From: Dehalococcoidia bacterium
GTDB lineage: Bacteria; Chloroflexota; Dehalococcoidia; Lucifugimonadales; Lucifugimonadaceae
Reading direction: 5' to 3'
DNA: 64,000 nucleotides
NCBI GenBank assembly: GCA_022451965.1
Contig: JAKUNJ010000003.1
Coordinates: 45,460-109,459 of the forward strand
In this document: piece by piece, positions 1 to 64,000 of the stretch
How the letters are laid out: each line of letters starts with the position of its first letter
How positions within the stretch are numbered: position 1 is the stretch's first letter
Notes under the pieces: generated by a model
Databases searched by the model: none
Seen by the model: only the letters and a program-made list of their open reading frames with translations
Told to the model about the DNA's origin: nothing
Made by a program: the position numbers and the translations under genes

Positions 1-2
1 TA

Positions 3-1157
3 ATAAATAATAATTTTTTTGGTAAAAAATGCTTACTTAGATTAGATTTAAACATACCTTTATCAAACAAAGGTAAAATTTTAGATGATACTAGAATAAT
101 TGAAAGTATTCCCACAATTGATTATTTGCTTGGTCAGTCTGCCAAAGTTATTATTTTATCTCATATAGGAAGACCTAAGGGAAAATATAATGAAGAATAC
201 TCATTTAAGCCTTTGCTAAATGAAATAGGTTCAAAACTTAAACAAGAGATATGTTTTATTGAGTATAAAAATCTATCCAAAATTTCAGATATTATAAAAT
301 CAAAACCAAACGGAACTCTGTTTCTTTTAGACAATATTAGGTTTAATGAAGGAGAAGAAAAGAATGATCCAGATTTTATAGATTTTCTATCATCATTTGG
401 TGATGTTTTTGTAAATGATGGATTTGGAACTATTCATAGGAATCATGCTTCCATCATAGGTATTACAAAAAAACTACCATCTTTTGGAGGCATATTACTA
501 GAAAAAGAAATCCTTAATATCACTGAATGCATAAGTGTCGAATCTTCAAATTCAGTTGCAATTTTAGGGGGCTCAAAAATTAGTGATAAAATCCCAATAA
601 TTGAAAATCTTTCAAATAATTTTGAAAATATAATTATCACTGGTGGAATGATTAGACCCTTCTTAATTGCAAAAAATAAGTTGATTCAACAAAATAAGAA
701 TGATATGAGAGAAGAAATATTCTATGCAGAAAAAATATTACAAAAACATCCTAAAATATATGTTCCAGATCAACTGATTTGTGCTGAAAACCTAAATACC
801 GAACCTATCATATTACATTCCAGTCAAATTAATGATTCTGACCAAATATTTGACGTAGGTCCTAACTCATTAGACGAAATAGGAAAAATGATTTTAAGAT
901 CAGATAAAATTATTTGGAATGGTCCTCCAGGAGTTTACGAAAATAAAAATTTTTCAAGTGGAACAAAAAAGCTCTTAGATTTTATAATTACTTCTAATTC
1001 AAATATAAAAGTTGCTGGAGGCGGTTCTACAGTTGCTTCTATAAATCATTTTCATGCATTAGATTATTTTTCTCATATTTCTACTGGAGGAGGAGCATTT
1101 TTGAGTTTACTAGAGGGGAAATTTTTAGAATCAATTGAGGTGCTAAAAGATGAGTAA
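3..1157 (+). CDS. pgk: Phosphoglycerate kinase, 5' end cut by window edge
   Basis: Phosphoglycerate kinase interconverts 1,3-bisphosphoglycerate and 3-phosphoglycerate with ATP formation in the cytoplasm. The frame is open from base 3, giving 384 visible residues against about 390-400 in the family, so only a few N-terminal residues are missing. The N-terminal substrate motif RLDLNIPL lies at visible residues 13-20, followed by SHIGRPKG near 53, NDGFGTIHRNHAS near 138-150, and near the C-terminus the nucleotide-binding GGGSTVA and STGGGAFLSLLEG. A TTG at 126 can serve as a start on paper but would delete the conserved first strand and is rejected. It overlaps tpiA by 8 bases, so the two glycolytic genes are probably co-translated. 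Confidence 0.97.
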   Translation: MNNNFFGKKCLLRLDLNIPLSNKGKILDDTRIIESIPTIDYLLGQSAKVIILSHIGRPKGKYNEEYSFKPLLNEIGSKLKQEICFIEYKNLSKISDIIKSKPNGTLFLLDNIRFNEGEEKNDPDFIDFLSSFGDVFVNDGFGTIHRNHASIIGITKKLPSFGGILLEKEILNITECISVESSNSVAILGGSKISDKIPIIENLSNNFENIIITGGMIRPFLIAKNKLIQQNKNDMREEIFYAEKILQKHPKIYVPDQLICAENLNTEPIILHSSQINDSDQIFDVGPNSLDEIGKMILRSDKIIWNGPPGVYENKNFSSGTKKLLDFIITSNSNIKVAGGGSTVASINHFHALDYFSHISTGGGAFLSLLEGKFLESIEVLKDE

Positions 1158-1878
1158 ATTTTTTGTAGTTGCAAATTTAAAAATGAATAAATCATTTAAT
1201 GAAAGTGTTATATATTTAGAATCCTTGATTCAAAATGTAACTAATTATGATGATGAAATTATACTATGTCCTTCAAATATCTCCTTAGAGTATTTTTCTA
1301 AGAATATTGGAAAATTTAAGTTAGGGATTCAAGATGTAGATCAGAGAGATCAAGGGCAAGGAACAGGATCTATTTCAGCATCTCAAGTTAAGGATTTATG
1401 CACTTTTTCTATTGTAGGTCATTCAGAAAGAAGAATTCAATTTAATGAAACTGATGAAATTATATTTCAAAAAATCAAGATATTACAAAAAAATGATATT
1501 ATTCCTATTCTTTGTATTGGTGAAGATTTGAATATAAGAGAAAAAGGATTTCTAGAGGTGGAAAAATTTCTTTCTAATCAAATAAAAAAATCCATTAGTA
1601 AGCAAATTAATACCAATAACCTCCTAATAGCCTACGAGCCTATTTGGGCTATTGGTACAGGCAAATCAGCATCAATATCAGATATAAATGATGTCATTGA
1701 TGTAATAGAAAAAAACCTAAAAGATATTTCTGATAATAAAGTCCCTATTCTTTATGGTGGTAGTGTAAATGAACAAAATTCCAATCTATTTAGAGAGAAT
1801 GAAAAAATTAGTGGAATACTGATTGGTAGTGCTAGTTTAGATTATAAGATTTTATCTAGAATAATTAATAATAAATAA
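1150..1878 (+). CDS. tpiA: Triosephosphate isomerase
   Basis: This cytoplasmic enzyme interconverts dihydroxyacetone phosphate and glyceraldehyde 3-phosphate. The 242-residue length is normal for the TIM barrel family. The active-site set is complete: Asn9/Lys11 in NLKMN, His91 in VGHSERR and Glu163 in AYEPIWAIGTGK, with the phosphate-binding YGGSV near residue 202. The ATG lies inside the end of pgk (8-base overlap), and the stop codon directly abuts the ATG of miaA, so pgk-tpiA-miaA read as one transcript. Confidence 0.98.
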   Translation: MSKFFVVANLKMNKSFNESVIYLESLIQNVTNYDDEIILCPSNISLEYFSKNIGKFKLGIQDVDQRDQGQGTGSISASQVKDLCTFSIVGHSERRIQFNETDEIIFQKIKILQKNDIIPILCIGEDLNIREKGFLEVEKFLSNQIKKSISKQINTNNLLIAYEPIWAIGTGKSASISDINDVIDVIEKNLKDISDNKVPILYGGSVNEQNSNLFRENEKISGILIGSASLDYKILSRIINNK

Positions 1879-2787
1879 ATGTCAAAAAAAAAAATTATTT
1901 CTATTGTTGGGCCAACTGCTTCAGGAAAATCTGATTTAGCATTCAAAATTGCTGAAAAATATAATTTATCAATAGTTAATTCTGATTCTAAGCTTTTGTA
2001 TAGAGATTTTAATATAGGTACTGCAAAACCATCTGAGAACCAAATGAAGAAAGTTAAACATTATATGATTGATTTATTAAATCATAATGAAGGAAGCAAT
2101 CTAGTATGGTTTTTAGAAAATTCAAGAAAAATAATAAATGACTTAGAATCAATACCAATTTTAGTAGGTGGGACTGGCCAATATACTTGGGGAATTATAG
2201 AAGGTTGGGATCCGCCGAAAATAAAACCTAACTCTAGGTTAAGAAATAAACTTGAAAAAGAAATTTCAGAGTTTGGAATAAATCAGGTAATACAAAAATA
2301 TTCTACAAAATATCCATTAAAAGATAATAAAGATTTACAAAACCCTAGAAGATTAGTGAGGATTATAGAAAGATATGACTCAGGATACAATGATTCAAGT
2401 AAAAGAAGGTTAAAGAATCATAACCTAAAAAGCCTAATAATAGGTATAAATATTGATAGAAAAACAAATGACCAATTGATCAAATTAAGAATTCAGAAAA
2501 TGATTGAATCAGGGTGGATAGATGAAGTAAAACAATTATTAGAGAATGGAGTTAAAAAAAATTCTCCTGCAATGTCTTCAATTGGCTACAGAGAAGTAAT
2601 TTCTTATTTAGACCAAGAACTTGATAAAAATCAAATGATTAAAAAAATATTTTCTTCAACTAGAAAGTTGATGCGTCATCAAGATAACTGGTTTAAAAAG
2701 AGTGATAAAAGAATTAAATGGGTAGATTTTGATAATTCATTCGAACAAGCCGATAATATAATATCTTTGTGGTTATCAAAAAATTAG
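1879..2787 (+). CDS. miaA: tRNA dimethylallyltransferase
   Basis: MiaA adds a dimethylallyl group to N6 of adenosine 37 in tRNAs that read codons beginning with U. The 302-residue protein has the P-loop GPTASGKS at residues 11-18, the substrate-binding segment DSKLLYRD starting near 36 (usually DSMQVYR) and GGTGQY near residue 95. Its ATG follows the tpiA stop codon with no spacer. The pairing with glycolysis and lysine genes looks like ordinary operon packing in a compact genome rather than a functional link. Confidence 0.96.
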   Translation: MSKKKIISIVGPTASGKSDLAFKIAEKYNLSIVNSDSKLLYRDFNIGTAKPSENQMKKVKHYMIDLLNHNEGSNLVWFLENSRKIINDLESIPILVGGTGQYTWGIIEGWDPPKIKPNSRLRNKLEKEISEFGINQVIQKYSTKYPLKDNKDLQNPRRLVRIIERYDSGYNDSSKRRLKNHNLKSLIIGINIDRKTNDQLIKLRIQKMIESGWIDEVKQLLENGVKKNSPAMSSIGYREVISYLDQELDKNQMIKKIFSSTRKLMRHQDNWFKKSDKRIKWVDFDNSFEQADNIISLWLSKN

Positions 2788-2796
2788 GAGTTTTAT

Positions 2797-3645
2797 ATGA
2801 TACCTTTTGTTAAACTTCAAGGTGCTGGAAATGATTACATTGCACTAGATGGAAGGAATCAAAATTATGATTGGAATCAATTATCTGTAGATATGAGTAA
2901 ACCTGCTTTCGGGATAGGATCTGATGGAATAGTTGTTGTTTTTGATAGTGATTCAGCTGATATTAGAATGAGGATCTATAATCCTGATGGTTCAGAAGCT
3001 GAAATAAGTGGAAATGGTATAAGATTATTTACAAAATTTGTTATTGATTCAAAAATAATTAATCCCGAAAAAAAAATCTTAAAAATTGAAACAGGAGATG
3101 GAATTAAAACTGTATATCCAAAATTAGAAAATGATAAGGTGATTTCCTCCAGAGTTGAGATGGGTATTCCTAATTTTATACCAAGTAAAATCCCAATTAA
3201 TGTACCAAAATTAAATGATGATGATGCCCCTAAATTTTCTGTATCAATTCTCGATAGGGAACTAGACTTTACTTGCCTGTCTGTAGGTAATCCTCATGCA
3301 GTAATAATAATTGATGAAAAAGTAGAAGAATTTCCATTGGTAGAGATAGGTACTATCGTAGAAAAGCATGAATATTTTCCTAATAGGATAAATTTTGAAG
3401 TAGTAAATATTATTTCTAGGAATAAAATTAGAGCTAGAATTTTTGAAAGAGGAGCAGGCGAGACTCTATCTTCTGGTACAGGGAGCACTGCATCTGCTAG
3501 TGCTGCTAGATACAATGGATTAGTTGATGATGATGTTGAAGTGATATTAGATGGAGGAAATCTAAATATTTCTTGGGATGGTAATGATATGGCAATGTTA
3601 GAAGGGCCAAGTGAAGAAGTTTTTTCTGGAATTTGGCCACATTAA
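2797..3645 (+). CDS. dapF: Diaminopimelate epimerase family protein lacking both catalytic cysteines
   Basis: Full-length (282 residues) homologue of DapF, which converts LL- to meso-diaminopimelate with a two-cysteine acid/base pair. The family landmarks are present: GAGNDYIALD near residue 9, NPDGSEAE near 62, GNPHAV near 164 and ERGAGET near 217. At the two catalytic positions, however, it has serine: Ser71 in EISGNGIR (codon AGT, 3007-3009) and Ser226 in LSSGTG (codon TCT, 3472-3474). The only cysteine is Cys160, elsewhere in the fold. It sits directly before dapL, which supports a diaminopimelate substrate. Whether it still epimerises, or performs another proton-transfer or elimination reaction, cannot be told from the sequence. 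Confidence 0.85.
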   Translation: MIPFVKLQGAGNDYIALDGRNQNYDWNQLSVDMSKPAFGIGSDGIVVVFDSDSADIRMRIYNPDGSEAEISGNGIRLFTKFVIDSKIINPEKKILKIETGDGIKTVYPKLENDKVISSRVEMGIPNFIPSKIPINVPKLNDDDAPKFSVSILDRELDFTCLSVGNPHAVIIIDEKVEEFPLVEIGTIVEKHEYFPNRINFEVVNIISRNKIRARIFERGAGETLSSGTGSTASASAARYNGLVDDDVEVILDGGNLNISWDGNDMAMLEGPSEEVFSGIWPH

Positions 3646-3647
3646 TT

Positions 3648-3653
3648 AAGGAG
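3648..3653 (+). promoter_or_regulatory. Ribosome binding site of dapL
   Basis: A perfect AAGGAG lies six bases before the ATG at 3660. It decides the start of dapL against the upstream in-frame ATG at 3633, which sits inside dapF and has no such site. Confidence 0.85.
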
Positions 3654-3659
3654 TTTTTT

Positions 3660-4823
3660 ATGAAGTTAGCTAAGAGAGTACAAGAATTACCACCATATCT
3701 ATTTGTTGGTATTTCTAAGGCAATTGCAAAGAAAAAAGAAGAAGGAATAGAAGTTATTTCATTTGGAATAGGTGATCCAGATATACCAACGCCAAATAAT
3801 GTTTTGAATAGACTTAAGTCTGCTTCGGATAATCCTGTTCATCATCGATATCCTGAATCAGAAGGGTTACCTGAATTTCGACAAGCTGTTTCTAATTTTT
3901 ATAAAGAAAGATTTGGTGTAAATTTAGATCATCAAACCGAAGTTATTAATTTAATTGGAGCTAAAGAAGGAATAGCACATGCACCATTATGTTTTATTGA
4001 TCCAGGAGATAAAGCTCTAGTTCCTAACCCGGCTTATCCTGTTTATGAAATTGGAACTATGTTTGCAGGAGGTGAATCAGTATTTGTAGATCTATTAGAA
4101 AAGAATGATTTCCTAATTGATTTTTCTTCAATAGACACAAAAACTGCTAGAGAAGCAAAAATGTTATGGATTAATTATCCTAATAATCCTACAGGAGCAA
4201 TTGCTAACATTGATTTTTTTAGGGAAGCTGTAGAGTTTTGTAAGGAATTTGATATAGCTCTTATGCATGATGCTTGTTATACAGAAGTGACTTATGATGG
4301 ATATGTTGCTCCAAGTATACTTGAGGTGCCTGGAGCTATGGATATTTCAATTGAATTTCATTCTTTATCTAAAACAGCAAATATGACTGGATGGAGAGTC
4401 GGTAGTGCTGTAGGAAATCCTGATCTTATAAATGCCCTAATGAGAGTAAAATCAAATATTGATTCAGGATTGTCTCAAGCAATACAAGAAATGGGAATTG
4501 AAGCCCTTTCTTTATCCAAAGATTGGATTAAGGGAAATAATGATATTTATAAAAAAAGAAGAGATAAAGTAGTTTCAACTTTGAAGGAAATAGGTCTTGA
4601 TGCCGTTGCTCCTAAGGCCACTTTATATATTTGGACAAGAGTTCCTGATGGTTATACTTCAGCATCATTTACAGAAAGATTATTAGAAGACGTAAATGTT
4701 GTAGTGACTCCAGGCAATGGATATGGAACAGCAGGAGAAGGGTTTATAAGACTTTCATTGACTATTCCTGATGATCAAATTGATGAAGGATTGAAAAGAC
4801 TATCTCAATTTACTTTGAATTAA
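3660..4823 (+). CDS. dapL: LL-diaminopimelate aminotransferase (DapL-type)
   Basis: A class I/II PLP aminotransferase of 387 residues. DapL makes LL-diaminopimelate in one step from tetrahydrodipicolinate and glutamate, bypassing the succinylase route. The N-terminus ([24 protein letters not shown]) is typical of the DapL group; NYPNNPTGA lies near residue 172 and the PLP lysine is Lys238 in [12 protein letters not shown]. The start at 3660 is preferred because of AAGGAG at 3648. Adjacency to dapF supports a lysine/diaminopimelate role. A broader-specificity aminotransferase cannot be excluded. Confidence 0.88.
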
Positions 4824-4824
4824 T

Positions 4825-5958
4825 TTGAAAAATTATAAAACAGAAATTCATAAAGAAAAAGCTTTGCTGATTGCAGCTGATCAGAAGAAAAAATGCTCAA
4901 AAAGAAAAATTCTTGAATCTTTGTCTGAATTAAGAAACTTAAGTATTTCTGCGGGAGCTGAACCTATTCTAGAAATTTTTCAATTATTAGATAAACCTCT
5001 TAATACCTATGTTGGTTCAGGTAAAATAATTGAAATAAAAAGTCTTATTAAAAAAATGCATATAGATGTTTGTATTTTTGATGATGAACTAAATCCAAGT
5101 ACTCAAAGAGATCTTGAAAAAAAACTGAATGTTAAGGTTATAGATAGAACTGCATTGATCTTAGATATTTTTTCTAAAAGAGCTCAAAGTCATGAAGGTA
5201 AACTTCAAGTGGAATTAGCTCAATCAGAATATCTTCTACCAAGATTGGCAGGTCAATGGTCTCATTTGGAGAGGCTAGGTGGAGGTATTGGTACAAGAGG
5301 TCCTGGAGAAACTCAAATAGAGACAGATAGACGTTTAATCAGAGGAAGAATAAAACGTGTAAAGGCTGGGATGAAGAAAGTAGAAAATACTAGAACTTCT
5401 CAAAGAAGTAAAAGAATGACTAACAATATTATTAACTATTCTTTAGTTGGGTATACAAACTCAGGAAAAAGTTTACTCTTCAATAGATTAGTTAAGTCCA
5501 ATATTCTCTCAAAAAATCAACTATTTTCCACTTTGGATACTACAACTAGAAAATTTTTTTTACAACATAATATTTCTTCTACTATTTCAGATACAGTAGG
5601 TTTCATTAATAAACTTCCAACAATATTGGTAGAATCCTTCAAATCTACATTAGAAGAAGCAGTGAATGCAGATATTTTGCTTCATGTTGTTGATTTTGCA
5701 GCAGATGATTATCTTGAGAAAATTAAGACTGTGGATCTAATTTTAGAAGATTTAGGATTGTCAGAAGTACCTAAATTATTGATTAAAAATAAAATTGATC
5801 TTATTGATAATATTAATGAGATAATTGATTTAGATTCTAGCTATCTTGCACAAATATCAACATCAGCAAAAAATGGAATTGGCTTCGAAGAGCTCAGAGA
5901 AGCCTTGATTACCTCAGCATCAATAATAAAAAATGAAAATAACTATATATACATATAA
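4825..5958 (+). CDS. hflX: Ribosome-associated GTPase HflX
   Basis: HflX binds the large ribosomal subunit and splits stalled ribosomes. The 377-residue protein has the N-terminal HflX domain, the family signature [18 protein letters not shown] at residues 153-170, and a G domain with G1 GYTNSGKS at 209-216, a DTVGF G3 motif and NKID G4. It is somewhat shorter than the roughly 420 residues of the E. coli protein, mainly at the ends. The start is a TTG one base after the dapL stop without a clear ribosome binding site, so the exact N-terminus is uncertain. Confidence 0.94.
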
Positions 5959-6034
5959 AAGGGAATTATAAACCCAATAAATTCTATTGCGCACTATAAT
6001 AGTTATGTAAAAAATATACTTAGAATTTAGATTA

Positions 6035-6307
6035 TCATTCTCCTGTAGTTGGATCGCTGATGCCTTTAATTTCTTCTATTTTATCCGCAGGAGCTCCTAA
6101 TCTATTAGCATGCTCGAGAACAAGGCTCGGGTTATCAGCAATATAAACACAGTAGACTTTATCTTGGGTCGTATAGCTATGTTGCCAATGAATATTTTTC
6201 CCTTCATCATTCATTTCTTTTAAGACTTTGTTAGAATTTACTGCTCCAGTATTACCTTTCCTGTCTGCAGCACCTTCAATATTTCTTTCAATAATATATT
6301 TTGGCAT
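6035..6307 (-). CDS. DUF4242 family small protein
   Basis: A 90-residue protein that begins MPKYIIERNIEGA and continues with WQHSYTTQDKVYCVYIADNPS, matching the DUF4242 pattern of small ferredoxin-like-fold proteins. Some family members are reported to bind nickel, but the role is not established. The ATG follows an AAAGG ribosome site. It stands alone, convergent to hflX and divergent from the protease gene, so it is probably a single-gene transcript. Confidence 0.75.
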   Translation of the reverse strand: MPKYIIERNIEGAADRKGNTGAVNSNKVLKEMNDEGKNIHWQHSYTTQDKVYCVYIADNPSLVLEHANRLGAPADKIEEIKGISDPTTGE

Positions 6308-6487
6308 TTTAATTAACCTTTCTTATTTCTTTTAGTCTATTATTACTTAAGATTTTTAATATTTCTTTTTTTTATCCTCAATTTCAATATTTTTATGTTT
6401 ATATAAACACTATCTTTTTATATATTTTTAGTATCTTGTGCATAGTGACTTTGAGCGAAATCTACTTTCAATTTGTTAATTATTTGA

Positions 6488-6527
6488 AAATTTTTATCTA
6501 TACTTAAAAATGTACAGATAAAAATTT
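6488..6527. repeat. Perfect 12-base inverted repeat before the protease gene
   Basis: AAATTTTTATCT (6488-6499) and its exact complement AGATAAAAATTT (6516-6527) flank a 16-base spacer. The right arm ends three bases before the ATG at 6531, and no ribosome binding site is visible, so the repeat would be an operator or a 5' RNA hairpin. AT-richness makes chance occurrence more likely than usual. The rest of the 223-base gap 6308-6530 shows no ORF or RNA gene. Confidence 0.45.
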
Positions 6528-6530
6528 AAG

Positions 6531-7784
6531 ATGAATAATCAATTTATTAATACTAGAAATATTTTTATTATGGCTACAATTGCCATAATATCTTTTGCTT
6601 TGGGTTTTTTTGTTAATAACTATACATCAGAAGGTAATCTAATTGCAGATGATAATAAAGAAATAGTTTTTGAAGAGAAATCTCGACCTAATTCTGTGCC
6701 TGAAAATATCAAAGCCTTTTGGGAAGCATATGATTTTATTAATGATTCTTATTACGACAGATCAAGAATTGATGATAATAAAATTACTGATGAAACAGTA
6801 AAGACCTTAATCAAAACACTAGATGATAAACATTCAACATATATTTCTCCAGAAAAATGGGAAATAGCTAGTTCAGACTTATCTGGATCATATCAAGGTA
6901 TAGGTGCATATGTTGATATGGCAAATGATCAATCTTCAGTTGTAATAGTGGCCCCTATTTCTGGTGGTCCAGCTGAAGCTGTAGGAATAAAGGGTGGAGA
7001 TAAAATATTAAAAGTTGATGGAGTAAGTATTATTGGAATGACTCTTACTGAAGCAATAAACTTAATAAGAGGACCCGAAGGAACTTCAGTATTATTAACG
7101 ATTGAAAGACTCAATGAATTTGAACCAATTGAGATTAAAGTAACAAGAGCAAAAATAGAACAACCAAGTGTAAATTCAGATCCAGTTTCTGAAACTAATT
7201 ACATCAAGATAAGAATCAATCAATATACCGATTCAACCCCCCAAGAATTATCAGAAGCTTTTAGTGAGGCAATTGAGATTGAAAATGCATCAGGAATTAT
7301 TTTAGATCTAAGAAATAATCCCGGAGGACTTTTAGGATCTGCTGTGGATTCAACAAGTTTATTTCTTGATTCTGGGGTTGTCACATTTGAAATAGATGCA
7401 AAAGGAAAAAAGACTTTATGGAATGTTAATGGAGAAGTTGGTAAATACTCTAAAATTCCTATGGTTACCCTTGTAAATGGAAACTCTGCTAGTGGATCAG
7501 AAGTAATGGCTGGCGCATTACAAGACTATGGAAGAAGTGTAGTTATTGGGGAAAAGACATATGGAAAAGGCAGTGTAAGTTTAGTTAGAGCTTTATCTAA
7601 TGGTGGAGGCATGTTCCTAACTAATGCTCATTGGTTTACTCCTAATGGCCGAGCTATACATGATATTGGGCTTGAGCCAGATGTAGTTGTTGAATTACCA
7701 GATGCATCATCCAAGGCATCAGATTTTTATGATACTCAAATAGAAGCAGCTATAACTCAGTTAGATTTCGAAACAAAAAATTAA
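6531..7784 (+). CDS. ctpA: C-terminal processing peptidase, S41 family
   Basis: A 417-residue secreted or membrane-anchored serine protease. A single hydrophobic segment at residues 11-29 would anchor it outside the cytoplasmic membrane. It is followed by the S41 N-terminal region, a PDZ domain (about 115-205) and the catalytic domain. The catalytic pair is visible as Ser321 in GNSASGSEV and Lys346 in GEKTYGKGSV, and LDLRNNPGG near 258 is the family strand motif. Such proteases trim the C-termini of exported proteins. It lies just before smpB and the tmRNA. Confidence 0.93.
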   Translation: MNNQFINTRNIFIMATIAIISFALGFFVNNYTSEGNLIADDNKEIVFEEKSRPNSVPENIKAFWEAYDFINDSYYDRSRIDDNKITDETVKTLIKTLDDKHSTYISPEKWEIASSDLSGSYQGIGAYVDMANDQSSVVIVAPISGGPAEAVGIKGGDKILKVDGVSIIGMTLTEAINLIRGPEGTSVLLTIERLNEFEPIEIKVTRAKIEQPSVNSDPVSETNYIKIRINQYTDSTPQELSEAFSEAIEIENASGIILDLRNNPGGLLGSAVDSTSLFLDSGVVTFEIDAKGKKTLWNVNGEVGKYSKIPMVTLVNGNSASGSEVMAGALQDYGRSVVIGEKTYGKGSVSLVRALSNGGGMFLTNAHWFTPNGRAIHDIGLEPDVVVELPDASSKASDFYDTQIEAAITQLDFETKN

Positions 7785-7788
7785 TGTC

Positions 7789-8238
7789 ATGTCATTAGCT
7801 AAAAATAGAAAAGCATATTATGATTATGAAATTTTAGATAAATTTGAAGCTGGATTAGTCTTAAATGGACCTGAAATTAAATCAATCAGAAATAGTAATG
7901 TATCTATATCTGAGTCTAGGGTGATTATAAATAAAGGAGAGGCTTGGCTAATTGGATGTCATGTAGCTGAGTACAAATTTGACTCTTCTTCAAATCAATA
8001 TGATCCCATAAGAGATAGGAAACTTTTACTTCATAAAAACCAGATTGATAAACTTGGTGGAGCCAAAACTCAAAAAGGCTTAACTATAATTCCTCTGTCT
8101 ATTTATTTAAAAAGAAATCTAGTTAAGATTGAAATAGCATTAGCTAGAGGTAAAAAGAAGTATGATAAAAGAGCATCTATAAAAGAGAAAGATTCTAATA
8201 GAACAATCTCTAGAATTTTGAAAAATAAGAATTCTTAA
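7789..8238 (+). CDS. smpB: SsrA-binding protein SmpB
   Basis: SmpB (149 residues) binds tmRNA and brings it to stalled ribosomes. The conserved start SLAKNRKAYYDYEILDKFEAG, the GPEIKSIR element near residue 27, LLLHKNQIDKL and the basic tail with RGKKKYDKRASIKEKD are all present. The tmRNA gene follows 21 bases downstream, the classical smpB-ssrA pairing, so the whole trans-translation machinery is encoded here. Confidence 0.98.
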   Translation: MSLAKNRKAYYDYEILDKFEAGLVLNGPEIKSIRNSNVSISESRVIINKGEAWLIGCHVAEYKFDSSSNQYDPIRDRKLLLHKNQIDKLGGAKTQKGLTIIPLSIYLKRNLVKIEIALARGKKKYDKRASIKEKDSNRTISRILKNKNS

Positions 8239-8259
8239 GTAAACTTAAATTAGTTATAT

Positions 8260-8613
8260 GGGGACGAGTGGGTTCGACAGGGAATGGATCTTTGAGTCGC
8301 AGGTCGTGTTGTCATACCACGTACGAAATGGCAAAATAATGATTGGCGATCAAGAATACGCTCTCGCTGCTTAATATAAAGTAGTGACGTTCTATAGTAT
8401 CTTTGCTTAGGGTGATATATTAGAACGACGAATTACCTGAGCTGAGTAAAGTCATTGCTAGAGTGATTTTGCAAAAATTTTTCTGGCTAAGCAATAATAG
8501 TTGGTTTGTCGATAGCGCCTTTATTGACGAAAATTGTATTATCGGCTAAGCCTGTAGAAGCTCAAGGAATAAATTTCTTGGACGGGGGGTTCAACTCCTC
8601 CCCGTCTCCACCA
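8260..8613 (+). ncRNA. ssrA: Transfer-messenger RNA (tmRNA)
   Basis: The ends form a seven-pair acceptor stem: GGGGACG (8260-8266) with CGTCTCC (8603-8609), then discriminator A and an encoded CCA. The third pair is G-U, the alanine identity element. The T arm GGTTCAACTCC precedes the 3' end and the 5' domain has GGGTTCGACAGG. The tag reading frame ends at the TAA 8372-8374 and gives ...GDQEYALAA, a typical ALAA degradation tail. If GGC at 8330 is the resume codon the tag is GKIMIGDQEYALAA, but that codon is inferred. Confidence 0.98.
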
Positions 8614-8621
8614 AAAACTTT

Positions 8622-9044
8622 TTAGTCGCATTCTCCACAGACAATATAAATTTCAAGGTTGTGAGACAAGATATTACCATTTATGTTTTTCTCATATAGC
8701 CTTAGATCTTTTTCAAAACCACTCAAATTAATTTCTTCTATCTTATTACATTCCTTACAAACAGTATGATGATGATGATCTGATAAAGATAATGTATAGT
8801 AGCTATGTTCATCGACTATATTAATTCTACAAATTGACCCTATGTCATGTAATAATTTTAATGTTCTATAAACAGTAGCTCTACCAATATTTGGTAATGA
8901 CTTTGTAAGTTCTTCTGAAGTAAATAGGCCTTCTTTTCTGGCAATTTCTGCTATTATTCTTCTTCGGGAATTAGTTATACTATTGCCACTGATATTTACT
9001 AAATCTATGAGTCTATTTACTGTATTTATTTGATTATTTAACAT
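8622..9044 (-). CDS. Fur-family metal-dependent transcription regulator
   Basis: A 140-residue winged-helix repressor of the Fur/Zur/PerR family. The DNA-recognition helix segment GRATVYRTLKLLHDIG is at residues 54-69. The structural zinc site is complete with Cys96-x2-Cys99 and Cys136-x2-Cys139, and a four-histidine run at 90-93 belongs to the regulatory metal region. Which metal or peroxide it senses cannot be decided from sequence. It lies 8 bases after the rhomboid gene and may be cotranscribed with it; its 3' end abuts the tmRNA gene. Confidence 0.93.
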   Translation of the reverse strand: MLNNQINTVNRLIDLVNISGNSITNSRRRIIAEIARKEGLFTSEELTKSLPNIGRATVYRTLKLLHDIGSICRINIVDEHSYYTLSLSDHHHHTVCKECNKIEEINLSGFEKDLRLYEKNINGNILSHNLEIYIVCGECD

Positions 9045-9052
9045 ATTAAATT

Positions 9053-9838
9053 TTATGTGCAGAATCTAGAGAATTCTATAATATCCTGCGTTCTTTGATC
9101 ATAGGCTATGAAAGTAATTATAATTAAAAATATAAAGCTAACAATGAACAAATTAGATATTTTTTTTCTTTTCACTGAAACTAAAATAGAATTTTCATGT
9201 AATTCATTTGGCAAAATTACCATTTGTTTAGAAGGACTTAATAACCAGCCAATCGCTAAGCCAGAAATAATTCCTGTTACATGGGCAATATGATCAACTC
9301 CAGTAGCAGCTGCTCCATAAATAACATTTATAAAGATTATTAATCCTATGGATACTAATGAGTCTTTTCCCTGCTGCCCTAAAACGTTTTTATTAATAAT
9401 TAGGTAGGATGCATATGCACCTAATAGTCCAAAAATTGCTCCACTTGCACCAGCTCCTACTGGTCCGCAGGTGAATCCAAACCAAGATCCAGAAGAGTAA
9501 GAAAATATGTTTGAACATATTCCGCAAAAAAAATATATTATTATGTACTTAATTTTCGAAAAATCTTTTTCAACAAGCATACCAAAAATGAATAATCCAG
9601 CCAAATTGAGTAACAAATGTGTTATACCTATATGTAAAAAATTTGGAGTAATAAATCTCCACCAATCTCCCTTTGCTACATAAATATCGTATCTTGCACC
9701 CATATTTACAAGATCAATAGCATTATTAGAGTCGCCTGTAATTTCTTGAATTACATAAATTATAAAATTGCTAAAAGCGAGTATTGAAGTCACTGGATAA
9801 TTTTTTATAAAACTATTTTTTTTGGGACTAGAGTTCAT
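9053..9838 (-). CDS. Rhomboid family intramembrane serine protease
   Basis: A 261-residue polytopic membrane protein with about six or seven hydrophobic segments. The rhomboid hallmarks are present: HLLLN near residue 74 in the second segment, the nucleophile Ser132 in GAGASGAIFG and the partner His186 in VDHIAHVTGIISG. Such enzymes cleave transmembrane substrates in the plane of the membrane. The ATG overlaps the 3' end of menE by 11 bases, so it is translated from the men transcript. Confidence 0.94.
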   Translation of the reverse strand: MNSSPKKNSFIKNYPVTSILAFSNFIIYVIQEITGDSNNAIDLVNMGARYDIYVAKGDWWRFITPNFLHIGITHLLLNLAGLFIFGMLVEKDFSKIKYIIIYFFCGICSNIFSYSSGSWFGFTCGPVGAGASGAIFGLLGAYASYLIINKNVLGQQGKDSLVSIGLIIFINVIYGAAATGVDHIAHVTGIISGLAIGWLLSPSKQMVILPNELHENSILVSVKRKKISNLFIVSFIFLIIITFIAYDQRTQDIIEFSRFCT

Positions 9839-11207
9839 TTATTATTTCTTTTATTTTTTTTCTATCAAATTTTCCATTTTGCAGTTTAGGTAAAGCTTTT
9901 TTATAGTTAATTATTGATTTAGGGTGCTTGAAATTATCTATATTTTCTAAAGATCCCTTGATTTCATCCAATTTAATATTTTTTTCTGAAAAAACCACTG
10001 CAGTAACTTTTTCTCCCCAATATTCATCTTTTTTCCCAACTACTATACACTCGTCGATATAATCAAGCTTATTAATAATTTCTTCTATTTCAATTGGGTT
10101 TATATTCTCACCTCCAGAAATTATTAGATCGTCTAACCTTCCCGAAATAAATAAATAATTATTTTTATCAATATAACCATAATCACCTGTATAGAGCCAT
10201 TTTGAATTATCTTTTTTACCATAATATTTGGCCACAAAATCTCCACTTATCAGGATTTCAGATTCTGATGAAAAATCTATAGATACTTTTTCTAGTAATT
10301 TACCAACTGAGTTTTTTGGCCTTTCATTATCATTGGGAGATGCAGTTGCAATCTGAGAAGACGTTTCTGTCATACCATATGTAGGAAGTGTTTTTAGGCC
10401 TATTTTATTTGCCCTAAGAATTAAATCTTCCGAAGTTCTTGCACCACCACATAAAATAAATTTGAAAGATTTTGGAGCAGAGATTTTCTTTATTTCCATC
10501 TCATTGACTATTCTATTCAACATAGTTGGAACCATTGATATTATGTTAATTTTTTCACTCATAATTAAATTAATGACATTGTCAGCCACAAAATGATCTT
10601 CTATATGAAATTTATTTCCTAAAATTACACTTCTGAAAATAATTGATAATCCCCCTGCATGAAAAGGAGGCATACATAACAGCCAGCTATCAGATTTTTC
10701 TACTTGTAAGTTTAATTGAGATATTTCACAACTAGTTTCAATATTTTTTCTTGAAATATTTACTGCTTTAGGAATACCTGAACTTCCAGAAGTAAATAAA
10801 ATGCAATATACCTGATCAGCTGAAATATATTCAAATTTATAATTCTTAGGTACTAACTTTTCAGAAGAAATTTGAATTTTATTCTCAATTTCTTCTAATT
10901 TTATACTTTTATCGTATATTATTTTTTTACATTGAATAATTTCCATTTTTTTCTTGATTTCATTTACAGGACTCTTTGGATTCATAGGTACAAAAATACC
11001 TCCTACCATTGGAATTAATATTGAAAAAATGGAATATTCTAAGACGCTATTGGAAATAAAAACTACTTTTTCATTTTTTTTGATATTTTTTTTGGCAAAA
11101 TTATAATACTTTAATAATAAATCAAAATATTCTTCAAAATTATATTGATAATTTTTCCCTGATATAAATAAGTTCTTACTTATATTTTTTTCTATCCAGC
11201 TTGTCAT
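9828..11207 (-). CDS. menE: o-Succinylbenzoate-CoA ligase
   Basis: An acyl-adenylate-forming ligase of 459 residues that activates o-succinylbenzoate with CoA in menaquinone synthesis. The AMP-binding P-loop ILFTSGSSGIPKAV starts near residue 132; PTYGMTETSSQ near 275, YTGDYGYID near 338 and the C-terminal hinge GRLDDLIISGGENI near 352 complete the family pattern. The assignment as MenE rather than another AMP ligase rests on its place among menA, menB, menH, menD and menF on the same strand. Confidence 0.92.
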   Translation of the reverse strand: MTSWIEKNISKNLFISGKNYQYNFEEYFDLLLKYYNFAKKNIKKNEKVVFISNSVLEYSIFSILIPMVGGIFVPMNPKSPVNEIKKKMEIIQCKKIIYDKSIKLEEIENKIQISSEKLVPKNYKFEYISADQVYCILFTSGSSGIPKAVNISRKNIETSCEISQLNLQVEKSDSWLLCMPPFHAGGLSIIFRSVILGNKFHIEDHFVADNVINLIMSEKINIISMVPTMLNRIVNEMEIKKISAPKSFKFILCGGARTSEDLILRANKIGLKTLPTYGMTETSSQIATASPNDNERPKNSVGKLLEKVSIDFSSESEILISGDFVAKYYGKKDNSKWLYTGDYGYIDKNNYLFISGRLDDLIISGGENINPIEIEEIINKLDYIDECIVVGKKDEYWGEKVTAVVFSEKNIKLDEIKGSLENIDNFKHPKSIINYKKALPKLQNGKFDRKKIKEIINEL

Positions 11208-11276
11208 TTATTTTTTTTGTTTTTTTTATTATAAATTTGAATTTTCTTTAGAATATTGTTCATGAGGTCATATATA

Positions 11277-12212
11277 TTAGAAAATCGGGGAAAATTCCCA
11301 AGCTATGATTGAAATGGAAATGATAGTACAAATTATAAAATGGGCTTTAACTGTATTTATCAAAGTGTTATTTAATTTTGATTCCTTTAAGGAGATTTTA
11401 GAATAATATTTAGGTAGTATAAACCAACTTTTCTTAAATCCAATATCTGAAATTGGGAAAATTACTATACATAATATAACTAAAAGAAGCAATATTAGGT
11501 TTTGTGATATGAAAACTAGAAAACAGATATTTAATATTAATAAATATAAAATAAAAATATAAAGATATCTTGATCTTGTATCACCAAGCTTAACTGCAAT
11601 AGTTTTTTTCCCATTTTCTTCATCATTTTTGATATCTCTAATATTATTCACAAGAATTATTAAGCTACTTGAAAAACCTGGAACAAAGGAAATTAGGATA
11701 GTTTCAAATGATGGATACAAATCGAATAGATATAAGCTTCCAAGGACGGTAAATGGACCAAATACTATAAAAACGGCAAATTCTCCAAGCCCCATGTAAC
11801 CATAAGGCGAAGGACCTCCAGTGTAAGTATAAGCTAGGATAAATAAAAGTATCCCAAAAAATATAACAAAAATACCAGACATAAAAAAGGCTAGAATACC
11901 GAGAAGCAAAGATATTAGAAAAATAAATGAGATGAGTATTTTCATTTCATAGATAGATAAATCACCAGATTGTGTTGCTCTGGCGGGGCCTAATCGTTTT
12001 AAATTATCTACACCTTTTTTATAATCTTCTAAATCATTTATCAAATTAACTAGTACCTGTAGGCTTATTCCAATTAGGATTACAAGAATAATTTTATATA
12101 ATTCAAAAGATTCAATAATTGATATACTTAAGGCAATTATTATAGGGCCTAAAACAGCAGGAAGAGTCTTGATTCTAAAGGCACCTAAAATTGAATTTAT
12201 TTTTTTTTTCAC
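11277..12212 (-). CDS. menA: 1,4-Dihydroxy-2-naphthoate polyprenyltransferase
   Basis: A UbiA-superfamily membrane enzyme (311 residues, about eight or nine hydrophobic segments) that attaches the isoprenoid tail to 1,4-dihydroxy-2-naphthoate. The first Asp-rich motif is NLINDLEDYKKGVD near residue 56, followed by GPARATQSG, and the second is NNIRDIKNDEENGKKTIAVKLG near 188. It starts three bases before the end of menB. The 69 bases between it and menE hold no recognisable feature. Confidence 0.95.
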   Translation of the reverse strand: MKKKINSILGAFRIKTLPAVLGPIIIALSISIIESFELYKIILVILIGISLQVLVNLINDLEDYKKGVDNLKRLGPARATQSGDLSIYEMKILISFIFLISLLLGILAFFMSGIFVIFFGILLFILAYTYTGGPSPYGYMGLGEFAVFIVFGPFTVLGSLYLFDLYPSFETILISFVPGFSSSLIILVNNIRDIKNDEENGKKTIAVKLGDTRSRYLYIFILYLLILNICFLVFISQNLILLLLVILCIVIFPISDIGFKKSWFILPKYYSKISLKESKLNNTLINTVKAHFIICTIISISIIAWEFSPIF

Positions 12213-12215
12213 AAC

Positions 12216-13043
12216 TTATCCATGAAAAGGAGGTTTGGGATATTTAGAAAAATTAGGTTGTCTTTTTTCTATAAAGGCATTTTTCCCCTCTTTAGCCTCT
12301 TCAGTCATATAGTACATCATAGTAATATCTCCAGCCATATTCTGTAATCCAGCTAAACCGTCAGATTCTGCAATGAAGGTATTTTTTAAGAATCTTATAG
12401 CAGTTGGACTTTTTTCTAAGATTTTATTAGCCCAACGAATACCTTCATTTTCTAACTCTTCATAATCTACTATTTTATTTATAAGCCCCATTTCTAGAGC
12501 TTCTTTTGCATTATATTGATCGCATAAAAACCAAATTTCTTTTGCTTTTTTTGTTCCAACTAATCTTACTAATTCATGACTTCCAAATCCAGCATCAAAA
12601 GATCCTACTCTAGGCCCTGTTTGACCAAATATTGAATTACTTGAAGCTATTGTAAGATCACAAATTACTTGAAGAACGTGTCCTCCTCCGATAGCATATC
12701 CACTTACTAAAGCTATGACAGGTTTAGGCATATATCTTATAAATCTTTGAAGTGGTAATACTCCAAGACTTGGATTTCCTCCTTCATCATTATATCCGCC
12801 ATGTCCTCTGACCTTTTGATCCCCTCCTGAACAAAATGCCTTATCACCTTTACCTCTAAAAAGTACTACTCCTGTTTCGTCATCTTCTGCTGCTAACTTA
12901 AAAGCTTCACTAAGCTCACTTATAGTCTTAGGTCTAAAAGCATTTCTGACTTCAGGTCTGTTGATAGTTATTTTAGTTATCCCATTATAAAAATCAACTA
13001 AAATATCTTCATATTCTGACTTAGATTGCCAATTTATTTTCAT
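12216..13043 (-). CDS. menB: 1,4-Dihydroxy-2-naphthoyl-CoA synthase
   Basis: A crotonase-fold enzyme of 275 residues that cyclises o-succinylbenzoyl-CoA. It shows the MenB-specific segments [16 protein letters not shown] near residue 23, [15 protein letters not shown] near 70 and [14 protein letters not shown] near 146, which separate it from ordinary enoyl-CoA hydratases. The C-terminal [14 protein letters not shown] is also typical. It overlaps menH by 23 bases. Confidence 0.97.
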
Positions 13044-13836
13044 TTTTTTCTCCTAATATAAAATGCTTAACTTTTTGAGATATAAAAATAGGGTTTTCTA
13101 ATATTATATTATGACCTGAGTTAGGGACCATTTCTAATTTAGAATTTTCTATCAAATTATGTATTTCTTTAGAAATTTCTTTATACTTTTTATCCTTTTC
13201 TCCAAACATTATCAAAGTATTAGCCTTAATTGATCGTAATTGATCTCCCAGATATTCTTGAACACCTTGTCCCTGATTAGATAAGCTTAATGCAAGACCT
13301 ATTTTATTTTGAGTCAGTCTTATTTTTCGTAATTGAATTATTTTTTTTATATCTAGCCTCTTTTCTGATTGCCATAACTTTAAGTTTTGCCAATAATTTA
13401 CAAAATGATCTAAAGGATAATTTTCTAGTAAGTTAATTATTTTGCTATCAGATATGATTCTGTTTTCTCTTTCTTTTTTATTTTTAATTCCATTTGAAGC
13501 ACTACATATTATCAATTTATTTATTTTGTTTGGATTCTTATTCACAAATTGCATGGCTAATCTTCCTCCTAAGGAGTAACCGAGTATATTTATTTTTTTT
13601 AGTGATTGAGATTCTAAAATACTTGAAATATCGTGAATTGATTGATCGAAAGAGTAATTTTCTTTTTTGTAATCCATTGATTTTCCATGACCAATCATAT
13701 CTATAGTTATTACTTTAAAGTATATTTTTAGAAAATTAGATATCTTATCAAATGATTTATGACTACCAGTAAAACCGTGAATTAGTAATAATGGGGTACC
13801 ACTCCCCTCTATCTTATGAAATAATTTTCTAGTCAT
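13021..13836 (-). CDS. menH: SHCHC synthase, alpha/beta hydrolase MenH
   Basis: An alpha/beta-hydrolase fold protein of 271 residues. In this operon it would eliminate pyruvate from SEPHCHC to form SHCHC. The oxyanion motif [13 protein letters not shown] starts near residue 18, the nucleophile is Ser88 in LGYSLGG and the catalytic histidine lies in [11 protein letters not shown] near residue 243. It overlaps menD by 8 bases and menB by 23, so translation of the three is coupled. Hydrolase families are broad, so the name depends on context. Confidence 0.88.
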
Positions 13837-15517
13837 AATTATTTTCTAAACAATTCACAATTGAATTTATTTCATCATTATAATTATCATAATTAGAATT
13901 AATATTAAGTTCGATAATATTTATGTTTTTATTTGTAAAATTTTTTATTAGCTTTTCTAATTCTAATTTGTTATCAATATTTTCATAATTGCATCCAAAA
14001 CTTTCAGATAATTTGCGAATTGACAAATCATTATGAGGAGTTATAAACCATTCTTTATATATATCTTTTAAGTCAGTTTTTTGGGGAAGTAGGTTAAATA
14101 TTTGTCCACCATTATTATTGTTGACGACTATTGTTAAGTTTTTGCTATGCTTGACAGCATTTATAAGACTACCTATATCATGAAAAAAAGCAAGATCTCC
14201 TATGTCAAGGTAAGTATTACTCCTTGAAAACTTACTATATCCCGATGCAATTGATATATTTCCATCTATTCCTGACAGGCCTCTATTTCCAATAAAATTA
14301 CATTCAATATTTTTGTTAAGAATTATATCTAAATGCCTTATAGGTAAAGAATTCCCTACAATATAGTTTGAATCTTTAGGTAAATTATCTATGATGGATT
14401 TCTTATAATTAAGTTCTTCGTAATTATTAATTAATCCCTCAGTTTTTTTTCTAATAAAAACGTTATAGTCTCTCATTAGATATTTCCATTTATTATTGAC
14501 AGATAATATTTTATCTTTGTTTTTTTCTAGGTATCTGACTAAAACTTCTGAACTTGTTTTGAGATGAAGATCTATTTTATTAAACCCTTCGGCTATTCTG
14601 TTAGAGTTTTCTAAAAAAATATGCTTATTTGCTCTTTCAAGCTTTGACGATATAAATTTTGAAACCGGTAAACTTCCAATATGTAAAACTATGTCTGGTA
14701 TTATGTTTTTTAAGCTTGAACGAAATAATATATCTCCAGCATCTATAATTATATTTTCTTTATAATCTTTTTTTTCTCTAAGATTTGATAAAGGATCTGC
14801 AACTATAGGCCAATTTAGTAAGTTAGCTAATTTAAGTAAATTATTTTTATTTTCAAAATGTTGCCCCACCAGTAAAATTCCATTTTTATTATTTGTTATT
14901 TCTAAAAAGTTATTAAAATTTTCTTCACTATCAGTTATAGATTCATTTTTCTCAATTGTAACTTTTTTTTCTAATTGTATTTTTTCAATATTTCCATCTG
15001 TAAAAGGTTCAGTAAATTGCCAGTTAATTTGTACAGGTCCTTTAGGATAATTATCACTATTATTTAAGGCTTTATGAGCTATATTAGAGAAGATTCTATT
15101 ATCAGCATTTACAGGAATATCGTAAAACCATTTAATATTATTTTGATATAAATTATTCTGATTTAATGTTTGATTAGCACCAGTATTTCTAAAGTGCATT
15201 GGTCTATCAGCTGTGATAATTAATAATGGAATTTTAGAATAAAATGCTTCAGCAACCGCTGGCGAATAATTTAATGTTGCAGTACCTGAGGTACAAATTA
15301 GGACAGTAGGACTATTTGTTTTTTTAGATATACCTAATGCAAAATAACCAGCAGATCTTTCATCTAGAATCATAGTAACATCAAAGAATTCTTTATTCAC
15401 TAATATATTATTTACCAATGCTGTAGATCTAGAACCAGGGCTAATAACAATATTTTTTATTCCCCTAATAATAAGTTCTTCTAAAAAAATCTTAATCTGT
15501 TTATCTTGTATTAACAT
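13829..15517 (-). CDS. menD: SEPHCHC synthase (MenD)
   Basis: A thiamine-diphosphate enzyme of 562 residues that condenses isochorismate with 2-oxoglutarate. The N-terminal SPGSRST near residue 26, LDERSAGYFALGI near 51, CTSGTATLNYSPAVAEA near 75 and the ThDP-binding region with NRGLSGIDGNISIASG and VVNNNNGGQIF near 400-470 match MenD. It begins immediately after the menF stop codon. Confidence 0.96.
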   Translation of the reverse strand: MLIQDKQIKIFLEELIIRGIKNIVISPGSRSTALVNNILVNKEFFDVTMILDERSAGYFALGISKKTNSPTVLICTSGTATLNYSPAVAEAFYSKIPLLIITADRPMHFRNTGANQTLNQNNLYQNNIKWFYDIPVNADNRIFSNIAHKALNNSDNYPKGPVQINWQFTEPFTDGNIEKIQLEKKVTIEKNESITDSEENFNNFLEITNNKNGILLVGQHFENKNNLLKLANLLNWPIVADPLSNLREKKDYKENIIIDAGDILFRSSLKNIIPDIVLHIGSLPVSKFISSKLERANKHIFLENSNRIAEGFNKIDLHLKTSSEVLVRYLEKNKDKILSVNNKWKYLMRDYNVFIRKKTEGLINNYEELNYKKSIIDNLPKDSNYIVGNSLPIRHLDIILNKNIECNFIGNRGLSGIDGNISIASGYSKFSRSNTYLDIGDLAFFHDIGSLINAVKHSKNLTIVVNNNNGGQIFNLLPQKTDLKDIYKEWFITPHNDLSIRKLSESFGCNYENIDNKLELEKLIKNFTNKNINIIELNINSNYDNYNDEINSIVNCLENNYD

Positions 15518-16747
15518 TTATTTCTTAACTATAGATTCATTTATTGCTTTGAACTTAGAATTTAGTTCTTCTATTTCATAATTGACTTTTGAATCTCTGA
15601 CAATGCCATTTCCTGCAAAAGATATTATTTCTCCTTCATTCTTTTTGTACATAGCGCATCTAAGAGCAGCATAGAATTTAGAGTTATTTTCATCAACATA
15701 TCCTATGGAACCTGTATATAGCCCCCTTTCAAAATTTTCATTATCTCTTATCCAATTTTTTGCTTCTTGAACAGGAAAACCAGCCAAAGCTGGTGAGGGA
15801 TGAAGTAATTCAATAAATTTGAAAAAATCATTGTCATTTATATCAACTTCAATTTTAGATTGTAAATGATTAATATTATTAAGCTTCATAACATCTAAGC
15901 TAGACTTTCTAACCTTATTTGAAGTTATTTTCATTAATTGTTTTTCTATATAATTTGATACAATTTTATGCTCTTCTACAAGAGTAGTGTTCATAAATTT
16001 TCTTTTTATTTCTTCAGTACTTTCACCTTTATTGGGAATAGAGCCTGCAATAGCTTCGGTCTTAAGAGTTTTATTAGAGTATTCAAAGATTTTCTCTGGG
16101 GTTGAACCAAAAAAAATAGAATCTTTAATTTGATACATAAAAGTAGTACAGTTATTATATTTTTCTACCATGTTAATTATTGTATTTTTTAGATCTAATT
16201 TTTCAATCTTAGATCTATATAATTGAGCCACAACAATTTTTTCTAAAGTAGAAACATTAATTTGATTTTTAGCCTTATCTACTAGATTAATCCAACTTTC
16301 GAAATTATTTTTTTCTAAAAAAAGATTTTCAGAATTTTTTGAAAATTTCATATTTTTCGATTGGATATCATCAAAATATGAAATTAAGCTTTCATCTTCT
16401 CCATAATAAGATATATTTTCATTTTCATACTTAAATACAATATTTGAAAAGGTAAATTCTGCTACTTCAAAATCTTTCCAAAGTTCAGAAATTTTTTTAT
16501 TTTCTATATCAAAAAATAAACTTCCAAATCCAATTTTATCTTTATATAATTGAGATTTTATTTCTTCCTTAAAATCTATGAAATTTGAAAAATCTGAAAG
16601 TTTTACGACTTTATTATTACCAAATCCAGCAATAATACTTTTTGATAATGGATTAATTAGTAACCTAGAGGGATTTTTTTCTAATATTAGAAGTAATATA
16701 TTATTAAAATCGGTCATTATATGGGAATCAAATTGGTAATGATTCAA
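15518..16747 (-). CDS. menF: Isochorismate synthase
   Basis: A chorismate-binding enzyme of 409 residues that converts chorismate to isochorismate, the entry to menaquinone. Diagnostic segments are EKIVVAQLYRSKI near residue 170, STPEKIFEYSNKTLKTEAIAGS near 215, LHPSPALAGFPVQEA near 314 and RGLYTGSIGYVD near 338, with FAGNGIV near 378. The first third is divergent. It is the first men gene of the operon and follows mutL by 12 bases. Confidence 0.94.
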   Translation of the reverse strand: MNHYQFDSHIMTDFNNILLLILEKNPSRLLINPLSKSIIAGFGNNKVVKLSDFSNFIDFKEEIKSQLYKDKIGFGSLFFDIENKKISELWKDFEVAEFTFSNIVFKYENENISYYGEDESLISYFDDIQSKNMKFSKNSENLFLEKNNFESWINLVDKAKNQINVSTLEKIVVAQLYRSKIEKLDLKNTIINMVEKYNNCTTFMYQIKDSIFFGSTPEKIFEYSNKTLKTEAIAGSIPNKGESTEEIKRKFMNTTLVEEHKIVSNYIEKQLMKITSNKVRKSSLDVMKLNNINHLQSKIEVDINDNDFFKFIELLHPSPALAGFPVQEAKNWIRDNENFERGLYTGSIGYVDENNSKFYAALRCAMYKKNEGEIISFAGNGIVRDSKVNYEIEELNSKFKAINESIVKK

Positions 16748-16759
16748 TTTAATTATACA

Positions 16760-18436
16760 CTATCTACCAAATTGCTTAGATAGATTATTATAGTCTAATT
16801 TTACTATTGCTGGTCTTCCATGTGGGTCCCAAGGTATATTTGTCTTTTCTAAATCTTTTATTAATTTTTCTGATTCTGATTCAGATAATTTATCACCAGC
16901 TCTTACTGCATTGTGACAAGCTAATCTTTTTGCAATAATATCCGCAGGTGTGTCAGATTTTTCTTTTAAGTCTTTGATAATCAGTTCAAATAGGTAGTTT
17001 AAGTCTACTTCTTTAGATTTATAAATGCCTAAAAATGGAAGATTTCTAACAATAATTTCACCTGTTGCTGATTGATCAATATCCCAGCCTAATTTTTTGA
17101 AATTTTCAATTTCTCCCATTATTATTTCATTTTTCAAAACTCCTAGATCTATATATTTTGATATATTCAATATTTGAAAATCTTTCTTAAATCCTAACTT
17201 AATAAATTTTTCGAATAATATTCTTTCATGGGCTGCATGTTGGTCTATTATGTAAAGTGCATCAGGACCTTCACATAAAATAAATGTATTTTTTATTTGT
17301 CCAATAAATCTAAGAATTGGAATTACTTCCTTTAGTGGAGGAATTTCTTCATTATTAATAAGTTTTTGTTGGAAATATTCAAGATTTTCATAATTATAAT
17401 AATTATTATTTCTTTGTTTAATCTCCAAATTTATTGTTTCTGATGGAATCTCAGAATTTAAAGTTTTTATTATATTACTGTAAATAAAAGATATAATTTC
17501 ATTTTCATTTTGAAATTTTATTTCATGCTTTTGAGGATGAATATTTACATCCACTTCGTCAAATGGCAAAATAAGATTGAGATTTGTAATTGGAAATTTT
17601 TTAGATTTATTAAATTGCTTATAAGCATTTTCAATACTAAAAAATATCTTTGGATTCTTAATGACTCTTCCATTTGCAGAAAAAACCATTCTTGAACGAT
17701 TACCAAAATTTTTTTCTGGTTTACTAATATATCCTTTGAGTTGATAAGAATTTTTCTTTTGATCAAGATATATTACGTCCTTTGATTCTAAACTATATAA
17801 CTGATTCATTATTGAAATTTTGCTATTGTCACCTTTTGTCTTAAGTCTAATTTTCCCATCAATAATTAATTCAAAAGCTATATTAGGATGGGACATTGAA
17901 ATACTTTGAACAAATTGAATAATCTTACCAGATTCTGATCTACTATTTGCCAAATATTTAAGTCTCGCTGGAATATTATGAAAAAGATTCTGTACTATTA
18001 TTTGAGTTCCATAATTAGAACCTATTTTTGATTTTGTTATAATTTCACCAGAGTCTATAACTAAGAAAATTCCATAGTCTAGATTTTTTATTCTTGATTT
18101 GCATTCTATCTTCGAGACTGATGCAATAGAGGCTAATGCTTCTCCCCTAAATCCTAATGAGGAAACTTTATAAATATCTTCTTTAGATCTTAATTTTGAT
18201 GTACTATGCCTTTCAAAGGCCAATTCTATATCATTTGGATCAATGCCAATACCATCATCTGTAATTGATAAAAATTTCTTACCTCCATTTTTTATTTCTA
18301 TTACTATTCTTTTTGATAGAGCATCTATAGAATTTTCAACAAGTTCTTTTATTATTGAAACAGGTTTATCTATTACTTCTCCTGCTGAAATTAATAGAGA
18401 TATATCTCTTGGAAGTTTCTTTATTTTTGTTTGCAT
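16760..18436 (-). CDS. mutL: DNA mismatch repair protein MutL
   Basis: MutL couples mismatch recognition to strand cleavage. The N-terminal GHKL ATPase is clear: ELVENSIDA near residue 28, DDGIGIDPND near 58, RHSTSKL and GFRGEALASI near 92. The C-terminal domain holds the DQHA-x2-E-x4-E endonuclease motif (DQHAAHERILFE near 383), a conserved ACHNAVRAGD and a GRPAIV metal-site element, so this is a nicking-competent MutL as in bacteria without MutH. At 558 residues it is compact, with a short linker. No mutS lies in the window. Confidence 0.96.
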   Translation of the reverse strand: MQTKIKKLPRDISLLISAGEVIDKPVSIIKELVENSIDALSKRIVIEIKNGGKKFLSITDDGIGIDPNDIELAFERHSTSKLRSKEDIYKVSSLGFRGEALASIASVSKIECKSRIKNLDYGIFLVIDSGEIITKSKIGSNYGTQIIVQNLFHNIPARLKYLANSRSESGKIIQFVQSISMSHPNIAFELIIDGKIRLKTKGDNSKISIMNQLYSLESKDVIYLDQKKNSYQLKGYISKPEKNFGNRSRMVFSANGRVIKNPKIFFSIENAYKQFNKSKKFPITNLNLILPFDEVDVNIHPQKHEIKFQNENEIISFIYSNIIKTLNSEIPSETINLEIKQRNNNYYNYENLEYFQQKLINNEEIPPLKEVIPILRFIGQIKNTFILCEGPDALYIIDQHAAHERILFEKFIKLGFKKDFQILNISKYIDLGVLKNEIIMGEIENFKKLGWDIDQSATGEIIVRNLPFLGIYKSKEVDLNYLFELIIKDLKEKSDTPADIIAKRLACHNAVRAGDKLSESESEKLIKDLEKTNIPWDPHGRPAIVKLDYNNLSKQFGR

Positions 18437-18440
18437 TTTA

Positions 18441-19661
18441 TTATTTTGTTCCCAATAGAGCTTTTGCCCAATATAAACTTGATATACAAAATAATAATGT
18501 AATTATAGCTGTAAATAAAGTAGTTATTTCTGCTCCAAAATAACCAAATGCCCAACTCATAGGAAGCATACTTAGCGGCATAAGTCCCCAAGACATCATT
18601 AAAAGACTAATTACTCTTGCTCGATATTCTTCATCTGCATTAGCCATCATCAAGGCTTGTCCTAAACTCCACCTTCCAGTTTCAGAAAATCCTAAAATTA
18701 TCATGCCGATTATTCCTATAAAGAATAAATTAATTGTTGCCATCATAAATAATCCAATCCCAGTTATGAGTCCAATTATCATTAAAATAATTCCTCTTTT
18801 ACTTTCTGAAGATAATGATGCTATTAGTATTGAAGATAAAATTCCTCCTATACCACCTGCAGCCATTAAATTTCCTACTTCTCCAGGTGATGAAAAATAA
18901 ATATCTTTTGCAAAAACTGGAATTAACATTCTAAATGGACCTGTACATAATGCGAGTATGACAGCGTGAATCCATATAATTCTTATAATATGATTTGTTT
19001 TCAAATACTTAAATCCGTTGACTATACCACTTAAAGTTGAAACTTTATTGGCGATAGTTTTAGGAGGGAACTTGGGAATAAAACTAGTTAAGCTAACTCC
19101 AATTAACATCAGAATAGACACAATTATGTAAGAGTTAAGAGGGCCAAAAAATTCATAAGTGTAACCACCGATTGCTGGAGCAATCATTAAGGTAACCCCC
19201 ATAGCCATAGAATTTAATCCTATTGCATTTGTAACTAATTTCTTACCTACTAAATCAGGAATAAGTGACTGTCGAGCTGGAACTTGAATAGCAAACATTG
19301 CTCCTTGAGTAACAGAAACAAAGAGCAAATGGCTCCAATGAATTAGATCTAAAAAAATTAATAATCCAATTATAATGCTACCTAAGCAATTCAATCCCTG
19401 AGAAAATTGAATTAAAATTCTTTTCTCAACTTTCTCTCCTAGTACACCACCAAACATAGAAAAAGCAAGAAGTGAAGGAGCAAAACCTGCAGAAACTAAT
19501 CCTGTAAGAAATGCATCATCAGTTATATCATAGACTAAAATGCCTCTAACAGTCATTTGAATCTGAAAACCAGCCATCGAGAAAAAAAGGCTCAGCCACA
19601 TATATTTAAAGTTTCTTACATAAAGGCTTGCTAGAAAACCAGATCTTCCAATTGATGTCAA
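18441..19661 (-). CDS. MFS transporter, exporter type
   Basis: A 406-residue major facilitator with about twelve hydrophobic segments. The N-terminal MWLSLFFSMAGFQIQMTVRG, the loop GGVLGEKVEKR after the second helix and the central ILMLIGVSLTSFIPKFPP linker resemble the multidrug/siderophore exporter (EntS/MFS_3-like) group. The substrate is unknown. It lies four bases upstream of mutL and overlaps the preceding unknown gene by four bases. Confidence 0.85.
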   Translation of the reverse strand: MTSIGRSGFLASLYVRNFKYMWLSLFFSMAGFQIQMTVRGILVYDITDDAFLTGLVSAGFAPSLLAFSMFGGVLGEKVEKRILIQFSQGLNCLGSIIIGLLIFLDLIHWSHLLFVSVTQGAMFAIQVPARQSLIPDLVGKKLVTNAIGLNSMAMGVTLMIAPAIGGYTYEFFGPLNSYIIVSILMLIGVSLTSFIPKFPPKTIANKVSTLSGIVNGFKYLKTNHIIRIIWIHAVILALCTGPFRMLIPVFAKDIYFSSPGEVGNLMAAGGIGGILSSILIASLSSESKRGIILMIIGLITGIGLFMMATINLFFIGIIGMIILGFSETGRWSLGQALMMANADEEYRARVISLLMMSWGLMPLSMLPMSWAFGYFGAEITTLFTAIITLLFCISSLYWAKALLGTK

Positions 19662-20380
19662 TTATTATCCAGTTCTAGAATTTCAGTCTCTAATTCTTTT
19701 ACCTTTATATAATCCTCATTTAACATACTATAAGCTCTACTAATGTAAGCTGATATTATCTTTTCTGAATTTCTTTTTTCTAGATCTAAAAAATTAATTA
19801 TTTCTTTAATTTTTCTGTTTTCTGGTAATAATTTGCTAATATTCTTAACTTTTTCAATTTCAGGATCTACTGATTCATTGTTATCCTTTTGGAATTTAAT
19901 TTTACCTACAATTTTTGTTACTTCAGCAAGCAGATCAGATTCAGATAAATTTAAGTACTCGCTACTAGAAATTTTTTTTGAATTACTAAATATTTTATTC
20001 AATGACAAATTATCATAAAAATCCTTACAAATATCAGAATAATCCTTTCCTATCTTAGATAATTTTGACATTGCAAGTGTACTATCTTTAATTCTTATTG
20101 AGCCTCCATTTATTAGATCGTCTCCCCTGTAATTACATAAATTCTCAAGGGACTCCATATTACCATGATATTTTTCTGGAACTGGAGGGATGATAATTTT
20201 ATCCATATCTTGTTCAGGAATTTGATCAGCAAACATTTCAGGAATATATTTTGACATATCAACAGTAATTGGAAAATCTACGACATAAGAAACAAAAATT
20301 TCATCATCTTCAATAAAAAATATCACTGCATGACCTTTTGGATTTTCTGATGAACCCAAACTAAATTCTAAGTTTGACAT
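19658..20380 (-). CDS. Uncharacterised protein, 240 residues
   Basis: I do not recognise this gene. The first 60 residues look like a compact beta-rich domain (MSNLEFSLGSSENPKGHAV, with FVSYVVDFPITVDMSKYIP following). The rest is charged and probably helical, ending in a likely coiled coil (SMLNEDYIKVKELETEILEL). There is no signal peptide or membrane segment. It starts behind an AAGGAAG ribosome site, 20 bases from a perfect hairpin shared with divergent pyrD, and overlaps the MFS gene by four bases. Confidence 0.75.
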   Translation of the reverse strand: MSNLEFSLGSSENPKGHAVIFFIEDDEIFVSYVVDFPITVDMSKYIPEMFADQIPEQDMDKIIIPPVPEKYHGNMESLENLCNYRGDDLINGGSIRIKDSTLAMSKLSKIGKDYSDICKDFYDNLSLNKIFSNSKKISSSEYLNLSESDLLAEVTKIVGKIKFQKDNNESVDPEIEKVKNISKLLPENRKIKEIINFLDLEKRNSEKIISAYISRAYSMLNEDYIKVKELETEILELDNN

Positions 20381-20399
20381 ATAATTTTCTTCCTTGTTA

Positions 20400-20431
20400 C
20401 TAAGTTATATTTTGATTAAAATATAACTTAG
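20400..20431. promoter_or_regulatory. Perfect 14-base inverted repeat between divergent genes, before pyrD
   Basis: CTAAGTTATATTTT (20400-20413), a GATT loop, then the exact complement AAAATATAACTTAG (20418-20431). The right arm shares its last two bases with the AGGAG ribosome site of pyrD (20430-20434). No T-run follows on either strand, so it is not an intrinsic terminator. It could be an operator serving both divergent genes or an RNA hairpin limiting pyrD translation. Confidence 0.7.
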
Positions 20432-20440
20432 GAGTAAAAA

Positions 20441-21466
20441 TTGATTTACAAATTACTAATATTACCAATTCTACAACTTATAAATCCAGAGGTGTCTCAC
20501 TTTCTGGCTGAAAAATTACTACAAATACCTCTATTTAAATTATTTAACCCTATCAGTTATTCAAAAAAATACGAAAATATTACTACAAATATTGATGATA
20601 TAAAGCTTGAATCTCCTATAGGATTGGCAGCAGGTTATGATAAAAATTGTAAAACTCTAAATCCACTCTTATCACTAGGTTTCGGTTTTGTAACCGGAGG
20701 AACCATAACACTACAGGAAAGGTTCGGGAATCCCAAGCCTAGATTATTTCATATACCAGAAAAGAAAGCCTTAATTAATTCTTTAGGATTTCCAAGCATT
20801 GGTCTTGATAATGTGGAAAGAAATTTAAGTAAGAACGGTATATCTGATGGTATTTTTTTGTCTGTATCTGGTATAACAGAGGATGAAATAATTACTTGTG
20901 TAAAAAGATTAGAGTGTCATACTAAGCTTTTTGAAATAAATATATCTAGCCCTAATACATCTGGGTTAAGGGTATTTCATGATCCACCCCAACTATCAAA
21001 ACTAATAGAAAAATTAAAAAGTATCTCCAATAATAAAATATTGATAAAATTACCACCTTGGGATGAGAAAAATAAAGAAGAATATTTATCTTTAGCCCAA
21101 ACTAGTTTATTAGCTGGAGCTGATGGATTAGTTATAGCTAACAGTTTACCAGTTGTTAATAGTAAATTGGCAGTTGGAAAAGGTGGTATATCTGGCAAAG
21201 TCCTTACAGAAAATACTCTAAGAATGATTGCAGAAATAAGGACTTCTTTAGGCCCTGATCCGATTATTGTTGCATGTGGAGGGATTTTTGATGAAAAGGA
21301 TGTATGGAATTGCTTAGCTCTAGGTGCAGATCTATGCCAAGCATATACTGGATTCATTTATAATGGCCCATTTTTTGCTTACTCCATTAATAAAAAACTT
21401 TCAAAACTAATGAAAGAAAAGAATATAAATAAATTAGAACAAATTAAGGGATTAGGCTTAATCTAA
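20441..21466 (+). CDS. pyrD: Dihydroorotate dehydrogenase, quinone-linked class 2
   Basis: PyrD oxidises dihydroorotate to orotate in pyrimidine synthesis and passes electrons to quinone. The 341-residue length and hydrophobic N-terminal helices (KLLILPILQLINPEVSHFLA) are the class 2 membrane-association pattern. SPIGLAAGYDKNCKT near residue 58, GTITLQERFGNPKPR near 86 and ISSPNTSGLR near 168, with the expected active-site serine, agree. The TTG start is supported by AGGAG six bases before it. Its stop overlaps the end of the convergent kinase gene by nine bases. Confidence 0.96.
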   Translation: MIYKLLILPILQLINPEVSHFLAEKLLQIPLFKLFNPISYSKKYENITTNIDDIKLESPIGLAAGYDKNCKTLNPLLSLGFGFVTGGTITLQERFGNPKPRLFHIPEKKALINSLGFPSIGLDNVERNLSKNGISDGIFLSVSGITEDEIITCVKRLECHTKLFEINISSPNTSGLRVFHDPPQLSKLIEKLKSISNNKILIKLPPWDEKNKEEYLSLAQTSLLAGADGLVIANSLPVVNSKLAVGKGGISGKVLTENTLRMIAEIRTSLGPDPIIVACGGIFDEKDVWNCLALGADLCQAYTGFIYNGPFFAYSINKKLSKLMKEKNINKLEQIKGLGLI

Positions 21467-22399
21467 CTCTTTTATTATTTCAGAATAGTAAGGCATTGAT
21501 TCTTGAGCCCCATTCTTTGTTGTGCTTAACGCAGATCCTATAATGGCAATTTCTAGAGAATCAAATATATCTAATCCTGAAGAAATAGATGCTCCTAGAA
21601 TTCCTGTGAATGCATCACCAGCTGCTACACTTGCCTTAACTTTATCTATTTTGAATGGAGGTAGATATTTTGCCTTTTCTTCATTTATAAAATAAGCTCC
21701 ATTTTCACCTAAAGTAATTACACAATTTTTAATACCTTTTTGTAATAATTTTTTCCCTGCTAATTTTGCATCATCAATATTTTTAATTTTTATTTTAGTC
21801 ATATATTCTGCTTCTATTTCATTTGGAGTTATTATATCTGCCAAAGAATAATAATCATTGTTTAAAGTTTTATTGTATGGAGCTGGATCTAAGATTATCG
21901 GTATCCCATTCTTATTAGCTATTTCCATACATTCTTTCGTTATATCTTTATCCATCTCATTTTGTGTAATTAATATTTTTGTTTGATCTAGATTTTTATT
22001 AAATGAATCTATAATAGAATTATTTTTTATTCTATTAGCTCCATAAACAGCATTTACATAATTTTCTCCATCATTATCAGTAAAAATAATTGCTATACCG
22101 CTATGATTTTTATCATCAACAAATATTTCTTGAGTAATAACCCTTTCATTATTAAGATAATTTCTTAATTCATGTCCGTAGTTATCATTTCCTACTGCAC
22201 CTAAAAAAATTACTGAATGGTCATTTGAAACCCTGGCTGCTGCAACTGCTTGATTTCCACCCTTTCCACCAGGAGCAGTATAAAACTTTTTACCAACAAT
22301 AGTTTCACCTGGTTTTGCTGGTCTTTTAAGATCCATTATCAAATCCATATTAAGAGCTCCAAGGACTGTTATTGATCTTTCTATTGTTGATAATTTCAT
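21458..22399 (-). CDS. rbsK: Ribokinase-type PfkB carbohydrate kinase
   Basis: A PfkB-family sugar kinase of 313 residues. It shows GALNMDLIMDLKRPAKPGET near residue 14, the signature APGGKGGNQAVAAARV near 42, an NEIEAEYM segment near 190 and the catalytic AAGDAFTG near 256. The ribokinase branch fits best because of the GGKGGNQA motif, giving D-ribose 5-phosphate; other pentose or nucleoside substrates are possible. It is monocistronic by position and convergent with pyrD. Confidence 0.87.
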   Translation of the reverse strand: MKLSTIERSITVLGALNMDLIMDLKRPAKPGETIVGKKFYTAPGGKGGNQAVAAARVSNDHSVIFLGAVGNDNYGHELRNYLNNERVITQEIFVDDKNHSGIAIIFTDNDGENYVNAVYGANRIKNNSIIDSFNKNLDQTKILITQNEMDKDITKECMEIANKNGIPIILDPAPYNKTLNNDYYSLADIITPNEIEAEYMTKIKIKNIDDAKLAGKKLLQKGIKNCVITLGENGAYFINEEKAKYLPPFKIDKVKASVAAGDAFTGILGASISSGLDIFDSLEIAIIGSALSTTKNGAQESMPYYSEIIKELD

Positions 22400-22471
22400 A
22401 ACATTCCTCTTTCATTTTTAGTTTTCATCAATCATAATATAATAACAATATAACAACAAGCAAAAAAAGTT

Positions 22472-22741
22472 ATGGCAAACGTTAAGATACCTACTCCATT
22501 GAGACCATTAACAAATAATCTCACATCAATTGATATAGATGGATCTAATGTAATTCAATTGATAGAAAATTTAAATGACAAATTTCCGGGATTTAAGGAT
22601 AAAATAATGGAAGAAAATTCTTTAAAACATTTCGTAAATATTTACATTAATGGTGAAGATATTAGATATATCGACTCTATGTTTACTGAAATCAAAGAAG
22701 GAGATGAAGTGTCGATTGTTCCAGCAGTTGCAGGTGGCTAA
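22472..22741 (+). CDS. CysO-like ubiquitin-fold sulfur carrier (MoaD/ThiS family)
   Basis: An 89-residue beta-grasp protein ending in the diglycine AVAGG that is thiocarboxylated in this family. The N-terminal VKIPTPLRPLTN and the FVNIYINGEDIRYIDSMFTE block resemble mycobacterial CysO, the sulfur donor for cysteine synthesis, more than MoaD of molybdopterin synthesis. No partner (activating enzyme, CysM-type synthase or metalloprotease) lies nearby. It overlaps the convergent aroB by four bases. Confidence 0.85.
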   Translation: MANVKIPTPLRPLTNNLTSIDIDGSNVIQLIENLNDKFPGFKDKIMEENSLKHFVNIYINGEDIRYIDSMFTEIKEGDEVSIVPAVAGG

Positions 22742-23841
22742 AAAATAACCTCATTTATTGCTTCGTTCACAATTTTATCATCCACTCCTCTTACGATTTT
22801 TGATTTACCTAAAGCATCTAATAAGATCCATTTAACCTTGCCATCAACATTCTTTTTATCCATTTTTATGGCTTCAAAAATTTTTTGTTTATCTATATTT
22901 TCAGCACTTGTAGGAAGATTATAGTCTTCAAGAATATTTTTTTGTTCAATTACGGATGATTGATTAATCATACCAATTTTCTCAGAAATTTTTATAGCAA
23001 CCATCATTCCGATACTAACTGCTTCGCCATGTAGAAATGAATTATAATTTGATACTTTTTCAATTGCATGACCAACAGTATGCCCATAGTTTAACTTAAT
23101 TCTATCTTCTCCTGTTTCGAATTCATCTTTTGAAACAATATCAGCTTTAATTTTGACTGACCTTTTCAATATTTCAGCAGAAAAATCATTATCAAGGTCA
23201 TAGATTTTCTTTCTGTTAAGCTTAAATTCATCGAATAAATTTTTATCTAATATAATTGAATGTTTTATTGCCTCTGCCCATCCACTTATTTTTTCTCTTT
23301 CAGGTAAAGTATCTAAGAAACTTAATTCTTCAAAAACTAATTTAGGTTGGTAAAAAGCACCTACCAAATTCTTGCCATGATCTAAGTTGTAGGCAACTTT
23401 CCCACCTATTGAAGCATCAGTCATTGCTGCAAGAGTAGTAGGTATCTGAATAAAAGGAATACCTCTAAGATATGTTGAAGCTACAAAACCTACTATATCT
23501 CCTGCCACTCCTCCACCAAATGAAATTATAAAATCCTTTCTTTCAACTTTCATATCTGCAAGCCAGTTATAAAGTTTACTTACTGTGTTGTAATTTTTTA
23601 GAGTTTCAGAAAAATCTATAGATAAGCTATTTGTGATAAATCCTTGAGATTCTAATGATTCATGAAGAATCTTTGTATTTTTAGGGAACATTGACTTATC
23701 AGAAATCAAGAAGCATTTTTTACCTCCCAATCCAGCATAATCTAATTCATTTCCCAATTCTTTAAGTATATCTCTACCTACAATTACTCTGTAATTACCT
23801 TGAGATGTATTAACTTCAGAGGCCAAATAATTATTATTCAT
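22738..23841 (-). CDS. aroB: 3-Dehydroquinate synthase
   Basis: This NAD- and zinc-dependent enzyme makes 3-dehydroquinate, the second step of the shikimate pathway. The 367 residues include FGGGVAGDIVGFVASTYLRG near 108, PTTLAAMTDASIGGKVAYN near 136 and the zinc-ligand segments GWAEAIKH near 190 and NYGHTVGHAIE near 253. It is the last gene of aroE-aroC-aroK-aroB and overlaps aroK by eight bases. Confidence 0.97.
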   Translation of the reverse strand: MNNNYLASEVNTSQGNYRVIVGRDILKELGNELDYAGLGGKKCFLISDKSMFPKNTKILHESLESQGFITNSLSIDFSETLKNYNTVSKLYNWLADMKVERKDFIISFGGGVAGDIVGFVASTYLRGIPFIQIPTTLAAMTDASIGGKVAYNLDHGKNLVGAFYQPKLVFEELSFLDTLPEREKISGWAEAIKHSIILDKNLFDEFKLNRKKIYDLDNDFSAEILKRSVKIKADIVSKDEFETGEDRIKLNYGHTVGHAIEKVSNYNSFLHGEAVSIGMMVAIKISEKIGMINQSSVIEQKNILEDYNLPTSAENIDKQKIFEAIKMDKKNVDGKVKWILLDALGKSKIVRGVDDKIVNEAINEVIF

Positions 23842-24361
23842 TTATTAAGCCTTCAATTTCTTCCATAATAGCTTTTGGATCCTTTAAGTCAGTATTAATT
23901 TTTATATCAGCAATAGTATAATTTTTCTGTCTTTTATTAAACATTTCATCTACTTTTTCAGACCTTAGATTATTACCTAATAAGGGTCTTATTTCTTTGG
24001 TCTTGTTTAGTCTATCCTTAATTATTTCTAATGAAGCATATAGCCATATAATAATTCCAGATCTTTTCATTATTATATTATTTTGCTCAATTGTAGGAAT
24101 TCCACCACCAGTAGAAACTACTAAATTATTTTTTGTATAGTCAAGATTATGCAGAATTTCAGTTTCAATATTTCTAAAACTTAATTCTCCTTCCTCATTA
24201 ATAATTTCGTGCACTTTTTTTTTCTTTATATGTTCAATATATCTATCTGTATCTATAAATTTATAACTTAAAGATCTAGACAAAATTTTTCCTATTTTAC
24301 TCTTGCCAGAGCCCGAAAAACCTATGAGAAAAATATTATTTAGATTATTTTTGATTCCCAT
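23834..24361 (-). CDS. aroK: Shikimate kinase
   Basis: A 175-residue kinase forming shikimate 3-phosphate. The P-loop GFSGSGKSKIG is at residues 14-24, followed by FIDTDRYIE near 35 (shikimate-binding Asp), FRNIETEIL near 62 with the conserved Arg, STGGGIPT near 83 and the lid RPLLG near 121. It overlaps aroC by 17 bases and aroB by eight, so translation of the three is coupled. Confidence 0.96.
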   Translation of the reverse strand: MGIKNNLNNIFLIGFSGSGKSKIGKILSRSLSYKFIDTDRYIEHIKKKKVHEIINEEGELSFRNIETEILHNLDYTKNNLVVSTGGGIPTIEQNNIIMKRSGIIIWLYASLEIIKDRLNKTKEIRPLLGNNLRSEKVDEMFNKRQKNYTIADIKINTDLKDPKAIMEEIEGLINE

Positions 24362-25529
24362 ATTCTTTAAATGTTTTTAAGTAAGAAGCGTAATTTCTTT
24401 TAATTTCTTGAAGACTATCTCCACCAAATTTTTCTAAAATTTCTTCAGTTATAGTTAAGGCTATCATCGCTTCTCCTACAGGACATGCTCGAGAAACTTG
24501 GCAAATATCAGATCGGTTGTATGAAGCTTCAACAATTTCACCTGTTAACAAGTCTACTGAAGGCAAAGGTCTTGTCATAGTAGCAATAGGCTTAATAGCC
24601 ACATTTATAATTATAGAGTTCCCATTAGACATACCACCTTCAATACCTCCGGAATGATTTGATATATGTGAGAAATTTCTTATATCATTCTTATTTGGTT
24701 CAATTACGTCTTGAACTTTATTACCAAATTTTTTAGTATTTTCAAAACCATTACCAATTTCAACTCCTTTTACAGCATTAATTGAAATCATTGCTTGTGC
24801 GATTTTTCCATCTAGTTTTTTATCCCACTGTGTATGACTTCCTAGCCCCAATGGGATACCATTAGCTACAACTTGAAAAACACCTCCAATAGTAGTTCGT
24901 TCTTTTTTTACTTTGTCTATTACTTTCTTAAATTTTGTATCTTCTAGCTCATTTGATGCTCTTACTTCAGACTTTTCTACAAAAGTCCAATCAATAGATT
25001 CTATATCATCTATTTCAGAGGATTCCCACCCTACTGATTTAACTCTTGATCTTATATCTATGCCTAATTCTGAAAGAAATTTTCTGCATATAGCGGCAGC
25101 TGCTACTCTTGCAGCGGTTTCTCTTGCACTTGCTCTTTCTAAAACATTTCTTGAATCTTTGTGATTATATTTTAAAGATCCTGCAAAATCAGCATGACCG
25201 GGAACAATCCTTGTTTGTGATTTAATATTTTCTTCAGGATCTACCTCTTTAACTGACATAGGAATAGTCCAATTTTTCCAATCCTTATTCTCTATCCATA
25301 ATGAAATTGGTGAACCTAAAGTTTTACCGTGCCTTACACCTGATTTTATTTCAGCTCTATCTTTTTCTATCTTCATACGACCACCAGACCCATATCCTTT
25401 TTGGCGCCTTGACATATCCTTTTCAATAAAGTCCTCAGAAATGCTCAGATTTGAAGGTATGCCTTCTAAAATTACATTTAATCCCTGACCATGGGATTCT
25501 CCAGCTGTTAAGAATCTAAATTTTGTCAT
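24345..25529 (-). CDS. aroC: Chorismate synthase
   Basis: Reduced-FMN enzyme converting 5-enolpyruvylshikimate 3-phosphate to chorismate. The 394 residues contain the family signatures GESHGQGL near 10, RRQKGYGSGGRM near 41, RASARETAARVAAAA near 131 and NHSGGIEGGMSNG near 293. Its product would feed both aromatic amino acids and the menF-menD genes at 13.8-16.7 kb. It lies three bases from aroE. Confidence 0.98.
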   Translation of the reverse strand: MTKFRFLTAGESHGQGLNVILEGIPSNLSISEDFIEKDMSRRQKGYGSGGRMKIEKDRAEIKSGVRHGKTLGSPISLWIENKDWKNWTIPMSVKEVDPEENIKSQTRIVPGHADFAGSLKYNHKDSRNVLERASARETAARVAAAAICRKFLSELGIDIRSRVKSVGWESSEIDDIESIDWTFVEKSEVRASNELEDTKFKKVIDKVKKERTTIGGVFQVVANGIPLGLGSHTQWDKKLDGKIAQAMISINAVKGVEIGNGFENTKKFGNKVQDVIEPNKNDIRNFSHISNHSGGIEGGMSNGNSIIINVAIKPIATMTRPLPSVDLLTGEIVEASYNRSDICQVSRACPVGEAMIALTITEEILEKFGGDSLQEIKRNYASYLKTFKEYGNQK

Positions 25530-25532
25530 ATT

Positions 25533-26372
25533 TTATCTCTCGATACCTACAGAATTTAACATTATTTCAATTGGGGGTTCTAAATTTGTTGTGAGCTTGA
25601 ACCCTAAAGCAGCTTGAAATACTAGCATACTTAGTCCTCCAAGAAATTTAATATTATTTTTTTTAGCTCCTATCAATAACGGGGTCATTGAGGGTGAGTA
25701 AACTAAGTCATAACACAAAGCATTCTTATTTATGATATCAGTATTTATTGGAGAAATCTTAGGATTTGGTCCACCAGTCATACCGAGAGATGTTGTGTTA
25801 ATTATTAGATCTATATTTTTCATAAAAGAAAAATTATTAAGATAATTTTTTTCAATAATTTCTATTTTATTTTTATGATTAGAAAAATTATCTAATAGTT
25901 TTTCGGCATTAGACTTCGTTCTATTATATATATATATTTTTTTTGAATTAGACTTAATCAATGACATACAAATTGCTTTTGCAGATCCTCCAGCACCTAA
26001 GATAAGACAATTTTTATTTCTTTGATCATAATTTATAAATCTTAAGCTTTCTCTAAATCCTTCCCAATCAGTGTTATAACCCAACAGTTTACCTTTTTTA
26101 TTTACTATCCAATTGACAGCATCCATTTCTATAGCTGTTTTATCAAGTTGATCAATATATTTTATTACTTCTTGTTTGTATGGTAGAGTTACACAAGAAC
26201 CCAAAATATTATTTGATCTAAGATTATTTATAATCTTATCTAAGTTTGAAAGTTCAGTTTCCCATACAGTAAATTTAATATCTAAGTTTAAGGCATCGAA
26301 GGCAGACTCATGAATCCTTGGAGATAAGGTATGACCTAAAGGGTATCCTATTATTCCTATTTCTCTAACCAT
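25533..26372 (-). CDS. aroE: Shikimate dehydrogenase
   Basis: NADP-dependent reductase of 3-dehydroshikimate, 279 residues. Shikimate-binding GYPLGHTLSPRIHESAF is at residues 9-25, LPYKQEV with the catalytic lysine near 63, NTDWEGF near 100, the nucleotide-binding GAGGSAKAI near 127 and NTTSLGM near 194. It overlaps ruvX by eight bases at its start. Confidence 0.96.
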   Translation of the reverse strand: MVREIGIIGYPLGHTLSPRIHESAFDALNLDIKFTVWETELSNLDKIINNLRSNNILGSCVTLPYKQEVIKYIDQLDKTAIEMDAVNWIVNKKGKLLGYNTDWEGFRESLRFINYDQRNKNCLILGAGGSAKAICMSLIKSNSKKIYIYNRTKSNAEKLLDNFSNHKNKIEIIEKNYLNNFSFMKNIDLIINTTSLGMTGGPNPKISPINTDIINKNALCYDLVYSPSMTPLLIGAKKNNIKFLGGLSMLVFQAALGFKLTTNLEPPIEIMLNSVGIER

Positions 26373-26784
26373 TTTGTTTTCCCAAAATATAACTCTCTAA
26401 AATAATCACTGCTGATGCAGAATCAATTTTATCTTTTATTTTAGACTTACTTAATCCTGATTTAATAAGATATTTTTCAGCTTCCTTTGTAGATAATCTT
26501 TCATCCCATAAAATAACATCTACATTTTTATTTGCTTTTTTTATTCTTTTTGAAATATATCTGGAAAATTTAGCCCTAGTACCCTCTTTCCCAGATAATA
26601 GAATAGGTAGACCTACTATTATTTTTTTTATTTTGTTTTCAACTAATATCTTCTTTAGTTCTGTAAGAAATAAATCTATATTTTCTGAAGATATAAATTT
26701 CAAAGGCGTACAAATAGTTGAAACATCATTTGAAATTGCTAAACCTGTTCTTTTTTCTCCAATATCTAAAGCTAAAATAGGCAT
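26365..26784 (-). CDS. ruvX: Putative Holliday junction resolvase / pre-16S rRNA nuclease YqgF
   Basis: An RNase H-fold protein of 139 residues. ALDIGEKRTGLAISND at residues 4-19 carries the first catalytic Asp, KIIVGLPILLSGKEG near 54 the second strand motif and LWDERLSTKEAE near 95 the Asp/Glu pair. The family has been assigned both junction resolution and 16S rRNA 5' maturation. Pairing with alaS, with a one-base overlap, is a common bacterial arrangement. Confidence 0.95.
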   Translation of the reverse strand: MPILALDIGEKRTGLAISNDVSTICTPLKFISSENIDLFLTELKKILVENKIKKIIVGLPILLSGKEGTRAKFSRYISKRIKKANKNVDVILWDERLSTKEAEKYLIKSGLSKSKIKDKIDSASAVIILESYILGKQNG

Positions 26785-29483
26785 CAGTTGATATTATTAA
26801 TTATTTTTTTAGGATCTTTAAAAAAGTTTTCAAATTTTTCTATATTTTTAATACCAACTTGAGCTGAAAATTTATTTCCACCTCCACCTCCATCAGTTTC
26901 TTTAGCGATAATTTTAGCTAATTCTCCAGCATCGATATCCAATCCATCTGTAGCCATAATTACTATTGAGCCTTTTTGATCAATAATAGATCCTAAAATA
27001 ACTATTCCTTCTCCAAGTTTAGTTCTTTGCAAATCTCCAGCCTTTCTTAATGCACCTATATTGGCAGCAAAGACTTTAGAACAAGAAACCTTTGTAGAGC
27101 CTATTTGAAATTCTTCAGTAGATGACCTTTCTGTATTACCTAGGGATAGATTCGTAATTTGTATTTGTAAATTTTCAATTTCCTTTTGTTGATCTTTTGA
27201 TAGTTTGTACAATAAATTAAATTTTTCAATAACATCATCTTTATTTGAGCTAAGAGTTTTCATTATTGCTTTGACCACATTTTGATTACTTTCTACTAAA
27301 TCTTCTGTTCCAATTCCTGTTGTGGCAAAAATCCTTCTATTTCCTGATCCAATTCCAATCTCTGAAACAATCTTAAATAATCCAATTCCACCAGTTTTAT
27401 GCATGTGAGTCCCACCACATAGCTCAAAGCTCCAAGGTGCGTCTATTTTAATAGTCCTTACATCATGCTCATATTTATCATCAAAAAAAGCAATAGCTCC
27501 TTCTTCTATGGCTTTACTGTATGTAGTATTTGAGACTTTTACATCTAGATTATTTCTTATATATTCATTGACTTTATCTTCAATTTTCTTGACAGAATGA
27601 TCATCCAAAGCTTCTAAATTAGTAAAATCAAATCTCAGGTAGTCTGGATGAACTAAAGACCCCGACTGCCTAACATGACTTCCAATAATTTCTCTAAGAG
27701 CTGCATGTAAAAGATGTGTTGCAGTATGGTTTCTTTTGATTTTTTCTCTTCTTTCTTTTTCTACTTTCATAGATATTTCAGATCCTTCTGAGATTTCGCC
27801 CGACTTCATCTTTGACTCATGAACGAAAATTCCTCCAAAGGGATTTTTCGTATCTAATACTTCAAATTCTCCAGTTTCTGAAAAACAGATGCCAGTATCT
27901 CCTAACTGACCTCCCATTTCTGCATAAAAAGGAGATCTATCTGTAATTATTTCAAAAGAATCCCCTGTTTTAACTTTTTTCTGAATTTTATTATTTTTGA
28001 TAATTGCTAAAACTTTAGCTTTTGAATTAAGTGTTTCATAACCTAAAAAATTAGTAGGCAATACTTTTAAAGATGAGTATATTTTTTCATTATTATCTTT
28101 ATTTATAGATTTTTTAGATCTATCTTTTTGTTTATCCATAATTTCGTTGAAAGATTTTATATCAATTCCTAACCCAAATTCTTCACAAATTTCTGAGGTA
28201 ATTTCAATAGGAAATCCATAAGTATCGTATAGAATGAAAGCTTCAGTACCGCTTAATAATTTCTTTTTTCCACCATCTCCTAATTTGCCTATTATTTCTT
28301 TGGACACTTCTTTTACATCATTTGATATATTTATTTCTTGATTTATTAAAATACCTCTATTTCTAATAAGTTCAGATAAAACTTGAGTTCCAAAACTTAA
28401 AGTTTTATTAAAGTTTTCTTCTTCTTTATTAAGAACTGAAATAATAAAATCCAATTTTTCCTCTAATTCTGGATATATATGGCTCAATTTCATTGAAGTA
28501 ATTTTAGCCATTGGAGATAATATTGGAAAATCTAAATCTAATTTTTTTGCAGTTATCATAGCTCTTCGAATAAGTCTTCTCAAGACATATCCTCTGCCAG
28601 TATTCTCTGGAAGTACTCCATCACCTATAAGAAAAGATGCAGATCTTCCATGTTCGGCAATAATTCTTTTATATTTATCAAAGTCTTTTTTATTTCCTTT
28701 AACAAGAGTATCTAAATATGTTAGATGATCACGAAAAATATCAGTATCATAAGAACTTTTGACATTATTTAAGACTGAAACAGTTCTTTCTAATCCCATA
28801 CCTGTATCAATATTATTGAAAGGCAAATTTGTATCTTTACCATCTATGTCTCTATAAAATTGAGTAAAAACCAGATTATATAGTTCAACAAAATCTTCAT
28901 GAATATTAGGACCCCATTTACTATCTGTGAATCTCATTTTATTTAAGTCTCCGGTGTAATAGTGTAACTCAGAGCAAGGACCACATGGACCCTCATCTCC
29001 TGCTGGACCCCACCAGTTATCTTCATCACCAAACTTATAAATATATTTTTTTGGTATACCTAATTTTTCCCAAATTTTTTCTGTTTCATCATCATCTTTA
29101 TAAACTGTGAAAAAAAGTCTGTTTTTATCAAAATTGAGTATATCCGTCATAAATTCTAATGCCCATTTACAAGCTTCTTCCTTGAAATAATCTCCAAAGC
29201 TAAAATTACCTAACATTTCAAAGAGTGTTAAATGAGTGTCATCTCCAACTTCTTCAATATCTGTTGTTCTAAAACATTTCTGAGAAGTTGCCATCCTAAA
29301 ATTAGGTGGTTTTTTTTCTCCAGAAAAATAAGACTTAAATTGAGCCATACCTGAGTTTGTGAGTAATAAAGTCGGGTCACCAGAAGGTATTAGAGAGGAT
29401 GATGGATGAACTAAGTGATTTTTAGATTCAAAAAAATCTAAAAATTTTGCTCTTAGTTCATCTGCTGTTTTAGGAGTATTCAT
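26784..29483 (-). CDS. alaS: Alanyl-tRNA synthetase
   Basis: A full-length 899-residue synthetase. The class II catalytic core starts at about residue 8 with LRAKFLDFFESKNHL and continues with TNSGMAQFKSYF, RGYVLRRLIRRA near 301, the editing-domain zinc motifs HTATHLLHAAL near 586 and CGGTH near 690, and a C-terminal DHHA1 domain with GGGGGNKFSAQVG near 870. It would also charge the tmRNA, which has the G-U identity pair. Confidence 0.98.
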   Translation of the reverse strand: MNTPKTADELRAKFLDFFESKNHLVHPSSSLIPSGDPTLLLTNSGMAQFKSYFSGEKKPPNFRMATSQKCFRTTDIEEVGDDTHLTLFEMLGNFSFGDYFKEEACKWALEFMTDILNFDKNRLFFTVYKDDDETEKIWEKLGIPKKYIYKFGDEDNWWGPAGDEGPCGPCSELHYYTGDLNKMRFTDSKWGPNIHEDFVELYNLVFTQFYRDIDGKDTNLPFNNIDTGMGLERTVSVLNNVKSSYDTDIFRDHLTYLDTLVKGNKKDFDKYKRIIAEHGRSASFLIGDGVLPENTGRGYVLRRLIRRAMITAKKLDLDFPILSPMAKITSMKLSHIYPELEEKLDFIISVLNKEEENFNKTLSFGTQVLSELIRNRGILINQEINISNDVKEVSKEIIGKLGDGGKKKLLSGTEAFILYDTYGFPIEITSEICEEFGLGIDIKSFNEIMDKQKDRSKKSINKDNNEKIYSSLKVLPTNFLGYETLNSKAKVLAIIKNNKIQKKVKTGDSFEIITDRSPFYAEMGGQLGDTGICFSETGEFEVLDTKNPFGGIFVHESKMKSGEISEGSEISMKVEKERREKIKRNHTATHLLHAALREIIGSHVRQSGSLVHPDYLRFDFTNLEALDDHSVKKIEDKVNEYIRNNLDVKVSNTTYSKAIEEGAIAFFDDKYEHDVRTIKIDAPWSFELCGGTHMHKTGGIGLFKIVSEIGIGSGNRRIFATTGIGTEDLVESNQNVVKAIMKTLSSNKDDVIEKFNLLYKLSKDQQKEIENLQIQITNLSLGNTERSSTEEFQIGSTKVSCSKVFAANIGALRKAGDLQRTKLGEGIVILGSIIDQKGSIVIMATDGLDIDAGELAKIIAKETDGGGGGNKFSAQVGIKNIEKFENFFKDPKKIINNIN

Positions 29484-29521
29484 ATTTTTATATTTTATAA
29501 GATTTTATTTTACGATAAAGA

Positions 29522-30586
29522 TTATTCATTTGTCTGCTCATTTATTGATTCATATATATGCTTGCGCCAACCTGATGGATTATTTCTTTCTTTGTCTAAG
29601 AAAAAATTTTCTAAATCCTTTTTATTAGCTATTAAAGTTTCTGAGACTTTGATTTTTTTTGAAATATTTTTAATATTTATTTGTGCTTTTTTTACATTAA
29701 TTTTTCTGACTGAAGAATTGTAATATCCTTTTTTATGTTTATTACAGATTTTATATATTTCATCTATATCACTCTCAAAAAAATATTTATTTTCTGTTAG
29801 GTTTAGTTTCTTAAGTAGACTTAAGTTCCTAAAATAATCTGAAGAAATTTTTATTATCTGTTTATCTTTTAGGTACCATGATTTAGGTATATTTTTTGAC
29901 CTTGAAATATTCTCTCTATGACTAGATATTGATTTTATTAATTCTAAATTAATTTTATTTTTATCACTTATCCTAATTTTTTCCCAAGAATTTTCTGGCT
30001 TACTTTTATGTTTAATTGTTTGAATTATATTCTTCATTTCTTCGTCAAACCAATTAGATTTTTTTTGGCGACTTAACTCTCTTGAGATTTTTTTGTATAA
30101 TTTTTCCAAATGAATTACATCACTAGCAGCATAAAATAACTGGTGTTTTGATAGAGGTCTTTTTAGCCAATTTGAATTTTGATGTTTTTTATCAATATCA
30201 AGATCTAATATATTTTTGACCAAATTTTTGTAGCTTATATGATGCTCAAGGTCTATAAATGCATTTGCTAGTTGAGTGTCAAAAATATTTTTTATTTCAA
30301 TATCAAAATTTTTTTCAAGTATTTCTATATCTTGCTCACAGTCATGAAATATTTTAATACTTTTGTCTAACGAAAGTATTTTGGCTAAATTAGTTCTATA
30401 GTTTTTATTCTTAAGAAAATCATATATGAACACAACATCGTCTACTGCAATTTGAACTAAGGACAAGATAGGAAAATATGTATTTTCTCGTATGAATTCT
30501 GTATCTATTCCAAATATATTTTTTTTAGTAATAAGTTTACCTAATAAATCAATATCAGAGCTATTTTTTATTTGAATTAATTTCAT
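29522..30586 (-). CDS. rnd: Ribonuclease D
   Basis: A 3'-5' exoribonuclease of the DEDD superfamily, 354 residues. The three exonuclease motifs are GIDTEFIRENTYFPILSLVQ near residue 25, HDCEQDIEIL near 81 and YAASDVIHLEKLY near 152, with DTQLANAFI between. An HRDC-like helical domain follows (SWYLKDKQIIKISSDYFRN region near 246-264). It trims tRNA and other RNA 3' ends in well-studied relatives. Its stop lies 38 bases after alaS starts. Confidence 0.92.
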   Translation of the reverse strand: MKLIQIKNSSDIDLLGKLITKKNIFGIDTEFIRENTYFPILSLVQIAVDDVVFIYDFLKNKNYRTNLAKILSLDKSIKIFHDCEQDIEILEKNFDIEIKNIFDTQLANAFIDLEHHISYKNLVKNILDLDIDKKHQNSNWLKRPLSKHQLFYAASDVIHLEKLYKKISRELSRQKKSNWFDEEMKNIIQTIKHKSKPENSWEKIRISDKNKINLELIKSISSHRENISRSKNIPKSWYLKDKQIIKISSDYFRNLSLLKKLNLTENKYFFESDIDEIYKICNKHKKGYYNSSVRKINVKKAQINIKNISKKIKVSETLIANKKDLENFFLDKERNNPSGWRKHIYESINEQTNE

Positions 30587-30718
30587 TTATATAAAACATA
30601 ATATTCTATTTATTTTTTAATTATAAATTAGAGGTAAAATACTTTTATCAGATAGTGGATTTTTATATTCAATAATCTAATAAATATTATTTTTTTTATC
30701 AAATTATTAATGAATATC

Positions 30719-30722
30719 GGAG
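30719..30722 (+). promoter_or_regulatory. Ribosome binding site fixing the dehydratase start
   Basis: GGAG lies five bases before the ATG at 30728 and inside the stretch that an upstream ATG at 30710 would translate. The upstream ATG has no such site, so 30728 is the preferred start. The 140-base gap before it holds AT-rich sequence with presumed divergent promoters but no clear motif. Confidence 0.7.
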
Positions 30723-30727
30723 AGATT

Positions 30728-32416
30728 ATGGCTAAATATAATAAAAGTGAAAAATGGTTTGGTGAAAAAAATTTAGAAGGATTCTTACATAGATCAGGTA
30801 TGAAAGCTCAAGGTTGGCCCGATAATATGATCAAGAACCGTCCAATTATTGGTATAGCAAATAGTTTCTCTGAAGCAGTTCATTGTAATTCTCATCTTAG
30901 AAATTTAGCTGAACATGTAAAAAAAGGGGTTATAGAAGCAGGTGGAACACCTATTGAGTTTCCTGTGATATCTTTGGGAGAATTTTTTCTCACTCCTACA
31001 TCAATGTATCTTAGGAATCAAATGTCAATAGATGTTGAAGAAATGATTAAGGGCTTGCCCATAGATGGAGTTGTTCTTCTTTCTGGGTGTGATAAAACAA
31101 CTCCTGCAATGTTAATGGGAGCAGCATCTGCTAACATTCCAACAATTTTACTTCCTGGAGGGCCTTCTCTAAGAGGTGATTGGAGAGGTCAAGAATTAGG
31201 ATCTTGTACAGATTGTAGAAAATTTTGGAACGAACTTCGTGCAGGTAATATTTCGCAGGATGATTATGATTCAATGGAAGAATCAATTTACAGGTCTCCT
31301 GGTCATTGTATGGTTGCAGGAACAGCATCAACAATGAGTGTAATCTCAGAAGCTATGGGACTCACTTTGAAAGGTGCTGCATCTATCCCTGCAGTTGATT
31401 CGAGAAGACTAGCATTATCAAATAAAACTGGTCAAAGAATTGTTGAAATGGTAAATGAAAATATAAGAATTGAAAATTTCTTAAAAAAAGAAAACTTTCA
31501 TAACGGAATTAGTGCATTAATGTCTTTCGGTGGATCTACAAATGCCATTATCCATATGTTAGCTATTGCAGGAAGAACTAAAGTTGGTATTGATTTAGAG
31601 GATTTCAATAAAATATCAGAAAAAACTCCCGTCATAGCCAATTTAAAACCTGCTGGAGAAATGTTGATGGAGGATCTTCATTATGCAGGAGGAGTTTCTG
31701 GAATATTAAAAAATATACAAGATTTAATTTATAAAGAAGTTATTACAGTTTCTGGTGAAAAAATATCTGAAATTGTAAATGAAGCTGAAATTTATAACGA
31801 AAATGTAATAAGAGGTAAATCTAATTCAATAAATAAGGAAGGCAGTATTTGTATTCTTAAGGGAACTCTAGCTCCAAATGGTGCAGTTATAAAAGTAGCC
31901 GCGGCAAGTAAAAAATTTCTTGAACATACTGGAAAAGCTCTAGTTTATGATTCTGCTGAAGAATTATCAAATAATATAGATAAACCAGATCTTGAGGTTG
32001 ACGAAAATACAGTCCTAATTCTTAGAAATAATGGTCCAGTCGGAGGTCAAGGTATGCCTGAATCTGGATTTTTACCTATCCCAAAAAAATTATTGGATAA
32101 GGGAATCAGAGATATTGTAAGAATTTCAGATGCAAGAATGAGTGGTACAGCATTTGGAACCATAATTCTTCATGTTAGTCCTGAAAGTTATGTTGGTGGA
32201 CCACTTTCTTTAGTTGAAAATGGAGATCTTATTTCTATATCAATAAAGAATAAATCTATTGATCTTAAAGTTGATGATTCAATTTTAGAGAAGAGAAGAA
32301 ATAAAAAGAGAAAAAATATAACTATATCTGAATATGAAAGAGGATATGGCTATATTTATAAGAAACATATTTTACAAGCTGAAGATGGATGTGATTTTGA
32401 TTTTTTAAGATTATAA
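30728..32416 (+). CDS. IlvD/Edd family dehydratase, sugar-acid type
   Basis: A 562-residue iron-sulfur dehydratase. Cluster cysteines are visible in AVHCNSHL, LSGCDKTTPAML and SPGHCMVAGTAS, and the C-terminal VRISDARMSGTAFG is a family signature. The N-terminus (WFGEKNLEGFLHRSGMKAQG) and the GSCTDCRKFWNELRAG region resemble arabinonate/xylonate dehydratases more than the valine-pathway enzyme. It would remove water from an aldonic or other polyhydroxy acid to give a 2-keto-3-deoxy acid. Dihydroxy-acid dehydratase (IlvD) remains possible because no other ilv gene is nearby to argue either way. It is convergent with the hydroxy-acid dehydrogenase group. Confidence 0.82.
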   Translation: MAKYNKSEKWFGEKNLEGFLHRSGMKAQGWPDNMIKNRPIIGIANSFSEAVHCNSHLRNLAEHVKKGVIEAGGTPIEFPVISLGEFFLTPTSMYLRNQMSIDVEEMIKGLPIDGVVLLSGCDKTTPAMLMGAASANIPTILLPGGPSLRGDWRGQELGSCTDCRKFWNELRAGNISQDDYDSMEESIYRSPGHCMVAGTASTMSVISEAMGLTLKGAASIPAVDSRRLALSNKTGQRIVEMVNENIRIENFLKKENFHNGISALMSFGGSTNAIIHMLAIAGRTKVGIDLEDFNKISEKTPVIANLKPAGEMLMEDLHYAGGVSGILKNIQDLIYKEVITVSGEKISEIVNEAEIYNENVIRGKSNSINKEGSICILKGTLAPNGAVIKVAAASKKFLEHTGKALVYDSAEELSNNIDKPDLEVDENTVLILRNNGPVGGQGMPESGFLPIPKKLLDKGIRDIVRISDARMSGTAFGTIILHVSPESYVGGPLSLVENGDLISISIKNKSIDLKVDDSILEKRRNKKRKNITISEYERGYGYIYKKHILQAEDGCDFDFLRL

Positions 32417-32438
32417 AAATCTTATCTAAATGTTTTTC

Positions 32439-33230
32439 TTAATTATTATATTTAGCTATTATTTCTAATAATTCGTACATTGAATTTATTTCATAAGTAG
32501 GTCTAAATTCATTATTAGATATATTTTCATTTTCTCTATTTATATAAACTGATTTTATTCCTAATTTATTTGCTCCCAATATATCTCCTTCAGGTCTATC
32601 TCCTACCATTAAGATTTCATTTTTAGATAATTTGAAATTCTTTATAATAATTTCATAACCATGTGGAAAAGGTTTTCCAAACTTTATTTCACTTGAAGTT
32701 AATATTTGCCTATTTTTACCAGAAAAAAAATACAAGAGACCTGACTTTGCTAACTTTCTCCTTTGATGTATAGCCATTCCATTTGTCAATACTGCTAACT
32801 TAAGCCTTTTTAGTTTTAATAAAACAGGTATAACATCATCATAGGCTTCAATCATTTCCCACATATTGTGAATGTGATTATTTGAGATTTCAGAAATATT
32901 TATATTATTAATACCCAGAATATTTTTTGTAATTTCCTTCCAAATTTCTGTTCTTATTATGTTATAACTTGTAGAAATGAATTCATTTACTTCTCCGGAA
33001 CCTCCTATATCACCCCAAAGAATATCTCTTCCACCAAATTTTGCATCTAAATATTTCTTAAAATATTTTATTGAACCAATTTCGTTTATTTTTTTTATAA
33101 TGATTTCTAAAGTATTTTTATCAATTATATTTTTTGATATTTCTTGAGATATTCTAATGTATTCTTTATTATAAATTTTTTCATGGATTGTTAGAGTATC
33201 ATCTAGATCAAAAATAATTCCCTTAATCAT
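32439..33230 (-). CDS. HAD family hydrolase
   Basis: A haloacid-dehalogenase superfamily phosphatase of 263 residues. Motif I IFDLDDTLT at residues 5-13 holds the nucleophile, motif II is LTNG near 150, motif III lies in FGKPFPHGYE near 183 and motif IV is MVGDRPEGDILGAN near 204. The cap is alpha-helical (type I), as in small-molecule phosphatases such as phosphoglycolate or nucleotidase types. The substrate is not evident. It overlaps the upstream dehydrogenase by four bases. Confidence 0.87.
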   Translation of the reverse strand: MIKGIIFDLDDTLTIHEKIYNKEYIRISQEISKNIIDKNTLEIIIKKINEIGSIKYFKKYLDAKFGGRDILWGDIGGSGEVNEFISTSYNIIRTEIWKEITKNILGINNINISEISNNHIHNMWEMIEAYDDVIPVLLKLKRLKLAVLTNGMAIHQRRKLAKSGLLYFFSGKNRQILTSSEIKFGKPFPHGYEIIIKNFKLSKNEILMVGDRPEGDILGANKLGIKSVYINRENENISNNEFRPTYEINSMYELLEIIAKYNN

Positions 33231-34288
33231 AGTTTAGAAATAATGGCTTGGGTTACTTCTTTTGTTTTAGAATGCCCACCTAGATCAGGAGTTAAAATTT
33301 CTCCTGATTCTATGACTTTCTTTACAGAATTTTCAAGTTCTTTTGCAGCTTCAGTTTCACCAAGGTGACTCAACATAATTCCTCCAGTCAAAATTTGAGC
33401 CATTGGATTAGAAATTTCTTTTCCTACGATATCTGGAGCAGATCCATGTGTTGGTTCAAACATAGAAGGATTTTTTCTAGTTGGGTCTATATTACCGCTT
33501 GAAGCTAATCCCATCGAACCTGTTATTATAGCTCCTATGTCTGTCAAAATATCTCCAAAAAGATTACTGGCTACAACAACATCAAATTCAGTTGGTTTCC
33601 TAATGAAGTCCATACAAGCAGCATCTATCAATAATGAATTTGTGGATACTTTAGGATACTCAGACTTTATATCTTCAAAACATCTATCCCAAAGTGTCAT
33701 TGAATAACCTTGAGCATTAGACTTTGTTATCGAAGTGACATGATTTTTTTTATTTCTTTCTAGTGCCAATTCAAATGCATATCTAATAACTCTTTCACAT
33801 CCTTTTCTTGTAAATACTGCACTTTGTACAGCTACTTCTTCAGGAAAATTTTTATATTGAAAGCCCCCAACGTTAGCATACTCTCCTTCAGTATTTTCTC
33901 TTACAACAATAAAATCTACATCGTATGGTTTAATATTTTTTAGAGGAGTGTCAACTCCTGGATATAAAATAGAAGGTCTTACGCAAGCAAACTGATCAAA
34001 GGCTCTTCTTATTGGCAGAAGAAGTCCATTCAAAGTAATGTGGTCTTGTATATCTGGGTGGCCAACTGCACCTAGAAATATAGCATCAAATTCAGTCAAT
34101 TGATTTATACCATCATCAGGCATCATTACTCCATTCTTAAAGTAATATTCTGAGCTCCAATCAAAGTTTGAAAATTTTAGTTCAAAGTCATTCTTCTTAC
34201 TGATATGACTTAATACTTCTAAGGCACTTGAAACTACTTCTACTCCTATTCCATCACCCGGAATAACTGCTATTTTATATTTTTTCAA
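33227..34288 (-). CDS. Isocitrate/isopropylmalate-family dehydrogenase, tartrate/D-malate type
   Basis: An NAD-dependent decarboxylating 2-hydroxyacid dehydrogenase. AVIPGDGIGVEVV opens the fold, VVRENTEGEYANVGG near residue 128 and the metal-binding NLFGDILTDIGA near 246 follow, then PTHGSAPDI. The long loop and the sequence LGAVGHPDIQDHITLNGLLLP-like region match the tartrate dehydrogenase/D-malate dehydrogenase group better than LeuB. I prefer the TTG start at 34288, with GAGG eight bases before it, over an ATG at 34342 inside the upstream gene. That gives 353 residues. Neighbours suggest hydroxy-acid catabolism. Confidence 0.86.
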   Translation of the reverse strand: MKKYKIAVIPGDGIGVEVVSSALEVLSHISKKNDFELKFSNFDWSSEYYFKNGVMMPDDGINQLTEFDAIFLGAVGHPDIQDHITLNGLLLPIRRAFDQFACVRPSILYPGVDTPLKNIKPYDVDFIVVRENTEGEYANVGGFQYKNFPEEVAVQSAVFTRKGCERVIRYAFELALERNKKNHVTSITKSNAQGYSMTLWDRCFEDIKSEYPKVSTNSLLIDAACMDFIRKPTEFDVVVASNLFGDILTDIGAIITGSMGLASSGNIDPTRKNPSMFEPTHGSAPDIVGKEISNPMAQILTGGIMLSHLGETEAAKELENSVKKVIESGEILTPDLGGHSKTKEVTQAIISKL

Positions 34289-34296
34289 TTTCTTTT

Positions 34297-34301
34297 CCTC
34301 T
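34297..34301 (-). promoter_or_regulatory. Ribosome binding site for a TTG start
   Basis: On the minus strand AGAGG directly follows the stop codon of the upstream gene and precedes the TTG at 34288 by eight bases. It argues that translation starts there rather than at the ATG at 34342. Confidence 0.55.
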
Positions 34302-35171
34302 CTAATTTCCCTCAATGATTTGTATAATTCCAGCCATATCATCCATCTCTTTTCCTTTAGATTTTAATTCATCATATAATTTTTTTGTTACTTTGGTTAA
34401 AGGCAATCCTACGGAGAGCTCTTTTCCCATTTTTTCAATTATAGATATGTCTTTGTGTATATTTCTAGCAGGTACTGAAGAATCTTTAAAATCTCTATCT
34501 CTAATTATCGGAGCTGATCTTTCTAGCATTTTGGAATACCCAAAACTTACCATGAGTATTTCCATAGCAGAATCAATATTTATCTTTGCGGCGTTTGATA
34601 AAGCTAGAGCCTCAGCTGAAGCTGTGGTATGAACTGCTGTTAGCAATTGATTTATTAACTTCATAGCAGTTCCAGTTCCAGAATCACCCATTTTTTTTAT
34701 TGTTTTCCCCATCATTTCGAAGAAAGGTTTAGCTTTTTTGAATGCCAAATCATTTCCTCCAACCATAATTGATAAGGTTCCATCTCTTGCTCCAATAGGA
34801 CCACCAGAAATAGGAGCGTCTAAAAAGCTTGCTCCTTTCTTATTTAATTCATAAAAACATTGTTTGGATGTAGCTACATCTACTGTTGAATGATCAATAA
34901 TTATTTTATTTTCAATAAATTCATTAGAGCTAATTCCTTTTTCTCCTAATATCACTTCCTTAGAGGTATTAATATCTGGCAAACAAGTTAATATTATTTC
35001 ACTTTGGTTCACAATATCTGATAAATCGTAACAGCCTTTTGCTCCTTTTTTTTCCATTAAATTTATTTTTTCTTTATTTCTGGTATAAACTCTTAGATCA
35101 GCACCTTTTGACAATAAATTGTTCGCCATACCTTGCCCCATATTTCCCAAACCAATAAATCCTATTTTCAT
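34302..35171 (-). CDS. 3-Hydroxyisobutyrate dehydrogenase family / tartronate semialdehyde reductase-like
   Basis: A beta-hydroxyacid dehydrogenase of 289 residues. The Rossmann motif GFIGLGNMGQGMANNL is at residues 4-19, substrate-binding DAPISGGPIGARDGTL near 118 and the catalytic lysine in GTAMKLINQLL near 171. The family oxidises 3-hydroxyisobutyrate or reduces tartronate semialdehyde to glycerate. A glycerate kinase at 54.2 kb would make the second reaction useful here, but this link is inference. It lies between two other dehydrogenases in one minus-strand run. Confidence 0.9.
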   Translation of the reverse strand: MKIGFIGLGNMGQGMANNLLSKGADLRVYTRNKEKINLMEKKGAKGCYDLSDIVNQSEIILTCLPDINTSKEVILGEKGISSNEFIENKIIIDHSTVDVATSKQCFYELNKKGASFLDAPISGGPIGARDGTLSIMVGGNDLAFKKAKPFFEMMGKTIKKMGDSGTGTAMKLINQLLTAVHTTASAEALALSNAAKINIDSAMEILMVSFGYSKMLERSAPIIRDRDFKDSSVPARNIHKDISIIEKMGKELSVGLPLTKVTKKLYDELKSKGKEMDDMAGIIQIIEGN

Positions 35172-35181
35172 TACTAACCTC

Positions 35182-36120
35182 CTAAAGGTTTGAAATTATA
35201 TTTTCAGCTAATATATTAATACTTTTTTTTATGACTTCTGCAGAGTTTGCAGCATTATGTGATGTCAGAATTACATTATGTAACCTCTTGAGCTTATTTT
35301 TTTCTCTAATTGGCTCTAATTCAAATACATCCAATGCTGCTCCTGATATTTTCCCACTAACTAGAGAATTATATAATGCTTCTTCATTTAGTAATTTCCC
35401 TCTAGCTGTATTGATTAATATTGCTGTAGATTTCATAAGTGATAATTCTTCAGTATCAATTAAGTATTTTTTACCTTCTTCTACTCTTGTATGTATTGAA
35501 ACCACATCTGAATTTTCTAAAAGATAGTCTAATTCAGTTACTTTTGCATATTCCTCGAAGCTCAGAGATCTAACTTTATCAATTCTAATCATGGGAGAAA
35601 TAATAATTTTCATTCCAAGACTATGCCCCATTCTAGCTACTTTTTCACCAATTGCTCCTGAACCAATTATTCCTAGTGTTTTTCCTTCTAATAATTCCAC
35701 CTCTATTGAAGGCCACTCATCTTCCCTAATTCTTCTATCTAATTCAGGGATTTTCTTATTAAGAGACATCATTAGAGAAATTGTATGTTCTGCAACTGAA
35801 TTTGTAAGAACATTTCTAATTGAAGATACTTTTATCTTATTTCTTTTTGCTGATTCAATATCTATATGATCAAGTGCTGGACCGAATACTGCTATGTGTT
35901 TAAGCGAAGAAGAGTTTTCTATTATATTATTAGTTATTTGAGTTGTAGCCTTTGTAATAACAACAGTGTGGGCATCGACTATTCTTTCCAATATTTCTCT
36001 TGAGTTTGCAGGTCTGGTTTTGTATATAAAAATTTCATTTAATTCCTCCAGAGAATCAAAGAATTCAGATTCATAGGAAATTACTTGTGGGTCATCATCT
36101 ACAATAACTATTTTAGCCAT
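35182..36120 (-). CDS. D-isomer-specific 2-hydroxyacid dehydrogenase
   Basis: A 312-residue NAD-dependent dehydrogenase of the phosphoglycerate/glyoxylate reductase family. The nucleotide-binding GKTLGIIGSGAIGEKVARMG begins near residue 147. INTARGKLLNEEALYNSL near 236 and the catalytic histidine in SHNAAN near 289 follow. Substrate unknown. It is the first gene of the minus-strand run toward the tartrate-type dehydrogenase and diverges from the corrinoid gene cluster across 66 bases. Confidence 0.9.
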   Translation of the reverse strand: MAKIVIVDDDPQVISYESEFFDSLEELNEIFIYKTRPANSREILERIVDAHTVVITKATTQITNNIIENSSSLKHIAVFGPALDHIDIESAKRNKIKVSSIRNVLTNSVAEHTISLMMSLNKKIPELDRRIREDEWPSIEVELLEGKTLGIIGSGAIGEKVARMGHSLGMKIIISPMIRIDKVRSLSFEEYAKVTELDYLLENSDVVSIHTRVEEGKKYLIDTEELSLMKSTAILINTARGKLLNEEALYNSLVSGKISGAALDVFELEPIREKNKLKRLHNVILTSHNAANSAEVIKKSINILAENIISNL

Positions 36121-36186
36121 AAAAAAATTTTACATAAATTTCTATATATTATAATGAGAATATCATCTTTTTATTTAATAAAAATT

Positions 36187-36519
36187 ATGTCTTCATATAA
36201 AATTTTATACTGGAAAGAAATTCCAACTCAAATAAAATATACAGATTCTGATGGGCAAGAAACATCTTACCCATTGAGCTTGTTTTTTCAACAAGCTATA
36301 GATGCTATTGCTATGCATGATGGATCAATAACTTCTGGAGAATATTTAGATGCATGGGAATGGGGAAAAATTTTAGATACTGATAAAGAACCTGAAGACA
36401 TTGTATTAAGTTTTGATAATAATATACCTAAGTCATTTATAAATAAACTGAGAAAACTTCATGATTCTGGTCAAAGAGACCCTTCCCCAGGAGCAATTGA
36501 TATATGGTTTCAAAATTAA
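36187..36519 (+). CDS. Virulence-factor-domain small protein (PF13769-like)
   Basis: A 110-residue cytoplasmic protein beginning MSSYKILYWKEIPTQIKY, with FFQQAIDAIAMHDGS and SGEYLDAWEWG following. This matches the small domain called virulence factor in databases; the name comes from a screen and does not imply pathogenicity. The start at 36187 is preferred because an earlier in-frame ATG at 36085 lies inside the divergent gene and gives a poor, unrelated extension. It is the first gene of the corrinoid cluster and overlaps the next gene by 16 bases. Function unknown. Confidence 0.75.
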   Translation: MSSYKILYWKEIPTQIKYTDSDGQETSYPLSLFFQQAIDAIAMHDGSITSGEYLDAWEWGKILDTDKEPEDIVLSFDNNIPKSFINKLRKLHDSGQRDPSPGAIDIWFQN

Positions 36520-37433
36520 ATAGCACATCAAAAAAAATCCTTGAAGAAGCTAATAATGGAAAAATTTTTTTATTAGATGGAGCTACAGGTACCTTTCTTC
36601 AAGAAAATGGACTTGAGCCTGGTGGGTCGCCAGAATTAATGAATATTGAAAAACCAGATGTAATACAAAAGATGGCTGATACTTATTTTGCCAGTGGAAG
36701 TGATATTGTCCTAACTAATACATTTGGTGGAAATTATTTTAGAATGAAGCACTATGGATTAGAAAATCAAGTAATAGAAATAAATAAACAATCAGCTCAA
36801 ATAGCCAAGTCAGTTTCTAAAAAATATAAAGATAAATACGTATTTGGTTCAATTGGTCCAACTGGAGAGTTTATTGAACCACTAGGTAATGTTACTGAAA
36901 GTGAGATGTATGATGCTTTATTAGAACAAATGAAAGGGCTTTATGAAGGTGGGGTTGACGGTTTCATGATTGAAACTCAAATTGCAACCGAGGAAACTTT
37001 GATGGCCATTAAGGTAGCAAGAGAAAATTTTGATATTTTAGTTTTTGCATCTATGGTTTACGATAAAGGGCCAAGAGGATTTTTTACTATGTTTGGGCTT
37101 GAGCCAGAAAAAAGTCTTGATTTATTGTATGAAACCGGTGCAGATGTTGTTGGTACAAATTGTGGGAATGGATCAGAAAAAATGATAGAAATATCTGAAA
37201 TATTTAGAAAATCTACTGATAAACCTTTATTAGTTCAAGCCAATGCAGGGATTCCAAGTATAAAGAAAAATAGTATAATTTATCCAGAAACACCAGAAGA
37301 TATGGCAAAAAATTATAAAAGACTTATAGATTTAAAAATAAATTTCTTAGGTGGTTGTTGTGGTTGCTCTACAAATCACATATCATCTTTTTCAGAGATA
37401 ATAAGGAGTCATAATGAACGTATCTCAGGTTAA
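36504..37433 (+). CDS. Zinc-dependent homocysteine S-methyltransferase family protein
   Basis: A 309-residue TIM-barrel protein like the N-terminal module of cobalamin-dependent methionine synthase and betaine-homocysteine methyltransferase. FLLDGATGTFLQENGL starts at residue 22, TNTFGGN near 71 and GSIGPTGEFIEP near 115. The zinc ligands are all present: Cys220 in GTNCGNG and Cys285/Cys286 in GGCCG. It would methylate homocysteine or another thiol. With a separate corrinoid protein downstream it resembles a split methionine synthase lacking the folate module. AGGAG lies ten bases before the ATG. Confidence 0.9.
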   Translation: MVSKLNSTSKKILEEANNGKIFLLDGATGTFLQENGLEPGGSPELMNIEKPDVIQKMADTYFASGSDIVLTNTFGGNYFRMKHYGLENQVIEINKQSAQIAKSVSKKYKDKYVFGSIGPTGEFIEPLGNVTESEMYDALLEQMKGLYEGGVDGFMIETQIATEETLMAIKVARENFDILVFASMVYDKGPRGFFTMFGLEPEKSLDLLYETGADVVGTNCGNGSEKMIEISEIFRKSTDKPLLVQANAGIPSIKKNSIIYPETPEDMAKNYKRLIDLKINFLGGCCGCSTNHISSFSEIIRSHNERISG

Positions 37434-38058
37434 AAAAGAATTTGGTAAATGTTTAGAACTAGTATCAATGGACCCTAATTTTAACGAAATAAGTGTTGGT
37501 CTTTTTCAAAAAAATGACATACTTACTATTTGGTCATACAGTAGAAAAAATGGAGTAGAAGACAGATTGAACCAAATTCGAGATAAAATGGTTGAATTTG
37601 GAGGACTTACTAAATTAGACTCTGATTTCAAGCTATCAATACCCAAAGGAGCATTAATCTTAAGGCCACTAAAATTTTTATTTGTTAAGTCTGTTGAAAT
37701 GCCTCCTGAATCCGAGCCAGAAGTTGGAGAAATAAAATCTAAAGATAATAAAAGTAAATTAACTTTTTTCATCAAAGGATCAAATATTGATGGTAAATAT
37801 GTTTATAAAGTTTATGCAGAGGGTGACCATGACAAACCTAATATAAGAATTAGGGCTGTTGTGGGTGGATTCTTGAAATATGGAGAATGCTTGAAGAATG
37901 ACATTGATAGTTTTATATTTCCTGATGCAAAAAAACATGATGAATATGTAAGAATTTTGCTGCCATACGCAAGAAATGTAAGTGCAGTTGAAAATATGTT
38001 AAGTGCATCAGATCAAGCAGGTCAAATGACCACTCAATCTTTAGGTTTTTCACAATAG
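37414..38058 (+). CDS. Uncharacterised protein in corrinoid cluster, 214 residues
   Basis: I do not recognise this gene. It is a soluble alpha/beta protein: an N-terminal segment FNEISVGLFQKNDILTIWSY, a proline-rich linker MPPESEPEVGEIKSK near residue 90, then a second domain with VYKVYAEGDHDKP and RIRAVVGGFLKYGE. It has one cysteine and no cofactor motif. AAGGAG lies five bases before the ATG, and it overlaps the homocysteine methyltransferase gene by 20 bases, so it is surely part of the operon. It could be a partner or specificity subunit; this is inference. Confidence 0.8.
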   Translation: MNVSQVKKEFGKCLELVSMDPNFNEISVGLFQKNDILTIWSYSRKNGVEDRLNQIRDKMVEFGGLTKLDSDFKLSIPKGALILRPLKFLFVKSVEMPPESEPEVGEIKSKDNKSKLTFFIKGSNIDGKYVYKVYAEGDHDKPNIRIRAVVGGFLKYGECLKNDIDSFIFPDAKKHDEYVRILLPYARNVSAVENMLSASDQAGQMTTQSLGFSQ

Positions 38059-38067
38059 GGAGTACTT

Positions 38068-39096
38068 ATGAAGTCTATGACAAAAAAGCAAAGAGTTTTA
38101 TCAGCTTTGAACAGACAAGAGGTTGATAGACCACCTGTAGCAAATCCTACATCAGTAGCAACCGTAGAAATGATGGATTTAGTTGATGCTCCTTTCCCTG
38201 AAGCATGCAGATCAGCTGAATTAAATGCGAGATTAGCAGCAACAGAAATTTCAGAATTTGGATTTGATTCTATTGCACCATATTTTTCTATTATTCAAGA
38301 ATCAAGTGCAATTGGATGTGAAATGCAATGGGAACAAAAAGATAATTGGCCAACTGTTCGGATGAGTAATCCAATTTGGAAAACTGCTTCTGATGTTAAG
38401 GTTCCAAAGGATTTTTTAGATCATCCTGATGTAAGAGTGATTATTGATTCTATAAAAATACTTAAAAAAGAATTTGGAGAGGATGTTCCTATAATTGGAA
38501 AAACTATGGGCCCCTGGACTCTCGCTTATCATGTTTTTGGAGTTGAAACTTTTTTATTAGGATCAGTTGATAATCCTAGTGAAACAATTGAAGCTCTTGA
38601 TAAATTAACTGAATTTACATATCTTTTTGGTGAGGCTCAAGTTGATGCAGGAGCAGATGTACTGACAGTTCCTGATCATGCAACTGGAGACTTAGTTTCA
38701 GGTCAATATTACCAGAAATTCCTTCAAGATATTCATTCAGAAATGGCAGAAAGATTTACCGTTCCACTGATTCTTCATATTTGTGGAAGAACTGTTGACA
38801 GAATGCCTTTTGTTGCAGAAACTGGAATGCACGCATTTCATTTTGATTCAAAAAATTCTCCTCAAGAAGCTATGGATGCTGTAAATAATAAAATAGCCTT
38901 AGTGGGAAATATTAATAATCCTGAAACATTATATTCAAAAGATACAGATGATGTAAAAAAAGAAGTTTTTGAATGCTTAAATGCGGGGGTTCAGTTAATA
39001 GCACCAGAGTGTGCTATTCCATTAAAAACAAAAGCAGAAAATCTAATTGCTATAACTGAAGGTATTACAGATTGGTTAGCAGAAACTCAAAAATAA
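38068..39096 (+). CDS. MtaA/CmuA-type zinc methyltransferase (uroporphyrinogen decarboxylase superfamily)
   Basis: A 342-residue TIM-barrel methyltransferase. The zinc site His-x-Cys-xn-Cys typical of MtaA/MtbA/CmuA is complete: His237-Ile-Cys239 in LHICGRT and Cys315 in APECAIP. KTMGPWTLAYHVFGVE near residue 145 and the fingerprint KKQRVLSALNRQEVDRPPV at the start agree. These enzymes move a methyl group between a corrinoid protein and a thiol or other acceptor. The HemE heme enzyme is excluded by the Zn site and context. GGAG lies five bases before the ATG, nine bases after the preceding stop. Confidence 0.9.
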   Translation: MKSMTKKQRVLSALNRQEVDRPPVANPTSVATVEMMDLVDAPFPEACRSAELNARLAATEISEFGFDSIAPYFSIIQESSAIGCEMQWEQKDNWPTVRMSNPIWKTASDVKVPKDFLDHPDVRVIIDSIKILKKEFGEDVPIIGKTMGPWTLAYHVFGVETFLLGSVDNPSETIEALDKLTEFTYLFGEAQVDAGADVLTVPDHATGDLVSGQYYQKFLQDIHSEMAERFTVPLILHICGRTVDRMPFVAETGMHAFHFDSKNSPQEAMDAVNNKIALVGNINNPETLYSKDTDDVKKEVFECLNAGVQLIAPECAIPLKTKAENLIAITEGITDWLAETQK

Positions 39097-39152
39097 TTAA
39101 TGGTGGTAAAATTAAATTAATTGTTATTTTTATAATATGAGGATTAAATTAT

Positions 39153-39896
39153 ATGTTTGAACATGAGGGATTACTCAAAGAATTTGAATGGGTAACCAAA
39201 GAAAGTGAAAAGAAACATATTGGAGAATCTATAGCTAAAACTTCAATCGAAATGCAAGAAATTGCCTTTGCACTTATTCAAGGTGATAATGATACTGTAG
39301 ATAAGTTGACCAAAGAATATTTAGAAAACGGTACTTCAGCTAATGAAATTTTAGATGATGGCTTGCTAAATGGAATGGCTATAGTTGGAGTCAAATTTAG
39401 AGATAATATTATATTTGTGCCAGAAGTTCTTATTTCTGCAAGAGCTATGAAAGCCGGAATGACACATATTGAACCAATATTATCTGAGTCTGGAATTGAG
39501 CCTCAAGGAACTGTCGTTATGGGTACAGTCAAAGGGGATCTTCATGATATTGGTAAAAATCTCTGTATTATGATGCTAAGAGGTGCAGGTTTTGTTGTTC
39601 ATGATCTTGGAGTTGACACATCTCCAGAAGATTTTGCAGATGGATTTGAAGAGTATGAACCTGATGTCATTGGTATGTCTGCTTTGCTAACAACTACTAT
39701 GCCAAATATGGGTAGAACAATACAATATTTTGAAGATATTGGGCTAAGGGATGATGTAAGACTCATGGTTGGAGGAGCTCCTGTTACTCAAGAATTTGCT
39801 GATGAAATGGGTGCTGATGCTTATGGAGAAAGCGCTGTAGATGCAGTTGATAAGGCAAAAGAACAAATTGTTCTGCTTAAAGAATTGAAAAGCTAA
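39153..39896 (+). CDS. Methyltransferase corrinoid protein (B12-binding)
   Basis: A 247-residue cobalamin carrier. A helical cap domain (about residues 28-110) is followed by a Rossmann-like B12 domain with the lower-ligand motif GDLHDIGKNL: Asp129-x-His131-x2-Gly134. SALLTTTMPNM near 182 and VGGAPVTQEFADEMGADAY near 205 complete the family pattern. It would carry the methyl group as methyl-Co(III). GAGG lies ten bases before the ATG. The 56-base gap before it is the widest in the cluster and contains a TATAAT at 39131 without a convincing -35 box. Confidence 0.95.
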   Translation: MFEHEGLLKEFEWVTKESEKKHIGESIAKTSIEMQEIAFALIQGDNDTVDKLTKEYLENGTSANEILDDGLLNGMAIVGVKFRDNIIFVPEVLISARAMKAGMTHIEPILSESGIEPQGTVVMGTVKGDLHDIGKNLCIMMLRGAGFVVHDLGVDTSPEDFADGFEEYEPDVIGMSALLTTTMPNMGRTIQYFEDIGLRDDVRLMVGGAPVTQEFADEMGADAYGESAVDAVDKAKEQIVLLKELKS

Positions 39897-39904
39897 GCCT
39901 CGAG

Positions 39905-40183
39905 ATGTCTGAAAAAGATTCAGAATCAATAAAAAAGAAAAGACTTCAAAATAGTTTGGATAAATTATATTCAATTTTTCAAGAAATTTCGGATAATGCT
40001 GATGAAATTAGTAAACATAGATGTCCATATAAAAATGTTAAGAGTAAATGTACTGCAAATTTTTATTGTCATAATCAAAAATATGTTCAGAAAGATGAAG
40101 AAATTCCATTTTGTACAGGCTCAGACAAACTAGACTATAGACCAGCATGGGAAGTAGACAAACCAATTAGGAAAAATGAGTAA
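39905..40183 (+). CDS. Small four-cysteine protein in corrinoid cluster
   Basis: I do not recognise this 92-residue protein. It is highly charged, with a helical first half (residues 5-35) followed by Cys40, Cys49, Cys55-His56 and Cys70, a spacing that could bind zinc or an iron-sulfur cluster. It lies nine bases after the corrinoid protein and overlaps the reductive activator by eight bases. That position suggests a part in corrinoid handling or electron delivery, which is inference. Confidence 0.75.
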   Translation: MSEKDSESIKKKRLQNSLDKLYSIFQEISDNADEISKHRCPYKNVKSKCTANFYCHNQKYVQKDEEIPFCTGSDKLDYRPAWEVDKPIRKNE

Positions 40184-41804
40184 GTTTATTCATAAAAAAT
40201 CAAAAATAGATTTAGAAAAAGACAAATCTCTTTTTGAGTATGCTGATCAAGTTAGAATGAGAATACCAACTTCCTGTGGAAGAGTTGGTGATTGTCATGA
40301 ATGCATAGTTGAAATAATTGAAGGAGAAAACAACCTTTCTGAAATTACAAATGAAGAAAATTTTTTATCTTCTCCCTTCAGATTGGCTTGTCAAGCAAAA
40401 ACTATAAAAAATGAAGCTGATCTTTCATTTACTCCAAGAAAAAGAAATAGGAAGATACTGACTAGTTTTGAATCTGAAAACGAATATAAAATTGATAATA
40501 ACTATAAAATTACTAGTCAATCGGTGATAATCAATGAAACTGAAAATCAAAAAATATTAATCAACAAAAAGTCTGTAATTTATGGTTTATCTATTGATGT
40601 CGGTACTACAACTGTAGCTCTTAATTTAGTTAATTTAGAAACAGGAAAAATCAAAGCAACTTCATCATTTGAAAACCCTCAGGTATTTGGTGGTTCAGAC
40701 GTAATGAATCGAATTTCGTATGATTCTACAAAATTTAAAGGAGAGTTGCACAAAACTATTATATCTGCAATAAATTTTGAAGTAGGAGAAATTACAAAAA
40801 AAATAAAGATCAGAAGAAATCAAATTGTAGAAATAGTAATAGTTGGTAATTCAACAATGAGAGATATTTTTTTTAATTTAGATGTTGAAAGCATTGGTGT
40901 TAAACCCTATAAATCTCAAACTGAATTTGATTTTATATCAAAAAAAGTAAATTCAACGGAATTAAAAGTTTATGCTTCTGATTTAGAGCTAAGAATTAAT
41001 CCAGATGCAATAATTTATAGTCCACCCTTAATTGCTTCCCATATTGGATCAGATATTTCAGCTGGCTTAATAGCAGTAGATTTTTTTTCAAGTAACCAAA
41101 ATAAAATTTTTATAGATATTGGTACTAATACAGAAGTTGTTTTGGGTAATGGTGATAATTTTATTGCAGCTTCATGTCCTGCTGGACCTGCTTTTGAAGG
41201 CGGTGAAATAACTTATGGCATGCCTGGTTACGATGGAGCGGTTGAAAATGTTAAATGGGACCATAATAAGTATGTTTATAAAACAATTGGAGATTCATCA
41301 CCTTTAGGTATTTGTGGTTCAGGATTAATCGATTTTTTATCTGAAATGAAAGATAATAATTTCATGAATAGTCTTGGTAAATTTAATTCAGAATTAGAAT
41401 ATGTTAAATTAGACGAAAATCATGAAGTTATGCTAACTAGAAAAGATGTTTCTAATCTTGCTCAAGCTAAGGCTGCTAATGTTTGTGGTCAAGCTTTAGT
41501 AATTAAAGATTTTGGAATAAATTTAAAAGATATTGATGAAATTTATTTAGCTGGGGGATTTGCTAATTATATAGATATTGAAAGAGCAAAAAACATTGGT
41601 TTTATACTTAATTATCCGACTAAAAGAATAAAAAAAATAGGAAATTCTGCATTGGAAGGTGCAACAAAGTTATTATTATCTAATATGTTAAGAAAAAAAC
41701 TTTTAGAACAAGTGACTAAAATTAATCATCTTGAATTAGAGACTAAAGAAGAATTTTTTGATTATTTTGTTGAAGGTTGTCAGTTCAAAGAGATATCAAT
41801 TTAG
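40176..41804 (+). CDS. Corrinoid reductive activation protein, ferredoxin plus ASKHA ATPase (RamA-like)
   Basis: A 542-residue activator that would reduce inactive Co(II) corrinoid to Co(I) with ATP. The N-terminal 2Fe-2S ferredoxin has Cys34-x5-Cys40-x2-Cys43 and Cys72. The rest is the ASKHA (DUF4445-type) ATPase: YGLSIDVGTTTVALNLVN near residue 135, FIDIGTNTEVVLGN near 310, CPAGPAFEGGEI near 330 and IYLAGGFANYID near 450. It has no 4Fe-4S C-terminal ferredoxin of the archaeal RamA, so it is the bacterial activator type. AGGA precedes the ATG inside the preceding gene. Confidence 0.93.
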   Translation: MSKFIHKKSKIDLEKDKSLFEYADQVRMRIPTSCGRVGDCHECIVEIIEGENNLSEITNEENFLSSPFRLACQAKTIKNEADLSFTPRKRNRKILTSFESENEYKIDNNYKITSQSVIINETENQKILINKKSVIYGLSIDVGTTTVALNLVNLETGKIKATSSFENPQVFGGSDVMNRISYDSTKFKGELHKTIISAINFEVGEITKKIKIRRNQIVEIVIVGNSTMRDIFFNLDVESIGVKPYKSQTEFDFISKKVNSTELKVYASDLELRINPDAIIYSPPLIASHIGSDISAGLIAVDFFSSNQNKIFIDIGTNTEVVLGNGDNFIAASCPAGPAFEGGEITYGMPGYDGAVENVKWDHNKYVYKTIGDSSPLGICGSGLIDFLSEMKDNNFMNSLGKFNSELEYVKLDENHEVMLTRKDVSNLAQAKAANVCGQALVIKDFGINLKDIDEIYLAGGFANYIDIERAKNIGFILNYPTKRIKKIGNSALEGATKLLLSNMLRKKLLEQVTKINHLELETKEEFFDYFVEGCQFKEISI

Positions 41805-41812
41805 GGGAATAA

Positions 41813-42802
41813 ATGAAAAAGAAAGTATTAATCACTGATTATGTATGGCCGTCTTTAGAAATAGAAAAAAAACTCTTGAACGATCATGGTATTGAGATTA
41901 TTGATTGTAATAATTTATCAAGAGAACAATTACTATCAGAAGTTCCTGATGCAGATGCAATAATTTTTTGTTTTAAAGAAATTGATTCAGAAATACTCGA
42001 TGCAGCTAAAAAATGTAAAGTAGCTTCAAGATATGGAATAGGTGTTGACAATATCGATATAGATAAATGTACAGAATTAGGAATAGTTGTTACAAACATA
42101 CCTGACTATTGTTTAGAAGAAGTATCAGATCATGCAATTTCAATGATACTAAGCCTTAACAGAAGAATTGTTGATCATTGGTCAATGGTTAGAAAAGGAG
42201 GTTGGAATAACTTAAGTTTGGATATACCTGTACTAAGATTAAGTGAATCTACTTTAGGTATAGTTGGTTTTGGAAGGATAGGTAAAACTATTTCAAAGAG
42301 AATAGCCTCTTTAGGAGTTCGATGTATAGCTTATGATCCATTACTAGAAGAAGAAGATATAATTGAAGGAGTAGAAATAGTATCTTTTGAGAAATTATTA
42401 GAATTATCTGATTTTATAACTGTTCATGTTCCATTAACTAATTCTACACATCATCTATTTTCATATAAAGAATTCAAAAAAATGAAAAATACTGCAATTC
42501 TAATAAATTGTGCTCGTGGTGGGCTTATTGATGAAGAAGCAGCTTCTAATGCTATCAGTAATGGACATTTAGGAGGAGTTGGACTTGATGTAATTGAAGA
42601 TATGTCAGATAGTCCATCGAGCCCTTTATTTAATAATCATAATGTTATTATTACACCTCATACTGCATTTTTCTCAAAAGCTTCTAATGAAGAATTGCAG
42701 AGAAGAACATGCGAAGAAGTTATAAGAGTACTAAATAATAAAATTCCAGAAAATATAATAAACCCTCAAGTAGTAAATAATTCTAGATCAAATTTAGTTT
42801 AG
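41813..42802 (+). CDS. D-2-hydroxyacid dehydrogenase, CtBP-like
   Basis: A 329-residue NAD-dependent dehydrogenase. GVDNIDIDKCTELGI near residue 76, the Rossmann LGIVGFGRIGKTISKRIA near 148, NCARGGLIDEEA near 230 and the catalytic histidine in TPHTAF near 282 identify the family. AGGGG precedes the ATG, nine bases after the activator gene, so it is probably the last gene of the corrinoid operon. It could reduce or oxidise the hydroxy or keto product of demethylation; the substrate is unknown. Its stop overlaps the convergent rmuC by four bases. Confidence 0.9.
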   Translation: MKKKVLITDYVWPSLEIEKKLLNDHGIEIIDCNNLSREQLLSEVPDADAIIFCFKEIDSEILDAAKKCKVASRYGIGVDNIDIDKCTELGIVVTNIPDYCLEEVSDHAISMILSLNRRIVDHWSMVRKGGWNNLSLDIPVLRLSESTLGIVGFGRIGKTISKRIASLGVRCIAYDPLLEEEDIIEGVEIVSFEKLLELSDFITVHVPLTNSTHHLFSYKEFKKMKNTAILINCARGGLIDEEAASNAISNGHLGGVGLDVIEDMSDSPSSPLFNNHNVIITPHTAFFSKASNEELQRRTCEEVIRVLNNKIPENIINPQVVNNSRSNLV

Positions 42803-43974
42803 TTATCAAATGACATTTGTTTATCATTTTCGTCAGATTTTTCTAGTTCACTATCAAAAAGAATCTCTTCTTCTATTTCTTCTTGTAATGCCTCTATATC
42901 TATAGCTTTTTCTGGATTTTGGTCTAACTGAGTTTCTAGTTGATGCACCGCTTTAAATTGATTATCTAATGCCTTTTTTCTTCTTCCCATTAAGTGATCC
43001 TGAGCTACTGAGGCTGTCTTCAATGCTCTTTCAATTTTTCCCTGTTCTAAAGTATATTTATCCCACTCTATTTGAAGTTTCTCTAAAATTGAAATAATTT
43101 GAGATTGATTTTCTCCTATAGTAACTACTTTCATGAATTCCTTTATAACTCCAACGACTAATAATAGATTACCAGGTGAAGTTATTGTTACTTTTTTAGA
43201 TTGAGCATATTGAATAAGATCCATTCTTTTTTCATAAATATATGAAAGAATATGATCACTTGGAACAAAAACTATAACATTATCTAAGGTATTTTGTTGA
43301 GTATTAATATACTTATCGCCTACTTCATCTATAATATTTTTTTTCAAAGTATCAAAAAATTTTTTTTCTCTTTTTTCAAGATCAATTTGTTCTAAATTTT
43401 CTTCTATTAGGGGTTGGAAATGTTCCCAAATAAATTTAGAATCCATATGAATTACTTTATTTTCTGGTAAATTTATTGTGAAATCAGGTCTTGTCCCATT
43501 TTCTAGCACTTGTTGTGTTTCATATTGAACACCTTTAATAAAACCTGCACTTCTAAAAATATCCTCAGCCATTAATTCACCTAGTTGTCCTCTAGTCTGA
43601 CTTCCTGATAATACATTTGTTAATTTACTAAATTCAATTTTTGCTACATTTATTGCTTCTTCAGTATTTTTATTTTGTTTTCTAAGTTCATTATTTGTTG
43701 TAATTAGATTTAATGTTTCTTTCAAAGAAGTTTCATATTGTTTAGTCATCAGTTCTTTAACTTGCTTCAAATCATTTGAAAATTTATTATCTTTTTCTGT
43801 TAGTAATTGTTTAACTTTATTTTCAACACCTTCGGTAGTATCATCAGCAAATTCCTTGAATTTCATAGCTGAAAAGTATTTAGAAAATCTTATAAAAAAT
43901 AAGAATGATATACCAGCTATAGAAAAAATAAGAATTACGAGTAGAAAAATTATCGTTAGATTGAATAGGCTCAT
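42799..43974 (-). CDS. rmuC: DNA recombination protein RmuC
   Basis: A 391-residue protein with one N-terminal membrane segment (residues 5-28), a long coiled coil (about 40-120) and the RmuC nuclease-fold domain. The domain carries GQLGELMAEDIFRSAGF near 130, RPDFTINLP near 161 and HMDSKF near 176. RmuC limits recombination between repeated sequences; its biochemical activity is not settled. The acidic tail (EEIEEEILFDSELEKSDEND) is a local feature. It diverges from the aminotransferase gene across 122 bases. Confidence 0.93.
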   Translation of the reverse strand: MSLFNLTIIFLLVILIFSIAGISFLFFIRFSKYFSAMKFKEFADDTTEGVENKVKQLLTEKDNKFSNDLKQVKELMTKQYETSLKETLNLITTNNELRKQNKNTEEAINVAKIEFSKLTNVLSGSQTRGQLGELMAEDIFRSAGFIKGVQYETQQVLENGTRPDFTINLPENKVIHMDSKFIWEHFQPLIEENLEQIDLEKREKKFFDTLKKNIIDEVGDKYINTQQNTLDNVIVFVPSDHILSYIYEKRMDLIQYAQSKKVTITSPGNLLLVVGVIKEFMKVVTIGENQSQIISILEKLQIEWDKYTLEQGKIERALKTASVAQDHLMGRRKKALDNQFKAVHQLETQLDQNPEKAIDIEALQEEIEEEILFDSELEKSDENDKQMSFDN

Positions 43975-44096
43975 ATCTTTTACTTTCTAAGTATCAATTA
44001 AGATAATTTTAGGGTTTTAATGTGAGGTAAGTCAATTACAAAATTACACTAATACTTAGACCTATCTAATTATGTACTATAAGCTAAAATATAATA

Positions 44097-45251
44097 ATGA
44101 CTTTAGATCTTCATAAAATTAGAAATGAATTTAATTTAGATAACAATATTGCTTATCTAAACAGTGCTTATATGGGTCTTCTTCCTAGGTCTTCAATAAT
44201 CAGTGGATCAGAAGGTTTTGAACTTAAATCTAGATCTTGGAAAATTCAATGGGAAGATTTTTATAAAAAACCTGAAAATACTAGGAAGATATTCGCTAAT
44301 TTAATAAACTCAGATAATAATTCTATTTTTTTTGTTCCATCATCAAGCTATGGTTTTGCAGTTTTTGCTAAAAATTTCAAATTATCTAAAAAGAAAACAA
44401 TATTATTATTAGATGAAGAATTTCCTTCAAATGTTTGGATTTGGAAGAAAATAGCTGAAGAACAAAATGGTACGGTAAAGTTTGTTCCTAGGCCATTAAA
44501 TGATGATTGGACATCTGCTATTCTAGAAAATATCTCTGATGATACTGCTTTGGTTTCAGTACCTAATTGCCACTGGACTGATGGAGGCATTATTAATTTA
44601 CAAGAGTTATCTAATCATCTTATGAATAAAGATATTGCATTTGCTATTGATGGTACTCAATCTGTTGGAGCAATGCCAATTGATATTGAAAAAATTAAGC
44701 CTGACTTTATGGTTGTTTCAGGATATAAATGGTGTCTAGGTCCTTATAGTTTGGGATTAGCATATATTGATAAAAAGTATCATGATGGTATGCCACTAGA
44801 GCATAATTGGATGTCTAAATTTCCTATGCCAATCGATAATTCTGTCCCTGATATGACTGTTTATAATGACTATAATTTTGAAAATGCTAGAAAATTTGAT
44901 TTTGGACAAAGAGGTAATTTTCATTTGATACCTGCTTTAGAATCTTCTCTAAAATTTATAACAAATATTGGAGTTGATAATATATACAATCATTCTAATA
45001 ATTTAAACTTGGAAATTATTAGCTATGCTTCTGAAATGGGTTTTACGAGTATTGAAAATAAATATAGAGCAAAGCACTATTTAGGATTAAGATTTAAGAA
45101 TAATATACCTAAAAACTTTGTTGAAAATCTTGCTATGAAAAATGTCTATATTAGCTCTAGAGGGAAAAAAGCAATCAGAGTTACGCCTCACATATGGAAT
45201 AATTCTGGTGATGTAAGTCAATTTATTGAAGCACTAAAGGATATTATGTAA
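44097..45251 (+). CDS. Class V PLP-dependent aminotransferase family protein
   Basis: A 384-residue PLP enzyme with the cysteine-desulfurase/isopenicillin-N-epimerase fold. AFAIDGTQSVGAMPIDIE holds the PLP Asp185 and Gln188, and Lys211 in SGYKWCLGPYS is the Schiff-base lysine. No active-site loop cysteine of NifS/SufS type is seen, so desulfurase activity is unlikely. Its one-base overlap with an ornithine cyclodeaminase-type gene suggests that both act on one amino or imino acid. The specific reaction is unknown. Confidence 0.85.
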   Translation: MTLDLHKIRNEFNLDNNIAYLNSAYMGLLPRSSIISGSEGFELKSRSWKIQWEDFYKKPENTRKIFANLINSDNNSIFFVPSSSYGFAVFAKNFKLSKKKTILLLDEEFPSNVWIWKKIAEEQNGTVKFVPRPLNDDWTSAILENISDDTALVSVPNCHWTDGGIINLQELSNHLMNKDIAFAIDGTQSVGAMPIDIEKIKPDFMVVSGYKWCLGPYSLGLAYIDKKYHDGMPLEHNWMSKFPMPIDNSVPDMTVYNDYNFENARKFDFGQRGNFHLIPALESSLKFITNIGVDNIYNHSNNLNLEIISYASEMGFTSIENKYRAKHYLGLRFKNNIPKNFVENLAMKNVYISSRGKKAIRVTPHIWNNSGDVSQFIEALKDIM

Positions 45252-46180
45252 TGACTATATTCATCAACGAAGATCAAGTAAAAGAAGTTTTAGATGTTAA
45301 GACATCTATTAATTTGTTAGATGAGTCTATGAAAGCTTTATCAAATGGTAAGGCTTTTAATTCACCTAGAAAAAGACTACCAACAAGTTATTCTGGTGGA
45401 AATTTACATTTTATGGCAGCTTCATGGCCAGAAAAAGGAATAGCAGGTCACAAAAGCTATGTAGTCACGAAAGGAAAAGCTACATTTGTAGTGGTACTTT
45501 ACTCAACTGAAGGAGAAGGCTTATTATCTGTTATTGAAGCAAATTATTTAGGTCAAATTAGAACTGGTGCTGCTTCTGGACTAGCTTCTAAATATCTTGC
45601 TAGAAAAGATTCCAAAAAATTGGCTATCATTGGTTCTGGATTTCAGGCTAAAACCCAACTTGAAGCTATTAATTCACAATTTAATTTAGATGAAATAAAG
45701 ATATATTCAAGATCAAAAGATAAAAGAGAAAATTTTGCAAAAAAAATGTCTGATAATTTAAACAAAACTGTCATTGCAACAGACTCATGTGAAGAGGCAA
45801 CAATAAATTCAGATATAGTTTGCCTAATTACTAATTCAACTAAACCTGTAATTGAACAAGAGCAAATATCTAAAGGTATGCACATAAATGCAGCGGGTGG
45901 TAATAGCTGGTTACGCTCAGAAATTTCAGCAGAATCAATAGGAAAATTTAACCTTGTTACATGTGATGATTTAGAACAAGCTAAAATAGAGTCGATGGAA
46001 TTAATAGAAGCTACTGAAAAAGGGATAATTTCTTGGAATAATATAAATGAAATATCTTCTGTAATTTCTGGAAAAGTTGATGGAAGAAAAAAAAATAATG
46101 ATATTACGTTATATGAATCATTAGGGATAGCTATGCAAGATATTGCTGTAGCAAAATTTTTATATGATAAATATAAATAA
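45251..46180 (+). CDS. Ornithine cyclodeaminase / mu-crystallin family protein
   Basis: A 309-residue NAD(P)-binding enzyme. Substrate-binding FMAASWPEKGIAGHKSY near residue 52 contains the conserved lysine, ANYLGQIRTGAASGLASKYLA near 97 the arginine loop, and the Rossmann motif IIGSGFQAKTQL near 126. The family includes ornithine cyclodeaminase, alanine dehydrogenase and ketimine or opine-type reductases. The start ATG overlaps the aminotransferase stop (TAATG), a translationally coupled pair. Confidence 0.9.
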   Translation: MTIFINEDQVKEVLDVKTSINLLDESMKALSNGKAFNSPRKRLPTSYSGGNLHFMAASWPEKGIAGHKSYVVTKGKATFVVVLYSTEGEGLLSVIEANYLGQIRTGAASGLASKYLARKDSKKLAIIGSGFQAKTQLEAINSQFNLDEIKIYSRSKDKRENFAKKMSDNLNKTVIATDSCEEATINSDIVCLITNSTKPVIEQEQISKGMHINAAGGNSWLRSEISAESIGKFNLVTCDDLEQAKIESMELIEATEKGIISWNNINEISSVISGKVDGRKKNNDITLYESLGIAMQDIAVAKFLYDKYK

Positions 46181-46182
46181 AA

Positions 46183-46782
46183 TTAATCAATTATTTTTTT
46201 AAGCTCAAGATCTACTTTTTTACTTAATGAAATTAAATCTAAATTATTACAAATAATTGAATAACTAATTTTATCTTTTTTTAGTATATCTACCATCTTT
46301 TCAGTTTTTAATTGATTTTCCAGTATACTCAAGTAGTGGCTTTTTGAAAAATTTCTATTTTGCATAACTCTTTCTAAAGATAAATTTATATCTGTTTTTA
46401 TTATCCAGATATAGTCAAAGATTTTATGGAAATTAGCATCTATAATTACCGCTCCTTCAAAGACGCAAAATTCTTTATTAGAATGAGAAATTTCTTTTTC
46501 AATAAAGATTCTTAATTCAGGCCAAATTATTTTCTTAAGAGAAATTAACATTTCTGGATTTTCAAAAACTAACTTTCCTAATTCTTTAGTGTTAATTTTA
46601 TTATTTTTGGTGACATAACTAGGAAAAATTTTGTCAATCTTATTTATTACTTCTTTGTTATCTTTATAAATAGATTTAGCAATATTATCCAAATCAAATG
46701 TATCAATTGATTTACGACTTAAAATATTAAGAACAGATGATTTACCTGAACCAACATTCCCTGTTATTGCTAAAGATTTCAT
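46183..46782 (-). CDS. coaE: Dephospho-CoA kinase
   Basis: CoaE performs the final ATP-dependent step of coenzyme A synthesis. The 199-residue protein begins MKSLAITGNVGSGKSSV, a P-loop at residues 7-15, then FDLDNIAKSIY near 34 with the conserved aspartate, and FEGAVIIDANFHKIFDYIW near 108. It lies in a convergent arrangement with the cyclodeaminase gene (two bases apart). Confidence 0.94.
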   Translation of the reverse strand: MKSLAITGNVGSGKSSVLNILSRKSIDTFDLDNIAKSIYKDNKEVINKIDKIFPSYVTKNNKINTKELGKLVFENPEMLISLKKIIWPELRIFIEKEISHSNKEFCVFEGAVIIDANFHKIFDYIWIIKTDINLSLERVMQNRNFSKSHYLSILENQLKTEKMVDILKKDKISYSIICNNLDLISLSKKVDLELKKIID

Positions 46783-46869
46783 ATTGAGTTAATTGCGTTT
46801 TAAATTATCTATGTGATTTATTATATTTTGAAATAATATTAAAAAATAACCCCCAGAGGTCTGAGCAAT

Positions 46870-46900
46870 AAAAAAAAGTCCTATTAATTAGGGCTTTTTT
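46870..46900 (-). terminator. Rho-independent terminator
   Basis: The stem AGTCCTA (46877-46883) pairs with TAGGGCT (46889-46895), one G-T wobble, around a five-base loop. It is flanked by seven A residues on one side and eight T residues on the other, so it works as a U-tailed hairpin in either direction. It directly follows the stop codon of the minus-strand gene 46901-47224, its likely client. It is the clearest intrinsic terminator in the window. Confidence 0.85.
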
Positions 46901-47224
46901 TTATAGTTTTCTTTGATTCAGTTTCTCTTCTGTTACTACTTCATGAAATTCAATCTCATAAAAATCAACTAAACTCATTAATTCAGAAGATAATTTTTCT
47001 CTTATATTGTTTGGTACATTTTCATAAACTATTGCATCAAGTGTTTCTTGTGTCCATTCTGCACTTACTGAATAGTCTTCTGCAGGTGTTGAAAATCCAG
47101 AAACATAAATTGTTGCTTTATTTCTACCTTGAGATTCATACTCACTACAAATTTTTTGTAATATTGAAGCTACTTTCCATGCATTATCTCTAGTTGTAAA
47201 GCATTTTCTTCTAATTAAGAACAT
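46901..47224 (-). CDS. Uncharacterised protein, 107 residues
   Basis: I do not recognise this gene with confidence. The protein starts MFLIRRKCFTTRDNAWKVAS and contains NKATIYVSGFSTPAEDYSVSAEW, reminiscent of small dimeric alpha-beta barrel (NIPSNAP/Dabb-like) proteins, but no catalytic residue can be named. It is cytoplasmic, monocistronic and followed by its own terminator. It diverges from the EamA transporter across 66 bases. Confidence 0.75.
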   Translation of the reverse strand: MFLIRRKCFTTRDNAWKVASILQKICSEYESQGRNKATIYVSGFSTPAEDYSVSAEWTQETLDAIVYENVPNNIREKLSSELMSLVDFYEIEFHEVVTEEKLNQRKL

Positions 47225-47290
47225 AATTTCTCCTTAGTTGTCGTTAATATCTACAATTTCAACATTTATATTTTCGAGTATACTTGTGTA

Positions 47291-48133
47291 ATGTCATTTT
47301 TTATTATTGCTATAGTTTTAATTTCTACATTTATTCATGCATTATGGAATTTTTTAATTAAGAAGTCTGATTATCCCTATGAATTCATACAATTATTAGC
47401 CATTTTCAGTGGTCTTATAGCGTTACCTTTTTCTTTTTTTTTCTTACTTCAAGAACAAATATCATTATTAGGATTATTACTATCTTTATTATCTGGCTTT
47501 ATACATATTTTCTACTTTTATTATTTGGGTAAAGCCTATCAACATGGTCAATTGTCTTATGTATATCCTATTTCTAGAGGTACTGCAGTTGCTCTAGTTC
47601 CCATATGTGGTATTTTCCTAATCAAAGATAATATTGATATGTTTTCAATATTTGGAATTTTAGTAGTATTTTTAGGAATTTTTACACTTAGCTTTATGGA
47701 TCTTTTGAGTATAAATAAATCAAATGTTATGAATATCTTAACTCCTTTATTAATAGGAATTACTATTACAGTTTATACGTTAATAGATAGCCTAGCTGTT
47801 CAGCTTGTAAATCCTATATTTCTATTCTCAATATCTTCTTTTACAGGAGGTATTTTTTCAGTTATTTTTTTTGATAGGAGAATTAAGCACTTTAAGAATA
47901 TTCTAATAAATAATATTAAGTTTGTAATATTAATTTCAGTCATGTCTGGAGTAGCATATCCAATGATTTTATACGCTTATAAATACTCAATCGTAAGTTT
48001 AGTTGCTCCATTAAGAGAAATTTCAACTGTTTACGCTGCTTTGTTAGGAATTATATTTTTAGGTGAAACTTATTCTAAACCAAAATTAATTGGCATTTCT
48101 ATGATTGTCATTGGAGCAATATTAATCACATAA
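47291..48133 (+). CDS. EamA/DMT family transporter
   Basis: A 280-residue membrane protein with about ten hydrophobic segments in two repeated five-helix halves, each ending in the EamA pattern (YVYPISRGTAVALVPICGIFLIKD near residue 96 in the first, REISTVYAALLGIIFLGE near 245 in the second). The family moves small metabolites, often exporting amino acids or drugs. The substrate is unknown. Confidence 0.88.
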   Translation: MSFFIIAIVLISTFIHALWNFLIKKSDYPYEFIQLLAIFSGLIALPFSFFFLLQEQISLLGLLLSLLSGFIHIFYFYYLGKAYQHGQLSYVYPISRGTAVALVPICGIFLIKDNIDMFSIFGILVVFLGIFTLSFMDLLSINKSNVMNILTPLLIGITITVYTLIDSLAVQLVNPIFLFSISSFTGGIFSVIFFDRRIKHFKNILINNIKFVILISVMSGVAYPMILYAYKYSIVSLVAPLREISTVYAALLGIIFLGETYSKPKLIGISMIVIGAILIT

Positions 48134-48141
48134 TAAAATAA

Positions 48142-48642
48142 TTACTTTTCCTCTATTTCGATAGAATTAATCATATCTCCAGGATTAGGGTCACTCATTG
48201 GATCCCTTTCACGAATTTTTAGCACTACATCCATTCCACTTATAACTTTACCGAAAACTGTATGAGCACCATCTAAATGAGGAGTTGGTCCGTGTGTTAT
48301 AAAAAACTGGGACCCATTTGTTCCCGGACCTGCATTAGCCATAGAAAGAATTCCTTCAGAATCATGTTTTAGAGAAGATACAAATTCATCATTGAACTGA
48401 TAACCAGGCCCTCCTGCTCCTGTTCCAGTAGGATCTCCACCTTGAATCATAAATCCAGGAATTACCCTGTGAAACGTAGTTCCATTATAATATCCAGCTT
48501 TTGAAAGATTTATAAAGTTTTCACAAGTAATTGGGGTTTGATCAGAATATAAATGTATTACTATTTCACCTTTTTCTGTGTCAATTTTAGCCTTATAAGT
48601 TTTTTTTGTATCTAAGTTACCTTTTGGTGGCTCTAAGTTCAT
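48142..48642 (-). CDS. Cyclophilin-type peptidyl-prolyl isomerase
   Basis: A 166-residue cytoplasmic cyclophilin. [19 protein letters not shown] near residue 57 holds the catalytic arginine, [24 protein letters not shown] near 110 the substrate groove. No signal peptide is present. It accelerates proline isomerisation during folding. It lies 102 bases from the oxidoreductase gene on the same strand; that gap holds AT-rich sequence with no clear element. Confidence 0.95.
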
Positions 48643-48744
48643 AATAAATCTTCCTATTCGATTTTTTTAAAATAATAATTCTAATAATATCTTATTTGTT
48701 GTGATAAATATTTTTAATTAGTAAATTAACTTACCAATTATAAA

Positions 48745-49767
48745 TTATGATTTTATATCAACTAATAATTTACCGAAATTTTCACTGTCGAATAATTTCA
48801 TGAAATTAAGTGGAATATTATCAAATCCTATATTTATGTCTTCTTTGTACTTAATTTTTCCTTCTTGTAACCACTTTGTCATGTCATCCATCGCTTCTTG
48901 ATACTTATGTTCAAAATTAAAGACTATGAAACCTTGCATTGTAGATTGTTTAGTAAGCATAGTTCTTGCGACTCTTGGTCCTAATGGGGGAGTTTTTGCG
49001 TTATAGTTAGCAATTTGTCCACATACTGCAGTTCTTGAAAAAACTGCCAAATGATTCATTACTGCATCAGATATTTCTCCACCAACGTTATCAAAATACA
49101 TATTTACATAATCTTGACCTAATTTACCTAACTCAGAATCAATATTTTGAGTTTTATAATTAAAACAATAATCAAATCCAAGCTCATTTATACAATAATC
49201 TAATTTCTTATCGCTTCCAACTATACCAATAACTGTGCATCCAGATATCTTCCCTAGTTGTCCTACTAATGAACCTACTGCTCCTGATGCAGCTGAAACT
49301 ACCAATGTTTGACCTGGTTTTGGTTTTAACACTTCAAAAAATCCAAGATGAGCTGTTCGACCGGGCATACCCAAAACACCCAAAGAATAAGTTATTGGCA
49401 TTTCTTTAGAAATATTTATTTTATTTATAATTCCTGATTTTAATTCGTTTTCACTAAGGATTTTATATTTTTGCCAACCTATTTTTGAATTAACCATATC
49501 TCCTATATCAAATGATTTAGATTTTGATTTTATAACTTTTGCAATAACTTCTCCTTCCATGACATCACCTATTTCTACTGCAGATGCGTAAGATGGACCA
49601 GCATTCATTCTTCCTCTCATATATGGATCTAATGATAAATATTGAGTTTCGACTAAAATCTCTCCAAAATTTATTTCTTGTAAATCCTCAGAAGTTTTTT
49701 CAAAATCTGTTTCTATATTCGGTCTTCCATTAGGTCTTTGCTTTAGAACCCATTTTTCATTTTTCAT
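48745..49767 (-). CDS. NADP-dependent medium-chain oxidoreductase (curcumin/alkenal reductase type)
   Basis: A zinc-independent MDR-family enzyme of 340 residues. VLKQRPNGRP near the start, LDPYMRGRMN near 60, the NADPH-binding ASGAVGSLVGQLGKISGC near 150 and VGGEISDAVM near 230 match the leukotriene B4 12-hydroxydehydrogenase/CurA group, which reduces conjugated double bonds of enals and enones. The start at 49767 is chosen because AAGGA precedes it by seven bases; an ATG at 49812 has no such site. Substrate unknown. Confidence 0.9.
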   Translation of the reverse strand: MKNEKWVLKQRPNGRPNIETDFEKTSEDLQEINFGEILVETQYLSLDPYMRGRMNAGPSYASAVEIGDVMEGEVIAKVIKSKSKSFDIGDMVNSKIGWQKYKILSENELKSGIINKINISKEMPITYSLGVLGMPGRTAHLGFFEVLKPKPGQTLVVSAASGAVGSLVGQLGKISGCTVIGIVGSDKKLDYCINELGFDYCFNYKTQNIDSELGKLGQDYVNMYFDNVGGEISDAVMNHLAVFSRTAVCGQIANYNAKTPPLGPRVARTMLTKQSTMQGFIVFNFEHKYQEAMDDMTKWLQEGKIKYKEDINIGFDNIPLNFMKLFDSENFGKLLVDIKS

Positions 49768-49899
49768 ACAAAAATCCTTAAAATTTGATAATAATCGCTT
49801 ATATCTTATCATAGAAGAAACTATATTTTTTTTTCTTATAAGTTATGATGAAATTAAGATAAAAATATTATCTATATAACCTTTATCAAGGAATTAAAT

Positions 49900-50763
49900 T
49901 TGAAAGATCTGTCTCCTCTAAAACTGAATAATCCAGTTCTTATTTGCTCCTGGCAAGGTTGGCCTGACGCTGCAGAATCTGCGACTAAATCTGTTGAAGA
50001 AATTCTATCTCAACTAGAAGTAATTCATTCAATTGAAATGGAATCTGATTCTTACTATATATATTCAGACAAAAGACCAACAGTTACAAACATAAAAGAA
50101 AATTTGAGACACATTGATTGGTTAGAAAATAAATTTTCTTTTGTAAAAAGAAAAAATTCCAAAAATGATATTGTAATTTTTGAAGGAATAGAGCCAGATA
50201 TGGACTGGAAAAATTATGTCAAAGAATTCTTAAGTGTTATTGAATTTTATGAAATAAAGACAATTATTATGGTAGGAGCCTTACTTGACTCTGTTCCACA
50301 CACTAGAGAACCAAGAATAAGTTTTACAGGAACAGGAAAAAAAAATAATTCTCTTTTGAAAAAATTAAAGTACTCCCCTCCTTCATATGAGGGTCCTGCT
50401 GGTATAACTTCTGTTATTGGTGAAAAGCTTGATCATATGAAACTTTCGACAATATCAATTTGGGGACATACTCCTCACTATCTTCAAGTTACTCACAATC
50501 CTATTCTTTCAGCGGCTATAATGAAAGAGTTATCTAATTTACTTGACTTAAAACTAAGTTTTGAAAAAATTACAAAAAGATCTGAGGAATTTCGTTCATC
50601 TCTTAATTTAGCTTTAGAAGATCATAATGAAATAACTAAGTATGTTGAAAGATTAGAAGAATCATATGATACCGAAGAAATGTCAAAAATAGATCCTGAG
50701 CCTCAATTAATTCTTAAAGATGTGGAGAATTTTCTGAAAGATTCACGAAAAGATACTGATTAA
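49900..50763 (+). CDS. PAC2 family protein
   Basis: A 287-residue protein of the proteasome-assembly-chaperone-like PAC2 family, seen in actinobacteria, archaea and some Chloroflexota. PVLICSWQGWPDAAESATK opens the fold, MVGALLDSVPHTREPRISFTG near residue 126 and YEGPAGITSVIGE near 166 are diagnostic. A charged helical tail follows. The bacterial role is not established. The TTG start is supported by AAGGA seven bases before it. It heads a plus-strand run of seven genes into aroA and beyond. Confidence 0.85.
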   Translation: MKDLSPLKLNNPVLICSWQGWPDAAESATKSVEEILSQLEVIHSIEMESDSYYIYSDKRPTVTNIKENLRHIDWLENKFSFVKRKNSKNDIVIFEGIEPDMDWKNYVKEFLSVIEFYEIKTIIMVGALLDSVPHTREPRISFTGTGKKNNSLLKKLKYSPPSYEGPAGITSVIGEKLDHMKLSTISIWGHTPHYLQVTHNPILSAAIMKELSNLLDLKLSFEKITKRSEEFRSSLNLALEDHNEITKYVERLEESYDTEEMSKIDPEPQLILKDVENFLKDSRKDTD

Positions 50764-50765
50764 AT

Positions 50766-51395
50766 ATGTCTTCCAAAGATTTTAATGAAATTATAAACAA
50801 TTCGAACGGTGATATAGGTTTTAATTTTAGTAAATCTAAAACAAATAATGATCTCTTAGTTATAGGTCTAACTAATTCTGACATTAAGGAATCTGACTTT
50901 ATCTGTAATGCTTATTTATACTCAAATAAACCTAAAAATTCAAAACAATGTGTAGGAAAAATTATCAATAGTAAAGATACATTGAAATCTTTAGATGATA
51001 CAGATTTTGTTCTAATTGAAGATCCGAAAAATGTAAATTTTAATATTTTTAATTATGAAAAAAGTATAGGAATGATAATTAATAAAAAAATTACTGATGA
51101 ACGTAAAGATACAATTGAAAATTTTGAATTTGATTTTTTAATATATGATCAAGACATTGAATCATTCAATAATTTAGAAGATATGCTTATTGCAAAAGAT
51201 ATGATAAATTCAATAAGATCTAATTGGTTTATTAAATTAAAATCCAATATTTTAGACGATATAAATTTTCAATTTCTTTATCATATTGGTTTTTCTGGGA
51301 TTGTTTTAGATTTATCTGAGATGACAATAAATAATTTTTCTAATATTTCGTCAAAATTAAGTAATTTAGAGGTAAAAAAAAGTGGGAAATTTTAA
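50766..51395 (+). CDS. Uncharacterised protein, 209 residues
   Basis: I do not recognise this gene. It is soluble, rich in Asn, Lys, Ile and Asp, with one alpha/beta-looking C-terminal segment (LYHIGFSGIVLDLSEMTINN near residue 175). It starts two bases after the PAC2 stop and overlaps the TyrA-like gene by 14 bases, so it is cotranscribed. No active-site motif is visible. Confidence 0.75.
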   Translation: MSSKDFNEIINNSNGDIGFNFSKSKTNNDLLVIGLTNSDIKESDFICNAYLYSNKPKNSKQCVGKIINSKDTLKSLDDTDFVLIEDPKNVNFNIFNYEKSIGMIINKKITDERKDTIENFEFDFLIYDQDIESFNNLEDMLIAKDMINSIRSNWFIKLKSNILDDINFQFLYHIGFSGIVLDLSEMTINNFSNISSKLSNLEVKKSGKF

Positions 51396-52365
51396 TAATA
51401 CCCAAATTACAATAATTGGCTTAGGTAACTTAGGAATTAGTATAGGTAAATTCCTTTTATCTAATAATAAAACTATTAAAATTGTTGGTTTTGACTTAGA
51501 TAAAAATCAAAGTAAATTAGCAAAAAATTCTGAATCTATAACAATAGAATCTAATAGTTATTCAGATAGTGTAGAGAATTCAGATATATTAATTCTTGCT
51601 GTACCCACATCCTCAACATATGATGTTTTTGAATCATTAGTAGATAATATTGATGAAAGAATTTGTATATTTGATTTTTCATCAAATAAAAGAGCTGTTA
51701 GCTCTTGGGCAAATGAATTGTTACCTAATAATGAAATTATTGGAATGTATCCTTTTGTCAAAGATGATTCGTTATTAAATCTTAATTGGGGAGTTATCAA
51801 TTATTCTAATTCTAAACCTAAATCAATAGACTTATCTAAATCTTTTATTGAAGAATTTAAGGGTTCTGTGATGAATATAGATATAAATGAACATGATAGC
51901 TACATAGGACTGGTTGAAACTATGCCATATTTACTAAGTTCTGTATTAATCAAACTTTCTCATAAAAGTTCTTCGTGGAAAGAGGTATTTAGATATTTTG
52001 ATGAAAAATTTAATGAATTTTCATCACCTTCTGAAATTGATCCGATCAAGTCATTTTCTTCAATATCAACTAATAACGATATGATTAATCAATGGATAAA
52101 ACTTTACATCAATGAATTAATGAATTTAGAAAAACAGATTGAATCTAATTCAGAGAATGAAATTGCTGATTTTGTTAATTCTTCTTGGGAAGACAAACTA
52201 CTCATTAAGAATAATATAGATCCAAACTTCACTAAATCTAGTGATCTTATCCCATCATCACAAGAAAATATGTTGTCTTTATTTATAGGTTCAAAAGCTG
52301 CTAGTTTTTTTACAAAATCTAAAAATATCGATAAAGACAAATATGGTTTTGAAAAAAGAATCTAA
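51382..52365 (+). CDS. TyrA-like prephenate/arogenate dehydrogenase family protein, degenerate active site
   Basis: A 327-residue protein with an N-terminal NAD(P)-binding motif IIGLGNLGISIGKFLL (residues 11-26), LILAVPTSSTYDVFESL near 69 and a helical C-terminal domain, as in TyrA. Two family signatures have changed: the HPM of GxHPMAG is replaced by Tyr122-Pro-Phe (GMYPFVKDD), and the catalytic-region LPH is Pro181-Tyr182 (MPYLL). His170 of the HD motif remains. Adjacency to aroA supports aromatic metabolism, but dehydrogenase activity is uncertain. The start is GTG inside the preceding gene. Confidence 0.65.
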   Translation: MGNFNNTQITIIGLGNLGISIGKFLLSNNKTIKIVGFDLDKNQSKLAKNSESITIESNSYSDSVENSDILILAVPTSSTYDVFESLVDNIDERICIFDFSSNKRAVSSWANELLPNNEIIGMYPFVKDDSLLNLNWGVINYSNSKPKSIDLSKSFIEEFKGSVMNIDINEHDSYIGLVETMPYLLSSVLIKLSHKSSSWKEVFRYFDEKFNEFSSPSEIDPIKSFSSISTNNDMINQWIKLYINELMNLEKQIESNSENEIADFVNSSWEDKLLIKNNIDPNFTKSSDLIPSSQENMLSLFIGSKAASFFTKSKNIDKDKYGFEKRI

Positions 52366-52373
52366 TTATAATA

Positions 52374-53654
52374 ATGAACTTATCTCTAAATAAAGTACTA
52401 AGCTTAAGAGGAGATATTAAAATCCCTTCAGATAAGTCTTTGTCACACAGAGCAGTTATGTTTAATTCTATTGCGAACGGAGATGCTAAAATCTCTAATT
52501 TCTTAATGGGAGAAGATTGTTTATCCACAATTGATGTTTTACAGAAATTAGGTGTAAAAATAAAAGTAGAAGGTAGCACTGTTTATACTTATGGAAAAGG
52601 AATTAATGATCTATCTAAACCAAAAGATATTTTGTATGTAGGTAATTCAGGTACTACTATAAGGTTAATGTCAGGAATTTTAGCTGGTAGAGATTTTGAA
52701 TCTACACTTGATGGAGATTCATCTATCAGGAAAAGACCAATGAAAAGAATAATCAAACCTTTATCTATGATGGGTGCTAATATTTCAGCTTTAAATAATA
52801 ATGAAAATGCACCAATAAATTTTTCTGGTGGAACTTTATCTGATCTTAATTATGAACTACCCGTAGCTAGTGCACAGCTAAAAAGTGCTTTAATTCTTGC
52901 TGGTCTAAGATCAAATGGTAAGGTTATCATAAAAGAAAAAGATGTTTCTAGAGATCATACTGAAAGATTATTAATGGGTATGGGAGCAAATATCAATAAA
53001 ACTGGTCTACAAATAGAAATTTCACCATCTGAACTTCAATCAAATGATCTTGTTATACCTGGGGATATCTCTAGTGCTGCTTTTTGGATGGTTGCGGCAT
53101 CAATTCATTCTGATGCTGAATTAAATATTTTAAATGTAGGAATTAATGAAACAAGAGCTGGAATAATATCCGTATTAGAAAGAATGGGAGCTAACCTAGA
53201 ATTTAATAATAAAGTTCATTATTCTGGAGAACCTGCTTGCGATATTGCTGTAAAAAGTTCAAAACTTAAGGGTACAACCATATCAGGTAAGGAAATTCCT
53301 TTATTAATTGACGAAATTCCTATTATTGCTTTAGCAGCTGTATTTGCAGAAGGAGAAACAAGAATTACCGATGCTAAAGAACTAAGATATAAAGAAACCG
53401 ACAGAATTTCACTAACTGTAGATTGGATGAGAAAAGCAGGCGCTGATATAGAAGAATTAGATGATGGAATGATTATTAATGGAACATACAATATAAATGG
53501 TGGCTATTTTTCATCACATGGAGATCATAGATTAGCCATGACTTTAGGAATAGCAAGCTTAGTATCTGAAAAAACAATAAAAATAAAAAATCCAGAAGCT
53601 GCCAATGTTTCATATCCTAACTTTTGGGAAACTTTAAATACAATTGGAAATTGA
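52374..53654 (+). CDS. aroA: 5-Enolpyruvylshikimate-3-phosphate synthase
   Basis: EPSP synthase joins shikimate 3-phosphate with phosphoenolpyruvate. The 426-residue protein has GDIKIPSDKSLSHRAVMF near residue 13, VGNSGTTIRLMSGIL near 89, DGDSSIRKRPMKRI near 113, SAQLKSALILAGL near 165 and RYKETDRI near 338. It completes the shikimate pathway steps found here (aroB, E, K, C elsewhere); only DAHP synthase and dehydroquinase are not in the window. Confidence 0.97.
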   Translation: MNLSLNKVLSLRGDIKIPSDKSLSHRAVMFNSIANGDAKISNFLMGEDCLSTIDVLQKLGVKIKVEGSTVYTYGKGINDLSKPKDILYVGNSGTTIRLMSGILAGRDFESTLDGDSSIRKRPMKRIIKPLSMMGANISALNNNENAPINFSGGTLSDLNYELPVASAQLKSALILAGLRSNGKVIIKEKDVSRDHTERLLMGMGANINKTGLQIEISPSELQSNDLVIPGDISSAAFWMVAASIHSDAELNILNVGINETRAGIISVLERMGANLEFNNKVHYSGEPACDIAVKSSKLKGTTISGKEIPLLIDEIPIIALAAVFAEGETRITDAKELRYKETDRISLTVDWMRKAGADIEELDDGMIINGTYNINGGYFSSHGDHRLAMTLGIASLVSEKTIKIKNPEAANVSYPNFWETLNTIGN

Positions 53655-53660
53655 TCTTTT

Positions 53661-54227
53661 ATGAAATTAAATTCTAAAATTTTTCTTATATCTGGTCCTT
53701 CAGGAGTAGGAAAAGATACAATTATATTAGAACTACGTAAAATATTTCCTGATTTTCATTTTGTAATTACAACAGTGACCAGACATCCAAGAGAAGATGA
53801 GATTGAAGGAATCAATCATTTTTTTGTTTCTGAGCCTGAATTTCTTGAATTAGTAGAAAAAGATAAGCTGATTGAGTGGTCAAGAGTTTACGGTAATTAT
53901 TATGGTGTTCCTAAATCTCAAATTTTAGAACCATCTCAAAATAATAAACATGTATTATTAAGAGTTGATGTACAGGGAGCAAAAAAAATAAAAGAATCTA
54001 TTCCTGAAGTTATACTAATTTTCATAAAACCAGATTCTGTTAATTCAGTTAAGAAACATTTGTTAGAAAGAGGACAGGTTTCTGATGAACAAATTAAAAT
54101 CAGATTAGATACCATGAAATCTGAAATCGAATTATCTAATTATTTTGACTATGTAATCACTAATATTGAAGGTAACATTGATTTAGTAGTTAGTGAAGTA
54201 AAAGATATAATAGATAGAAATATTTAA
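53661..54227 (+). CDS. gmk: Guanylate kinase
   Basis: A 188-residue nucleotide kinase that phosphorylates GMP. The P-loop GPSGVGKDT is at residues 11-19, the GMP-binding TVTRHPREDEIEGINHFFVS near 37 and EWSRVYGNYYGVPK near 71. It lies six bases after aroA and four before the glycerate kinase gene, so it is in the same run. Confidence 0.96.
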   Translation: MKLNSKIFLISGPSGVGKDTIILELRKIFPDFHFVITTVTRHPREDEIEGINHFFVSEPEFLELVEKDKLIEWSRVYGNYYGVPKSQILEPSQNNKHVLLRVDVQGAKKIKESIPEVILIFIKPDSVNSVKKHLLERGQVSDEQIKIRLDTMKSEIELSNYFDYVITNIEGNIDLVVSEVKDIIDRNI

Positions 54228-54231
54228 TTTT

Positions 54232-55368
54232 ATGAAGATTAAAAATATATTAATTTCACCTCAAGAATTTAAGGAAAGCTTAACTGGCTATGAAGTTGCT
54301 TTAGCTATTAAGGATGGAATAAATAGAGTTGATTCCAGTGTAAATGTAAAAATTGCACCAGTCGCAGACGGAGGTGATGGAACATTAAAAACTATGGTTG
54401 ATGTAACTAATGGTGAAATAATCAAAGAAAATGTTCATGACCCTCTAGGAAAAGAAATAGAAGCTGAATGGGGAAAATTAGGCGATAATCAGACTGCTGT
54501 TATAGAAATGGCTAGAGCATCCGGATTAGCATTACTGAATGAAAATGAGAAATCAGCGTTAAATACTACTACTTATGGAACAGGCCAGTTATTTAAAGCT
54601 GCTTTGGATAGTGGAGCTAAGAAATTTATTCTTGGAATTGGTGGTAGTGCTACAAATGATGGTGGTGCTGGCTTTGTATCTGCTATTGGGGCAAAATTAC
54701 TAGATAAAAATAATAATGATGTTTTTCCATCAGGTGCAAACTTAAATTCAATAGAAAATATAGATCTTAGTAATATAGATAAAAGAATAAATCAAATAGA
54801 AGTTAAGGTAGCTTGTGACGTTAACAACCCTTTGTGTGGAGATTCTGGTGCCTCAGTAATTTTTGGGCCTCAAAAAGGTGCAAACACAGATCAAATTAAG
54901 ATTTTAGATGAAAACTTATTCTATTGGTCTCAACTAATTGAGAATCAAATAGGAAAAAATATTAGAGATATCCCTGGGGCTGGGGCTGCAGGAGGTTTAG
55001 GAGCAGGACTTATGGCATTTGTTAACGCCGAGCTTGCACTAGGCGCTGATATAGTACTGGACACATTAGATTATGAAAAAAAATTACCCGGAATTGACTT
55101 GGTTATTGTTGGTGAAGGTCAAACGGATAAATCGACTCAATTCAATAAGTCTCCAGTGGCAGTATCAACTAGAGCAAAAAAGTATGGCATTCCAGTTATT
55201 TGTATATCTGGCTCTTTAGGAGAAGGTTACAAGGAATGTTCTTCTCAAGGTATAGATTCTTTTTTTAGTATTGTAAATAAACCTATGGAATTGGATTATG
55301 CTTTAGATAATGCTTATGATTTAATTAGATCTAGTACTGAAGAAATTTTTAAGACTTTAATTTTATAG
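54232..55368 (+). CDS. Glycerate kinase, GarK/GlxK type
   Basis: A 378-residue kinase forming phosphoglycerate from D-glycerate. ILISPQEFKESLTGYEVA is at residues 6-23, the phosphate-binding APVADGGDGT near 44, GIGGSATNDGGAGFVSAIG near 136 and PGAGAAGGLGAGLMAF near 248. The family commonly makes 2-phosphoglycerate. It fits downstream of the tartronate-semialdehyde-type reductase at 34.3 kb and links hydroxy-acid breakdown to glycolysis; this link is inference. Confidence 0.93.
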   Translation: MKIKNILISPQEFKESLTGYEVALAIKDGINRVDSSVNVKIAPVADGGDGTLKTMVDVTNGEIIKENVHDPLGKEIEAEWGKLGDNQTAVIEMARASGLALLNENEKSALNTTTYGTGQLFKAALDSGAKKFILGIGGSATNDGGAGFVSAIGAKLLDKNNNDVFPSGANLNSIENIDLSNIDKRINQIEVKVACDVNNPLCGDSGASVIFGPQKGANTDQIKILDENLFYWSQLIENQIGKNIRDIPGAGAAGGLGAGLMAFVNAELALGADIVLDTLDYEKKLPGIDLVIVGEGQTDKSTQFNKSPVAVSTRAKKYGIPVICISGSLGEGYKECSSQGIDSFFSIVNKPMELDYALDNAYDLIRSSTEEIFKTLIL

Positions 55369-55383
55369 TAGGAATATTAAATA

Positions 55384-56589
55384 ATGAAAATATATGATTT
55401 AGTAATTATTGGTGGAGGCATAATAGGACTGGCTGTTGCTAATGATCTTATTAAGAGAAATAGTAAATTAAAGATATTGGTGGTAGAAAAAGATTCTAAT
55501 GTTGCTTCACAACAATCAGGGCATAATTCTGGTGTAATTCATTCTGGAATTTATTATAAACCTGGTTCTTTCAAGGCTCAATTTTGTGTAGAGGGAAGAG
55601 CAAGTATGACTAAATTTTGTCAAGATAATGAAATTCCTGTATGGACATGTGGAAAGTTAATCGTTGCAACTAAAGAATCCGACATACCCAAGATAGATAA
55701 TCTTTTTCAAAGAGGAGTGGCTAACAATGTTGAAGGTCTAAAAGTACTTAATCCTGATGAATCTAGACAAATAGAACCATATGTAAAATCACTTAAATCT
55801 CTTCATGCACCAGGTACAGGAATTGTAAATTATGAAACTGTAACTGAGGTATATGGGGATCAATTTAAAGAAAAAGGTGGAGAAATATTGCTTGATACTA
55901 AAGTAATTGGATCTACCAAAGATAATGATAAAATTGTAATTCAAACTACTAACGGAGATTTACATACAAAGAAGGTAATAAACTGCGCAGGTCTCCATTC
56001 AGACAGAATTGCAAAATTGTTCGGACTAGAAACAGACTTAAAAATAATACCATTTAGAGGAGAATACTACACTCTTAAAAAAGAAAAAGAATATTTGGTT
56101 AAGGGATTAATTTACCCAGTACCTAATCCTGAACTTCCGTTTCTTGGGGTACATTTTACTCAGACTATGAAGGGAGTTGTAGAAGCTGGGCCAAATGCAG
56201 TTCTTGCTACAAAGAGAGAAGGCTACAGAAAGAGAGATATTTCTCTAAAAGATACGCTTGATACTTTTACTTACAGTGGATTTTGGAAATTGTTTAAAAA
56301 TGACTGGAAAACAGGCATTTGGGAAGTTAATAGATCACTTAGAAAGAAAATATTTGTAAATAGTCTCAGAGAGTTAATTCCTCAAGTTAATGATTTTGAT
56401 TTGAGAGGAGGAGGTTCAGGTGTAAGAGCTCAAGCAGTTGCGCCTAATGGAGATCTTATAGATGACTTCAAAATTGAGAGTGGGGACAATTCAATACATG
56501 TATTGAATGCACCATCACCAGGTGCTACATCTTCACTTGTTATAGGAAAATATATTGGTAATTTAGCAGCTAAAGAATTTGGCTACTAA
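55384..56589 (+). CDS. lhgO: L-2-hydroxyglutarate oxidase
   Basis: A 401-residue FAD-dependent oxidoreductase. The FAD fingerprint YDLVIIGGGIIGLAVANDL is at residues 3-21, SGHNSGVIHSGIYYKPGSFKA near 46 and NCAGLHSDRIA near 200; GGSGVRAQAV near 345 belongs to the C-terminal lobe. Relatives oxidise L-2-hydroxyglutarate to 2-oxoglutarate and pass electrons to the quinone pool, which suits the menaquinone setting. A related glycerol- or glycine-oxidase role is less likely. It lies 15 bases after the glycerate kinase gene. Confidence 0.9.
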   Translation: MKIYDLVIIGGGIIGLAVANDLIKRNSKLKILVVEKDSNVASQQSGHNSGVIHSGIYYKPGSFKAQFCVEGRASMTKFCQDNEIPVWTCGKLIVATKESDIPKIDNLFQRGVANNVEGLKVLNPDESRQIEPYVKSLKSLHAPGTGIVNYETVTEVYGDQFKEKGGEILLDTKVIGSTKDNDKIVIQTTNGDLHTKKVINCAGLHSDRIAKLFGLETDLKIIPFRGEYYTLKKEKEYLVKGLIYPVPNPELPFLGVHFTQTMKGVVEAGPNAVLATKREGYRKRDISLKDTLDTFTYSGFWKLFKNDWKTGIWEVNRSLRKKIFVNSLRELIPQVNDFDLRGGGSGVRAQAVAPNGDLIDDFKIESGDNSIHVLNAPSPGATSSLVIGKYIGNLAAKEFGY

Positions 56590-56590
56590 A

Positions 56591-56752
56591 TTATTCAAGG
56601 AAGAATGAATCTACAGCAAATACTGTAGGAATAACTATAATCAAGAAAAGTATCAGACCAAATAAACCATTAACAGTAGCTCCCAACAACCCACATACTA
56701 AAATATCAAACATAAGTATTGGGTAACCTATAATATCATTTTTAATTTTCAT
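56591..56752 (-). CDS. Small hydrophobic membrane protein, 53 residues
   Basis: An ATG-to-TAA frame that exactly fills the space between lhgO (its stop ends at 56589) and trxA (stop at 56761). The product begins MKIKNDIIGYPILMFDIL and continues with a second hydrophobic stretch (NGLFGLILFLIIVIPTVFAV), so it would have two membrane helices, the second about 20 residues. No ribosome site is obvious. Its position just after trxA on the same strand suggests a small operon member. It may be real but is not recognised. Confidence 0.5.
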   Translation of the reverse strand: MKIKNDIIGYPILMFDILVCGLLGATVNGLFGLILFLIIVIPTVFAVDSFFLE

Positions 56753-56760
56753 TATTTTTT

Positions 56761-57084
56761 TTATACTACAGCGTTAATTTTCTCTTCAAAATGTTGTTTA
56801 CCAACAGCTCCTATTATCTGATCAACTGGCTGACCATCCTTGAAAAGTAATAGCATTGGTATCGATCTTACGTGAAAACGTACAGAAAGATTAGGATTAC
56901 TGTCTACATCTACTTTAGCAAAAAGAACTTTTCCATCATATTCTTCAGCTAATTGATCGATTGTTGGAGCAATCATTTTACATGGTCCGCACCACTCAGC
57001 CCAAAAATCAACAAGAACTGGGATATCAGAATTTTCCACAATTTCTTGAAAATCACTTTCATTTACAATAACTGGTTTAGACAT
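56761..57084 (-). CDS. trxA: Thioredoxin
   Basis: A 107-residue thioredoxin with the redox motif WCGPC (Cys32, Cys35) in VLVDFWAEWCGPCKMIAP, DVDSNPNLSVRFHVRSIP and the cis-proline segment SIPMLLLFKDG near residue 74. It is cytoplasmic. It lies nine bases after nuoG, in the same minus-strand run, so it is coordinated with the NADH-oxidising module. Confidence 0.97.
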   Translation of the reverse strand: MSKPVIVNESDFQEIVENSDIPVLVDFWAEWCGPCKMIAPTIDQLAEEYDGKVLFAKVDVDSNPNLSVRFHVRSIPMLLLFKDGQPVDQIIGAVGKQHFEEKINAVV

Positions 57085-57093
57085 TTCTACTCC

Positions 57094-59658
57094 TTAACTT
57101 ATTTTTACTTTTTTATAATTTAATAATGGTACAGCTGATGAAAAATCTGGATTATTACTAGATTCTAGTTCAGTGACCATTCTACCAAAATAGTCAGTCG
57201 ATGTAAGAAATCCTTCAATTTTTCCATCAAGCTTTAATTTTGTATTTAGTTCAAAGTTTCCATTTTCAGATATTATTGTAATGTTATCATCTTCATTAAT
57301 ATTATTAGCTATAGCATCTTTTGGGTGAATACTAATAAAAATTGGTGATGTGATTTTATTCATGTCTGATTCTTTAGAAACTTTTACTGCTTCTGGTCTA
57401 TTAAGAATTCTTCCTGGTAAATAGAATAGCCCATCTGTTATAATTTCATCAATATTTATGTCATCGAAAAGCAAATCATAGCTCAAGTCATTTTTAGTTA
57501 CTTCATTACTATTTTCTGAGACTTTAGATATGTATTCATTTTTATATTTTTCTATCTCAATATTTTTATTCTCAAATAACATTTCTGAAATATCTACTAC
57601 TGACATAAGATTAGAATTAACTTTATTTATCATCTTAGGAGAGACTTTTATTCTTCCTTCATTATTAATCGTTGTTGATTCATGCTCAGCATAAGTTTTT
57701 GTTGGTAAAGTAAAATCAGCTAGATCAAAAAACTTATTCTTAAGATGGTTTGCATAAATAAAAAGCTCAAGTTTTTCTGATATTTCCTCGAAAGGTTCTT
57801 CTGTAATCAAATCAGGATTAATCCCATCTCCAAACATTATTAATGCCTTAATCTTACTCTCTTTTATTTTTTCTATAATATTATCAATACTTGAGAAGCT
57901 TTTTTTATTCTTTGAAAAAATATCATAGAAATTAGCTGTACCTATACCATTAAATGTAGGATATATACCTTTTCCTTCTCCATTCAAGTTATTAGTAATT
58001 GAAGCTAAATTTATAATCGAATCAACAAAATCTTTTGATTCTGAATCTTTAACAGTATCTTGCCCAAAGGTGAATGAAGTTTTAGAAGATCCAGAAATAA
58101 TCCTTGCAGCTTCTATTATTTGTTCTTCAGGAACCTTGGTGATGGACGAAACTTTTCTAGCATCAAATTTCCATAAGAATTTTTTATATTCATCTATATT
58201 ATTAGGATTTACATCTTTAGATTCTAAATTTTGATCAAAAATAAGTTTACTAATAGTGTTTATGATCAAACTTTCTGTACCAGGAACAGGTCTTATCCAT
58301 AGATGTGCATATCTAGTCAAGTCAATTTCTCTTGGATCAATAACTATTAATTTAGAATTATCTCTAGATGCTTTTTTTATAGGTAATGAAATTATATTAT
58401 TATCTTCAGTTATATTAGATGATACTACTACATTACAGCTTGATTTTTCTAGATTCCAAATCGAGTTAGACGTAGCTAAGAAATTATTTCTATCACTGAG
58501 AGTTTTAAAGTAATTAATATTAGTGAGGTTAGCAGTAGTAACATTATCAGTATTAATTTTACTTGATAGGTTTAATAATGCTAAATTATCTTCTACTGAA
58601 GCTCTAGGTGAACCTATAATGGCTATTTGTTCTGGATTTATATTTTTTAGTTTTTCATTGATCATTATTATAGCTTCATCATTTTCAATAGATTTATTCT
58701 TGTACACATCTTTGAAATAGCTTTTTTTGATCCGTGAAGTTGAGTTTGGATAATCGTATCCAAATTTACCCTTATAGCACAACTGACCTTTAGTGGAGGG
58801 GGATGATAAATCTCCTTTAAATCTAATTAATTTATCAGATTTGTTTACTTCAACAAGTGCATCGCATCCACCAGAACAGTTGAAACAATTTGCTTCATAT
58901 TCTTTATCAGATTTTTCCCATTTATAATCTCTTTCTACTAATGCACCTGTAGGACAAACATCTATACAAGCACCACAAAATTCACATCCAGATTCTAACA
59001 ATGAAGTACCATTCGAGGTTCCAACAAGTGATACACCTGATCTAGAAACTAATGTTAGAGCAGAGTCTATTCGTATTTCATCACAAACTCTAACGCATCT
59101 TGCGCATACTATACAAAGATTGTAATCTCTATCATAAAAAGGATCATCTACATGGATAGGTAAATCCCTTCTATTATAGTTAAGAGGTATAGTCATATCT
59201 AGTTCAACGAATCGAGCAGTATCCTTTAGCTCACATCTTTCATTTTTGGGGCATATTGTGCATCTATCTGTTACTGCGACATGTCTTTGACATATATCTT
59301 GAGGTCCACACAGTTCTGCTCTATGGCAAGTTAAGCATCCATGGGGATGTTCACTCATTAGTAGTTCTACTACACCTTTTCTTAGATCATTTACAGGTTC
59401 ATTATCGCTAACAACTTTCATTGAATTGGCAGCAGGAGTTGTACATGATGCAACTGTCATTTTTCTTACAGACCCATCAGGGCCAGTTTGTTCAACCTCT
59501 ACTAAACATGCCCTACAAGCACCATAAGGTTTCATATTTGGATAGTAGCATAAATATGGAATATATATATCATTATCCATTGCGACTTGAAGAATGGTTT
59601 GACCATTCTTTATATCTAAATTACTACCATTAATGTTTATTTTTGCTTCTTCTGACAA
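57094..59658 (-). CDS. nuoG: NADH-quinone oxidoreductase subunit G-like iron-sulfur protein
   Basis: An 854-residue iron-sulfur protein. The 2Fe-2S site has Cys37, Cys48, Cys51 and Cys72. The His104-x3-Cys108-x2-Cys111-x5-Cys117 site is followed by an extra cysteine set Cys123, Cys133-x2-Cys136-x5-Cys142. Two 4Fe-4S ferredoxin motifs are at Cys182-192 and Cys225-235. The N7-type motif is Cys258, 261, 265 and 294, then a molybdopterin-fold region without a catalytic cysteine or selenocysteine. It is therefore NuoG-like, not formate dehydrogenase. The gene order nuoE-nuoF-nuoG gives the electron-input module. Confidence 0.82.
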   Translation of the reverse strand: MSEEAKININGSNLDIKNGQTILQVAMDNDIYIPYLCYYPNMKPYGACRACLVEVEQTGPDGSVRKMTVASCTTPAANSMKVVSDNEPVNDLRKGVVELLMSEHPHGCLTCHRAELCGPQDICQRHVAVTDRCTICPKNERCELKDTARFVELDMTIPLNYNRRDLPIHVDDPFYDRDYNLCIVCARCVRVCDEIRIDSALTLVSRSGVSLVGTSNGTSLLESGCEFCGACIDVCPTGALVERDYKWEKSDKEYEANCFNCSGGCDALVEVNKSDKLIRFKGDLSSPSTKGQLCYKGKFGYDYPNSTSRIKKSYFKDVYKNKSIENDEAIIMINEKLKNINPEQIAIIGSPRASVEDNLALLNLSSKINTDNVTTANLTNINYFKTLSDRNNFLATSNSIWNLEKSSCNVVVSSNITEDNNIISLPIKKASRDNSKLIVIDPREIDLTRYAHLWIRPVPGTESLIINTISKLIFDQNLESKDVNPNNIDEYKKFLWKFDARKVSSITKVPEEQIIEAARIISGSSKTSFTFGQDTVKDSESKDFVDSIINLASITNNLNGEGKGIYPTFNGIGTANFYDIFSKNKKSFSSIDNIIEKIKESKIKALIMFGDGINPDLITEEPFEEISEKLELFIYANHLKNKFFDLADFTLPTKTYAEHESTTINNEGRIKVSPKMINKVNSNLMSVVDISEMLFENKNIEIEKYKNEYISKVSENSNEVTKNDLSYDLLFDDINIDEIITDGLFYLPGRILNRPEAVKVSKESDMNKITSPIFISIHPKDAIANNINEDDNITIISENGNFELNTKLKLDGKIEGFLTSTDYFGRMVTELESSNNPDFSSAVPLLNYKKVKIS

Positions 59659-59661
59659 ATT

Positions 59662-61365
59662 TTACTCCGAATTATTTGGTCTAGTTCTTGTTGGTATAAG
59701 CATTTTTTCTAGTGGTTCAGTCTTATTAGCAATTGAATCTGATATTTCTTTTTCAAAATACTTTAATGAAGATGATATAGGATTATAACCTAGTTGACCA
59801 TGACCACATAGTGATCCAATTTTCATACTTTTACCTATTCTTTCCAATAAATGTAGATCGTTTGGTTCACTCTTAGATTTACATAAACGGTCTAATACAT
59901 CATACATATGAGTATTACCAAGCCTGCAAGGGAAACATTTTCCACAAGACTCGAACTGATTGAAAGCAACTAAGTTTCTAATCAAATCAACTACTGAAAC
60001 TGATTCATTGCATACAATTATCCCACCTGAGCCTAGTATAGCACCAGATTTAGCCATTTCATCGAAATCAATTTTTGTTGAAAATGCATCTTTCCCTAAT
60101 ACTCCACCTAGAGGTCCACCTGTTTGAAGCATTTTAATTTCTGATTCTGAGTTGGAACCTCCTCCAATATCATGGAGAACATCATTTATAGTCATACCCA
60201 TAGGAATTTCATACATACCAGGTCTATTAATATGACCTGATAAACAAACAATAGCTGTACCTGTAGATTTTTCTGTTCCAGTACTCTTGAACCAATCTGA
60301 TCCATTTTTTATTATTTGAGGGACATAAGAAATAGTTTTTACATTATTAATGTTGGTTGGTTTCTTCCATAATCCTGAAGCAGCTGGGAAAGGAGGCTTA
60401 AATCTCGGTGTTGATCTTTTACCTTCAATTGCCTCCATAAGAGCAGTTTCTTCACCTGCCACATATGAATCTCCAGTTAGTGAAACTTCCATATCAAATG
60501 AAAAATCTGAACCAAGTATATTTTCTCCTAAAATACCTTGTTGGTAGGCTTCTTTTATTGCTCTTTCAATAGCATTAATTGGAATTTCATGACCTTGTCT
60601 AATAAAAACATAAGATTTATTTGAGTTTGTAGCATAACCATTTAAAATTAGACCTTCAACTAATGTGTGGGGATCTGTTTCTAGTATTCCTTTATCATTA
60701 TAAGCTCCCGGGTCTCCTTCTTCACAATTACAAAGTACATATTTGGTAGAAGCTTTATTTGGAGCTAAAAAACTCCATTTAACACCTGTTGGAAACGCTG
60801 CACCACCTCTACCTCTTAGTCCTGAATTTTTGACTTCTTCGACAACATTCTCAGGGGACATTTCAAAAAGTGCTTTATCTAAAGCAGCGTAACCATCTTG
60901 GTTGATGTACTGAAATATATCTCCTGGAGTAATTTCCCCAAAATTTCTAGTAGCAATTCTGAGTTGATTTGAGAATTGTGGCAAATCATTTATACTTGGA
61001 ATATCTATATCTAAACTTGAGTTAGAATCATAGGCAAAAGCATTTTGTTTAAAAATGTTTTTACTCTTTAGGTAATGATTATAAATACTATTAGCGATAT
61101 CAAGATCAACATTAGCATAAAAAATTTTTACATTTGAAGGTAGATGGACTACAATCATTGGCTCTAAATACATAAGACCCATAGAACCAACTTCAAGTAT
61201 ATTTATTTTATCGGAGGACTTTGAAGATAGAGATTGAAAAATTTCATCTGCACCTACTGCTTGCCCACTTGTTCCGGTTTGAACCTTAATAACTACTTTT
61301 TTGTCGTAGATATCGCTTACATATTTTGAAGATAAATCTTTTAAATTTTGATATTTTTCAGACAT
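59662..61365 (-). CDS. nuoF: NADH-quinone oxidoreductase subunit F-like flavoprotein
   Basis: A 567-residue NADH dehydrogenase subunit. The FMN/NADH domain has GLRGRGGAAFPTGVKW near residue 185, CNCEEGDPGAYNDKG near 210 and AGEETALMEAIEGKR. The 4Fe-4S site is ESCGKCFPCRLGN with a fourth cysteine in GSLCGHGQLG. An N-terminal thioredoxin-like domain (about residues 1-90) is present but lacks all the 2Fe-2S cysteines of that domain in HoxF/HndC relatives. It overlaps nuoE by one base and lies three bases before nuoG. Confidence 0.9.
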   Translation of the reverse strand: MSEKYQNLKDLSSKYVSDIYDKKVVIKVQTGTSGQAVGADEIFQSLSSKSSDKINILEVGSMGLMYLEPMIVVHLPSNVKIFYANVDLDIANSIYNHYLKSKNIFKQNAFAYDSNSSLDIDIPSINDLPQFSNQLRIATRNFGEITPGDIFQYINQDGYAALDKALFEMSPENVVEEVKNSGLRGRGGAAFPTGVKWSFLAPNKASTKYVLCNCEEGDPGAYNDKGILETDPHTLVEGLILNGYATNSNKSYVFIRQGHEIPINAIERAIKEAYQQGILGENILGSDFSFDMEVSLTGDSYVAGEETALMEAIEGKRSTPRFKPPFPAASGLWKKPTNINNVKTISYVPQIIKNGSDWFKSTGTEKSTGTAIVCLSGHINRPGMYEIPMGMTINDVLHDIGGGSNSESEIKMLQTGGPLGGVLGKDAFSTKIDFDEMAKSGAILGSGGIIVCNESVSVVDLIRNLVAFNQFESCGKCFPCRLGNTHMYDVLDRLCKSKSEPNDLHLLERIGKSMKIGSLCGHGQLGYNPISSSLKYFEKEISDSIANKTEPLEKMLIPTRTRPNNSE

Positions 61366-61850
61366 TATTCCTTCTTTAGTGAATCAATTAAATTTTCAAC
61401 TTTTTTATCATCCAGTTTTCCAAACATTTTATGATCAACAGCAAAAACCGGGCTCTGAGCACAAGCTCCAAGACATGTAGAGTACCTGAGTGTAACTTTA
61501 TTGTCAGAGCTTTCTCCTTCTCCTTCAATTCCAAGTATGTTATGAGCCTTAGTAATTAGTTTTTGAGCTCCATTAATGTGGCAGCTAGGTCCCCAACAAA
61601 CATCTAGAGTTTTTTCACCGGGTGGAGTAAACCTAAAATTTGTATAGAATGAAGCTACACTCCATACATCATTGATAGTTACTTTACAAAAGTTAGCAAT
61701 TTCTTCTATTGCTTCATCAGGTATATAGTGCAAGGAGTCTTGCACAGCTAACAAAGAAGACAAAACTGTAACTGTAGTTCTCTTTTGGTTGGAAATAGAT
61801 TCATTGATTATAGATCTAAGTGAATCTGAATCCAAAATTTTATTTGACAA
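61365..61850 (-). CDS. nuoE: NADH-quinone oxidoreductase subunit E-like 2Fe-2S protein
   Basis: A 161-residue thioredoxin-like ferredoxin. The 2Fe-2S ligands are Cys85-x4-Cys90 (DVCWGPSCHINGAQ) and Cys126-x3-Cys130 (YSTCLGACAQSP). An AGGAG ribosome site precedes the ATG. It passes electrons between NuoF and the other centres of the module. The 78 bases upstream contain no recognisable promoter. Confidence 0.95.
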   Translation of the reverse strand: MSNKILDSDSLRSIINESISNQKRTTVTVLSSLLAVQDSLHYIPDEAIEEIANFCKVTINDVWSVASFYTNFRFTPPGEKTLDVCWGPSCHINGAQKLITKAHNILGIEGEGESSDNKVTLRYSTCLGACAQSPVFAVDHKMFGKLDDKKVENLIDSLKKE

Positions 61851-61928
61851 ATCTACTCCTGAAATAGTTCCAATTTAATTTTATCAATTTGGAATTTTTC
61901 TAACAAGATATTATTTGATCAAATTATA

Positions 61929-62705
61929 CTAATTGCTACCTAATGTTTTAGCTATCTTCATATCTTCTGAAACATCTCTTTGAATTGTAGGGCTAACAAT
62001 AACATCTTGAACTATAGTCCTGTGAGGCATTCTCATACAAAGCAAAATAGTTTCTGCTATATCTTCTGGCATCATCATTGTTGCTCTTGCTTGTGCATCT
62101 GGAGGTAGAGGTCTATTATCTAAAATTGGCGTATCTACTTCAGCAGGATAAATTGTACAACTTCGTATTCCATGCTCTCTTAATTCTTGTCGCATTGCAG
62201 TCATCATAGCTGCAACAGCTGCTTTTGCTGAAGAATAAGGCACACCTCCCATAAGACCAGGATTTATTGCAGCCATTGAAGAAATTGTTACTACAGTTCC
62301 ACCACCATTTTCAATCATATTTGGCAAAATAGCTTGTGTTAATCTGTAAACACCTTCAACATTCACATTGAATACTGATTGCCAGTCATCTTTCTTTACG
62401 TATCTCATTGATCGTACTTTACTTGAATGGCCAGCATTATTTACTAGGTACTGAATATTACCAAATTCCTTAATAGCTTCTTCTGCTACATTTGCAGCAG
62501 AATCTCCATCTTCTAGATCAGCAGAAAGAAAAGCACCTTTTCCTCCAGCATTTTCAATTTCTTTAACTGATTCTTTTAGAAGATTTTCTCTTCTTCCTAC
62601 AACAAATACATTAGCACCTTGTTCGCCTAGCATTTTTGCTGTTACTTTTCCTATACCAGATCCTGCTCCAGTAAGTATAACTGATTTACCTTTCAATGAA
62701 TCCAT
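61929..62705 (-). CDS. Short-chain dehydrogenase/reductase
   Basis: A 258-residue SDR with the NAD(P) motif TGAGSGIGKVTAKML at residues 12-26, NNAGHSSK near 90, the catalytic serine in TISSMAA near 144 and the YSSAK pair (Tyr, Lys) near 157-161. The substrate is unknown. It overlaps the upstream flavoprotein gene by 20 bases. Confidence 0.93.
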   Translation of the reverse strand: MDSLKGKSVILTGAGSGIGKVTAKMLGEQGANVFVVGRRENLLKESVKEIENAGGKGAFLSADLEDGDSAANVAEEAIKEFGNIQYLVNNAGHSSKVRSMRYVKKDDWQSVFNVNVEGVYRLTQAILPNMIENGGGTVVTISSMAAINPGLMGGVPYSSAKAAVAAMMTAMRQELREHGIRSCTIYPAEVDTPILDNRPLPPDAQARATMMMPEDIAETILLCMRMPHRTIVQDVIVSPTIQRDVSEDMKIAKTLGSN

Positions 62706-63999
62706 TTGTATCCTCCAAAATAATTTTTGTTACTTTTTCACCTAATTCAACCGAATAGTTAGTCCCTCTATCCTCTGGATATATTTGAGCTGTATTAGCA
62801 GAATAAAGTCCAGAAACAGGTAATTTTATTGGTATTTTATATGAAGAATAATTAATTGGAATAATTGGTTGGGCATAATTTATTTTATTAAATTTATAAT
62901 CAAGGATTTCGTCCTTAGAAAAATTTGGATTTATTGAGTTTATATAAGGTATATATTTTTCGATCACTTCATCATAATTCATACTTAATAATTCATTATC
63001 CTCTTCGACATAATTAGTTATATATAGTATATTTTTTTCGTCATAGTTTTCTTTAGGTAAAAGATTAGTATGTTCAATAATCCCAAGAAATGGAAAATCT
63101 TTATCTGCTATTGAAACCCAGTAATATTCTGATATAGGACTTTTTAAGATCAAAATCATAACCACTGCAGACATATATTCAACTTTATTCATTTTTTCTA
63201 AAAGATTTGAATCTAAGGTGATTAGTTTACTCAATATACTATAAGGAGTAGTAGATATTACCTTATCAAAAAATTCAGTTTTCTTATTTTTTTCAGCATC
63301 TATAATATCAACTGATGAAACTTTATTTTCTAAGGTGTTTATACTTATAACTTTATGATTATGTTTAATATATCCACCTTTATTTTTGATCTCATTCTCT
63401 AATTTTTTTATTAGAAAAGAAAATGAATTTTTTGGATAACAAAGAATTTCATCAAATTTTTTATTCCTAGAAGAAACTCGAGTTTGAATTTTTGACCAAA
63501 ACCAAGGCATACAAATATCTTTATAATATCTACCAAATTTACCCCTAAGCAGTGGTTCAAAAATTATAGAGAATGTTTTTTCACTTACATGGTTTGATAA
63601 CCATTTATATGCAGATATTGATTCTAATTTTTTCCAGTCCTTTATTAGCTTTAATCTTATAGATATCAAGGCTAGATTTATTCTATCCTTAAATGAAATT
63701 ATAGGTAGTCTTAATAAATCAAAAGGTGAGGTTGTTGACCAAATTTTCTTATTTGCAAATGTTGCAACTTTAGATTTATACCAATTTAATTCATTTTCAA
63801 TATTTAGCTCTTTGTAAAGTTCTAAAATTGCTTTATCAGTAACAAATAGATGATGGTAAGCTTTTTCTATTTCGAATTTACCAAAATCTATTGTAGAAGC
63901 TTGACCTCCAGAGTATGAAGTCGATTCATATATTATAACTTCGTGACCTAGCTTAGAAAGTTTATAAGCTGCTGTAAGTCCCGTAATTCCGGCTCCAAT
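62686..63999 (-). CDS. FAD-dependent amine-oxidase-fold oxidoreductase, 5' end cut by window edge
   Basis: The frame is open to the right edge and gives 437 visible residues. It begins IGAGITGLTAAYKLSKLGHEV, an FAD dinucleotide-binding motif, and the C-terminal SGLYSANTAQIYPEDRGTNYSVELG is the FAD-capping segment of this fold. The family holds protoporphyrinogen oxidase, carotenoid desaturases and UDP-galactopyranose mutases. Only a few N-terminal residues are missing. A TTG start at 63669 would remove the FAD motif and is rejected. It overlaps the SDR by 20 bases, so the two may act on one substrate. Confidence 0.87.
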   Translation of the reverse strand: MGAGITGLTAAYKLSKLGHEVIIYESTSYSGGQASTIDFGKFEIEKAYHHLFVTDKAILELYKELNIENELNWYKSKVATFANKKIWSTTSPFDLLRLPIISFKDRINLALISIRLKLIKDWKKLESISAYKWLSNHVSEKTFSIIFEPLLRGKFGRYYKDICMPWFWSKIQTRVSSRNKKFDEILCYPKNSFSFLIKKLENEIKNKGGYIKHNHKVISINTLENKVSSVDIIDAEKNKKTEFFDKVISTTPYSILSKLITLDSNLLEKMNKVEYMSAVVMILILKSPISEYYWVSIADKDFPFLGIIEHTNLLPKENYDEKNILYITNYVEEDNELLSMNYDEVIEKYIPYINSINPNFSKDEILDYKFNKINYAQPIIPINYSSYKIPIKLPVSGLYSANTAQIYPEDRGTNYSVELGEKVTKIILEDTNGFIER

Positions 64000-64000
64000 T

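What the first reader, a model, noticed from the sequence alone, without database searches (positions are those of the whole stretch)
2797..3645. DapF homologue with both catalytic cysteines replaced by serine
The two cysteines that give and take the proton in characterised DapF align with Ser71 (codon AGT) and Ser226 (codon TCT) while all surrounding signatures are kept. In H. influenzae, cysteine-to-serine mutants are known to lose epimerase activity, and Cys-to-Thr/Ser changes in the related proline racemase family mark dehydratases. Two independent losses with an intact fold argue for a changed reaction or an unusual active site. The gene keeps its place beside dapL, so a diaminopimelate-related substrate is plausible.
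Basis: partly seen in the sequence, partly recalled or inferred. Interest (0 to 1): 0.75.

Follow-up and report, generated by a model that had tools for sequence, protein, structure and literature searches.

The report
SAR202 DapF with serine-serine active site
A family of ocean bacteria makes lysine with an epimerase in which both catalytic cysteines have been replaced by serines and then kept unchanged, which suggests, but does not prove, that two serine hydroxyls can do a job thought to need two cysteine thiols.

Summary
Window 2797-3645 encodes a single-copy DapF of a SAR202 (Chloroflexota) genome, with Ser71 (AGT) and Ser226 (TCT) at the two catalytic-cysteine positions. It is not a sequencing error. 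Ser/Ser is invariant in 47 of 47 DapF read from 12 genera of this family, and the serine codons never leave their class (AGY at 71, TCN at 226). Nearly all other families of the order sampled are Cys/Cys. The gene keeps the tpi-miaA-dapF-dapL-hflX neighbourhood. All ten inferred substrate-contact residues are invariant. lysA is present in 35 of 36 family relatives; no meso-DAP dehydrogenase was found. The protein is not evolving faster than its cysteine relatives. Family-specific fixed changes cluster at the active site; dapL and miaA have none. Single Ser replacements recur in other families. A second, apparently independent Ser/Ser DapF group occurs in other Chloroflexota, beside an ordinary lysA in two genomes. 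Best reading: a working LL/meso-diaminopimelate epimerase with a natural two-serine acid/base pair, probably slow but sufficient in cells that need DAP only for lysine. The unusual active site is supported; a changed reaction is not needed. Activity is untested.

The parts
2797..3645 (+). dapF, Ser/Ser diaminopimelate epimerase homologue (282 aa)
   Evidence: TIGR00652 226 bits over cut-off 114.65; PF01678 154.7 bits, two domains
3007..3009 (+). Ser71 codon AGT, at first catalytic Cys position (Cys73 in H. influenzae numbering, mapped from memory)
   Evidence: alignments; AGY in 47/47 family sequences
3025..3027 (+). Leu77, Cys in nearly all Cys/Cys relatives
3439..3444 (+). Ile215-Phe216, Val-Trp in nearly all relatives, just before the Glu217-Arg218 substrate contacts
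3469..3471 (+). Ser225, Ala in order relatives
3472..3474 (+). Ser226 codon TCT, at second catalytic Cys position
   Evidence: alignments; TCN in 47/47 family sequences
3660..4823 (+). dapL, LL-diaminopimelate aminotransferase, next gene
   Evidence: NF006756 589 bits over cut-off 507; TIGR03540 569.6 bits, just under its cut-off 593
1879..2787 (+). miaA, upstream neighbour, conserved synteny
   Evidence: TIGR00174 over cut-off; synteny
4825..5958 (+). hflX, downstream neighbour, conserved synteny
   Evidence: TIGR03156 over cut-off; synteny

Best explanation
The gene is the orthologous, sole DapF of this SAR202 family and still converts LL-diaminopimelate (from DapL) to meso-diaminopimelate for LysA and lysine synthesis. 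Its catalytic acid/base pair is Ser71/Ser226 instead of Cys/Cys. As in ordinary DapF, each residue would sit at the start of a central helix on one face of the substrate alpha-carbon: one serine, activated by the helix dipole and the closed, desolvated site, removes the proton, and the other returns one. Neighbouring changes (C77L, V215I, W216F, A225S) would tune the site for hydroxyl chemistry. Such an enzyme is probably slower than Cys/Cys DapF but cannot be shut off by the disulfide that inactivates some Cys/Cys enzymes. Slow turnover may be enough because these cells lack peptidoglycan and need DAP only for lysine. Shown: presence, conservation, single copy, neighbourhood, pathway partners, intact substrate contacts, unrelaxed selection. 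Inferred: catalytic activity, the serine roles, the tuning role, the slow-but-sufficient and oxidation-proof arguments.
For: Sole DapF. tpi-miaA-dapF-dapL-hflX kept in Ser/Ser and Cys/Cys genomes. LysA in 35 of 36 family relatives searched plus the own genome; ddh in none of 60; MurE over its cut-off in none of 60; SAR202 reported to lack peptidoglycan (PMC10444878, PMC11994032). All inferred substrate contacts (N12 N62 G72 N73 N165 N199 E217 R218 G227 T228) kept in the family. Ser71 AGY and Ser226 TCN in 47/47, while site 230 wanders among AGY, TCN and ACN. dapF/dapL distance ratio 1.27 in the family against 1.41 in the mostly Cys/Cys relatives; also lower against miaA and lysA. Fixed differences in dapF all lie near the active site; none in dapL or miaA. 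No other family-specific acid/base residue gained. Single Ser variants recur and a second Ser/Ser group lies beside dapL/miaA or a canonical lysA.
Against: Engineered single Cys-to-Ser or Cys-to-Ala mutants in this fold lose most activity: C. glutamicum DapF C83A and C221A (PMC5296763), F. nucleatum HisR C67S and C209S (PMC11602996). A review of racemase bases lists no Ser/Ser pair (PMC8142540). LysA of the family also carries clade-specific changes, one of them two residues before the presumed PLP lysine (A73S), so the pathway may have shifted in another way. No assay and no usable structure model: the prediction was poor (pLDDT 40.6).
Confidence: 0.6

Rival explanations
1. The protein has changed reaction or substrate (for example an elimination, dehydration or a different amino acid), and meso-DAP is made some other way.
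For: Cys-to-Thr change in a trans-3-hydroxyproline enzyme turns an epimerase into a dehydratase, and Cys-to-Ser mutants of glutamate racemase catalyse elimination (PMC8142540). A predicted DapF of Fusobacterium proved to be a histidine racemase (PMC11602996).
Against: All ten inferred DAP contacts kept; next to dapL with lysA in the genome; no ddh found and no second DapF; DAP has no leaving group at the beta-carbon.
Confidence: 0.14
2. DapF no longer catalyses; LysA of this family takes LL-DAP directly, or an unidentified promiscuous racemase makes meso-DAP, and DapF is kept as a binding, regulatory or complex-forming protein.
For: LysA shows family-specific changes (A73S near the presumed PLP lysine, Y115N, V138T, M437L), while dapL and miaA show none. 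A search for PLP-type racemases was not made.
Against: A non-catalytic protein would not need the exact Ser side chain at both catalytic positions in 47/47 sequences; two genomes with the second Ser/Ser group have a nearby LysA with the ordinary residues.
Confidence: 0.16
3. A different residue in DapF has taken over as base, for example the invariant Cys160.
For: Cys160 is Cys in 47/47 family sequences but only 27 of 61 Cys/Cys ones.
Against: Cys160 is common in Cys/Cys enzymes too and lies outside the two catalytic motifs; no family-specific new acid/base residue was found apart from the serines.
Confidence: 0.06
4. Sequencing or assembly error, or a decaying pseudogene.
For: None found.
Against: 47 sequences from many independent assemblies, open frames, strong conservation, frozen codons.
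Confidence: 0.01

Closest known systems
Diaminopimelate epimerase DapF (TIGR00652, PF01678), Cys/Cys
   Same: Whole-length homology over the equivalog cut-off, all inferred substrate contacts, place beside dapL, single copy
   Different: Both catalytic cysteines are serine; C77L, V215I, W216F, A225S also fixed
Second Ser/Ser DapF group of other Chloroflexota (EKSGNG ... LASGSSSCA; L336-L346), unnamed
   Same: Ser at both catalytic positions, non-Cys at 77, usually Ser at 230; beside dapL/miaA or lysA in several genomes
   Different: 36% mean identity to this protein, keeps Trp216, has Ser229; separate in the tree, though one clade is not formally rejected (AU p 0.12)
Ser/Cys and Cys/Ser DapF of Dehalococcoidia families (found here)
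   Same: One catalytic cysteine naturally replaced by serine
   Different: The other cysteine remains; Trp216 and Cys77 kept in the ones read
F. nucleatum HisR and S. aureus CntK histidine racemases
   Same: DapF-like fold, two-base mechanism
   Different: Cys/Cys; different substrate and context
Aspartate/glutamate racemase EcL-DER and trans-3-hydroxyproline dehydratase (Cys to Thr)
   Same: A catalytic cysteine naturally replaced by a hydroxyl residue
   Different: Other families and substrates, one substitution only, one-way or eliminating reaction (PMC8142540)

Membership tests
DapF (TIGR00652 / PF01678) | Profile score over curated cut-off across the whole protein | tested here: met
   226.3 bits against 114.65; PF01678 154.7 against 34.7
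DapF (TIGR00652 / PF01678) | Two catalytic cysteines, one per domain | tested here: not met
   Ser71 and Ser226 in 47/47 family sequences
DapF (TIGR00652 / PF01678) | Residues that bind both ends of DAP | tested here: met
   N12 N62 G72 N73 N165 N199 E217 R218 G227 T228 kept; contact list mapped from memory of the H. influenzae complex and agreeing with the residues mutated in C. glutamicum DapF
DapF (TIGR00652 / PF01678) | Sits in a DAP/lysine pathway as its only epimerase | tested here: met
   dapL adjacent, lysA, no ddh, single DapF; dapA and dapB were not searched
DapF (TIGR00652 / PF01678) | LL/meso-DAP epimerase activity | not testable with these tools
   needs assay
DapF (TIGR00652 / PF01678) | DapF two-domain fold | tested here: inconclusive
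   model poor, pLDDT 40.6 on a 7-sequence alignment; both domains recognised by PF01678
trans-3-hydroxyproline dehydratase / proline racemase superfamily | Profile match to that family and a Cys/Thr pair | tested here: not met
   No such family among the matches of this protein; residues are Ser/Ser
Bifunctional DapF/glutamate racemase (NF038284) | Score over curated cut-off 350 | tested here: not met
   76.9 bits

The most novel reading that the evidence does not exclude
A cofactor-independent amino-acid epimerase that works with two serine hydroxyls as its acid/base pair, fixed in a whole SAR202 family and reached a second time in other Chloroflexota.
Probability: 0.5. Interest if true: 0.8.

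Novelty: new variant of a known kind. Interest (0 to 1): 0.6.

Why it matters
Cysteine is favoured in PLP-independent racemases because a desolvated thiolate can match the high pKa of an amino-acid alpha-proton. A naturally selected Ser/Ser enzyme would show that hydroxyls can serve, and the series Cys/Cys, Ser/Cys, Cys/Ser and Ser/Ser among relatives offers a ready system to learn how. It also warns that annotation by profile score hides a change in the catalytic residues themselves, and that inhibitors which react with the DapF thiols would not be expected to bind such enzymes covalently.

Tried and rejected
Error or pseudogene: rejected. Second cysteine DapF in the genome: none. ddh bypass: none in 60 genomes. 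Peptidoglycan demand: no MurE over cut-off in 60. A new base elsewhere in the protein: none specific to the family. Uniqueness to this family: rejected by the second Ser/Ser group. LysA co-change as proof of an LL-DAP decarboxylase: not accepted, because two Ser/Ser genomes of the other group have ordinary LysA. Viral contigs: no Ser/Ser match; of 142 held contigs matching first-motif patterns only one held a recognisable DapF, Cys at the first site. A first-motif pattern with wrong spacing wasted one search. Structure model too poor to use. Plasmid survey: readable dapF outside Chloroflexota were Cys/Cys except one Streptomyces copy. Literature searches in the held open-access library found no report of a natural Ser/Ser DapF. 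Promoter, terminator and repeat scans of the locus showed nothing beyond chance. The whole genome was not available as a file and was not rebuilt from pieces.

Full report
The observation. The ORF at 2797..3645 (+) encodes 282 aa that score 226 bits against the DapF equivalog model, cut-off 114.65, and match both PF01678 domains. Alignment to solved DapF puts Ser71 (AGT, 3007-3009) and Ser226 (TCT, 3472-3474) on the two catalytic cysteines. The genome (1.25 Mb, 97.8% complete) has no other match to the family at E up to 10. Close relatives in named collections are SAR202 and other marine Chloroflexota genomes.

Conservation. DapF was found in 55 of 60 relatives. In 47 sequences read from the window's family (f1, 12 genera) the pair is Ser/Ser without exception; in most other families of the order it is Cys/Cys. 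A pattern for GET(L/M)SSG(T/S)G was found in 67 of 76 f1 genomes, the nine misses being at most 83% complete, and in two of 174 other genomes of the order, neither reading as a DapF motif. In a tree built without the motif columns the Ser/Ser rows of f1 form one clade, SH-aLRT 100. Ser71 is AGY in 47/47 and Ser226 TCN in 47/47, so the two changes took different mutational paths and neither site has been seen to leave its codon class; nearby site 230 moves among AGY, TCN and ACN. This points to selection for serine itself.

What else changed. Comparing f1 with the other families of the order, six positions are fixed differently: C71S, C77L, V215I, W216F, A225S, C226S, all in or beside the two active-site motifs. 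The same test finds none in DapL and none in MiaA. LysA shows a few (A73S, Y115N, V138T, M437L); A73S is two residues before the lysine that should hold PLP. The ten residues inferred to contact DAP are unchanged. f1 DapF has 2.0 cysteines on average against 5.5 in Cys/Cys enzymes, and no new family-specific acid/base residue beyond the serines themselves.

Selection. The ratio of DapF to DapL protein distance is 1.27 within f1 and 1.41 within the other families; against MiaA 0.56 and 0.81; against LysA 0.83 and 1.25. DapF is not relaxed.

Pathway. The order tpi-miaA-dapF-dapL-hflX is shared by Ser/Ser and Cys/Cys genomes, with small insertions in some. LysA is present in 59 of 60 relatives and in the own genome, with aspartate kinase nearby. 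The meso-DAP dehydrogenase that would bypass DapF was not found in 60. MurE does not reach its cut-off in any of 60, in line with reports that SAR202 lack peptidoglycan (PMC10444878, PMC11994032); the second also reports complete amino-acid pathways in streamlined SAR202. So meso-DAP appears to be needed for lysine only, and this DapF is the only source identified.

Wider distribution. In the class, the first site is Ser with Cys at the second in members of f14, f46, f54, f58, f167 and f171, and Cys/Ser occurs in f34 and f49. In other classes of the phylum a further group reads EKSGNG(I/L/V)R ... (L)ASG(S/T)S(S/A)(C/S)A: Ser/Ser again. It scores as DapF, lies beside dapL or miaA in several genomes and near lysA in two, and those LysA have the usual Ala, Ser and, where read, Val at the sites compared. 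The tree places this group apart from f1; parsimony and the well-supported branches need two origins, but a test of one clade gave p-AU 0.12, so one origin is disfavoured rather than excluded. Mean identity to this protein is 36%, against 43% for order relatives. The motif pattern found one copy only in each of these eleven genomes. Outside Chloroflexota a small plasmid sample was Cys/Cys except one Streptomyces gene. Both Ser/Ser groups lack Cys77 and mostly carry Ser230, but Cys/Cys enzymes of other phyla can lack Cys77 too, so that change alone means little.

How it may work. In ordinary DapF one thiolate takes the alpha-proton and the other thiol returns one (PMC8142540). Alanine mutants of C. 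glutamicum DapF are nearly dead (PMC5296763); Cys-to-Ser mutants of the related HisR are much weaker (PMC11602996), and a DapF structure paper says such mutation hinders catalysis (PMC12039745). Natural hydroxyl bases have precedent: a Ser in PLP-dependent serine racemase and a Thr in some aspartate/glutamate racemases. An evolved site with altered neighbours is not a point mutant, so loss of activity in mutants does not settle the matter. C. glutamicum DapF is inactivated by oxidation of its two cysteines to a disulfide; a Ser/Ser enzyme would escape this. That benefit is a conjecture, weakened by the Cys/Cys state of related families.

Verdict. The unusual active site is real and fixed across a whole family. 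The most economical function is the ancestral one, done by a serine pair (0.60). Rivals are a changed reaction, a non-catalytic role with LL-DAP used elsewhere, or another base. Only assay can decide.

Noticed in passing
L137:5321-6661 (lysA of the window's genome) and family relatives: LysA of this family has fixed changes A73S (two before the presumed PLP lysine), Y115N, V138T, M437L against the rest of the order; DapL and MiaA have none.
   Followed up: partly
genome handles G038 (family f3) and G045 (f10): LysA present but no DapF match even at E up to 10; G038 is 92% complete. May be a gap or another epimerase.
   Followed up: partly
window 36504-39896: Cluster resembling corrinoid methyltransfer genes: homocysteine/betaine S-methyltransferase-like, MtaA/CmuA-like methyltransferase, MtgC/MtbC-like corrinoid protein.
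   Followed up: no
L359:292-1236 (Streptomyces sp. NBC_01216 plasmid): DapF-annotated protein with Ser at both catalytic positions (MSGNG ... ASGSGACA), between a 2OG-Fe dioxygenase and a molybdopterin oxidoreductase; perhaps a biosynthetic-cluster enzyme.
   Followed up: no
L043:3643-4494 (family f14): DapF with Ser/Cys and Asp in place of the substrate-contact Asn73 (MSGDGIR).
   Followed up: no
L162:1681-2523 (family f49) and L140:1495-2406 (family f34): DapF with Cys/Ser, the reverse single replacement; L162 reads LASGTSASA.
   Followed up: partly
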